A stretch of 64,000 bases of DNA from Allacma fusca (Eukaryota > Arthropoda > Collembola > Symphypleona > Sminthuridae), in contig OX359245.1 in assembly GCA_947179485.1 (NCBI GenBank), forward strand, positions 60,809,067 through 60,873,066, read 5' to 3'. Made by a program: the position numbers and the translations under genes. Shown here piece after piece: positions 1-64,000 of this stretch. Within the stretch, counting starts at the first letter, position 1, and each line of letters starts with the position of its first letter. The notes below the pieces were generated by a model. The model ran no database searches. It saw only the letters and a program-made list of their open reading frames with translations, and was not told the origin of the DNA.

Positions 1-699
1 ATCAACAAGTTATAGGCGGTTATGGTACTTGTTGCTAAAACAGTAATGCCTTTATAAAAATATCGGGCATAGCACTGGGGTTCTTTACATTCATAATTGC
101 GGAATTCTGACGCTTTTTGGCTTGTATTTACTTGTAAAGTTGCGATACACTATATATACCACAAACTCGCAACAAAAAATAAACCGATGATTTTTCTGTC
201 GAGCAAGTAGTTTGCCTTTGAGTATTCTAAAATTCATTGGCGTGACAAATGATGAAACCAATGAAGCCAATTCCAAAAATTATAATGGGTTTTTAAGATT
301 TTAACGATCTCAGATGAGAGACGTGACAAAATGTTAACATATCTGTATAAAATTATGTATTTTGAATTAAGTCACAATTTAGACAATTACCTCAAATATT
401 CAATCTAAACGTTTTTTAAGCTGTGGAGTTGCAGGTACATTAGGTGAAACAAAATACGAAATTATTCATTCTTCCTGCTTATCATTGTAAGTATGCTAAA
501 AATGCAACCTGAAAACTCGAATGACAATATTTACTGATGATTAAAACCAAATGATTTTAGCATTATTTAATTGTTATGAGAGTAGTGATTACTGTAGTAC
601 CTCTGCGTAAAAATGTGTACTCCTTTTAATATAACCCGAATTGTATGTACACGTTAAACATTATAAGATTTAGTTGCAATCAAATGCGTTTATTCAAAA
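1..699. other. Intergenic, no gene seen
   Basis: AT-rich DNA without a convincing exon on either strand. The short open frames here have no splice context and no recognisable protein motif. Confidence 0.5.
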
Positions 700-935
700 A
701 TGTATTATATTTAAAATACATGTTGTATTTCGTAGTTTGTATTAAAAATTTCATATTGTATGTCAAAATGAAAAATATTGCCTGAAAACCAAACCTGCGA
801 GCTGTCCAGCTCATACTGTATTTTTAAAACGCATTTAAATAACATTTAATGTACACTTTGTATTTTGTAGTTTGTATTTTCGATTTCAGGAGCAAAAAAG
901 TGATTTGTAGTTTGTATTTTGCAATAGTGTGCTGT
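700..935. repeat. Repeat rich in a TGTATTTTGTAGTTTGTATT word
   Basis: Near-copies of the word TTTGTAGTTTGTATT occur at about 725, 862 and 905, and the stretch ends with an hAT-like terminus (caatagtgtgctg). This resembles the word-rich non-autonomous elements elsewhere in the window, but no left terminus or target duplication could be found. It may be a remnant. Confidence 0.35.
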
Positions 936-952
936 AATAAAGGATTTTTTTA

Positions 953-1123
953 GGGTCCTACAATTTTCAAAACCGATCAAGCCACAAAACCGCTAAACTG
1001 ATCCTGGGTTTGGTGTTCCTACAAAACTGATCAAACCAAACCATTAAACAAACATTGTAATGAATTGAGTTAGAACTCCAAACTCGGCTTGGTGGCTTTG
1101 TGGTTTGGAAAATAATAGGAACC
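953..1123. mobile_element. Short MITE with TA target duplication
   Basis: A 171-bp stretch whose ends are inverted copies: the left starts GGGTCCTAC and the right, read on the other strand, starts GGTTCCTATT, with similarity continuing about 22 bp (TTTTCAAAACC against TTTTCCAAACC). TA flanks both sides (951-952 and 1124-1125), as in Tc1/mariner-type MITEs. It has no coding capacity. Confidence 0.5.
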
Positions 1124-1579
1124 TAATGGCACTCATTTATTAACATACCCTACAGATATTCTAATTTGTAGCGTAGCCACATGATCATAAATATAACTGT
1201 TCGTGATAACTAAGCTATGATCACAATGTGTCTGTCAATACTGATCAATAAATTATCTTTCAGAAGTGCGTGCAAAAATCAACTTGACTTACGCTTAGGT
1301 TATCATACGTTAACTATGTATTGAGCATTCGATGGTTTATGCATACTGTTTACGGCACATTAATAAACGTAAGCTTATCTATAGCTACATATGTTCATAG
1401 AAATCTTTTTTGCAGTCACCACTGATATTACGATATTACAATGATTTACGACAACGATTAATTAAATACACCGAGCACGAGCATAATCGAATGTAATATG
1501 CATAACATTTTTTTAGCTGCTTGTAATCGAATTTAAATCCACTTTCAGCCTCGCTGTGCCTGTAGAAATCCCTCTCTAT

Positions 1580-2265
1580 GACGGGGGAAACAATGATGAT
1601 AAAATTTATTACCAGAATTCGAACCTGGTTACTGCTGCAACAACATAGGATTCTCAGCCCTAAACTGTTTTTAGGGGTGAAGCGATGCTGAACGCCTCTA
1701 CTGCGAATGTCGGGGTGCCTTTATGGTCAAAGTAACATGAATTTTGAGCTTTTTTCTAAATTTCAGATTTTAAAAACAAAACTATCGGACCGATTTCAAC
1801 CATATAAGCAATACCCATTCCGATTTACATAAGCAATATTCACAAAAAATTTCGTTGAATTCTATTCAGTAGTTTTAGAGATAGCTGTCATTTGACTTGA
1901 AGTTCAAAATTTCAAGAATTTTTTTCGAAAAACTAGAAGGCCGATTTCAACAACAGGAACAACAGCTATTACAATTTACATAAGCAATATTCAAAAAAAA
2001 TTTCATTGAAATACATTCAGTGGTTTTGGAGATAACTGTCATTTGACTTGAAGTCCAAATTTTCAATAATTGTTTTCTCAAAAACTATCCGGCCGATTTC
2101 AACCAACTACGAACTTAACCTTACGTTTGACACAAGTAATGTCCACAAAACATTTCATTGAAATCGGGCCAGGGATTTTCGCGTAATCGTGCGGAAAGAC
2201 ACACGGACGTACGGACATGGCTATTTTACTAGGGGGCTGACGCCACCCTAAAAACGAAGATCATC
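1580..2265. repeat. Degenerate tandem repeat, about 150-bp period
   Basis: Three diverged units, recognised by the phrase 'ccgatttcaac' near 1790, 1939 and 2092, each with a run like 'ttcattgaaat' and 'gataactgtcatttgactt'. The unit ends with a block around 2180-2260 containing 'cgtaatcgtgcgg' and 'gggctgacgccaccc'. It is probably the tail of a dispersed element; the type is not recognised. Confidence 0.5.
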
Positions 2266-2798
2266 AAAATGCTCTGTGCTTCAGGAGATTTTAGAGAAAA
2301 TGCAAACAAGTCCTCTTCACTCCCTCTGTCCTCATTTAATGTTTTCATTCGAAACTGCTCCAAGTATGAAGTCGTAAAAGCTTCTCTCGAACCTATGTCA
2401 TCCTAAGAGAAGAGCAAACCATGAATGCCAAAAGAAACCAAACTGACGAAGTTTTCATACAGAACTCTTCTAAGGGGTCCTGCGAATTCCCAATAACTTT
2501 GATAAACATGTAATTTCTCTGTAGCAATTTTACACCTACAACCGTTAGAAGCATCAACCGAAGGGAACGTTCGGATTGCTGCGACTACTGCATCGGGTTT
2601 AGAAAACAACACTAGAGTTGGATCATGCATCATCGAATCCAGAACTTTTGTCATTGAACGATGTACTGTTATCGCAGAGTCTCGGAGCTTCCTCAAATGT
2701 CGGCTGAAATTAAATGGACTCATTTCATTGTGAACAACCCAAAACTCCGTGTTTTCTTTAGCGTCATTCTCTACATTTGAGCAACTAGCAAGCCCAAA
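2229..2798 (-). CDS. 3' part of an unrecognised protein gene (two exons)
   Basis: Two exons on the minus strand join in phase 0 across a 45-bp intron: 2798-2448 (acceptor TATAG before 2798, donor GTCAGT) and 2402-2229 (acceptor TCTTAG). The first exon is open for 117 codons. The conceptual product is acidic to mixed, shows no transmembrane segment or signal peptide, and contains stretches such as SPFNFSRHLRKLRDSAITV and FSKPDAVVAAIRTFPS. I do not recognise the family. The last residues run into the degenerate repeat at 2265, so the true 3' end may differ or the gene may be truncated. Upstream exons were not found before the foldback element at 3141, so the 5' end is missing or lies beyond that element. 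It could be a pseudogene. Confidence 0.4.
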
Positions 2799-3140
2799 CT
2801 ATAAAATTATTATTATAATAATGTAATTATTACACACGTAATTAAATGTAACCAATGTTGTTCAACCTCAGCCTTACTACCAGAAAATGTTTTATTATTC
2901 CGGTATTTTTGTAGGTAGGAAAAACAAACATAGACCGACACCCAATATATTAGCTTTCATGAAAATTTAATTTTGGTTCAAGAAAATCCTTAATTAACTT
3001 ACATAGATTATATTTGTGGAATAAATGTTGCAAAGTCTCACTGGTTCTTTTTAAAAAGGATAGTTTGTGTTACAAATACAGAAAATAACTGGTTGGATTG
3101 AAGGAGCAATGATCCGGTCTGAAAAAACAATGTTAATTGT

Positions 3141-4686
3141 GGCTAGATTTTACAATCCCGGCCGTTTCCACTTTTCCACCTTTTTTTCCACTTTTTCCAC
3201 TTTTTCCACCTTTTCCACTTTTTCCACCTTTTTCCACTTTTTCCATTTTTTTCCACTTTTTCCACCTTTTTCCACCCTAAATTTCAAAATTCCCGCCGCA
3301 CATTCGCCGTATATTTCGGCCAAATCAATGGCCAAAGGTCACAACTTACTTGATACTACGGATAGGTAAATAACTAAATTGTAAATAATTAGGATACTGA
3401 TGGTGGATTGACATCCCTTCGAAATCTTATTACTTTCAATTTGTACTAGGTGTGGTTAAGAATGGAAAAGATTGATCACATCCAGGTTAAAATTTTGATT
3501 GATAACACCACTCGCCATTTTTATACTTTTACGCAGGTCCGGACTCCTTTAACCATTAACCCTAAAGCTGCCAGATCTCGAAAAACAAAAGAGATTTAAT
3601 TTTAATCTCTTTTGAGATTTAATTAAATTTGTAAGATTCCTTTAGGTATAAACCGCTGAATATTTAAAAGGATTTGAACAAACACTTCATCGAAAAAAAC
3701 CAATACCTTTGAAATATTCTAGTTTTTTACATACATAAATAGATCTTAAATTAAAATCACAGAGCCTACTTTTTGTTTTTCGGGATCTGGCAGCTTGAGG
3801 GTTAGGTAATGGTTAAAGGATTTTACATCAATGTAAAAGCACATTTAAAATTGCAAGTGGTTTAAAATTTAAAGTAGGACTTTTTCGAGGGGATGTAAAT
3901 CCACGATCAGTATCCCAATTATTTAGTCTTTACCCAGAGATGCCCAAATGAAATGGTCTTCCTTCACACCTTCAAAGGGCAATTTAAAAACAAATCCTGC
4001 CTTCCTCCTACCAACAAATGAAGCCTTTAAAATTATTTGCATATATAAAAATAAAAACATGCATGTTTTCAAAATTCATACACGTTTGGGTAACCTTTAT
4101 TTAACTATGAAATAAGTAAAGGCTCAATATGAAGGAGGGCTATTTTTGGAGGAAGCGTGAATACATTTAAAAATTGAAAGAGGGCAAATGTGAAATGGAA
4201 GACAAATATTTTTAAGGCTTCGCCTTCATTTATCGGCAGGAAGAAGGCACGACTTTTTTAAATTGCCCTTTGAATTTGTCTCTTTTGTTTTTCGAGATCT
4301 GGCAGCTTTAGGGTTAATGGTTAAAGGAGTCCGGACCTGTGTAAAAGTATAAAAATGGCGAGTGGTGTTATCAATCAAAATTTTAACCTGGATGTGATCA
4401 ATCTTTTCCATTCTTAACCACACCTAGTACAAATTGAAAGTAATAAGATTTCGAAGGGATGTCAATCCACCATCAGTATCCTAATTATTTACAATTTAGT
4501 TATTTACCTATCCGTAGTATCATTAGTATCAAGTAAGTTGTGACCTTTGGCTATTGATTTGGCCGAAATATACGGCGAATGTGCGGCGGGAATTTTGAAA
4601 TTTAGGGTGGAAAAAGGTGGAAAAAGTGGAAAAAGGTGGAAAAAAAGGTGGAAAAGTGGAAACGGCCGGGATTGCAAAATCTAGCC
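3141..4686. mobile_element. Mutator-like foldback element, non-autonomous
   Basis: A 1546-bp element with very long terminal inverted repeats, left arm about 3141-3593 and right arm about 4280-4686, which are near-identical reverse complements (outer end GGCTAGATTTT). It is flanked by a perfect 9-bp direct repeat, GTTAATTGT, at 3132-3140 and 4687-4695. A 9-bp duplication plus TIRs over 400 bp is the pattern of MULE/foldback elements. Each arm holds a minisatellite of a CCACTTTTT-type unit (3171-3278; 4608-4664) that differs in length between arms. A third, diverged copy of arm sequence lies at about 3770-3920. No transposase is encoded; short open frames within the arms are repeat artefacts. 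Confidence 0.8.
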
Positions 4687-4695
4687 GTTAATTGT

Positions 4696-5746
4696 ACATC
4701 GTACCAGAGCGGTGGAGTTGTGAGTTCTTTGCGCAAATACGTTTCTTAACACGTTGGCTTGTATGCATGTTTTAATTGGCAAAAAAACTGTATTCAATGG
4801 GTAAATTTACCCATTTCATTTGAATAATTTTCCTTTAATCCCGCAAACCTGCAGATATAAATAATTATAACAAATTAACGAAAACTAATTTTGTTTAATA
4901 AACATGGACGAATCTTCTCGAAATGAAAATTTTGTGGAACTTATAAATGGCAGTGCAGCAAGCTAGGAAAAAATTAATATTTATGGGTTATTGAGGTCCA
5001 TCGTGTATGTACAAGCATTTTACAAGAAAAGATTTAAATGTAACTATTACATTATGTCCAATTTCCCCGAAAATTCTGGCAGTTTGAAGTGCATATGTAA
5101 TGCTCACAAAAACAATGTAGTAATCAATGATCACATAATTACTGTTAATTTGTGAGATTTTATATGAAATGAAATATGAATTACTGGTACAAGAATATGA
5201 ATTATTAAAAAAATGATCTTTAACTGGTTCATTTTCGCTTAAATTACATTCAAACTATTTCAATTTGATTTCAAAATGTATTTCATGATTCTTCCATACT
5301 GTTATCAGCTATTTTGGGGTTGAACGATATTTCGAAACTTCCCGATTTGACAATCCTTAGAATTTATCAGTACAAACGATAAAAAATAACGGAATGAAAT
5401 TGGATTCTATGACAGGCATAACACTGTAGCCGAAGTTCAGAATAAAATAATTCAGCAGCAAGCCAAGCCATGATTGCAATTTTCTGAACCTTGAAAAAAC
5501 GGTCCCAACTTGACTATCAATATTTTATTTTAAAATACAGTACTTAACAGTAGAGGAAACAATATTTGTTATAAATTGTACAGTACCACAATTGGGATTG
5601 TTATTTACAAAAACTGAAGTAGAAAATGTTTAAACTCCAAGGATTGCTAACTTTTAAGTCGTCGATGAATAACATTTAAAAACTTAAAAAATTAATATAA
5701 ACACTTGCACGATTCCCCTGAATTATTATGCCCGTGATCATTAATA
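4696..5746. other. Intergenic, no gene seen
   Basis: AT-rich spacer between the foldback element and the zinc-finger gene. No exon, RNA gene or element termini recognised. It should include the 3' UTR of the zinc-finger gene. Confidence 0.5.
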
Positions 5747-6749
5747 TTAATGCAATTTTGAAAGATGCTGGGTGAGCAAGCACTTGGTTGCTAGAGAAAT
5801 TGAACAAAACATGCAAGCTAGAGCTTCCGGGATGAATTCTAAATGACCCTTGACCTCTTCTTGAGTACAAAAGGATTTCCTACACACCTCACATCGAAAT
5901 AATCTTGAGTGTTTAGCTCGCAAATGTTTTATGAGCAAAGGTGTTTTTGTAAATGTTTTTGGGCAAACATCACATCCGAAGCAAGGTATTTTCTTCGCTT
6001 CATGCTCCTTTTCTTTATGATCTTGAAGATCTTCTATACTCATAAACTTTTTCAAACAAATCTTGCATTTGAAAGGTTTATCTGCTACGTGGAACTTCAC
6101 AACGTGAATTTCCAGCTTCCTTTTAGAGATGTAACTCAATTTGCATAAGTCACAAGGAAATGGCTTTTTGTCTTCGTGGGTTAACTCGTGGTCTTTCAGG
6201 CTGCATTTTCTATTGAATGATTTGGAGCATTTTGAACACGTGAATGGTTTTTTAATTGAATGTGTATTACGATGTCTGTTCAGACTTGAAGTGGTTTGGA
6301 AATATTTCCCACATATTTCGCAGTTCGGTTCTTCTCTGATCTCTTTTGACGGTTCTTGGACTTCTGCCGTTGATGAAGCTGTGCTGCACAAAATAATTTA
6401 AATTGAACAAATTAATCTTGACAATAAATAAGGACAGGTCTTCAAGAAAGAGTAGGAAGTACCTATTAATTCTTAAATTCTCATATAATAACATCGGGTC
6501 ATTTTTGTCGAATATGTACCCTTAACTAATAAAAAATAAAAACAGATTCGATCTTGACCATTATTTCACTTACCTTAAGGCGTCATCTGGGCTGTAGTCT
6601 TCATCATCTTCAGATTCAGCATTCTGATTTTGAGCACTAAAAATGTCGTTCGTTTCAGTCTTGATAATCTCCAAATTAACAAAAACATTTGAATTTGAAC
6701 TGGAGTAATTTGAATCGGTCTCTAAATCAATGCAAATGTGTTCCTCCAT
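5747..6749 (-). CDS. C2H2 zinc-finger protein, seven fingers
   Basis: Two exons, 6749-6574 and 6383-5747 (intron donor GTAAGTG, acceptor TGTGCAG), give 270 aa. The N-terminal exon encodes an acidic, Ser-rich leader (MEEHICIDLETDSNYSS...) ending in a DDEDYSPDD patch. Residues from about 78 to the C-terminus form an array of C2H2 fingers; five (1-5) are canonical with C-X2-C and H-X3-5-H, number 6 (CEVCRKSF...) lacks its second His, and number 7 ends the protein at HLSKLH. The linker between fingers 1 and 2 is shorter than, and unlike, the usual TGEKP. This is probably a nuclear sequence-specific DNA-binding protein; the acidic leader could be an activation or interaction surface. Target and orthology cannot be assigned because C2H2 arrays evolve fast. 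Confidence 0.85.
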
Positions 6750-7125
6750 TTTTTGTAAAAAGCTACAATATTAGAAACATTAGTAGCTATATTTTACTAT
6801 TATCTAGTAATATTGACCTCATTGCTACGATACCATTGTATAAAAATGTACAAAGTTGACTTGACGCTTCCCCTTCACAAAAAATATTAAGTATCAATAT
6901 TTGAGTCAATTTCCCGCCTTACAACGCTTAAAATTTACCGGGGCCTCAGGATCATGTTACCTAGAAATACTTTGCTTTGTATTCATAAAGGTTGTAATTA
7001 TTACATTGAATGTGGATAAATTATTTTTATTGCACTTATGCGAAACAATCAACAGGAATTGATATTGAAATAATTTTCAACATTTATCATTACGTATATT
7101 TGAAAAGGCTTATTTTTATAAAATT

Positions 7126-10100
7126 TTAATCGCTGTCTTCTTCAGACTCCGCATTTTCAAGCCAGCTGACAAATTGTTGAACCTGTTTCCAAATAAAAAA
7201 CATTTTGATTAATTAAAGCTGGTAATGTTAATATTTAGCAGTTAAATATACTAAAAATACTTCGAAATGCATAGAAGCCGGAAATTTGTTAGCTTTCATA
7301 TGTAAACTGACAATGAGGCATGAGGGATGTAAAACAGCTAAAACTATTTTATTTCATACTGCGTATACGTACCAATGACCGTAGTTTCTTTCCAGCTGCA
7401 TATAAGGACTCGCTTGAGTGCCATTCCAAAACTGCTTCTTCCGTTAAAATATCGTCATCATAAAGGCAATGCAAAGTTTGCATAAGCATGGGTTGGTAGT
7501 AAAGATGATCATTTGCATATTCCTGTAATTACCGAATGAATTGAATAAATGGCAAAACAATTATTATAATTATGTGAAATACTTCGGTAAAAGAGAAGAG
7601 GAATCACACGTACTTCTAAAGCATTTAACAAGTCTCGTTGACTCTCCTCGGTTTTGATGTAATGTTGAAACAGGTCTTTGAATTTCAAAATTGTCTCTTT
7701 CTGCTTCGCCCATTGAGTTTTGAGAGCTACCTCCTGAAATCCTGGGTTCAAGTTGACGACTAAGGTTAAAACTCCTTTTGTCAGGGCAACCGTGACTTCC
7801 TTGAAACTAATATTGTAGGCGTATTTGGATGAATTGATTTCTAATACTAAGTTCTCTGTAGCTACATTCTCCTCAAAGCCCCGTTGTAAACTGTCTAAAA
7901 CTTCTCCACTGAATTTGATAAAATCGTCATCTTGGATTCCTCCTGGAGCAGCATCATCATCTATTTCATAATCCGATCCTTCTTGACCTCCAGCCGGGAC
8001 GATGTCACTGTCACTGTCACTTTCGTCATCTTCCTCAGCATTCGGTAGTGCTATTCTGCTTTGTGTTTTGCCTTCTACCAAAACCCAAGGTTTTAGTTCC
8101 GTTCCTTTCAGAATCGTGGTATTGCCGGCGATTACTGCTTCGTGGATTTCGCAATCATCCTTAAAATCGTAAAGAAAAAGCAATGATTATTTTCGTATTC
8201 TTACTCCAAACGTTCGTTTTTTTAATCCATTACGAGAAAAATAAATCACAAACTCAACTACCTCAATAGTAACATTGTCTCCTATAAACGAATTTGTAAT
8301 CTTGACGTGCTGTCCTACTTTGCATTTGTCCCCTAAGGAGCTGTTTACAACTGACGATGATTTTCCAACTTCAACGTTGTGGCCAATGATCACCAATGGA
8401 CCGACTTCAGCACCACTTGAAATATTAAAGAATAAATAATTTGTTTAAAACACATTTTGATATCCGCATACAACGTAACAATTGTCAATGTTTGAAATAA
8501 ATAGATAATATTAGTGGTCGGACCAATTCAGTTCAGAACCAAAATTTTCAATTCAATTCGGTTCAGTTTGGTTCAATTTAATTTCAATTCAGTTTACTTG
8601 ATGAAATGAACTGGGCGGTTCAGTTCGCCCACGTGAATTGAATTGAACCGCAGGATGTGGACTGCAATTCAAACGATTCGTTAACTAACGAGACTACTGT
8701 CATGCAACTGTAGTCTAATAGTCTCGTCCCACCTATCATACACGCTTGCAAAGGGATGATCAGTTGTTTGTATATTGAAGTAGATTTTTGACATTTTTAA
8801 GACTGGCAAAAGCGTTACCGGGACCAAACGTTATCCAACATAAACACATTGGAATCCTGCTTTTAAAAATCTCCCTGAACTGAATGGTTTATGGTTCAAT
8901 TCAGTTCATAGAGTAAAACTGAACTGAATTGAACTGAAATTTGTCAAACTGAATTGAACCACACTCGTTCCATTCAATTCAGCTTATAAACTGAATTGAA
9001 TTGATTTTTTTGAACCAAACTGAACCAGTCCGACCACTAGATAATATATATTTACAGACAGAATATAAAATATAGCATACATTTAGCAACAACTTTGCCC
9101 CTTCTTAAAAAGAACTGTTCAATTCATTATACTCTTAACTTCAAAAAATGCAAAAATGAGAAACAACAAATCCCTAAATCGTCGTACATAACTTAATTTC
9201 AAGAAGTACTTCAAAATTTTTGAATAAACTTACTGGTCAATCTTGACATTATTCCCTTTATACGTAAAGTTGTAGTTGAAAGGGTAAATGGAACTCTGAC
9301 CAGCTCCAAGAGGCATATCCGGAACCAAAGGGTAGGACCATCTCTGTAGTATATCTAGGCTGCAAAAAATAAACGATGATTATTGTCTACAATAGGATCA
9401 AACAACACGACGTACTCATTTAGAACTAACGAGCAATACGATGTATTAGTAGTATTAGCCCTAATAATTTGAACTTCATTACCTTATCCCTTTAAATGTA
9501 TCAAAATCCACAATTCTATTCGCAAACCCCGACTCCAACCGCTGAAGGTAAAGGGAATTACCCATGATTTCCTCATTTATCAAAATTCCTCTAATAAAAT
9601 CATTCATATTTGTAAAGTCGAAGTTATCCGTAAACAACGGCAGAACGCACGATGAGCAAACTGCAATTCCAGTGTCAACTGTATCTAAATACAGATCCAT
9701 TTCCGGCTGCTGAATGCTTTCCTATTAACATTGAAACAATCCAAATTATGGTCACGGTGCAAAGCTTTGCCACACAATTATATACAAAAATAGAAAACAT
9801 TTAGAAACTCAAATCATAACTATACCAAAGGAATTGATAACTTCTTCCCCGACAATTTGAAATTATACGAAATAATCTTTCCACTTCTCGAATCAACAGT
9901 CACAATGTGATTCACATTCCTAGGCCGAGATCGGTGCCCCAAAGACATTTTCCGATGAACCAGAGTCATCACAGCACCCTTGTCCTGCTTCACAGTCTCA
10001 CGAAACTTGTCCAGTAAAGGTCTTAAAGCAATATTTGTAATCACACCAGCCTGAACCAAAATAAAATCATTCCGGACCAAGGCTTTAGCATCCAGGTCCC

Positions 10101-10658
10101 GCATAGCATCCCCTAAAGTTTGAGAGTCTTCAGAACTGACCACATTAATGGTGGATCCCAAGCTGGACCATTTAGAATTTCTATTAACAAAAAATAAGAC
10201 AATATAAATCACTCCCCCACGAACCACATAACGCCTCAATTTTTTTCTCTAAATATCTACGCCCTGCTTTCCTTAAAGATTCCCAAGCCCTTACTTTATA
10301 TGGTCCTTAAGCTCCGCTGTATTCCTCGTGGAGTAAACAAATATCTCATGAACTCCCGAGGATATCAATGCTTCCAAAGAATAGTCAATTACTTTCCGGT
10401 TGTTCAAGGAGATCAAACCCTATAAATATTTTAAAATCCAATTATAAAACACCGAGGCAACTCATACATTGTACATACAACATAACCAACTAAATTCCAA
10501 GCCTGTCAAAGTTTTTGAAAAAAAAATACCTCCGGGACAAATGGACAATTTTCCCCGAAAATATAATTCTCAAAGTTATCTGCAAGCAGGACAGCCTGAA
10601 ATACATCCTTCTTGGAGACATCTTTCGATTCCTTGTTACTACCTTTCGTGGTCGTCAT
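7126..10658 (-). CDS. EIF2B5: Translation initiation factor eIF2B, epsilon (catalytic) subunit
   Basis: Nine exons: 10658-10530, 10419-10295, 10180-9826, 9721-9483, 9359-9234, 8415-8262, 8159-7614, 7522-7373, 7182-7126; 626 aa in frame. eIF2B-epsilon carries the guanine-nucleotide exchange activity that recycles cytosolic eIF2-GDP for translation initiation. Order seen: a nucleotidyltransferase-like N-terminus (QAVLLADNFENYIF ... KVIDYSLEALISSGVHEIFV), a hexapeptide left-handed beta-helix (GHNVEVGKSSSVVNSS, GDKCKVGQHVKITNSFIGD), an acidic linker rich in Asp/Ser, and a C-terminal W2/HEAT domain (EEAVLEWHSS ... FVSWLENAESEEDSD), whose acidic-aromatic end is diagnostic. The start ATG is preceded by an in-frame TAA. 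A 528-bp hAT element lies in intron 5. A polyadenylation signal (AATAAA, minus strand) lies at 7026-7031. It is slightly shorter than the usual 670-720 aa. Confidence 0.95.
8512..9039. mobile_element. Non-autonomous hAT element in eIF2B intron
   Basis: A 528-bp element with TIRs beginning TAGTGGTCGGAC, flanked by a perfect 8-bp duplication GATAATAT at 8504-8511 and 9040-9047. Much of its body is made of the word (A)ATTCAATTC / GAATTGAA on both strands. It is the same family type as the copy at 59562-60434. It has no coding capacity and lies wholly in intron 5 of the host gene. Confidence 0.85.
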
Positions 10659-10858
10659 TATTACCGCAGGTTAGTCCGAAATTAATTATCACCTGAAATA
10701 TGAAAGATTTAAAACATATTAATCAACAAATCAAAAGTACTCTTCTTTTTACCACATACGAAATTACTAAAATGACAAAGTTTTAAATAGTGATGAAATA
10801 TGATGGATTACTTATATTACGTTAATTTTGTACGTACGTGTAAAGTAGCAATTTTATA

Positions 10859-12006
10859 GGAAACCTCAAGTTACCCGACGCCCGACGTTCGTGGAAGCTC
10901 CAAGTTAGCCGACGGCCGACAAATATCGGCCCAAGTTAGCCGACAGATGTCGGCTAAATATACAACTTGGCAGACGGCCGATAGCCGACAAACTGTCCAA
11001 CCTAGCCGACAGCCGACAAAAATATGCCCAAGTCAGCGGTCAGATGTCGGCCAAGTTGCACGTTTGGCCGACATCTGACGGCCGAGTTGGGCGTATTTTT
11101 GTCGGCTGTCGGCTAGGTTGGACAGTTTGTCGGCTATCGGCCGTCTGCCAAGTTGTATATTTAGCCGACATCTGTCGGCGAACTTGGACCAATATTTGTC
11201 GGCCGTCGGCTAACTTGGAGCTTCCACGTTCGTCGGGACAAGTCAGCCGACGTACGTCGGCTCCATCTTCAACTTGGCCGACGTCCGACGCCCGACGTTT
11301 CGCACAAGTTGGCCGACGCCGACGGACGTCGGAACACGTGATAAGGGTTTAATAAAAATCAAATATTAAATATTTATCGTATGAATCATACGCGGTTGGA
11401 AGTTTTTTGACAATTTTTGAATCCTAGAGATTTGTTACCAAACAGTGCTGAGGAAGTTCAAGTAGACCATCTGTTTTCGGGTTAAGTTCAGGTTGACGAA
11501 TTAGTTTTCAGAGCATGTTCAAGTACGACCTGTGCTTGACCTTAAGATTTTTAGGAAATTCAGGTCGCAGTACAAGGGCGGGAGATTAGCTTGAACTTCA
11601 AATGATACTGAAGGTCAAGTACTGGAATGAAAATACTTGACCACGAATTTAAATTTTCATGAATAAGTTGAAGCAGTTTCAGTGTGTGTACACTTTTAAG
11701 GAAGTGGTAAATTCCAATCGTAATTTCACTTAAATTTTTGCCTTTTCACATCCCCGAGAAGAATAAATTATTACCTATGTATACTATTCACGATTTCAAT
11801 CAAATTACGAGCGCTAACAAAGATAATATGCTTGCATATCCTATGAACGAGATAAGATTCAAAATGATTGCATTAATCTGTACCTCGGAGTTTACCCACC
11901 GGCCAAAACACCCGTAAAATTTCTCGAAAAATCAAAGACCATCTTTTAGCCTTGTCTAATTCAATCGTCCCGACGTTCGTGGGGCGTCGGCTAACTTGAG
12001 GTTTCC
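10859..12006. mobile_element. GC-rich foldback element (CCGACGTCGGC word)
   Basis: The ends are inverted: the left begins GGAAACCTCAAGTTACCCG and the right, read in reverse, GGAAACCTCAAGTTAGCCG. The left 480 bp is saturated with variants of GCCGACGTCGGC in an otherwise AT-rich region and contains a long perfect-length palindrome. The middle (about 11440-11690) resembles a decayed copy of the CAGTGCTG/CAAGTTCAAG family. No target duplication is visible (ATTTTATA on the left, GCAGAAAC on the right), so the superfamily is open. Confidence 0.6.
10891..11227. repeat. Palindrome with 163-bp arms
   Basis: Arms 10891-11053 and 11065-11227 are near-perfect reverse complements of equal length around an 11-bp centre at 11059; mismatches are few and no net insertion or deletion separates the arms. 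Transcribed RNA would fold into one long hairpin. The 102-codon open frame over the right arm is a by-product of the GC-rich word, not a gene. Confidence 0.85.
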
Positions 12007-14691
12007 GCAGAAACATATGCTCTCGATGCACTACTGCTGTCTTCTGGAGCAGCTCTTCTGCTGCTACTACTAGAAATAAAGCCCAGACTGACGGGGATAT
12101 GTCTTACAATTAGCTGATTGTGAGCGGAGTTGAGTGGGACTGATTCTGTGAACATGCTGCAAATATGATGGCAGACAAAAGGCCACTGGCAGCATGAGTT
12201 AGCAAACAGAAGAAAATCGGTAAAAATTGTAAGCTTATCGTAAATACTTAAGTATTTCCCCATTAATCATGTAACTCGGTTCCCACGATTAATTTTCTTA
12301 CTGTGTGGATTAATATTATTAGTAGTTACTTCAAATTCTAAGAATCTTAAAATAAAACCCAGGTCATGGTGCGGCAAGGTACCTACCTGTACCTGTATAC
12401 CCATTGGTCCAATTCTGGGGTACTTTTTGGGTACAGGTACATTTCAGGTACAGAAACCCTTTATTTGATTTGAAAATTGGGCACAGGTGAAACAAATTCG
12501 GACCTGTTAATTTGGATACAGGTAATTACTCGTAAAGGTACACAATTTAGAAGTGCACCTTATGTACATATATCCACGAACAGTTCCAGGTAGTGTTTTA
12601 GTACCTATGAGGAGCACTAGAACTCTACGCGTAGGAAAATAAATCAATGATAGTAGAATTGTAATTTTAAAAAAAATGAATTTCAATACTTATTTACATT
12701 ACCTAAGCATTAGATCTTAAACAATAATTATTGGAATCGGAATTATTCCGATTCCAATTCGGATGCTAATTATTAGGATCCGAAAAACCAGACCAAAATT
12801 TTCCCGTAGAAAATACCCTGCGTTTTTCCTTACACAAAAGTTTACTTTTGCAAGTTCCATTACAAGTAGATATTGTAGGATTTATTTTGGCGGTTGGTTA
12901 TAATCACTGCATCCAATGTTATCCCTTATAACCCTGAATTTTATATCATGCCTATTTTATCCTATATAAGCTTATAAAGAAGATATGTGAATATCTTCGG
13001 CATTTTTTGTAGTGCTGCATTTGAAACTGAATGAAAGCCTCATACCCTATGAGTCATATGGTTATTCACATTCACACTCTCACTTATGTCCCAATTTCCC
13101 ACCCATCCGTTGAGGATTAGCATATTAGCGAGCTAGTCTTTGATATGGGGCATGGGGAGATTGTTACCTTAAACAAGCAAGCATCAGGTATAACGGTTCG
13201 CATGAATATTATCATAATTGGATATGTATAAAATGTACAGCTTGTATATGCACTACACACAAAAGTATGCGTGCGTTTAGCACGATCACTGATCACATTT
13301 CCGTATCATTTCGTTTACTTACTGTAAAAAACAGTAGATGAGTGCTTGCATATGTTCAGGCAATGCTTAATAATTACATTTGAGTGTGAATGACTCAAGT
13401 TCATGGTTGTATTATGGGGCTCCTTGAAAGCAGATCACACCAGCTATAAAATATACATACTTACATGAAGCATAAACGTGTATACATATCTGGGTACATA
13501 CTAGATCAACTGTTGTGAAAGACAAGTTTGAGTCCGAAGTTGTTTTCACGTTGTGGTAAACATTTTACAAATCTTGCTACCGTACATCACGCCAGACGGT
13601 TTAGCTGTACTCTGTAATTTGCACGCAAAATAACTTACGGGACCAGTTTGAATGCAAGGAGTAAGTACCGTTATTCAGGCTTCACAATAAACAATGCTCA
13701 AACAGGGTGCCAAGAACAAACACAACCCCCTCTCCATAGCCCATAAAAGGAGGTCCAGTAAAAAAAAAAATACATTGAAATCCCCCATAATTTAACAAAC
13801 CTTTTCCCGGATTTCTCAAAATTTGTTTTCTCCCACCAAGCTCAAAAACTCTAGACACAGCGGTTATTCGGAAATGAAGCGATGTCAGAGTCTTTCTGAA
13901 AAAAACTGATTTTTTCCAAGTTTAAAATTGCTAGTTTGTAGGAAATTTTACAGGCTTTCCAAGGAGCTATCACACAAGTCTCAAAGTTGAGAATTTTGGG
14001 CACTACCTATAATAATTGAGAGCAAAGTTCAGGGAATTCTTCCTCCGAAGAAAATATACAGAAAAAGAGTCTCTCATCTTCCAATTTTTTTATACAGGGT
14101 CTGTCCTTCCTCAAAACATTTCCAGACCCTGCAATTGTAGCAAATCTCAAGAGAAATCCTTTGAGCCTAGTATCATCTTCCCCCGTTGGAAATTGTGCCC
14201 TTGGGAAGCAATCGAGCAAGGCAAGATCCAAAAAAATAAAAGGATATTTATTTTTCAGCACTTCATTAACCTTACTTATCTCACATTATTTTTCCTTACC
14301 TGAGACGCATCCTTTCTTAGCACCCCGTCTTGCAAGTATGCTAATGCCCCAGTAAATTAACGATCATGTGTGTACAAATCGAAATTGAACATCTCAGATT
14401 TCAGATATACCCCTTCAAATACATTTCTAGTAATTACATACCAGAGTTAATAATTTCTATGACAATTAGCCCCACTACTAACCTGAAAATGTCATGAATG
14501 AAAAATGCTAATTTATATGGTCCAGATTTCCCAGAAGAACCCTCACGAAATAGGGGGAAAGTCAAGGTCTCTTTCTTTATTGTGGCAGTGAGTCCTCGTC
14601 CATTTGCCCAACAGTAGGTGATTGGGATTAGGAAAGTAAATATCAAATTACTCCCTTGAGGAACTCTTTTTGCACAATCATATCGATCGGG
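12007..14691. other. Intergenic with repeat remnants
   Basis: No gene recognised. A stretch at about 12365-12605 is rich in GGTACAGGTAC-like words and ends with 'gtacctatgaggagcacta', similar to the terminus of the element at 45221-47127; it is probably a decayed relative. About 13790-14000 shares phrases (lttttaggctttcc-type run, 'tctcaaagttgagaattttgggc') with repeats near 19850 and 60960. The open frames near 14010-14300 show no splice context. Confidence 0.4.
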
Positions 14692-16043
14692 ATGCGGGGA
14701 TTACTTACTCAAAACATTGTAGCCAAACTTTTTTCCCTTACGTGGTTTGGACTACTAGTCCAAAGTGAGACGATTACCATTTATGAGCATGTAGGAAGAC
14801 AAGGTAATTAATATGTCAATTGTTGAAGATTTTGTTACTTGAATAATTATTCTAACTGACAATGAACCTCAAGAGAGATTTTTGACCCTTTGATTTTAAA
14901 TGGGATTGTGTTTCTATTGCTTTGACAGGAGATTCCCTCCAGATGTCTGTTGAAGGATGCACTCCTTTCCCGACCCATCAGAGCTGGAACGATCGGGTAT
15001 CGTCCATTGACAATCACGGGAAATGTATCACACTCCACGATAACGGAGATTGCTCCGGAAGATACATTGATTTACTCCCAAGGGATGCGGATCAATTTAA
15101 TTTATACTCCGCAAAATTTGATGACATGGCTAGCTCTGCCAGCCCTTGTACTAGGGACTACCGTGGAGTGCACAGTTAATTTGATTTGTCCTTAAAAGTC
15201 ATAAATATTTTTTATAATTACATGATCCTAATTTATAATTTCCTATCCGCAACAATATTTCCAAAAAATTTTTACAATTTTTCTCTAACAGTTGAAGACG
15301 GACATTATTACATTGAAAGTACAGAGGATGATTCTGTAAGACTTGTCAAAATAAATCATATTTTTTTTTAAATTTAAGCGAGATTTTTAAATCCCACAAA
15401 TTAAATAAAAATTCACAAATTTATTGTCGCAGGCGCTCACAACCGAACCCCAAAGAGCTGGAGATGCGTTATCCCAAGTTGTGATGGAGGATGCAATCGA
15501 CGCTGAGACTCAAAAATGGGCAGTTGCGAAGTACAGTAAGTGATGGGACATTTAAGCTTGAGCTTGTCTTGTTTGGAGTTAGATTTCCTGTCGGGGTTTT
15601 CTGATTTGATTGCTGATCTTAAATTTTGATGTTTGGACAGATAAGTCGTCAAAAGTGAATGGGTATACGGTGATTCCGAGGAAGCACAAAATCAATCCGG
15701 TCACGACGAACGTTCGGGAACGTGGTGATGTGAAGAACATTTGGCATTTCCTTCCTGGTCTTGGTGGGAAGTACCGGATTTACCGACATACTCATCGGGG
15801 AGGAAATATCTGCTTGGTCAATAAGGGGTAAAAACAATTGTTTCAAAATTTATCATTGCTTTTGAGAGTTCTCTCTGTAAATTCCAAGTCCGTTTGATAT
15901 TCATTACAATATTTGACTTCCATGTGGACATTATTCTGTTCTTGTGGACTTTCAGGTTCGGAAATCCGGTAGGAGAAACTTTTTGTGAACACAGTGCTAA
16001 AAACCAACAGTGGGTGCTTCGGAAGGTGGACGCTGCTTATTAA
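14692..16043 (+). CDS. Secreted protein: βγ-crystallin-like plus β-trefoil lectin domain
   Basis: Six exons: 14692-14803, 14929-15174, 15292-15335, 15433-15535, 15641-15827, 15956-16043; 259 aa. The first exon gives a signal peptide (MRGLLTQNIVAKLFSLTWFG, cleavage probably near LVQS/E). Residues about 26-120 match the βγ-crystallin Greek-key pattern: ITIYEHVGRQGDSLQ, then WNDRVSSI, then a second key with CSGRYIDLLP and DDMASSASPC. The C-terminal half from DGHYYIESTEDD is a ricin-B-type β-trefoil: it shows Q-x-W-type repeats (TQKWAV, KNIWHF, NQQWVL). This is a carbohydrate-binding fold, not a toxin: no enzymatic chain is present. The expected role is extracellular, perhaps sugar binding or matrix. 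The end of exon 2 is the least sure splice (GTTAAT at 15175 or GTGGAG at 15163; both keep frame). AATAAA lies at 16215-16220. Confidence 0.75.
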
Positions 16044-16852
16044 TTGAGGTTCCTGAAGACAACATTTTTGTTATATTTTTTGATTTTAGATTTGTTACGT
16101 AGTAAAAGGCAAACAATGTACAGGAGTTCAAGACTTCGAATCGTTGAATGATCCTTGATAAATGAGTAATCTAATAATTATTAGAACTGAAACCCCGAAA
16201 TTGTGATACATGGCAATAAAATATTGTTTTGGCTGGCCAGATTCTAGCAGTATTTCTAACACCGGGAGTGTACATTATTATTCTCATACTGTCCCGACCT
16301 GGATCATACGTAGGTATCTCTAATATTGGGGATCAAATAATGCGGATAATTATTTTGAATTGTAAAATATTATTTATCTATTTATTATAAAGTCTATCAA
16401 TAAAGTGACATACTTCCCACACTCCAATAAACAAAACCAAATCAATGATGGTAATCAGTAACGTAATACAAGATCGAGAACCGCAGTATTAATGTCTTAT
16501 CGAACCGAAGATTTTCAGGTTTGATGATTCAGGGGGAATACTTCCATGTGCTACTGGAATCTGCTTTTGTGAGGCTCACTAAATATAAGCAAGAGGTGTC
16601 ATTATATAAATAATCTTAAAAATTACAAGTGAGGTCAATTTGTAACAGCTTATTTCTTGTGCTGCAATAGTCGTCCATGTACTTACTGACAATCAGGAAA
16701 GATCTCCAATAACAGATTTATTTCAGAACTTGATCACTTGTATCAAATATATTTTGTCAAAACAATAACTGAAATAAGTAAATTCCGAAACATGTAGCAA
16801 CATCATACCCAAATGATCTGATCTTCAACAACAGCAACGCTTCCCCTTTGGG
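16044..16852. other. Spacer holding convergent 3' ends
   Basis: Contains the 3' UTR and poly(A) signal of the plus-strand lectin gene and, from the other side, the 3' UTR of 4-TM gene A. Nothing else recognised. Confidence 0.5.
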
Positions 16853-17588
16853 CTACACTTGAGGGATCCGGGATGAGGCGACGGGAGACTTCAGTCCTTC
16901 AATGTGTGTGTAAACTATCCGAAGACCGAACAATTCCAAAAACATCACTAAAAAGAGAGTCGTTAGGACGGCTACCTTCTCTGGAAGCTTAAAAAAAGCA
17001 ATTAGACCAGCCAAAATAAGCAACGGGACCCCGCCACCGGTGACATACATCCACACCCGGATCATCCATTGGTGATTCTAATAGCGGAAATAAAATAAAA
17101 TAATTTCAAAATAAAATGTTGAATATTATATATCTGAAAGGAATAAGCATTCTACGTTCATGATTAAAATAACACTTACTTTCCACACTCCAAGAAGCAA
17201 AACCACATCGATGATGACCAGCAATATCGCAACTACGAGCGTCCAAGTGGGTGATGCTGTAGAAGGCAAATAAAAATATTTTCAGGTTTTTAGTTCTGAC
17301 CTTTTTACCGTATTCCAAGAAAAATAATATTATGTTACTGTCTCACCTCTCACCTTCTATTCCTGGACTCACGGGGACCCCCTGTACCAAGGCATGAGCA
17401 GTCACAACGACCGTAAAGAAGGAGCTGCACTAAAAGAATAAAATCAGAGATCATCTGGAAATTAAAACGTAAGATTTCATTCATTATAAATGATTAGAAA
17501 AGGGGAGTTACAAGCCCCTTACAATTTGAACAGCTGCCACTGCCAAGGCCCAGGAACGGGATGCACACCAGCAACGTTTCCAGTCCAT
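16853..17588 (-). CDS. Small four-TM membrane protein, paralog A
   Basis: Four exons, 17588-17523, 17429-17354, 17256-17180 and 17077-16853, encode 147 aa. The protein has four hydrophobic segments: LAVAAVQI into FFTVVVTAHAL; TLVVAILLVIIDVVLLLGV; YVTGGGVPLLILAGLIAFF; and VAVLTTLFLVMFLELFGLRI, followed by IVYTHIEGLKS and a short polar tail. The N-terminus CWCASRSWALAV is nearly identical to that of paralog B at 31299. All four paralogs in the window share four exons with intron phases 0, 1, 0. The layout recalls the arthropod 4-TM proteins of the LAPTM/DUF7027 kind, but I see no diagnostic motif and assign no function. Confidence 0.8.
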
Positions 17589-18031
17589 TTTGAAATGCCA
17601 ATGTGCTTTTGGGAAATTGTTCTTTTAGGGAGGTGCCTTATAGCGAGAGTTTAATAATTACTATTATTATTATTTTTATTATTATATTTATTGACAAATA
17701 ATTATTTTTTAAAAATCTAGAAGCAAGCCCCTTTTTTATGGACAAGCACTGGGCCTTTGTAACATCAGTGCTGAGCTATTTGTTACTTTACAAAGTAATC
17801 AATTAAAATAGGAGGAATATTTTGCATTATAATTTTCTGATGCCTAGGATGACGTGTGGGAGAGAATCTGGGCTTACAATCATTCTGAGACTGGAGTACT
17901 GCGGATGGGATGCAAAATTCTGAGACAAGTTCAAGATTCTCTTCCTTTAGAAATTATCGCATTCAATTTCCAATATATATTTTGTAGTCAGGAAGTCACA
18001 TTTGCAGGATCATCCAATTAGGTATGTACAG
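17589..18031. other. Intergenic, likely promoter region of paralog A
   Basis: AT-rich spacer upstream of the 4-TM gene. It contains a run of TTATTATTATTTTTATTATTA near 17660-17690. No core promoter element can be fixed. Confidence 0.35.
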
Positions 18032-18708
18032 TAGTGCTTGGAATGTTCAGGTCTGATCCAAGATTTCTGATAGGATCTGGTCCAAAGTGTATATTCGTTG
18101 AAGAGACAATAAAATGATCAACATGCTGTACAAAACCAAAGCATGTAAATGTGGATCATTTTGCCTCTTCATCGACGATATATTCCTTATGATTTGTTCC
18201 ATGAACTCGAGACACGGAACATGAAGGGCGGATTTCCTGGACCAGGAACAGATGTTCTGGTTCAGAACCGACCTTTTGTATCAAATATTAATGCCGGCGA
18301 AATATTGACAGCAAAATATCCCCTAATTAGTATTTATTCATTCAGTTTTATTATTAACATTGCTGAAATAAGCTCCTATGGTTGTCGCTTTTGACGAATT
18401 ATATTCTTCCACACGCTTTTCAGAAGAGTCTGTCGAGTTTGTAATTTGGTTCTACAAAATGGTCCGTCCCAATCCTTATGCAGGGGTGGCCCTAATGGTA
18501 CGGTGTGGACTGTTGAAAAAAATTCACTGGTCTGGCATAAATTTGTAAAAGGGACCATTCCAAATGATCCAACGTTTTGCACTGGACCGGATTAAACCAA
18601 GACTGGAGAACGGCTGTAAATATTTCGCCAGCATTATTATTCGGTCTGGTCGCGGAGGGGTGGACAAGACCAAAATTTCTGATCCGGACCGGAACATTCC
18701 CAGCACTA
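18032..18708. mobile_element. Probable non-autonomous element, GACCAGACC word
   Basis: The termini are inverted: left TAGTGCTTGGAATGTTCAGG, right in reverse TAGTGCTGGGAATGTTCCGG. Both subterminal parts are rich in GGTCTGGTCC/GATCCGGACC words. No matching target duplication was found (left ATGTACAG, right AATATATC), so it may be old or rearranged. A small hairpin repeat (18090-18184) is nested in it. A related but more decayed stretch lies at 55475-55901. Confidence 0.55.
18090..18184. repeat. Hairpin repeat, copy 1
   Basis: An imperfect inverted repeat with arms 'gaagagacaataaaatgatc' and 'gatcattttgcctcttc'. It shares sequence with the hairpin at 23318-23396 and with a fragment near 51029, so it is a dispersed miniature repeat. 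Confidence 0.6.
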
Positions 18709-21280
18709 AATATATCTAGAGTTCCTGGAAAAAACAGAACGTGTCAGGAAATGACCACAAGATATGCATACTTCGTGGAAGGGAAATACATAGCTCCGCA
18801 AGCTAGGAACATCATTTAAGCAAATTTATCGGGATTGGTAACGCTTAAAGCAACTAGAACCCTCTGATTACTGACGTATTTGTATTTTATTCATCAGTTT
18901 TTTTGCCCTTTCCCATATCCATGCCAAACATTCGGCGTATTCACCCCGCATTTTTTACTTGTATTTTAGGCCACATTATATACTAATAGGAAATTGGGAT
19001 TTAAACTATAGAGAATCATTAATTATTACAGAGTATTTTAATTATGTACGAGTGCGGTAGGGTAGGGCAGTGAAGTGTTTGCATTGCATGCATTGAATGA
19101 CCAATGCTCTGTATGTGTGCAGTCGTTGCGGTATTTTAAAGGGATAAAAATAAATATGTACATATGTATCTACGAGTATGGCATAAAAGTAAGAGATGAG
19201 AGTGAAGTATTGAGGCTGAGGCTGTCTAGAAGGGGAAAATAATTGCAGGCATATTTACTTATACGTGTTGAGGAGATAAAGCTGTCATGTATTTTCTGCT
19301 AAAAACAAGCGCACTTCTAACAAAGACGACTGAGGGTTACTTGAGAACATATTTTGAAATTTTAGAACTTTGCATCTGGAAAATATGAACACAAGGATAA
19401 GGGCTGCGGCATATGCTTCAATTTCCAAAACAGTTCAAAATTCCGTGGAACCAACAATATTTTACCGTTGAATAAAATTCTGTTACAAGATTAAAATGCT
19501 AAAATACCTTGTCATAAAATTATATCTGATAAGCGAATACGCCTGATTGGCTAAATTAATTCAAATTAATAATGGGAAAATATCAAGTTCAGAAACTCTC
19601 CATTCTGTAGCTTTGCTGCTGCAGATGAATTTCCCCAATCTTGCTCTCTAACCTTACAAGTTATGCCCACACTGTTCAACGTAGAGACTGCGTTCGATGG
19701 TTCCATGGAAAGTCCATAAAATGACCTTCTAAACAGTTTAAAAAACTAGGTTCGAAAAAATTCGCTGCTGATGAATTCTAATTCCGTGAAGAATTCAGAA
19801 AATTGGTTCCCACCCATGATCCCTGTAGCCTCAAAAAATCACCGAGGTCAAGGAAACAAAATTTAGATAATCTGGAAACGAATTTTTTACAAACTGGGTA
19901 AATCAAATGTTATATCGTAACTCGCTTATGTGAGCAAGAGGAGATACAAAGGCTATAAAAAAAACCTTTATATATTGTAAACTGAAATCGGGGAAAAAAC
20001 CTAATCCAAGTCACAAAACCAGGGTTTTCATACAAAATTATCAACGAATTTCAAAAATTCAAACGTTAACGGTTTTCATATACAAAAATTAGCACCACCT
20101 AACGCTGGCAAGCTGCACCGGGTAATAAAATAAAGATTCAACAAAATCAGGATTCTTCTCAGGGAAAAACATTTCTGGCAGGAAAAATTTCAATGGGAAG
20201 GGATTTTTTGGTGAACAGAGATTCGTTGACCTTATTTCGTGCAGGGATTTTCCATATTATTGCCCTCTTTCAGGGAAAATAGTTTTGTAACCAGGGATTT
20301 TTGAATGTGTTGATACATTTTAGTAGGAGTCTGGTAGGGAAACATTTTTCCAACATTGATTTCGACAACTGTTGGTCTTTTTTTTCAACAGTGATATTCG
20401 GAATCATTGTCGAGTTCCCTGCAGGGGCCTAAGATTCAGCGGGAAAATTTAAAAACGATCTCCTAGGGAGATTTACAAAGAAAAACTGTGACCCCCGTAC
20501 TTTCTCATTCCATGGCATATTACAATTTTGATAAACAAAATACAAATAATACTCTAATTCCAAATTGTCACCTACGCCCTCTACGCTGCAAACGTCACAT
20601 GCATTCAGTGCGCCTCCGCAATCTCAGAGTGCCCCTGAAAGATTTACGAAAGAACACAGAAAGATTTACGTTGTGCTAAAGGATGAAAAAAATCCAAAAA
20701 TCTTTATCTCTGTTTTTATTTAATTTTTATTAATTAAAAGGTTTATTACAGAGAAAGTACATTATATTTTAGATATATACAGACCCTCAATGTATCGACT
20801 AATATGAACTGACAATAGCCAGATGATAGCTAACTTACTTGTTTATTTATTTACTTCTTGATTCCTGTAAGTATTATATACTTATATATTACTTACACTG
20901 AATCCAGATAGTTCGAGTGTCAGTATCCATGTAATTAAGTAACAATAATGATAGTATTTCCAATGTCACGTTATTTACTCGCAATTAGTTGTAGGTTTAT
21001 TTAGCTGTCGTAAGAATTGCTAGCAATTAAATACTTAAATATAAACACAATACTTATGAATTTAAGTATTACAAAATTTAGTGCAATAAACATTTTAGAT
21101 TTTTTCACATAGCCTTTTGTGTAGCCTCTTTACGAAATTGTGTAATAATTTAATGATTAATATCCCTTTCACCTTGAAGGATTTACCTCTATTTTTCCCC
21201 TTCGACCCTCACTGTCATTATTTCTAAAACTTGATTTGTTCAAATCCAATAATTAATATAATTTAAACTGACACATTAAA
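18709..21280. other. Intergenic, one dispersed repeat segment
   Basis: No gene recognised. At about 19845-19955 a segment with 'tggaaacgaatttt...acaaactggg' is homologous to 61060-61165. The 63-codon frame at 20488 has no supporting features. Confidence 0.4.
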
Positions 21281-24017
21281 ATGTCCTTCGTTAAAATTAG
21301 TAACGAAATTCTATCTTTGAATAAAAATTCCCTGAGGACATTCCGCTTGCAAAATATCCTCTCCAGAAATAATTCTTACAGTTCCACTTTGCCTGACAAA
21401 TTTTACAATAATGAGCAGTTGGAGATGCAAAGAAGCTTAAAAAAGGTATTATTGACAATACTCCGCATTTTATTTACGATTACATTTCATTTCAAATATT
21501 GTGGAAATAATAGTGTAATATACTCTATACTAAAAACCTTTTTTAAAAGGGTACAATTTTGAACCTAGTGCTGAGAATAATTTTTGATAGCTTCAAATCT
21601 AAGATACAGGAATATTCATGTATTTTATTCATTGTTTGAAGATCATTGACACGGACATCAATCCATTTGTTGATGAGTGGGAAGCGAAGGAACAACTCCC
21701 GACGCATGAACTCTTCAAGAAATTGGGAAGCGCTGGATTTTTGGGAGTGAACAAACCTATTGGTACTTACTTGCATACGTGATTGATTAAAATTTTAAAA
21801 ACATTGAATTTTCAATAAGATCTGCAAAATTTTATGATGAGGGTAAATCATACTGGTTTTTGAAGTAACGAATATTTTATAATTTTTCTAGAATTCGGGG
21901 GACTCGGTCTGGATTACAAATACCACGCGGCAGTTTTGGAGGAAATGGGTACAATCAGATGTGGTGGGGTTCCAATGGCCATAGGAGTGCAGACTGATGT
22001 TGCCACACCGGCTCTGGCCAGGTATTAATTCATACAGTGTATTTTCGCAAAAAAGGGCACTCCTAAAAATGCAAAATGGGGATTGTACGGCATAACAGTG
22101 GGGCTGTTACAAAGGGAAAAATAAGTATGGGGTGAACGAAATGTCTTCAAAAAAAACTAGTAGGATTCAATTTATGGGAATTTTAACTCAGATTTGGCAG
22201 TGATAGGCTGAAGAAGGAATTTTTACAACCAGCAGTTCAAGGGGATGCTGTAAGCTGCGTGGGGGTTACTGAACCAGGGGCAGGGTCGGATGTTGCGGGG
22301 ATAAAGGTAATATAATTATAGGAGCTTCTACTTTGAATAGAAATTCCGTTCTGTCCAGATTGTTTCTGCGGATAATTTTGCTGACCCCGTCCCGTTCAGA
22401 TTACCTATTGGGACAATTCTGTTGTTCCCGTCCCAATTATCTGTAACAACTATTTTGTTGTCCTTGGAAGCGTCCCGTGTTCCACGGACGTCCCTGGAGA
22501 AGAGACGTCTTGAATTATGCATATGCAATGCAGAAAGAGTTTCCTCAAGTTGCTTTAAAGAGACTACTTTGTCAACAATTATGGGATATGTATTCAATGA
22601 TGCTGCTAATGTTTAATAGTTTTAAAAAAATTCCAAATTCAGAATTTTTGATGTTTCAGACACGAGCCATTAAAGATGGAGACGATTTAGTAATCACAGG
22701 GGAGAAAATGTGGATCAGTAATGGAATGCAGGCGGACTGGATATGTTTGTTAGCCAATACTTCTGAGGGGAAGCCACATAAGAATAAATCTCTAATTTGC
22801 GTACCGATGGACTCCAAAGGTATACACATTTTGCGATGTTAATTTTGAATTTTTTCTCCCCATTTATGAATGTCCAGGATTTCACGGTTGAAACATTTAA
22901 TTTACTGAGAAAGTTTGTGTGCTGATTGTTAGACTGGGGTTAATTTTGTTTTATTGTTTCTGATTCGATTTCAGCTGTAAAACTATCGTCTATGTATGTT
23001 TAATCTACACACTGATTTAATTCTGTATTACACGTTAATAATAATTAACGCTATTCTTTCAAAATATTTTTGACATTTAAAAAATTAGCATAATTAATTA
23101 TTTGTTGCCAACTTTCTTGTGTAACACTTTTTAGGAATAACCAGAACAAAGCTTAAAAAGTTAGGAAATCATTGCAGTGACACGGCCTTGATACACTTTG
23201 ACAGTGTGAGGGTTCCTTATGATAACATCATCGGAGATGAAGGTTTGTGGTATTTATATAAATACAATTATATTAACTTTTACCAACAAAAGCGACACAC
23301 ATAATGTACATACATGCTGTCATTGAAGAGACAAAATGATCTACATACTATGTTTTTGTACAGCATGTAGACCATTTTGCCTCTTCAGCGAAGATACTTT
23401 ATATATTATAACATTCATGTAAGTACCTAAATGAAGTAAATATATTCTGATTACAAAATATTTAAATAGGGTCCGGTTTCCTGTATCAAATGTTGCAGTT
23501 TCAAGAAGAACGTCTGTGCTTATGTCTATTGCTGATCAAGTCCATGGACCTAATCATAAGTCAAACGATAGATTACACAAGAAATCGAAAAGCTTTTGGA
23601 AAGTCGATTCTGGACAATCAAGTGGTGCAATTCAAACTGGCGGAGCTTGCCACTGAAGTGGAAGCTCTGAGAGCTTTGACATATTCTGCTGTTGGTAATA
23701 AAAATTTTAATGGTATCCGGAATCGGTACTGGCATTTTTACTCTGAATTTGTTATACATGAAAGATTGATTTGATTTTCAGATTTGCACATTCAAGGTGA
23801 GAATGTGACGCTACTTGCCTCTATGGCAAAGTTGAAGGCTGGGAGATTGGTTCGTCAAACAAGTGATACTTGCCTACAGTTTTGGGGCGGGATGGGGTAC
23901 TCTGCTGAGACTGACATAAGCAGGTACTTCCGTGACACCAGATTGCTCTCTATTGGTGCGGGGGCGGATGAAATTATGTTGCAGATTATCGCGAAAATCG
24001 CTGGTATTTCAGCGTAA
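21281..24017 (+). CDS. Mitochondrial acyl-CoA dehydrogenase (long-chain/IVD-type active site)
   Basis: Eight exons: 21281-21445, 21642-21762, 21892-22021, 22201-22306, 22660-22819, 23135-23242, 23470-23694, 23782-24017; 416 aa. FAD-dependent alpha,beta-dehydrogenation of an acyl-CoA in fatty-acid or branched-chain oxidation. The N-terminus (residues 1-40, rich in Arg/Asn/Ser, no acids before Glu9) looks like a mitochondrial presequence. Diagnostic stretches: FGGLGLDYKYHAAVLEEMG, the FAD/substrate motif VGVTEPGAGSDVAGI, GEKMWISNGMQADW, YTRNRKAFGKSILDNQ, and FWGGMGYSAETDISRYFRD. The MCAD-type Glu position reads IGAGADEI (Ala), while an acidic pair sits at FQEERL, as in LCAD and isovaleryl-CoA dehydrogenase. 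It most resembles the 'probable acyl-CoA dehydrogenase 6' group of invertebrates. Substrate unknown. Intron 4 contains repeat-like sequence that opens a false frame. Confidence 0.9.
23318..23396. repeat. Hairpin repeat, copy 2 (in intron)
   Basis: Within intron 6 of the acyl-CoA dehydrogenase gene. Arms 'gaagagacaaaatgatctac' and 'gtagaccattttgcctcttc' form a stem of about 22 bp with a loop of about 20 nt. It is a second copy of the repeat at 18090-18184. Confidence 0.65.
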
Positions 24018-25162
24018 TTTCATGAGCCTGTATTGTGACAATTATTATGGTTCCAGCTCAAGTAATAATTATATACATCCGGTAATATACACAAATTATT
24101 TTCATAAATACAAAAAAATGTGAAATTATATGTGAAAAATCTCACGTGCACATAACGGATTTGTTTATGGAGCAGTGACGATATAACTCTAGTTTTAAAT
24201 GTAATTATACTTATTTGGTCACACATAAATTGTGCATTATTTAAGCGTATACATAATTTCAATCAACTGTGGTTCTTGTATGTGCTTTAAAATTCCATTT
24301 GTTGTTACAGTTATTTTTGAAACTCACTTTTAAATATTAGACTTGTTTACTATTATTATTAGTACACATTCGGTGTAAAAATAAACTATGTTTTTGGTGA
24401 ATTAAACGCAATTATTTAAGTAACCATCAATAATTTAATATTTAATTCAATGCCAAAAAATATTAACTTTCATTGTGAATGTCACAGATTTCATTTCATT
24501 ACTACTTCTACTTCAAACCTCAAGAACAAATTAATACATACAATAAATTCGAATAAACATGAAATCTTAATCCAACGCTTCATCATTTATGTTGTTATTA
24601 GAAAACACACGAAGTCACCAGAAATTGTAGTACTTCACCTGTCAAATACTGGCTAATCAAGGGATGATATGGTCTTCGATTGCACAACTTATTTTGCACC
24701 CATACTACACAAGTGTTTTAAAATTTCTACTTTTCGATGAGTGCGCGTGTATAGTTACTTCAAGTTCTGGCTAATCTCATTCAGAAATCATGTTTTTGTA
24801 CATAATTATTATCTGTGTTTGCATCGATCTGGCCTCTCGAATTGCAGGTTGTAATTGCTGGATTTACTAATTAATAAGATTATCTAATCCAATTATATAT
24901 GTATCACAACATTGAAATCCTAGCGTCCAGAGAAAGTTTTTTAAACATTTTTATATTGACTTGAAATAGACAATTACAATTTCCTTAATGACTGGGATGT
25001 TGAAGAAAAGACCGAACCAACTGTCCCTACGAAGCATCTCATGAGCAACGAAACATCTGAAAAGTTTATTTCAAGCACTGTGGATGCCCCAAAATGAAAA
25101 CTCGAAAGCATTAGTTACTAATGATTGAAATTTTTATTAAAATTCTCTGATACGTCAACATA
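24018..25162. other. Spacer between convergent genes
   Basis: 3' UTRs of the acyl-CoA dehydrogenase (+) and NOP14 (-). The NOP14 poly(A) signal (AATAAA, minus strand) is at 25133-25138. No other gene seen. Confidence 0.5.
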
Positions 25163-28100
25163 TTATTTCTTTTTCCGCTTCAACTTCTGATAGTCTCCTT
25201 CTTGGTTTGCCAGAGATCCTAGAAGTTCTTTCACCTTGCGCTTGCGCTCAGTATCCCTAGTTAAAAGATGTCAAACTCACATTAATTAAATGAATATTAG
25301 CGAAGGACTGTAATAATAATTACTAAAACTGTTTTATTAAATAACAATAATTCATAGCAAAAATTAACGTACAAGCTCATTTGATCCCGAAGTTGCTGCC
25401 TGGCCAAAAATGCGTTGTCCTTCTTGATCTCACGCACGGCACTCTTAAATTCCTTCTTGACTTTGTGTGCCAAACGAGCTTCCTCCTGTTTCTGACGCGG
25501 CAGCCTTCGTTTTCTAGTGCCATCAAAGCTGTAAGCAAATCAATCAAAAATTAAACACTTATGGGAAGTAGGTAGGTAACCACGACAAAAAACCACGAAT
25601 CGGGTCGAATACGTACTCTTCATCAATCAAAGGTTCATATAGCCTCAATGGTTTGGGCTTTTCAGCAGCAATCCTCAAAAATTCCTTGTTCCCCTTCAAG
25701 TTCTCAATTAATCCAGTAAGTTTCTCTACAGATGTTTTAATAACTTCTGAACTTACAATCATTTCTTTCAGAGATTTTGCGATAGGTCGGAAAATTTCTT
25801 GAGAAGACGGAAGATACTCATATAACAAAATGAATTTCTCTAAGAGACTTAGTACTAATGTCAAAAACTGTTCTGGAAAGAGAGATCCAGTTTCTGTTGG
25901 GGTGGTAAGGTCAGACTGAGAGTCTGAATCTGAGTATTCCACTCTACTTTCTTCTAAAACTGACGGCAAAGCTGAAAGGAGCTCTCGGGCTTTCCGTACA
26001 TTTGGGGCCATCAAATTTGAATTTTGGGCTGTTCGAGCACAGTAACATAAAACTATTGACCAGAGGAACGTGATCACTTCTGGAACATAACGTTTTGATT
26101 CTTGAACAAACTGTAAATTCAAAATATTACAAAATCAGAGTTTAATATACCCTAATTTCAATTTTATCTTAATTTTCCATACTTCATATAAGATGCAGGC
26201 AGAATGTAATATCCGAAAGGAGGATTGTGCAGTGCTCATTTTCCCTTCGCCAATAATTTCCAGTAATAGTATTGATGCGGGCGTTAGGACAAAATGACGA
26301 CTTTCAGTAGTGGGGAAAATCTTCGGGCAGAGGTGCAAGAGCGCAATCTATAAAAGAATTTCTAGCATTAGTGTTTGAATTATATATGCAATACAATTAT
26401 TTTCGTGACCAAACAACAAACACAATCACATCAGAACTTTGGTAAATTAGTCCAAAGTTCCAGGTTTCAACTCGATAAAACTTGTCAATGTAGTCCAAGG
26501 TCTACATTTGAAAAGATTCGTGTCATGTGCGCCAATGGACGGCAGTTTATCATACAAATAACTTAAATAGTAAATACATAATAATTAACCAGCAGCTATT
26601 CACCACTCATATTGTTCACTCCAGTTCTTCATACAGTTCTCATCCGAATTCTACTGAACCAGGAGACGTAACTATAAATTGTATATGTAATTAATTACTT
26701 AAAACGAACTTACGCTTTGCAAGTTCAAAGGTCTCGACTTGGTTTTCTGAAACTCCTCTTGCGCTTGTGTTAAGTGTTCCAAGAACCTTTTCGTGCAACC
26801 AACGGTATTGGCCACAAACAAAGAGTACATTGGTGGGATTAAAACATCACAGAAGTCTTTAAAATTGTTTGAAAATACGGAGATCTTCTGCCCTGGTTCT
26901 TCTTCATTAACATTTCCATAATATTGTAAGTTCTTCAGGAAAAATCCTATAAGACCAGAAAGAACATCTGGCAGTTGGGTTTTGTCCCCTCCTTTTGCCT
27001 CAAAAACTCCGTTCAAAATTTTCTCCAATTTTGCTTTCAACTCCTCACTAAGCCCAGTATCTTTTAACTGCTCTAGCAAATCTTCCCTATCTGTCTGAAT
27101 CTGCTCAACACCTAATTGCGGAAGGTCTGAAGGTCTTGCTTTCTTCTTTTCAAATTGGAGTTCTCTCACAAGACGGTCGTAGTCAACTTTTTCAGGAATT
27201 TTGTCGGGTTTTTCGTTTTCCTGTGATTTTGCCACAGTTTTAGCATTTTCAATTACGTTAGTTGATGGCATATTATTTTCTTCCCTTATTTTAGCCAAAA
27301 GCTCTTCAGCTGAAAGGCTCCCTTTCGGAGGCTTCTTAGGAGCTTGAAGTTGATTCAAAAGATTTTTGAACTCTACAGTTTTAAATTCAGCATCCAAATC
27401 TTGTATCTTTTCATAGTTCTCGTCACTTTCTTTGGCTTTCTCAAACTTTCGTTTTTTTGAGGCTAGGATCAATTCTGCAATTATTTCATCGCGGGACTTT
27501 CGCCGGTTTACATTTCCATCCTCAGTTTCTTCTTGCTCGGATTCAATTTCCTGGTCGGGCTTTACTCGGAGGAAGCCTCCCCCGAAATTTGCATCTCCTA
27601 CAAAGGCTTCTACAAAAAGAAAACGGAAACACATGAAAAACAGATGAAAATTTTGAATTCATTGATTTCCAGCGAATCGAAAAATCAGAAAAGGAATATC
27701 TATTTCTCAGGTATGACAAGCTTGCAGAACTACCTATCTAATAACTCTGTCGAATGGACATACACAATATTTATACACCTAAATAATATGCGCTAATAAC
27801 AAGCCGTTAAATTAATATAGATTACTTCCCTAAAGGTTAAATTAAATAAAATTTCGTATACTTCAATTACGAAGTAAATGTAATTATGTCGTTTCAAATC
27901 TACCAAAAAAAAATATTGAATTACCGCTTAGAAGTTCATCCTCAGAGTCCGATTGCTCCCTTGGATCCTCATATCGATCTACATTGACCAACGGCTTCCC
28001 CTTATGAGTAAGTAGTTCGTCTTCCTCGCCCAAGGAAAATATGGACTTCTACAGTTTAGAATTCAAATTAATTGTTAATATGTCAATTATTCAATTAATA

Positions 28101-28967
28101 TTCCAAGAGCTTGGTTTTTTACATCCGAGCATCCAAAACTGAATTTTAAAACTGTAATAAATAAAAACCGAACCTTCTTGTATTGGCGTGTTTTTTCAAC
28201 AGCTGCTCGCCGAATTAATTTGTCTTCCTCTGGCATGGCTTTATTTTTCTCCCCAATACGCCGATCAAGGACAACATTACTTTTGTTCCTCTGCTTATAC
28301 TCCTTCAGGAGTGTGGCTCGACGCTGGAGGGTACAAGAAATGAAATGAAATTAGTACCATCGATTTAATGTAGAACCTCAACATACAAAAATCACAAGTT
28401 AAAATATAATTCAACCATTGTTATCTTCGTCTCAGTCATGAGCCTCCTCGTAAAAATTTTTAATACACATTCAAACCAAATTGATCAGAAATATTAGACA
28501 CATTTGTAAAGTTTCCGTGTGGTAAGTACAATAATTCCACAACAAACAATCCAAAAATATTAATCCTGCCTCTAAAACTATTTTTCCCAAGTCAGTACAT
28601 TATTTTCACTACCAACTATTCCCAGTCAACATATAATAGTAATTTAAGCACAATCAATAATACTCACTATTTCATTAGCCTTTCCCCTCGAAACGCCCGG
28701 CATGCCCTTCTCATATTTCTGCACTCTCCCCAGAACATCTTGTTTCCTCTTGTTCAATCTTAATTCAAAAGGGTTGGAAACTTTAGGCTCGGGATCCTTT
28801 TTCCCAAAAGTAGGAGCTGACTGAGGTCCACGCTCCAATCGTTTGACCGGACCGGGCTTCCGATACGTTTTTTTACCTCCAGAAGACCTTCCACCTCCAG
28901 AAGACCTCGCACCTCCAGAAGGTCTTGGACCTCCCGGGTTGGACTTCCTGAACCTTTTCGACTTCAT
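25163..28967 (-). CDS. NOP14: Nucleolar protein 14, small-subunit processome factor
   Basis: Eight exons: 28967-28668, 28323-28174, 28048-27925, 27609-26714, 26347-26183, 26110-25617, 25528-25373, 25256-25163; 792 aa, close to the usual 800-860. NOP14 acts in the nucleolus in 18S rRNA maturation and 40S assembly. Seen: a basic Gly/Arg/Ser N-terminus followed by NPFELRLNKRKQDVLGR; then RRATLLKEYKQRNKSNVVLDRRIGE split by an intron; an acidic middle (EDELLTHKGKPL, SDSEDELL, FGGGFLRV); a helical C-terminal half; and a basic tail FDGTRKRRLPRQK ... HKVKKEFKSAVREIKKDN ... LKRKKK, typical of the family and nuclear localising. All joins keep frame. Nothing is missing that I can tell, apart from fast-evolving linkers. 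Confidence 0.93.
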
Positions 28968-30512
28968 TTATTTCCCTTGTATAACTTCCCTGAAAAAATC
29001 AGATTACAAATTGTAAATATCCAAACAAAGTAACATTAAAGAATCATAATTCCACGTAAATCTCAAACAAATCCAAAAACTGGTAAAAATTAACAAAATA
29101 ATTTACAAAATCATGTACAAAAATTTACGGAGAGTAACAAATTTCAAGAGAGGAAAAATGTACGTAATTATATAAAAACATGTGCTATAATCATAACCAG
29201 AATCACATTACGCACATATTAATTAAAATTCAAAATTTGTATTAATTAATTTTCAAATATGCTAAAAAAAATAGCTTTAGCTACTAGGAAAGTTAGAAGC
29301 TATTGTAATTAATACCACCTTCTGCTGGAACTGTGGAGGAATGCTTGATTACTAAAATAATTATTATTTCAGAATACGGAATTAATGTGGTGAAGGAAAT
29401 ACACTGCTGAAATGTGTGCCAAATCCTTTTTATTTTAAATGAATTATTTTAATTCCATAAATAAGCAATCAATACTGAAAGACTTCCACAAAGAATTCAG
29501 AACGCGCAGTACGAGAGGCACTATTGAGGATTCGAATCCGACATCCGACCACGTGCACTGCATGTTGAATTTAAATTTTGGCGGTAGAGAATTGAAAAGT
29601 CAAACTTCAAGTTTATCTTCCCACACAACGACTACGAAAAAAAGATTCAGGTTTCACGTTTCACGTTCTACTCAATTTCGTACAGGATGGCCAAATACAC
29701 GTGTATCCCACTTGCCCAGGTCACTAGAGTGAAGCTCAAAAATTATTCGTTTCCATAAATGTGGTCCAGATTTTGTGGCTGTTTCAGCCAAAACCATAAA
29801 TCGAGTTTATGAGAAATAATTTCTAAAGTTTAGACAGAAAAAGATATTTTGCTGTCGTTAGCCTTTGTTTGATGTCAGTTTGTTATTTGGGCTGATGATA
29901 ATAGATTCTTAAACAGCCCGTAAAATTTTTACAAGGCATGTATTTCTAATTTAAAAAATTATCAGGTCATTCAAGATAAAAGACTTCAGAAAATCTTCTT
30001 ATTTTATTAATCAACATTTTTGATCCATGCAAGTTTGATGTTTCCTTTTTCTTGTTCCATGCTTTTACGAGCTATGTGTAGAATTCTTAACGTTCTATCA
30101 AATTTGCGATAAAATATTTAGGGCAACTTAGCGGTAAAAATTTGATGTGGAAAGACAGCCTTTGACTTATTGAAATTCTTAAAAAATAAGGACTTTTGCT
30201 TCAGAATTTCTATATCTGTATATACTTATCTTGATGAGGTTTAGAATTGAAAAAAAATTTGCATTACAAATTGAGTACAATATGTTTTTTGAATGCTTAC
30301 TTTGCTGTTCTAAAAGCTTACAAAAAAAAAAGGTTTTACAGTGCGAATCGAACATTTAGATAATTATTTTAGAAACATTTATTTGGTAAGATTATCAATA
30401 CGCGAAAATCAGTTTTTTAAGTAGTTATTCTTCATATTTAAAAATTATTTTTAAGTAGTGAAGCTTACAAATAAGTTTAAGTAATAATAATTGCAATCAA
30501 GTAATTGGAATT
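28968..30512. other. Intergenic, no gene seen
   Basis: Contains the upstream region of NOP14 and, at the right, the 3' UTR of 4-TM gene B. The 97-codon frame at 29439 shows no family motif or splice context and is left out. Confidence 0.45.
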
Positions 30513-31299
30513 TTAACGATCAACGGCAAAGCTTCGCTCCACAATCTCACCCACTTGCCCTTGAGTGGGCTCTGGAATAATGGATTTAAGAGATTTCACT
30601 TCATTCCAATGAGTGTAAACGATCCGAGCAGAAAGTAAACCCAGAAACGTAATAAAACACATAGTTGTTGTGAAGGCTAGCATGTCTGGATGTTGAAATA
30701 ATATAATCGCGTTCACCACAAAAGACAGCGGGATGGACACAATGGTGAAATATAGCCAGAGCTGTATCTTGAAAAGGTCATTCTGTATAGTGGGAATGAA
30801 GTAACTCCAGTAATTATTTTGAATATCTCAGCAATATATCTATACATGCTAAGCAAATGTTTTAGGAATACAATAACATACTTTCTGTACTCCGATAAGC
30901 AAAACAACAGACATGATGGCTACTATTATCCAACCAACCAGACCAATAGCAGATGATGCTGTAGAATAAAAATATTAAAATTGTGATTTTATTTATGCTA
31001 GTGGAAAAAATTATGCTGTCATAGTCAACAAAATACTTTACCACCAGCTCCCACAGTTATGAAGCTACGAATGTGAAGGATCACAAACATAAAGGATGTA
31101 ATCTAAAAGAATAAGATCATTCTCAGTCAGAGAATCTGCAAAATGAAACTAAGATTTTGGTTATAACAATGATGGTATATGGGGAATTGTATATTAGATC
31201 TGAGTAGTCTCTTACAATCTGAATAACCCCAACTGTTACGGCCCAAGATCGGGATGCACACCAGCAACTCTCTCTGTCAGTAAAATTTTTGAGGTTCAT
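30513..31299 (-). CDS. Small four-TM membrane protein, paralog B
   Basis: Four exons, 31299-31216, 31102-31042, 30958-30882 and 30782-30513, encode 163 aa. The N-terminal exon carries CWCASRSWAVTVGVIQI, matching paralog A; exon 3 begins ASSAIGLVGWIIVAIMSVVL as in A (ASPTWTLVVAILLVIIDVVL). Exon 4 holds the last two membrane segments and the conserved ARIVYTHWNEVKS, then a longer polar tail ending in FAVDR. Intron phases are 0, 1, 0. Function unknown. A and B are the closest pair of the four, so probably a recent duplicate separated by the acyl-CoA dehydrogenase and NOP14 genes. Confidence 0.8.
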
Positions 31300-34200
31300 T
31301 TTGACATTTACTTGAAGTCGTCACCGTTAGCAGATCTAAGTGCAACTAAAGTAATAAAAATCAGAGCTTCGTCAGTTACAACGCGATATCAGACTTATAT
31401 ATGTATTTATCATTTATCCGGTGGTTTTTGGAATCTAATGAAGTGGTTTCGTCGTAGATAACGTTCCCTGTATACTGTCATGGCTATGTTTGCCCAAGGA
31501 TTTTGCCATACTACGCGATATTTCAAAGCTATGTAGTAATAATTGTCTAAATTGTAACAATTTGTATAGTCAATAGTGCATCTGCATATAGTGGCATCGT
31601 ATTGGAAAACACTACTTAAGTAGGATATTACTGTAAAAATATTAATTTACTGGAATAAATACGTACTGATTAAAAAGTTTAACTCTGGGATATCTGTTCA
31701 GCTGGTGCATATGTTATAATTTATGTAAAAACCATGTCTTGATTGTACTCAAAGCATATTGTGTGTAGAATGACATACATATTCAATTCTCTGCAAGTTG
31801 ACAACAAGTATATACATGCGATGAGATCATCACATGACTTCCTTATAAATGTTTGTGGCTGCAATCTTGTCTGTATTAAAAGGGCTCGCACTATTACAAA
31901 CAACTTAAATACAACTTAAATCTACATACCGTCTGAAAAACAAATTGTTTTTGGTACTTTTAGACAGCTCTAGCTAAAAACTAGTGGCAACAGAATGTTC
32001 AAAGTATTCAAGACGCCTGCGCTGTAGGCACTAAAAACTAAGTTTCATGAAAGTATTTTTGGAATGGATCAGAAAGTTTCGTAATCAGACATTACAATCT
32101 AAAACACAGGGTGTTGCAAGTTGCAAAACCTTATTACCCACGAAAGGATCAAAGGCTATATGCCAACGACGATGATGCGAATGTCGTCTCATTAACTCGC
32201 AATATTCCAGTCGATAATTATCGCAAATTTTGTCGAGAATATTGGTGTAGCCGTAGAGGACAACGCACAACGAGCTTGGTTAATTTAACACGCTTTAACG
32301 GAATCTTAATGACTGTGAATTAACACGAAACAATTTTTGACAACCTGTAACTCGTCCTGCATTGTATCGGCCTAAATGCACAATTTAAATGAGGGAGAAT
32401 AAATATAGAAAGGTGTGAAGGCGAAGGTATAGCAAATTTATGTGGTTTACATCAACTTGTAATAATTGCACGAACTCAAAAAGGGGAACCTTTTTACGAT
32501 TCTTTAAAATAAACACAATTATGAAGAACGACGTAATTTATGATACTGAATGTTACTTAAAGTGGTACTGGTACCTCCTTGGACTCCTGATAATTTTTAA
32601 TCCGTTTATAATAGTGTTTAAATCGGTTTTGTCTAAGGGGCCGTTCAAGTAATTCATAACGCAAAATTAACCAAATTTTCGCCCCCACTCACAAGATGCA
32701 ACGATAGGGTAACTCTGACCAAACTACCACCTACCCAACATAACACGTTACACGGTTTTTCATCTAATAATGTTGCTTTAGCAGAAAAATTAGTTTAAAT
32801 ATATGTCTGTTTTAAGATTAAAATGTGCAGCAATAATTTCAGGTAATACTCCCTAGTATAGAGAATGCTATGGAACTATTAACGTGTTTGCACTTGGTTG
32901 AATAAGGCACCAAACGACCAAAGTAAATTACTTATTAAGCATGTTAGGTTTTTTTGTTATACAGTAAAATTCCGTTATAACACATGTCCAAGGGACCGGA
33001 TTATTTCGTTCCCTATCCCCATCATTATATATTAAACAATGACATAGTTTTTATTTTTCTGGTTGGAATTCCCCAAAAAATGCTTGGATCAATTTCTAGG
33101 GGTGATGGATTTGAGATTACGATTTAGCATGTATACGGGGAAATAAATAAATTAATAGGGGAAAATATTCTTCAATCAATCATGAAGTCAAAAATGTCGA
33201 CAGGGCCATGTTGGGAAATCTCATAAAAATATCTTCGGGACAGATGTGAAAGTCTCCTTGTGAGGTAACATAATTTATAATACATAGAGTCAAAACACTA
33301 GACGGTATAAGGACAGATGATAAAAAAATAAACAGCTCATCATCTGTAAATAACCAAATGTTTCGTCAAGTTTTTCAAAATGTGTTGCATTACAGTAATT
33401 CATAATAGATCGATAGAGCCGCCAAGGAATTGAAGGAAAGTAAGAAATTTCGTGGTTTTAAAAATATGTCAAGTTGATGTTTGATGCTCGTTCTTACGAA
33501 ATTGCATTTATTTGAAGGGGGCTATTCGATGGATTCCTTAAAGTAGAGAACTTTGGGAATGAAAATATGTCATCGCTAGCTTGGTAAAATTCTGCTTGAA
33601 AAGCCAAAGTGAGTGAGATGCGGAAAAGCAGAAATTTTTGATTTTTCAACTTTCAAATAGAAACTAATTTTTAACTTAACAATTATGAATATTTTAACTA
33701 CAAAATAATTACGAACGTTAAATTGTTCTGGTGTGCTGCGTGCTGGAATGTGTATTTGTTGGAAACCGCAAAGTAATTTCTACTACCTGGATAAAGTAAT
33801 TATTTTATACAATTTGCTGCATCTGTTTATACCCCTTCACGTGCATATTTACTTAATTAATTTCCGGATAAAAACTATACGGCTGATTAATTAAATCGTA
33901 ATTATCCTTAAATGTTATTATTTAAACGGACGAGGTTTACTCTGCGTAAAAACTTTGTTCCACTTTTTTTTACCTCTCATTGAATCCTCAAAAACAATAA
34001 TTTTGATAAGTGACCCTTGTATTTATCCCAGCCGGATCCAGAGCCTACAATTCCCGATAGTTCCATCGGTCAGTATTTAAAGCATAAAGAAAAAAAGTCA
34101 GTAATATTGCATCCAAATTGTTTTGATGTTCCTGAACTTTTTCGATACAATTATTTTAGCTTCGGCAATTTCGGTTATTAATTGAAGGTTCTCAATTTCG

Positions 34201-34564
34201 GTCACATAATTAAGACCAATGTACATACTGTGGGTTGGCCAACTATTTGTTGATTGATCATTTCGATAAATAGTACTTGACTATTAATTTTTCTAGCCAG
34301 TATTGGACCAAAATCACTAATTTTTGTAATTGTTTTTACATTCTGATGTGCAGTAACTATACGTTGCATGCTAGCGCCACCAAATAAATACGCTATTGCA
34401 GCTCTCAATAACTTACAATTAGAAAGTCATGAGTCGTGGTTCGTCAATGAACTGTTTGCTCATCTGTTGATAAAATATAGTCTGAAAGTTCTGTATATAT
34501 GCTCTCAGCCGTATCAAAGAAGAAAACACCTGAATATTTTCTTTTCTGAAAGAGTCCCCATACA
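31300..34564. other. Intergenic, no gene seen
   Basis: AT-rich, more than 3 kb. Short frames near 32111 and 32440 lack motifs and splice context. The region may hold the upstream regulatory sequence of 4-TM gene B (left) and of the chemoreceptor (right). Confidence 0.4.
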
Positions 34565-36268
34565 ATGGCTGAAGCTGGCTTCAAACGAGTGTTTAAAATT
34601 GCGTATTTCCTTGGAGTGACACCTTACACTTGGAGTAAGAAAGAGCAACGCTTTGAGCCCACTAAAAACAAGCTCAAATGGCTACATTGGATTTTGAATA
34701 TTGTCATTTATACATTATACGTTGTGTTCCTTGTCATTCGATATATTCAAGTTAGCTGGTGGCCAGATGGCCGTACTACAAAAGTTGAGATGCGGTCATT
34801 CGTACTTGCTGCATTTCTCGGGCAGACGTTCTTCCTGGAGTCCATTAAATCTTGGGATATTAGTCATCAACTTACAAATTGTATTACTTACCTCAGCAGC
34901 AATATTCATAAAGGCAATACACAATATATTCTTTATAAAATAGTAACTAGTTTTTATTCAATGCCCATAGAAAAGTATATCCAAAATGTAAACATGGCTC
35001 CACCTATGGGTAATATTTCAAATCCACTACCGCTTATATATCATTTTGCCTCCCTACATATATTGTAAATTGATACAAGAATTGAATATCTTCATTTTTA
35101 AGAAAATATTTTCCAGATTTTTCAAAATTTGTTTCATTGATGTAGACCAGATATTGGGGGCAAAATCGCTCAAAACGAAAAACAATTTTTGTAGGATTTT
35201 TCCGACATTACAAAAATTTGTATTCCTAAGCATCATAGTAATTTGGAATACGAGAAAATAATTATTTGTCTACAAATCTAAACGAGTTGTTCCTGAGGCA
35301 GAATTATTGCTATAATATTGGCTTGTTAATTTTTAGAGCTGGCTTCAATTACCAAGGAAGGGGCTGAGAGCAGAGGGATCGAGAGGATAAATCAGATTGC
35401 TAAAACGAAGCTAAAAATTGGACAATTCTTGCTCCCAGCTATTGTTAGTATGTACACTATCCGGATGGTGGTACGACCTGAGCGAGCCAATCATTTCACA
35501 TCGTTATTGCGCGAACCCAAATGTCTGACGACTCTAGAAAAACTCCCGTACGCAATGGCTCACTTTTATATATGGCTCATACTTTATTCCTCAGTCCTGT
35601 ACGTCTTAACAGTGCTGATTTACTTTGGGAAGGTGATGCAAGAGTATTTATGGTAATTATTATGCTTCTACATATGTACATATATAAATATTAGGGTTGT
35701 GCAATACAATAATTACTCCATTTATAGAAATATGCATTCAAAAGTACCTTAAACTACTATTCTAGGGCAAAAACTTAATTGTATGATATTTTTCTTAATA
35801 ATTGTCAGCTGTCTGGAGAAACGTGACGTAGGGGAATTGAATCACGCGAGGTTAGGTGCATTTCTCAAATTATACCCTCAACTGAGCGTTCTACAACTGG
35901 AATTTAACTCCGTGTGGGGAAACATACTGTCCTATTTCTTATCACTCTTTGTAGCATCCCAAATCCTGAGCCTGTATCATTTAGTACTGTTGCATACTGC
36001 CCGATCCTTTCTGATAACATTTGCAATTACATACACCATGTACTGTTTTGTGACGGCGGCAGCGGAGCATACCGATTTATCATTTGAGGCTCTGGAGTCC
36101 TGGAAAAGTCAAGGTTCTTCAGTTCTTCAAAAGTATCTTCAAAGCTGCAAACCTCTGTGCACTCGGAATGGAGCCTTTGGTTATATTGACAAACGCATTA
36201 TGCTTACCTTGTGGACGATTATTATCGAAAATGCTGTGACGCTCATTGTGGGGAATCGGCACAAATAA
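34565..36268 (+). CDS. Seven-TM gustatory-receptor-like chemoreceptor
   Basis: Three exons, 34565-35009 (donor GGTAAT), 35337-35652 (donor GGTAATT) and 35809-36268, encode 406 aa, the usual size of an insect-type gustatory receptor. Hydrophobic segments are visible near residues 42-60 (WILNIVIYTLYVVFLVI), 77-95, 165-180, 210-240 (MAHFYIWLILYSSVLYVLTVL), 285-310 (ILSYFLSLFVASQIL), 315-335 (ITYTMYCFVTAA) and the C-terminus (LTLWTIIIENAVTLIV). The protein would be a ligand-gated channel subunit in sensory-neuron membranes, with an intracellular N-terminus. The usual TYxxxxxQF signature of TM7 is not kept. The first donor is chosen by phase and is the least certain splice. AATAAA lies at 36366-36371. 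The ligand cannot be read from sequence. Confidence 0.7.
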
Positions 36269-36941
36269 TATTATAGGTATTATTATATGTATTAATTAAG
36301 GTATTAATTAGAACGTATACATATATCCATTACGGTGAATGCATCCCAATGTCCTGGTGCGTATAAATAAAATAATTTAAGTAATTAAATTAATTTCTAG
36401 TAATAAACTTATATTAAAATGGATTATAAACATTTACTATTCTTGAGAAACTTTTGTTTACAAATCGGATAATGAACCCAGCACATACAATTACAACAAA
36501 AAAGCACTAAAAGGGCTTTGATGATAAGTCACGTATGCTCAGTGGCTACGAAAGGAAAAGCAACATTTCTGGAACATATGCTCTCAAAACTTCAGGTTAG
36601 TGATTGTTTATGAACTCCTTCGTAGGAAATATGAATTGGAGGAATTTTCAGGGCAAAAGACCTGTCCAACAGAATCATGAATTTAAATTTGATTGAGTTG
36701 AACTGGTCCAGGGTATTCATAGAATTTAAAATTCTTTATTTTATTTTTCTTAAAATTTCAGGTTCTTTTTCTCTCTATGACCGCAAAAAATTACATTTAG
36801 AAAATCTGACTAAAATTGTATTTAATGAATTTATTTCTTTTGAAGATCCCAGAGGTAGGAGGGGTCAGTGGCTCGAGATCTGTACACTGTACAATTTTAC
36901 GTATATAAGAAATATACAGCTGCAAAAATTAATTGCATTCG
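36269..36941. other. Spacer between convergent genes
   Basis: 3' UTR of the chemoreceptor (+) with its poly(A) signal, and 3' UTR of 4-TM gene C (-). The 95-codon plus-strand frame at 36677 overlaps nothing recognisable. Confidence 0.45.
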
Positions 36942-37942
36942 TCAAAAGCGACCCTTCTCATTAATTGTCGTGATTGAATGAACCATCGGTTGTTGAATCT
37001 CATGAGGCCTGTGGGTAGCTGTCTTGTGTTGTTTGGGATTCGAACCCTTGGTAGCATCTTCACTGAGAAGGTTCAACTGAATGCCCTGGATTTTTCCCCA
37101 CTGCCACCAAACCGTTGCCAAACATATGAGCTCAATTAGAGTAAAAGCCAAAAGGTGGCGCAAAACATACATGATTTGCTCCCCCGGCAGGACAGAGTAT
37201 AAATTCCAGCTTGTTGCGATCCAAACTAAGGCAAAAATTGCTGCGCTGATCATCCAAAAACGTACTAGATTGAGATTGACCTACAAATTGTGAACATTTG
37301 AGAAATACATTCTGATTGCATTTTTAATAGAGCAAAAAATTAAGGATACAAATGTAGGCTCACATTACGGAGGCCCATTCGCAAGAGAATGCCCATTAAA
37401 AGGTTGACCACAAATGTCGCCACTATTTGCATTGACAATAACACGGCCAAAGTATGGTTGGGTATTTTTGCTACAAATTTAAAACAACAAATAGAATGCA
37501 TCAGTTCTACATAATTTAAATTTGTGGCTGTGCCATACATGTAATCAGCACCCATTCAAAATTCGATACGTTGGAAATGTACCACTTAAAAGGAACAGAG
37601 TATCATCACAAGTCCAAAATCGTATCGACATTTCTTATACTAAGTAATAAAATTTTAAGAGATATAATTCTTACAAATAATTTCCAATATACTACTGGAA
37701 TTTGTATGACTTCCTGCTTCCTCAAAATGTTTTACGAGTAAGAGGACATCCCTTCCCAAAATCAAAGCGAAGGCCACCCCCTTGATCTGAAATTGCAAGG
37801 TCATGTATTAAGATCTAACAAATATTTTAAAACGTTACCTTAAACAAATCAAAGGAAAACTTACGAATTGAATCAGTGGAATTGCTTCAATTGCAATCCT
37901 TGTGTTGGTTTCATGTAGGAAGACAAAATTCTTGTCTTGCAT
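36942..37942 (-). CDS. Small four-TM membrane protein, paralog C
   Basis: Four exons, 37942-37865, 37786-37675, 37470-37364 and 37280-36942, encode 211 aa from the ATG at 37942; an in-frame ATG at 37972 would add ten residues. Intron phases 0, 1, 0 and the positions of the four membrane segments match the other paralogs: EAIPLIQF/IKGVAFALIL, LAVLLSMQIVATFVVNLLMG, WMISAAIFALVWIA, and LLAFTLIELICLATVWW. The C-terminal tail is longer and rich in His, Lys and Thr. The CWCASRSW start motif is lost. Function unknown. Confidence 0.72.
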
Positions 37943-38498
37943 TTCTGAACAATAATGATTATTTTTCTTCATTATTATTCCCACGAATGTCCTTGAAAAT
38001 ATATAGGAGCAAGTACACAATTTATTTTGAATTTAAGAATTAATTAATTTTCTATTTATTTTAACAATGAAATTTGAATTTGTCAACATTCAATGTATTA
38101 TGTTTTGTAATGCAACTATCTGAGCTAAAATGTAAATTGCAACTGAAGGCTGACAGACACGTTTACAAAGGTACTTCCATTGACTCGTCCAGATAAGGGT
38201 CAATCGTTCCAGCGAAGTGTCTATGGTTAACGCATATGCTTATTTTTTATCCAATTAATACTTATGAGTGATACACACTGCCATACAATTGATCTATCTA
38301 TATGTGTAGTCATTTGTAATCATTGTTATATACACGCAAATTATGCTTACCTAAATATCATTACTTTCCAATGGTTTGAGGTTTCCTGCTTACAATTAGC
38401 GCAACAACATTTTCAGACAATCAATCGCGTAAGTTCCTCTGAAGTCTTCAAACGAACACATGGGGAACGATGACGTAAGAAATCGATAGTAAGCCATG

Positions 38499-39456
38499 CA
38501 AAGCTGGGCAAACAAATTGCGTATCCTAAATCCTACATACATTTTATAGTTTACAAAAAGCATACATTTTGCATACATAAATTTGTCCAGAAATTTAATC
38601 ATACATATGTGCAGCATATAAATAAATGTATGCATAAATATATGTACACGTGCCTGTAAAAGTGTATGTTGAACCTTCTAAACCTTTATAAAAACTAATG
38701 AAGCGTGGCTTCGGCATGCATACAGTTGTAAGTTAAGTTTAAAATTATTAATTTATAGTTTCGTAGATTTCAGTCAGAACGTGTAGAAATCGTTTGTACT
38801 GCAGCAGGAAATAACAAATGCGAATACACCAATAGACACAGACCGTGCCAAGAAAATACAGATGGAGCTCGCTGAACACACACGGTACATACAATACCTA
38901 AATCACCCGGCCTTTCATACATACTGTTGGAAAGTTCTCCTTAGCAAGGCCTTTGAATTTGAAGGTAGGCTGGGAGGTGGTGTAGTTTCAGCCAACAAGG
39001 CTTATTTATTTAAAATAAGTGGAGGAGAGAATCAATTTAATAAATAAATAAAATACAATAATAATTAAGGCCACAGGCCATAAGAGAGAAAACTTCGAAG
39101 AAAGGAGGCGATGAACCAGGGTCTTTCCAACTTGAAGTTTGATCCACGAATGCTGAGTTCCCATTTTCTATCCTTCCCCTCTCCATACACTCTCGTGATC
39201 TTCCTCACCAGCGCCAATCAGCGCTGGCCGCGCGACCAAACTTGTTAGTTGGGTCACGAGGGAAATGATTGTTCCCATAACAATCATTACAATACATACT
39301 CGTACATTCAGTATTCATAGCATACATATATAATATATTTTTTTAGTAGAAACATGCAGCCTACATATATTGCATACAAATATTCGGAAAATGTGCGAAC
39401 ATACATAAAAAACTGCGTAAATTTATGCGTAAATGTAGGATATGTGCCCAGCTTTG
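38499..39456. mobile_element. Non-autonomous hAT element
   Basis: A 958-bp element with 12-bp perfect TIRs, CAAAGCTGGGCA, and a perfect 8-bp target duplication AAGCCATG at 38491-38498 and 39457-39464. The body is rich in CATACATA-like words near both ends; the middle (about 39060-39250) is a distinct, more GC-rich segment that may be a further insertion. No transposase is encoded. Confidence 0.85.
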
Positions 39457-39464
39457 AAGCCATG

Positions 39465-40266
39465 GGTTAAGGAATGATTCCGGATTCTACAGATATATAA
39501 CTACTGTCCGTCGTTCCAACATTTCATGCTAATTCCGTAACTCTTCCGTCGACGTATTTTTTAATTAATGGATATTGCAAAACTTTGTGGGGAAGCATCC
39601 TCAAATTTTACCTAGAAGTCTTATTTTTCAGAATTTGCAACTCTGACTTTATATTTCCAAGAAATAACTTATCAGTTGTTGCGTACAATGGACAGCGTAA
39701 CTATACCTTGTATAACTTCAATGCTGCTGACAATTTGGGCTCTTCCTAAAGTAAAAGATAAAAATTATGGACAACGTAGAAAAATTATTGTCTCCACTAC
39801 GTTATTTTGCCCTGTAAGGAAAATACTTCCCACAGTATAGGAATGTAAAACTTGACTGAAATTATTGGAATAGAGAGGCATTTGCTTAGCAGTCTCGAAT
39901 CTTCCTGAAACAACATACCCCAAAATCATAAATAATACATGATGGTTCGAGTAATGTCAAAGGGTATACATGTATAGTTGGGCAATATAGTTTAGCATGC
40001 CAGCAAAATTGATCCTCAGATGTATGATTATTGAATCGGAACGTAATGCAATAATGTGTTCCAGAATAATTCAATATTCAAAATATTGTTTAGATACGAA
40101 GTGGCACAAAAAGCAGTCCAACAATTTTGGGTTCATTAAAAATTCATTTATTTTATTCAGTCCAGAAATCAGCATCTCTTACAATTAGTAATACTTTCTA
40201 AAATGTCTTAATGCATTTTTAAAATTATTCATATAAATAGCTGGTCTTCGAGTAAAAAACATTTGG
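39465..40266. other. Intergenic, no gene seen
   Basis: Spacer between the hAT element and 4-TM gene D, including that gene's 3' UTR. No exon recognised. Confidence 0.4.
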
Positions 40267-41323
40267 TTATAAATGCATTACTACAAATTCTTCCCTTTGA
40301 AATCCCTTCTTCGAATTATCTCCACAAGATTCCAGACTCGTCTTACATTGAGTTATCCCGTCCGAAGTCTTAAGATCGGTGTAGTGGATAGTAACAACAA
40401 TTACACAGCAGAGTTCCGCAACCAGGATGACCAACAAATTCTGAAAGGAGTATGTCTTGTCATCCTTGGGCAGTCCCAAAAATGCGGCAGTGTAAAGCAG
40501 TGTCCATAAAACCACCCCCGTAATTTCATAAATCATCCAAGAGCGCATCCGCGCAAGATCTTTCTATGAAATTGGAAATATAAACGTTAGAAACATAATC
40601 ATTGAATGACATTGATGATGGGGCAATGTAACCGAATTGTAAATTATATATTTAACACATCCGAGAAAATTCTGAGGAATAATGTATTTAAAACCTCCAA
40701 ATTTTAAAATCGAACTAAATTAAATGACATATCATTGTCCATTTTATTTATAATATGTGTACTCACATTCCGACATGCCTTTAAAAGGAGACTTCCCATC
40801 AAAATGTACTGGACTAGGAGCAGTAAAGAAACGGTTGTGATTGCCACGGTAAGTATAGCTATAAGGGTAGAAATAATTACATTTAAAATAAAATATAATT
40901 TAAAGCCATTGAGCGTGCTTTAAATTATTTTAGAGCAAATTTGAAAAACAAATTAAGGAGCACTTACAAACACGAACTGCATAAGTATTAGACATGAGAG
41001 AGGACTCCGCGTCCAGGTACGTTACCAGCGTCAGATATAATTCAAATCCAAATAGGATACTCAATATCAGGGATCTAACCTATAAAGAAGAGTTCCTTAA
41101 ATGTCAAAATTGTTTTATGATAATTTAGCAAGGAGGCATAATAATCATTTAATTATTAACATTAATTCATGTTAATTGAAATTAAGCTCCAACGCAATAT
41201 TTTAAATTGTCTGCTGAATAATTATTAAAATAAAATCAAGTGTGAGCTTACGATTTGAAACCAGCCCACAATTTGTGCCACATCTCCGAGTGTGCACCAC
41301 GAATTCGTTTTGGTGTGCCTCAT
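40267..41323 (-). CDS. Small four-TM membrane protein, paralog D
   Basis: Four exons, 41323-41252, 41079-40968, 40858-40767 and 40563-40267, encode 190 aa. Membrane segments: DVAQIVGWFQI/VRSLILSILFGFELYL, LTVAITTVSLLLLVQYILMG, WMIYEITGVVLWTLLYTAAF and LLVILVAELCCVIVVTI, then HYTDLKTSDG where A and B have YTHIEGLKS. Exons 2 and 3 are the same length class as in paralog C (112-nt exon 2 in both), so C and D are probably sisters. Intron phases 0, 1, 0. Function unknown. Confidence 0.78.
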
Positions 41324-42173
41324 TTTGAGAATAGGAATCATTGATGCTTTCAAATGATTTTAAAGGGCTTCTATAAAATTTTACAAGGGGAACAAATCAG
41401 AATGACCATACAAATTGAATGGTAGTTCAAGTAATTTTGAAATAGTGCGATGACCGACATTTGTATCCAATTATTTGTATTCATCATATGACGTAAACAG
41501 TAGGCATTTCTTGTGAATTTTCAATGAGCACTCTGCAACCCACAAATGTTGTTTTTCTTACGGCTTTGACGTAAGCTCCTGGGAAGCGAAGGCCTGCGTA
41601 CTTTTTGTTGGTTTGTTTATCTTTTCTCGAGAATGGAATTGCATGAAATTACCTATATACATGCTTCAATCCTTTGATGGCATACAAACTTATGAGGATA
41701 CGTGTGTAATTATATGTGTACGATATTTTATAGAAGTGTTCTACAATGAACTTTTTAATGAAAAGTCTCACTGACCACACTCAAATGTGTTGTCCCCTCA
41801 ATTTTACTATGTATGGCCTAAATTCTTTCACCCTTTCTTCGCAATTGGTTTCATCAGGGTACAAGCGAAGCCGACAGACCCAATTGTGGACGTTTGTCTG
41901 TCACCAGGATAACTACCGAGACAATGACACTTGGAAATACACATTATGTGTTGGGAAAAACCACTTAAAAATTTTGAAGCCAATTGTTTTTGTAGGAAAA
42001 ATGATTATCCGCTTTACCCCAGAAAATTAAATGAGCCATTTAGATACCAACAGTGCAAAAAGCATGGGCAGGCAAGTTTATCCAGATACGTTTTAGTGGG
42101 CACCGGTATATGTATGAATGACTAGTAATGAACCCTCACTGGTACGTGTATAGACGTTTTAGGGTATTTATTA
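41324..42173. other. Intergenic, no gene seen
   Basis: Spacer between 4-TM gene D and the large hAT insertion. The 94-codon frame at 41746 has no recognisable feature. Confidence 0.4.
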
Positions 42174-42768
42174 GAGAGAACCAGTGATGCTCACACTACT
42201 CTACTTTTCCGTAGTGGTAGTGGAATAGTGGTAAAGTGTAGAGTATTTCCAATGATTACGTATATTAAGTAGTTATTGGTAGAGTAGGACCGCACTGAGA
42301 TAGTTTCTGCTAGGAGTAGTGGTAGGTAGAGGTAGCTGGTTGCTGTACTTATTAAAATAGCACATTGTAGTTCCGTCAAATTATTGCAGTGGCAATAGAG
42401 TAGAGGTAGAGGTATAGGCATCAGTATTTCATACATAAGTAGTGCTAACGTAGTAACCATTACTTCCTCAAGTGAAAGAGTGAAACGCACCAGTTATGTA
42501 ATATTAAATGTTATGCCTAAGCGTAAGCGTGCGTAAGTAATCATATTGGCGCCCCCGGATTCAATCTGTTCTGATTCAGTCTTGTCTACCAGCATCACCG
42601 GAATTTATTAGAATTTCACCCATCGAAATTCATCCGTAAAAATAAACTGATAGTATAGTACCTTTGCTGTGTTCAACGCATTAAGTTATTAGGTATCGTT
42701 TGGAATTTCCGTTTATTAGTGTCAGTTCAGAAACTTATTTCCATAGTTGGAAGCTAGAAGCTATCGAT

Positions 42769-44396
42769 ATGGACAAAAGGTGTAAGAAAGTGGCAACGGA
42801 CTGTTCGGTGCCAAATATAACAGTTGAACTCAGCTCAAACCAAATGGTATTGCTGAACAAATCCAAAAACCAACGGACAATGAAGGACATTCTCGAAATT
42901 CAGGGTATTTATGGACGATCCAAAGAAAGTTTGATCAGCCGAAGCCGGGAATTAAAGAGAAAAATTCAGAAAACCAATTTGAAAGGTAGATTACGAATTC
43001 TCGCTTTCATAATAAAATTTTGAAGTTAGTATACAAGAGTATTGAATAAGAAAAGCTACCCTGGCTTATACAGCAAGTAAATATAAAATATTTATTCCCC
43101 CTAGAATTTGCTCCAGAAGCTAAGGATTGCTATTTCAAGGTGCTACAAACTTTGGGATGGAAAGTTTACTGGGAACAACTTTCCATTGACCAGAAAGTTG
43201 ACGATTGTAGCTTCAATTATGTCGATTCAAACGTTTCGTATTGGAAGATGCATGAAGACCTTAAGACCGAACCCGTCATAGCTGTAGACCTTGAAGGGAA
43301 TGAATGGAGCTCTTACAGTGGATGTATTTGCCTTGTGCAAATCAGTACCAGAAAAAATAATTATCTCATTGACGCATTGGCAGTTCCTCAAGAAATATGC
43401 GACAATTTGAAGGAGGTTTTGGAAGACAAACGAATTTTGAAAGTAATGCATGGAGCAGCCAATGACATTAAGTGGCTCCAGCGAGATTTCGACATCTATA
43501 TATGTCCCCTGGTTGATACTCAGTTTGTTGATCTTAAATTGGGACCGGACTATCCGGATCCTCAAGGAGCTCCACCAGGCTTTTCAACTTTAGTAAACAA
43601 GCTACTCCATATCAAAATCTCAACTGCTGAAGACGTTCTGGGACAGCTATCTGATTACTCAGCTCGGCCGCTTCATCAGGACCTACAAAAATTTGCATGT
43701 AATGACACCAGACTTTTATTGCATTGTTTTGTTGCGCTGACAAGCAGCTCAACAAATTTTAAGCTTGTGTTGGAAAAGTCTGCGTTGTTGTGCAAGCGGT
43801 CAGTATGGATAAGTGAAAAGTATCCTACAGTGCACGAAGAGATGCCTGAACCAATGCCTCACAAAGTAGAAGTGCGTTTTAAAGCCCTTCACGAATTTCG
43901 AGAAACGCAGTCGAAACTTCAAGATAGGAAGCCACAAGATCTTATTCCAACACCTGTGCTCAAGACCATTGCCTTCGGGAAACGATGCTCTCCATTACGG
44001 CAGTTCCGAATGGAGCGTGATTTGAGTTCAGTTGCCAACCGTCGTGTCCCAAAGGTCAAATTTCTCGGAGTTTGTTTCAGGTGAGCTGTTTTGGTTAGCA
44101 TGTGATCGTCTTTGGCAATGATGTTGCTCTTGAATGATATTGCTTACTTTTGTACGTTTTCCCACAGATGCCGTAAGTACCATGGAGATGTTGCTGCTCA
44201 TTGCCTTGCAGAAAAAGCTCCAAAATGTGCCGCAGAAAAAGAATTTTATAATATGAATCCCACGGAGCTTCCAAAACTCGAAGCCGAGAAACAGAGGATC
44301 AAGTTAAAGCGAAGCAAACGTCGAATAGCTGCAGCGCTGGTCAGATATTCGAAGGATGGAGAAAGGTCTCGGACTGTCCGAGATCTTTCTTATTAA
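42769..44396 (+). CDS. Rrp6/EXOSC10-like 3'-5' exonuclease-domain protein, Exo III Tyr changed to Phe
   Basis: Three exons, 42769-42985, 43105-44080 and 44168-44396, encode 473 aa. The RNase D/Rrp6-type DEDD exonuclease domain covers about residues 125-290: Exo I VIAVDLEGN (Asp134, Glu136), then LVQISTR, Exo II MHGAANDIKWLQRDF (Asp193), and Exo III KFACND (Asp273). In DEDD-Y enzymes the residue four before that Asp is a catalytic Tyr; here it is Phe269. Rrp6 acts in nuclear RNA 3'-end processing and decay with the exosome. This protein is about half the length of EXOSC10, and I see neither an HRDC domain nor the N-terminal PMC2NT domain. The C-terminus has a zinc-knuckle-like CFRCRKYHGDVAAHC formed across intron 2, then a basic tail (KRSKRR). 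It lies within the hAT element and is intact. Confidence 0.82.
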
Positions 44397-44910
44397 TATC
44401 GAGGTGTTCAGTGGTGCGAGATGTAAGTAAGAAGGCATATTTAAATGTCTTTGTGAAAATTGTTGTCATTTTTATTATTTTCTCGTTAAATTGTGCAGGT
44501 TCCTATTACTGACATCGAGGACTGGAACTGCTCAACAGGTTAACGAGTTGTGTTACGAAGATGACGAAACTGGTCACTCTGGATGATGTTATTTATGCTA
44601 TAGTTGGAAGACCATTCTTCCCATTAAACTGTTTATTAATTAGATTACTAGCCCTTTGCTAAATGTTCTACGAGACTGCTAGTAACTACTTGCTCCTAAT
44701 CGCAGGTGGTAAAGCCAACTCCAGGCTCTTACAAATATTCAGTAACACTGTCGAATGTACCGAAAGATCCGGAGAGAAGAGCTCCGGGTAGATCAGAAGT
44801 GTCGAGGATTGGATTCAAGATCGGAAAGATCGAAGCAGGGGAAACATACGAAACATGACTCTTATTTTAGTACCATATAATGTCTATTTTTTCTCGCAAT
44901 GAATAATAAA
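44397..44910 (+). other. Possible extra 3' exons or 3' UTR of the exonuclease gene
   Basis: Just after the stop codon a strong donor (GTAAGTAAG at 44422) and acceptors before 44501 and 44706 delimit two exon-like blocks. Read in the frame of the exonuclease they stay open to a TGA at about 44856 and give KPTPGSYKYSVTLSNVPK and SRIGFKIGKIEAGE-like text. The in-frame TAA at 44394-44396 separates them. They could be a spliced 3' UTR, an alternative C-terminus through an unseen donor, or a short separate reading frame whose ATG is formed across the intron. AATAAA lies at 44905-44910. Confidence 0.4.
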
Positions 44911-45220
44911 CATTCATGTTCACTGGATAAAACTAATTTTAAATTTCAAAATTAAATAAGCTGTTTTAACAAGAGGAAGCAAAGAATTTCTTTAAGGTTT
45001 CAGTATATCTACAGTAATTTCTCATTGAAAGGTTTGTAACTAATTTAGTCTTTTTTGAAAAGAAAATTTATAAGGAATCTTCCCGACACTACATAATGCT
45101 GTTGTTACTATGATGCAATTGGTTGAAGAAGAATTTATATCTGTATATCTTTATACACGTGAGTGTATTACAATTGTATAATTCAACTACACAAATATTC
45201 CTTACGAGCAATGTTGGCAG

Positions 45221-47127
45221 TCGTGCTCCTCATTGGTACAGGTTTTACCTGGGTAATTAGTTACAAGTTTGGGTACAGGTGTATGTGGTACAAACATTTT
45301 GAACCCATTCGGTTTGGGTACAGGTTCAATCGTTAAATATGGGTACAGGTACAAAAATAAAATCTCCGGGTTTAACCTAACAAGTGCAGGTACGCAATGT
45401 GCAATTAAATGTACCTGAACCTGTTGGTACTTCCCAATAAGTAGTAAATTTGAAGTAACTATACAGATTATAGTGCAGTTACCAGTGCTGCGGACAAGTT
45501 AAAGTAATACTTGAGTTTTCAAGTCAAGTTCGGGTCAAGTTCAAGTAGGCCAAGTTTTTTACTTGAATCATTCGGGTCAAGTTCATGTACGTACCCGGCT
45601 TGACCATGACATTCTAAGACAAGTCAGGTTCAAGTGCAAGTATGACAAATTTACTTGAACCCCAAGTCAAGTTCAGGGTCAAGTAATGGAAAGAAAAAAC
45701 TTGAACATGAACTTGAGATTTCATGGTCAAGTTCAAGTAATTTTAGATTGCGCATGCCATTAAGGACGGAAGAAATTTCGAAATCACAATCCAATTTCTT
45801 GTCATGTTCAGGATATTTTGTTTGTGCATGTTATAAATCAAAGAACAAAATTCAAAACCAGAGTTAGTTTTCTATAGGTTTTGTTTAACTGACGTTGTTA
45901 GTTGTAGTAACCTCTCCATGAAATGAAAGAATTATCTTGATAATTCGTATTATTACTTGGAATTATTAGTTTCAACTTCGGTAAATTATTTTCAATAAAA
46001 AATGAGCTTGGATTGTCCATTACAAAAAGCATCTAATAAACAAGTAAATACTAGTTTCTTTATTAAATATTAAGTTAAAAATACATACTGGGAATGCTCA
46101 AATAGGTATATGCATACACATATATATGAACATTAAATAAAACTTGACACAATATAATACTCGTATATACAGTGAATTTCCATTACAAGAGATCAGCTTA
46201 TAAGGAATGTATCGATATGCTGGATGAATTTGTATGACCTCAACTTTCATTTACTCAGACGTTTCTTGTAAGGGAAATTTCTTGACAAATTGTACTGTCC
46301 TTTATACCTAACGTTTACTGTATTCAGTATACGCTAAAGGATGTCCTCGAATGGTTTGAAATAAAAAATGGTATTAAAATTGTTTTCTGAATGCGTTTTG
46401 GTTTTCAGTCCGACGGAAATAATTTGCAGATGTATGCTAAAAACATTTGTGGACACATTTTATTTCTTGTGATACTTAACTTGAATTATCAAGTTCAAGT
46501 CACGTTCAAGTCATGGTCAAGTCAAGTTTGGATCTGTAACTACTTGATCAAGTTCGGGTCTTAGAAAATTTACTTGATAACTTGAACTTGACAAGTCAAG
46601 TAATTACATGAACGCGAGTTATCAAGTTCAGGTTGTGTCTTGAAAATTACTTGAAGATTCATGGTCAAGTCAAGTTCATGGTCAAGTTTTTAAATTACCT
46701 GACCCGATCGCAGCACTGACAGTAACTGTTCCCAACTAAATTCCACATTGTAAAAGCGCATTTAAATTATACCTACTGCTATGTAGTACTTGATGTTGGC
46801 AACGCATATCACAGAAAAATTCTTTTTTTACTCATTTCAGCCGTGCAAAACATTTAGGAATTCTGCAAATTCTCGTGTTCACTTTCTGAAGAAATAATAA
46901 CTAATACCAATAATAATTCCAGCAACTTTATTTTAATCGGCTATTGGTATGGTTGGTGATTATTTTATTCAATCAAATCGTTTCTACAACATATATGTAG
47001 TAGAGGTAGTACAGGTGCTGGTATCCCCGATTTATTTTTATGTACAGGTACGGGTGCAGGTACAAAAAATCCAAGTACCCATGATTCAGGTCCGGGTACA
47101 ACATTTTTGTACCCATGCGGAGCAATA
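45221..47127. mobile_element. Non-autonomous element nested in the hAT transposon (GGTACAGGTAC word)
   Basis: Flanked by an exact 8-bp duplication GTTGGCAG at 45213-45220 and 47128-47135. The termini are imperfect inverted repeats: TCGTGCTCCTCATTGGTACA on the left against TATTGCTCCGCATGGGTACA on the right. The outer 200 bp each side are built of GGGTACAGGTAC words. It is interrupted by a second element at 45483-46718. Confidence 0.8.
45483..46718. mobile_element. Non-autonomous hAT element nested inside the nested element (CAAGTTCAAG word)
   Basis: Termini CAGTGCTGCG and CGCAGCACTG. The flanks GCAGTTAC (left) and ACAGTAAC (right) agree at 6 of 8 positions, a decayed target duplication. The left 250 bp and right 250 bp are made of TCAAGTTCAAGT/GGTCAAGT words. 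It is the same family as the copy at 62956-63995. Confidence 0.75.
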
Positions 47128-47340
47128 GTTGGCAGCAGTCATTATTAGGTCTAATAGCACTAGTAAAAATGGAACAAGCATGCCATCTAGTCGGTTTTAT
47201 TACAATCGTGTTAATGAACTCACACAAGCAGGATCAGAATCTCGTCATTGCGTACAACCTCGTTTATTTGTGGTTAAGATTAAGGATCACGTCAGCAACC
47301 CCTAATTAATTTCTTAAGCACATTCTAAACTATCTTCAGA

Positions 47341-49763
47341 ATGGAAGACTTAAATGAAAATGGAACTGGACAGTCCAGTTCCAGAACGTCCGTAAGCAAA
47401 CGACGCAAAATTAATTATGCTACTAAACAGGATTCACTTGCTGAGCATGACGAAACTTTGGATTTCGACGAAGCAGGTGTACAGACACGGAAGGAAGTTG
47501 AGTTCCATTGTCCGAAATTCAAACTTCCAGATTATTTAAAGAATCATTTCATTTACTGTAATTCCGTTTACCCTGAAGGTTGTAAAGAAAAGGTTACAAA
47601 CGTGCTAAAATGCATTCACTGTCAAAAGTTGCTGCGTGCTCCTTGCCACAACTTCTCAAATTTCAAAAAACATCTACAGGTACTTCTCTCAATTTAATAT
47701 TCTCGAATCAAGATCACCTGTGGTTTGCAGTTGCCAAAACTAAAAGAAGATATTCCTACATTATTATTTCAGAATAAACATCCTGACGTTAAGGAAATCG
47801 GTAATGAAAACCTTTCCCAAAACTCTATTAAGAACTACTTCACTTCAACTGCCAACAAAATTCACTCGAGCGACCCTAGGCAACTTCGATTTGATGATGC
47901 TGTTGCAAAAATGGTGGCCGTAGATGGACTTCCGCTAAATGTTACATCTGGAATTGGATTCAAGAATCTAGTACAGACACTAAGTCCTGGAATTACGGTA
48001 AAGTCCCGACACACAGTACGCCGCAAAATCCAGAAAGAAGCTGCTACGGTTAGAAAAAGAAATTCTGAAATTGATATGAGCGCATTGTCCTCGCAGCGTA
48101 TACATGGCATAGCTGATATTTGGTCCACAAAATTGCAGCAATCAGTATTGGGTATTCGTATTCAATACATTACTGATGATTTCAAGTTAGTAAACAAAAC
48201 TGTTTCATTTGTGTCCTTTGATGAGAGTCACACAGGTCCAAATATTAGGGCAAAAGTAACATCGGTTCTAAGAAGCAGCGGGATGACACCGAAACAATTT
48301 GGTGTGATTGTTTCGGATCGTGCTAAAAATATGCTAAACGCGTTTAATGCTGATGTTTTTTTTGACGAATCTTGGGAGGAGGTACAACCTGGTGAAAATG
48401 CAAGCGGATCCGGACAGTCCGGTTCCGATGTGGTGACTGATGAAGAAGATTTCGATGTTGTTGAGAATCGAGGCGCATCTGAGGACGATGATAACAGCAT
48501 TATTGCAGATTCTACTGCAAGTAATACTAATAGCTCTTGCAGACCTGACGATGATGTAAGTTATGGTTGGGATCACCATGGCTGCCTTGCACATCTATTG
48601 CAATTAGTTATAAATGATGCCATAAAATCAGATGCATCAGTGAAGGATGTCATTAGGATAGTTAATGATATAATAGTTTTCTTTCGGCGATCACCAAAAT
48701 GGACTGCCAAACTAGTGAAGAAAACGAGCAAAAACGTACTATCAATTGGACAGACTCGATGGAATTCGATTTACACCGCTTTTGAGCGCATTAGTGACGT
48801 AAGTTATTTTTAATGATTTGAGTTGAACTGTGGCAAATTGTTTAATCGTACTGTTACCAAACTTTAAGTATATTTTTGCCGCAGGATACAATGTTCCCCC
48901 ATATTGTGGATGTCCTGCAAGATTATAACTTGGGCGCAGCAAAAAATAAGAAGCAAATTAAAATTCCCAACGATGCCGACCGAAACAAAATAAAGGAGAT
49001 ACAGATGATTCTCACTCCTTTTAAGTCGGTTACGGACATATTTCAAAGCAATGCAGTAACTTCCTCCGTGATAATTCCTATGTTGCTTGATCTCCAGAGC
49101 AAGCTTTTGAAAATTCCTTGCATCTACTTCCACTCGTTTCGGGACACACTTCTACAAAATTTGGACTCGGAGAATCGATTCAAGGACGTCGTTAAGCAAG
49201 AAAAAATTGTTATATCAAATATATTGGATCCAAGATATAAACTTCGCATGTTTGGGCCCAAAATTAGCCAGCGGTACTTTACAACGCCACTTAAAAATGA
49301 AGCGCGAAAGGTTATTGAAGATGCTTTCACACAATTGAGGTTGTCCGGACAGTCCGGACTTGAAAGTAATCGAGCAAAAACAACTTCCCAGCCTTCAGGT
49401 CGAGCATTTGACTTCCTTCTGGATGAAGATTTAAGCAACGAGCTTGAGTCAGAATTGGAGACATATTTAAAGGAACCACCGCAGAATCCAATTTCTGTGG
49501 ATCATGCCGCTGGAGGAAACGAAGTCCTAAATTTTTGGAAAGAAAACCAACATCGATTTCCCATTTTAGCAAGTATGGCAAAGATTTATTTGGCTATTCC
49601 AGCGAGTTCAGGAGACGTGGAACGCTTGTTCTCTATTGCCGGAACTTTAAAAAGACAGCATCGCAACCGCATCGATATAAAGCTGATTGAAGATATGCTA
49701 ATTATACGAGAGTATCATCGTCCAGCCTTATGGGAAAAATTCAACAAGCCTCCCCTTCTCTAA
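47341..49763 (+). CDS. hAT-superfamily transposase, intact
   Basis: Three exons, 47341-47679, 47731-48798 and 48885-49763 (introns 51 and 86 bp), encode 761 aa without a stop. It cuts and pastes the surrounding element. A BED-type zinc finger lies near residues 91-112 (CIHCQKLLRAPCHNFSNFKKHL). The RNase-H-like core keeps Asp242 (HGIADIWST), Asp309 (IVSDRAKNM) and Glu715 (SSGDVERLFS), the expected D-D-E triad. The middle has WDHHGCLAHLLQLV and TRWNSI, and the C-terminus is the hAT dimerisation domain ending KRQHRNRIDIKLIEDMLIIR. An acidic, Ser-rich insert (about residues 325-385) sits before the WDHHGC motif. AATAAA overlaps the stop (49762-49767). All parts needed for activity seem present; expression unknown. 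Confidence 0.93.
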
Positions 49764-50259
49764 TAAATAGTACTAGTACTTGCATAACCAGTTTTAGAGT
49801 AGCACCGGACAGACCGGTGGTAATTGGCTGTTTTGACATATGCAGGGCTGCTCGGTTTGTTAGCAAATGCTGGTAATAAAATAATTTCTGTGGCATTTTG
49901 TAATCTGAATTGGATGGAAAGGTACTACATTTTTAGTGTTAATTTTGTATGATTCTAACGTTTTATTAAAAATTACTTTTAAAATTCCAACATTTTGCGT
50001 TAGCCAAGTGTAGAGTAGTGGGTGGCGAATATAATTTTTTTAGAGTAGTGTTTCAGTAGTGGTTAGGTAGGCGCCAACAAAAGTACTGGTAGTGGTAGTG
50101 GGTAGTGTTTTGTGTAAATATAAATGTGTTGTAATTAGAGGTAGTGGTTTACACTGTCACATTTGAATTTTGTAGTAGTAACGGCAGGTGTAACTGGCAC
50201 ATTTCTACATAGCGTATTTTAGAGTAGTGGGAATTCGAATGAGCATCACTGGAGAGAAC

Positions 50260-52079
50260 GAATAGCAACTAAATCCTGTTGTTACATCATACTGGGGCTT
50301 CGCCCCCTAGTGGCTATTATGAATGCGATCGACGGTAATGATATAGCCATGAATCTCACATTATGCTTATCTGTGGACAGCTGAAAGTCCCTATTGTCCA
50401 GGTGCCTGGTTGTCTGTTCGGACGATAGCTGCCAAACCATAAGGGTACCAGGCAACCCAAATTTTTTATAGGGGCATATTAGATACAAAGTAAGAAGCCT
50501 ATGGTTTTTGAAGGATATTGGATCAATCATTTGACCTCAAAAAATTCAATGAGGTCACGTATAAACATGCAAATGCAAACGAACAGAAAGGGAGAAGTAA
50601 AGCTTCCGCCATTTATAGTCGGATTTGTCGTAAACAATAAATTGTCTTTTCCATGAGGCAGTAGATGTAGCATGAACTTGCACATGCGTAATGTCAATAT
50701 TATTGTAAACGTTTTTCAAAATTTAGTGGACGCAGGTGTACGCGGGAATTTAATCAAAACGAATACATTTCACAAAATCATTGAAGTGGTGTATTTTAAA
50801 GAAATAAGTACTATTTACCAACGAAAATTGAAGCCAAAGTTAAGTTTTGTACACTACTGGTTTACAATAATTGTCCTTAGAATAATGTATTATATTGAGA
50901 ATACTGAGATGCACTTATTCCACCATACTCAATCTGAACGTTCCCTTCGTTCTGGCTGGAGTCGGTTTCAATTCCAATAAAAGCTCAAATTTTCTAAACA
51001 TGTCAACTGCCCTATTCTATATATCGGTGGAGAGGTAAAATGGTCTACATGCATTATCGCATGGAAATAAAAGGAACTGCTTAATAAAACATGATGTATA
51101 GCTCTAATAAAAAATTTTACAACACTATTCCCTGATAAATGTTATCCTGGAAATAAACACAAACACAATTAACATCCACAATAATATCTCAGGATTACTT
51201 TAATTTAAAACCTCTCATAGTCAGACAAGCGAATACAGTGCATTCCGAAGATTCGGAAATCAAAGTTATGAAATGCCAAAAAACTTTAGAAACTCATTGC
51301 TTGTAATCAGAAAAAGATACGGGATTATTCCTAGTACAGTAATGCAGACAGTTTGTGCTGTTGCAAGATGTTTTGCAGCGACATATATTTATTTAAGCTC
51401 TCGGAAGCCGGAAATGGTACACGGATATAAAAATTGATTTCCACAGTTACCACAAATATAATCCCTCTATTAATATGGATCCAATAAAAATTTTGTACGA
51501 AGCTCCTAAATTCCAGGAAATAGCAAAATGTATAAGTACGTAAAACCAAGCATATGTGAGTTTTTCACAGAACGTAGTAGAAAAATTAAGTTTCAGTTAA
51601 TTATTCCACAGTAATTTTTCTTCGCTGAAATTTTCCCATTGAATTTCCTTAATTAAGATTTTAAATCCTTTAATTTTCCACTTTGTATAATTTATAAATA
51701 TTTATTCCAGCGATGTACATATCCAAATTTACATTTAGAATCAGAATTCTGAACAGTCGCACAAAATTTTATCTGTGTATGAAAAATAATATTAATATTA
51801 TTTCAGGAAATTAATTCCAGATTTACTGGATTATGTCACACGGGATTTTTAATACATATTTTCCTAAACTTACTCAATACAAACTCACTTGGCAGTCATG
51901 GACACTCTTGACGGAAGTATTCCAACTGTCGGTTCACACGCGAAATTCAGGATGGATAAGGGAAATTATGTCTCAAGGTTCCCGGAATGCATTTGGGATT
52001 TCCTTTCAATTGCTCCAGAAACCTTTAATAACCAGTCAAAGATTTATTTTTCCAGGAGCAGTGCTAAAGAACATTCGAA
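50260..52079. other. Intergenic upstream of the carboxylesterase
   Basis: No gene recognised. A fragment of the dispersed hairpin repeat lies near 51029-51050. The 102-codon frame at 50672 shows no motif. Confidence 0.4.
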
Positions 52080-60741
<8,662 letters not shown>

Positions 60742-62947
60742 ATCTAGTAACTATTATCAACATAAGGGAATAATCGCATAAAATATTTGAATCCGATAGT
60801 ATTTGTAACAACATTCTTGTCATAATATTCTAAAATCTGTTTCATTGAACTCGGTCAATTTTTGCTATCACAGGAATCACGACGGTGAAACAAAGTAGGA
60901 ATTTTTATGGATTTGTAATCCAACATTTTTGATTTCAAAATTCAAAATGTATTTAGGAATTATACCTTATGATGCTTATTCGTAGGAGATTTTATGGGCT
61001 TTCCGAAGAGGCATCTCATATGTCTATACTTTGAGAATTGTCGCCATGAGCTTAAAGCAAAGCCCGGAAATAGTCAAAGAAACAAATTTTAGAAAATTTG
61101 GAAACGAATTTGCTACAAAGTGGGGGATCAAATATTTTATGAGTCACTCCCTCATATGAAATAGGGCAGGGTGATACTGTATATAGCAATGCTACTAATT
61201 TTAGTACTGTCGTTTATAAAAGAATATTTAGTAATTTGTAATTGTTGTAACAATTATTTTGGGAAACAAATATAAGTGGTCTAAATAAGTAAATTTACTT
61301 ATGGAACTATCATTTCAGATTTGTTTTTAATTAATTATGTTGCTGCATTTATTGTGTACGTAGGGAATGCTTGACGATTCGTTTGACAAAATATTTGTAA
61401 TAGTTCCAGAGTTCCGACAAATTGACCTTTCTTGACTTGCTATAATTATTACAGAACGTTTAAAACGTCCCGAAACATTCAATAAGCATTTTCTATTTGA
61501 GGGTAAAAATATCTTATACGATAAAATACAAAAACTCAAATCCAAATCTCTCTCCATAAAAAACTCGATTTTTTCTGCATTTATCCCAGAGCTGCTTGAA
61601 GGTATCAGGTACTAAATGAAAAAAACCCTTCGGGTCCGGTTCGGGTTAGCTAAAATAAAGTATTCGATTATCGGGTCGAGTGCGGGTAATTGAAACATCC
61701 GCACCTGAAAAATCAGGTCGGGTTGCCGTGAAGTTCGGGTTAAATAAAATACCTGAACACTTCATCGGGTTCAAAAGTTCAGGTCGCAGTACACAAAATA
61801 CCTGAACCCGAACTTGACATTTCAGGTAATTTGCAGGTATTTATTTCCCCTAATATTCCAACTTAAAATATTACCTAATAATTAAAATAAAACCTTCCAT
61901 TCTGCATGCTATATTTTTGAAGGCACGTGGGTTGGGAAGAACAGTTAGGTCGGACAATACCAAAGTATTTATGAACCGTCAGTCAGGTTTGTGTAGTAAT
62001 TATCGAGGAGAATTAAAGTGCAACGGTTTCTTATTTGATAATTAGGAGCAAGTAATAATTTAGATATAAATATCATGAACTTTAAAAGTGTTGTATTGAA
62101 ACTGTCAGTTTTCAATATGGGTGAAGAAGTAGTTAGTCATTGAAGAATCAAATCAAAGTGAGTATGACCCAAGACAAGCCCTTTCATACCCGATGCCTAT
62201 TAATTTGCTTACCAATCTAAATTAATTCTGCAGTACAATTTCGCCTATCAGAATTTTCTGTCACAAAATGTTATGTCATCACACTCCATGGTACTGTACA
62301 CTGTCGCAGTAGAACCAATGAGGGGGTAAGTAAAATTATTTATTTCAACATGTGTAATTTTGGGATCTAATAAGCGTTGGGAAAAGAATTTTAGGATACA
62401 TGACATATTCTTTCATTTCCGTCTAAAATTATAACTGGCATGGAATTATCAACTTTTTTGAATTGAGAAGCCGGTCGTTTCTCCAGTAACATTTTGAAAT
62501 TAATAGACTATTTTGGCTCTATATTTTTCGTATAATCCTTAAAGAGCATCAACTACAATATTAAATAAAAACAAAACAAGAAGAAAACGAAAATTTTAAG
62601 TGTTGGGTCATTATCCATTTTAAATATAAATATAATGCAGCAAGTCTTAAGTTAACATTTCAACCACTGAAAACTTCGATATTGCAAATCAGGAATGTCG
62701 AATAAACTTCCTGCCTGATAAAGCTAGATCTCCTCCACATTCAAATCTTCGTTTACATAGGTCATGATGGTCATGCAGAAAATCCTCATCAAATAATCTA
62801 CTTGATATTTGTGTACAACCGGTCAAAGTTCCAAAAAGGTTTCAAGCTAAAAGTTTCATCAGATCATCTCCTGCTTGACTACCGTATAATAAATTCAAGA
62901 AAAGCTCAAGACTGGAGGAAGTGCCCGTAGTAGTAATGATACCATTA
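60742..62947. other. Intergenic with dispersed repeats
   Basis: No gene recognised. About 60960-61165 is homologous to 19845-19955 and partly to 13950-14000. About 61612-61860 is dense in GGGTTCGGGT / ACCCGAACTT words, another word-saturated block without clear termini. Confidence 0.45.
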
Positions 62948-62955
62948 CTTATTTC

Positions 62956-63995
62956 CAGTGCTGCGCTCAAGTCAAGTAAATTCCAGACTTGACCATGAAC
63001 TTGACTTGACCATGAAATTCAAGTATTTTTTTGATACGATCTTGAACCATGGCGACTCATGTTCAGGTAATTACTTGAAATTTCATGGTCAAGTAATCAA
63101 GTACTTTTTACGTCACTTGAACATGATCATGTACAACCAAAATTGCACTTGACTTGACCATGATTTGACCATGCCTTGACCATGACTTGACCATGGCTTG
63201 ATCATGGCTTGACCCGAACAATACATATACATATATGCTCATGTACAGTGAATTTCGTACATAGTGGTTCCCAAGGGATGACAAAATACCTGCCCATGTA
63301 TCGGGATGCCACTGTATTTTACTAATACATCATGAAAATGTAATACAAGGGAATATTTAACCATGTTAATCTAAAGGATATGCTATCCGAGAGGAAACCG
63401 CTATATAGGAAATTCCCTGTATATACATATATACATGTATATGGTTAAACTAACTCAATATCTTGTTTTCACATGGTCTCAAAATTGTAAATAGTATGTA
63501 AGATAATTATTGACAAAACGAAATTTCATCTGAAAAAGATTTATCAAAGAATCTTAGTCATTGAAGCAAATGGTATTAACGCCAGATGTTAAAACAGGTA
63601 GCAAATTTAATTGCAGTCAAATTTGCCTGCCGAGCATGAGTTGAAACTTGTTGAAAAATAAACCAATAATTTGCGAAATGTTATTTTGAAAGTTTATGCG
63701 CCGTGTCTTTGCCATGCGCAACTTTATTTTACTTGAATCTGTACATGAAATACTCATGGTTCATGGTCAAGTTTTTACATTATCAGACTTGACCATGAAC
63801 ATGACTTGACACTCAAGTAATATTCTCCAATCTGACCATGACGCTTACTTGACTTCAAGTATCATGGTCAAGTTTATACATTTCCTGACCCTGACTTGAA
63901 TGCTCAAGTTATAATTATTTTTTAACTTGACCATGACCCGAACTTGACCATGACTTGAAATACTCATGGTCTACTTGAACTTGTGCGCAGCACTG
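62956..63995. mobile_element. Non-autonomous hAT element, CATGGTCAAG word
   Basis: A 1040-bp element with termini CAGTGCTGCGC and GCGCAGCACTG. The left flank is CTTATTTC (62948-62955); the right flank starts CTTAT at 63996-64000 and is cut by the window end, agreeing at all five visible bases. Both outer quarters are made of CTTGACCATGACTTGA words. Same family as 45483-46718. Confidence 0.82.
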
Positions 63996-64000
63996 CTTAT

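Follow-up and report, generated by a model that had tools for sequence, protein, structure and literature searches.

The 64,000-nucleotide stretch of the Allacma fusca genome analysed here (the window) contains an exonuclease gene next to a hAT transposase gene, which raises the question of whether the exonuclease belongs to the transposon and, if so, whether it serves the element or simply travels with it.

Layout of the element and its two genes

Positions 42182-50251 of the window constitute a single hAT element with two genes, one for a hAT transposase and one, of four exons, for an Rrp6-like 3'-5' exonuclease. In agreement with the earlier note on this DNA, which had claimed a hAT element with 12-bp TIRs and a perfect 8-bp target-site duplication (TSD), the two TIRs are identical and GAGAGAAC is present on either side, a combination of short TIRs and 8-bp duplication that is characteristic of the hAT superfamily. 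Both genes lie within these borders, as had also been claimed, on the evidence of gene coordinates and Pfam matches, and the element is autonomous-looking, with the following features:

42174-42181, no strand: left TSD, GAGAGAAC (from sequence)
42182-42193, + strand: left 12-bp TIR, CAGTGATGCTCA (from sequence and the start positions of genomic matches)
42769-42985, + strand: exonuclease exon 1 (GT-AG introns), kept wholly or partly in 14 of the 19 short derivatives fetched
43105-44080, + strand: exonuclease exon 2, with the DEDD domain (PF01612) and a part matching the Rrp6 HRDC region by fold
44168-44365, + strand: exonuclease exon 3, with a variant zinc knuckle (CX2CX3HX6C) and a basic tail
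44499-44586, + strand: exonuclease exon 4, including the stop codon
44905-44910, + strand: AATAAA, possible poly(A) signal of the exonuclease gene (by eye)
45213-45220 and 47128-47135: TSD GTTGGCAG of the outer nested element (by eye)
45221-47127, no strand: nested non-autonomous hAT-like element (by eye)
45483-46718, no strand: second element inside the first nested one, TIR CAGTGCTGCG (by eye)
47341-47679, + strand: transposase exon 1 (open frame; splice site by eye)
47773-48798, + strand: transposase exon 2 (open frame, frame checked; splice sites by eye)
48885-49763, + strand: transposase exon 3, with the hAT dimerisation domain PF05699 (open frame and Pfam)
50240-50251, - strand: right 12-bp TIR, inverse of CAGTGATGCTCA, identical to the left TIR over 12 bp (from sequence)
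50252-50259, no strand: right TSD, GAGAGAAC, completing a perfect 8-bp TSD (from sequence)

A query covering the left end (42174-42600) yielded 43 matches in the same genome, window included, with 40 of 180 candidates scored. As 40 of these 43 matches start at query positions 1-9 (position 9 being 42182), i.e. at or up to 8 bases before 42182, the left edge is not a product of chance. The inner nested element is flanked by GCAGTTAC and ACAGTAAC, which are alike at six of eight positions (by eye). Neither the nested elements nor the motif-III Phe detailed below had featured in the first description of the locus.

The transposase had been described as intact, and its frames are indeed open in all three pieces. 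The last exon encodes the C-terminal dimerisation domain typical of hAT transposases (PF05699, E 1.9e-17), while a profile search with the first two pieces at E 0.001 returned no match.

The exonuclease is a protein of 492 aa assembled from four exons, and its introns are of the GT-AG type at three junctions, all of which are spanned by a public A. fusca protein (P0001; 447 aa, partial), in keeping with the claim that the gene possesses its own introns. Pfam analysis of the 492-aa protein identified PF01612 (E 3.6e-30) and, at E 1, no PMC2NT domain. Rrp6 was the best match by sequence as well as by structure, the predicted model aligning with catalytic-plus-HRDC structures of Rrp6 over most of its length, with no Pfam HRDC match at E 1. 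Sequence alignment revealed the four acidic DEDD residues to be present and the motif-III Tyr of DEDDy exonucleases to be replaced by Phe (codon 43692-43694); this position is Tyr in 30 of 33 aligned rows and Phe in the window protein, P0001 and P0002. The exonuclease, also termed intact previously, is so with regard to its reading frame, but its full activity is only putative, since the Phe at the catalytic Tyr position suggests, as judged from sequence, that the window enzyme may be slow or may act largely via RNA binding.

Movement of the composite element

Elsewhere in this genome lies another full-size copy, bordered by its own perfect TSD, GGTAGAAT, and by flanks unrelated to those of the window copy. 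It contains the same nested elements together with exonuclease remnants, most of that gene having been deleted. Because a separate perfect TSD and unrelated flanks are here combined with the same nested elements and exonuclease remnants, the composite moved as a unit. The two copies are ~98-100% identical, which, together with the perfect TSD, makes a recent insertion plausible.

In 14 of the 19 short derivatives fetched, the deletion breaks at the same point within exonuclease intron 1. Exon 1 is older than derivatives whose left arms are 4-10% diverged from the window. A script choosing, for each copy, the TIR pair whose TSDs had the fewest mismatches identified perfect 8-bp TSDs at window-type edges in 12 of the 19; of the other seven, L027 exhibited one mismatch, L014 and L019 two, and L017 and L025 five, whereas L022 had no TIR pair and L016 a perfect pair at a 561-bp span, possibly representing another element. 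An assembly artefact at the element edges was considered unlikely, given the perfect TSDs at the same termini in these 12 copies. Furthermore, an exonuclease (P0002) and a transposase (P0005) that are 92-93% alike to those of the window each derive from a 6,818-bp contig of another A. fusca assembly, probably one and the same contig.

These copies bear on the reading of the exonuclease as an ordinary host Rrp6 gene bracketed by chance between hAT ends, which would agree with the introns of the gene and with no other observation, and which we credit with next to no probability. The earlier note had proposed searching for further exonuclease-bearing copies and would have accepted a bracketed host gene had there been none and had the gene been syntenic in relatives without the transposon; the search returned the second composite copy with its GGTAGAAT TSD, which holds part of the exonuclease gene and rules this reading out, as well as the short derivatives bearing exon 1. 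The absence of PMC2NT also speaks against it.

For the closest relative of the transposase (58%), 5 kb was read, including 2.1 kb upstream of the transposase, without an exonuclease match; hAT movement therefore does not require the exonuclease gene.

Related exonucleases beside other mobile elements

Of the 40 exonuclease matches located in this genome, at least 12 have a hAT transposase match no more than 6 kb away (0.15 expected) and at least 11 lie just downstream of a Gypsy-like pol match, again at a distance of 6 kb or less (0.11 expected), both counts being lower bounds because transposase and pol candidates were scored only in part. Two further matches lie in a CACTA-like repeat, and the other 15 were left unassigned; four of the 40 contain a stop codon. 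Exonuclease-bearing elements of four hAT families were read, including hAT3, hAT4 and hAT2, the last with its own TIRs and a perfect TSD (CCCAGATA). The CACTA-like class of L031/L032 was assigned from reading of the protein and from a match to DUF4218 that falls short of the curated cut-off (E 0.0033), and the right end of this repeat was not found within 2 kb beyond it; results for L031-L034 are based on ORF lists and Pfam. Several of the mobile-element exonucleases have introns at like sites and phases. The hAT2 exonucleases L033 and L035 differ by zero synonymous and two non-synonymous codons, too few for a usable dN/dS.

Seven proteins read from this genome have an exonuclease domain and a C-terminal zinc knuckle in common, the knuckle being variant in the window protein. 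A CX2CX4HX4C knuckle is present in hAT2, hAT3, hAT4, L031, L038 and the Gypsy ORF, and in none of six Rrp6 rows. Pfam placed HRDC above the cut-off in hAT4 (E 4.6e-8) and just below it in hAT2 and L038, with no match in the window, hAT3 and L031 proteins. Six proteins of this genome and a metagenomic relative formed one clade apart from Rrp6 (support 99/98) in a tree with long branches that included hAT4, left out the Gypsy row and had no row for the host's own Rrp6; an earlier tree with the Gypsy row, whose branch was very long, gave 85/97. The window's sister in the tree, P0003, has no zinc knuckle, and the shared architecture is therefore incomplete, as it is for HRDC in window, hAT3 and L031. 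Viral contigs were searched as a source of P0003 relatives, and none of 18 pattern-matching stretches encoded one.

The one Gypsy-like element read encodes a pseudoenzyme, in whose ORF none of the four DEDD residues remains, although the same 546-aa frame is kept at five loci; catalysis is thus not always the feature retained. It is conceivable, if distinctly improbable, that the proteins act as pseudoenzymes or decoys, binding RNA or exosome partners and so blocking Rrp6- or Nibbler-type processing by the host without cutting. The Gypsy ORF, the Phe of the window protein, P0001 and P0002, and the added zinc knuckle would fit such a role; however, DEDD is intact in all six hAT, CACTA-like and L038 proteins, five of which also retain the motif-III Tyr.

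A putative accessory role and known systems

The occurrence of exonuclease relatives in several unrelated elements of one genome suggests a role of the enzyme in the survival of such elements. We consider it somewhat probable that these proteins represent an accessory Rrp6-derived exoribonuclease family of unrelated mobile elements, acting on RNA to the benefit of the element. The exonuclease would be produced together with the transposase and would, most likely, degrade or trim element-directed small RNAs or their precursors, counteracting small-RNA silencing; alternatively, it would keep nuclear RNA surveillance away from element transcripts.

The earlier note had left open whether the gene is a passenger or a helper. 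The latter is favoured because the same type of gene recurs in four hAT families, a CACTA-like repeat and Gypsy-like elements; the former is retained as a lesser, rather unlikely rival, in which the elements took up an Rrp6-like gene of the host, on one or several occasions, and gain nothing from carrying it. Transposons are known to capture genes, and both the loss of most of the gene from the second copy and its absence from the 5 kb read of the closest hAT relative are consistent with a passenger. However, the recurrence of DEDD-conserved proteins in the four hAT families and beside other element classes, the like intron sites and phases, and the age of exon 1 relative to the diverged short derivatives argue against a passenger. 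More tentatively, and with doubt prevailing, the helper genes could form a one-genome pool of anti-silencing RNase modules (Rrp6-derived, with a zinc knuckle) exchanged among hAT, CACTA-like and Gypsy-like elements.

The usual view of eukaryotic transposons is that they escape RNA-based silencing passively. If the helper reading is true, the recurrence of a dedicated RNA exonuclease in one animal, in both cut-and-paste and copy-and-paste elements that are unrelated, would make it a candidate for an active counter-defence, and an exchanged module would amount to a counter-defence gene pool shared by unrelated selfish elements, comparable to the anti-defence genes shared by phages. The locus provides a case of a single accessory gene associated with several transposon superfamilies, and raises the testable questions of which RNAs the exonuclease acts on and whether its presence raises element copy number.

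Searches of an open-access library that holds few subscription journals did not find a comparable exonuclease module of mobile elements. Classical hAT elements (Ac, Hermes and Tol2) are not known to encode anything besides the transposase, and share TIRs, an 8-bp TSD and the dimerisation domain with the window element. Nibbler/Mut-7 exonucleases, which are linked to small-RNA pathways, have the same exonuclease fold as the window protein, with weaker matches than Rrp6. YqaJ exonucleases constitute a family unrelated to the Rrp6-like enzyme. ISL2EU elements, as described in PMC4482050, resemble the window element in having a second gene, for an exonuclease, adjoining the transposase, but differ in that this exonuclease is of the YqaJ type and the superfamily is another. 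Rrp6/EXOSC10 (PDB 5c0y, 2hbj, 4nlb, 3saf) provided the best sequence and structure matches of the window exonuclease, which differs from them in its lack of a PMC2NT or HRDC match (Pfam), its zinc knuckle, its mobile location and its Tyr-to-Phe change.

The nearest precedent for an exonuclease-bearing transposon is the DEDDy 3'-5' exonuclease domain inside Dada transposases. The authors who described it, in DNA transposons from Laccaria bicolor and Ectocarpus siliculosus, proposed that it trims 3' DNA ends during transposition (PMC3706591). Such DNA end processing appears highly improbable for the window enzyme despite this precedent, as its nearest relatives are Rrp6 RNA exonucleases, Gypsy-like elements, which are mobilised by another route, also carry the gene, and none turned up in the 5 kb read from the closest hAT relative. 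Dada is like the window element in being a DNA transposon that encodes a DEDDy-type 3'-5' exonuclease; its defining features, however, are an exonuclease embedded in the Dada transposase and insertion in small RNA genes, in another superfamily, whereas the exonuclease described here is encoded by a gene separate from the hAT transposase, includes a zinc knuckle and occurs in hAT and other elements.

Structure and mobility of the hAT1 element

The window element hAT1 (42182-50251; 8,070 bp) was shown to be bounded by identical 12-bp TIRs and flanked at both ends by GAGAGAAC as target-site duplication (TSD), in agreement with the TIRs and perfect 8-bp target duplication claimed in the earlier note. 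It encompasses two genes on the same strand, i.e. a four-exon exonuclease gene (492 aa; Pfam PF01612, E 3.6e-30) and a three-exon transposase gene of about 747 aa (splice sites assigned by reading), whose last exon matches PF05699 (Pfam E 1.9e-17). The nearest proteins identified by a public protein search are derived from Allacma fusca, a globular springtail. Two nested non-autonomous elements were recognized by eye, based on inverted ends and target duplications:

45221-47127: nested element 1, between the exonuclease and transposase genes
45483-46718: nested element 2, inside element 1

The motifs GGTACAGGT and TCAAGT are repeated in these elements. Furthermore, the 14-bp palindrome TCCGGACAGTCCGG and its variants recur across hAT1 (at 43544, 47365, 48409, 49344 and 49804), four of the five being within exonuclease or transposase coding sequence, and may represent binding sites.

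Within the genome searched (392.7 Mb, 91 contigs), a second full-size copy (G000:C1:22252535-22264741) was found to carry the TIRs of hAT1 and a different perfect TSD (GGTAGAAT); apart from chance words, its flanks show no resemblance to those of the window. The aligned parts of the two copies, including both nested elements, are 97.9-100% identical; the nested elements thus predate the split of the two copies, and the composite jumped after their arrival. The exonuclease and transposase, previously claimed to constitute a single unit, are therefore part of one mobile composite, and we regard the structural claims as close to certain. In the second copy, element positions 383-604 and 1210-2590 (all element positions being numbered from 42174), representing most of the exonuclease gene, are deleted, the transposase frame is broken, and an insert of ~850 bp, resembling a LINE fragment by eye, is accompanied by a further insert of about 4.9 kb.

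The left end of hAT1 returned at least 43 matches (40 of 180 candidates scored). Among 20 such places fetched, one was the second full copy and the other 19 were short, 12 of them with perfect 8-bp TSDs. Five short copies join position about 534 to about 7818, while 14, with left arms 4-10% diverged from the window, join position 861 (exonuclease intron 1) to about 7546 (transposase tail). As exonuclease exon 1 is retained wholly or in part in these 14, it was present in the element before that group arose.

Exonuclease genes in other mobile elements

Using the exonuclease exon-2 protein as query (76 of 76 candidates scored), 40 genome matches were obtained, two belonging to the hAT1 family (95-100% identity) and 38 exhibiting 22-46% identity; a stop codon is present in four of the 40. 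The transposase query yielded at least 122 matches (134 of 249 candidates scored). A third hAT1 copy is likely present in another assembly, as the public proteins P0002 (exonuclease, 92%) and P0005 (transposase, 93%) share a longest listed contig of 6,818 bp; among the matches obtained here, none was of this identity.

For at least 12 of the 40 exonuclease matches, a transposase match was located no more than 6 kb away (uniform placement would give 0.15), although, as members of one family do not represent independent observations, the number of families carries more weight than this count. Four hAT families were read with an exonuclease:

hAT1: the window element
hAT2: loci L033, L035 and L036, 98.9-99.5% alike; limits from L033 and L039 (6,884 bp, TIR CACTGCTGCCC, perfect TSD CCCAGATA)
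hAT3: locus L037, public protein P0019; known here from its genes
hAT4: locus L041; known here from its genes

In hAT2, hAT3 and hAT4, the exonuclease and transposase genes are convergent. The hAT2 copy L036 contains a tandem duplication of a 158-bp left-end stretch (1998-2155).

At locus L034, a pol piece (RVT_1, RNase H and integrase) lies directly upstream of an exonuclease-like ORF (the Gypsy ORF). This piece has at least 92 genome matches (90 of 2,071 candidates scored), five of which, including L034, are 100% identical. For at least 11 of the 40 exonuclease matches, a pol match occurs at a distance of 6 kb or less (0.11 expected), the exonuclease match being in every case on the pol strand and, by coordinates, downstream of pol. 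L034 3820-5457 (G000:C8) and further loci represent a Gypsy-like element with a zinc knuckle-bearing exonuclease-like ORF 3' of pol. In addition, loci L031 and L032 share 6,324 bp at 99.8% identity with differing left flanks; in this repeat, whose CACTA-like classification is uncertain and whose right end was sought and not found, the exonuclease adjoins a CACTA-like protein. A 67-bp near-perfect palindrome (L031 5734-5800) separates the two genes. In total, 25 of the 40 exonuclease matches were linked to a mobile element, the other 15, including locus L038, having no assigned element.

Relatedness and possible role of the exonucleases

The window exonuclease matched Rrp6 best, both in sequence and in the fold predicted for it (mean pLDDT 74), with PF01612 as Pfam match and no Pfam match to PMC2NT or HRDC. 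HRDC exceeded the Pfam cut-off in hAT4 (E 4.6e-8), fell slightly below it in hAT2 and L038, was weak in the Gypsy ORF (0.005) and was absent from the Pfam results for L031 and hAT3. A CX2CX4HX4C zinc knuckle was identified in hAT2, hAT3, hAT4, L031, L038 and the Gypsy ORF, with variant spacing in the window protein, and in none of six Rrp6 rows examined nor in the metagenomic relative P0003. The hAT3 exonuclease (L037 2772-4448; P0019) carries two additional C-terminal CCCH zinc fingers.

Two introns occur at like places in hAT2, L031, L038 and hAT4, one in phase 1 close to the SYxG motif, the other in phase 0 behind the exonuclease domain (computed by hand; hAT4 intron 2 also admits a phase-2 reading). 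hAT3 is compatible with these phases, its sites being less certain, and the window gene has neither intron. Seven exonucleases (six from this genome, including L038, and P0003; Gypsy row left out) separated as one clade from nine Rrp6 rows (99/98 support), with the window protein and P0003 paired (99/99); clade support was 85/97 in a tree with the Gypsy row, before hAT4 was added. As the program warned of long branches, possibly joined falsely, and the rows included no springtail Rrp6, this clade is likely, not proven.

Around the nearest transposase relative (58%, C8:15515772), 5 kb were read, including 2.1 kb on the upstream side of the transposase; this stretch contained no match to the exonuclease, and none of the 40 genome-wide matches lies nearby. 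The exonuclease gene is therefore dispensable for hAT movement, a property compatible with an accessory role but also with a passenger. RNA would be the substrate of an Rrp6-like exonuclease that has gained a zinc knuckle. DNA end processing could be envisaged for a transposon-borne exonuclease, yet its occurrence in DNA-mobilised as well as RNA-mobilised elements argues against that role and favours a target common to both, which may be RNA-based silencing by the host or nuclear RNA surveillance. We lean slightly towards a benefit to the element via RNA; small-RNA counter-defence in particular is a more tentative proposal.

All four DEDD acids are present in the window exonuclease. The motif-III Tyr, which we take to be catalytic, is replaced by Phe in the window protein, P0001 and P0002, and is retained in the remaining 30 of the 33 aligned rows. 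This catalytic role agrees with the entry PDB 3sah, entitled 'Y436A mutation in the catalytic site'. The weakening predicted from this substitution, together with the loss of all four catalytic acids in the Gypsy ORF, leaves room for a decoy mode of these proteins.

Comparison with known systems

The open-access literature searched yielded no account of hAT or Gypsy elements with an Rrp6-like gene, and the portions of PMC3985635 consulted handle PF01612 and hAT transposases in separate sections. An ORF encoding a YqaJ exonuclease domain is present in most of the autonomous ISL2EU candidates (PMC4482050). In the Dada transposons of Laccaria and Ectocarpus (PMC3706591), a DEDDy exonuclease domain is located within the transposase itself, whereas in hAT1 the exonuclease is a separate gene beside the hAT transposase.
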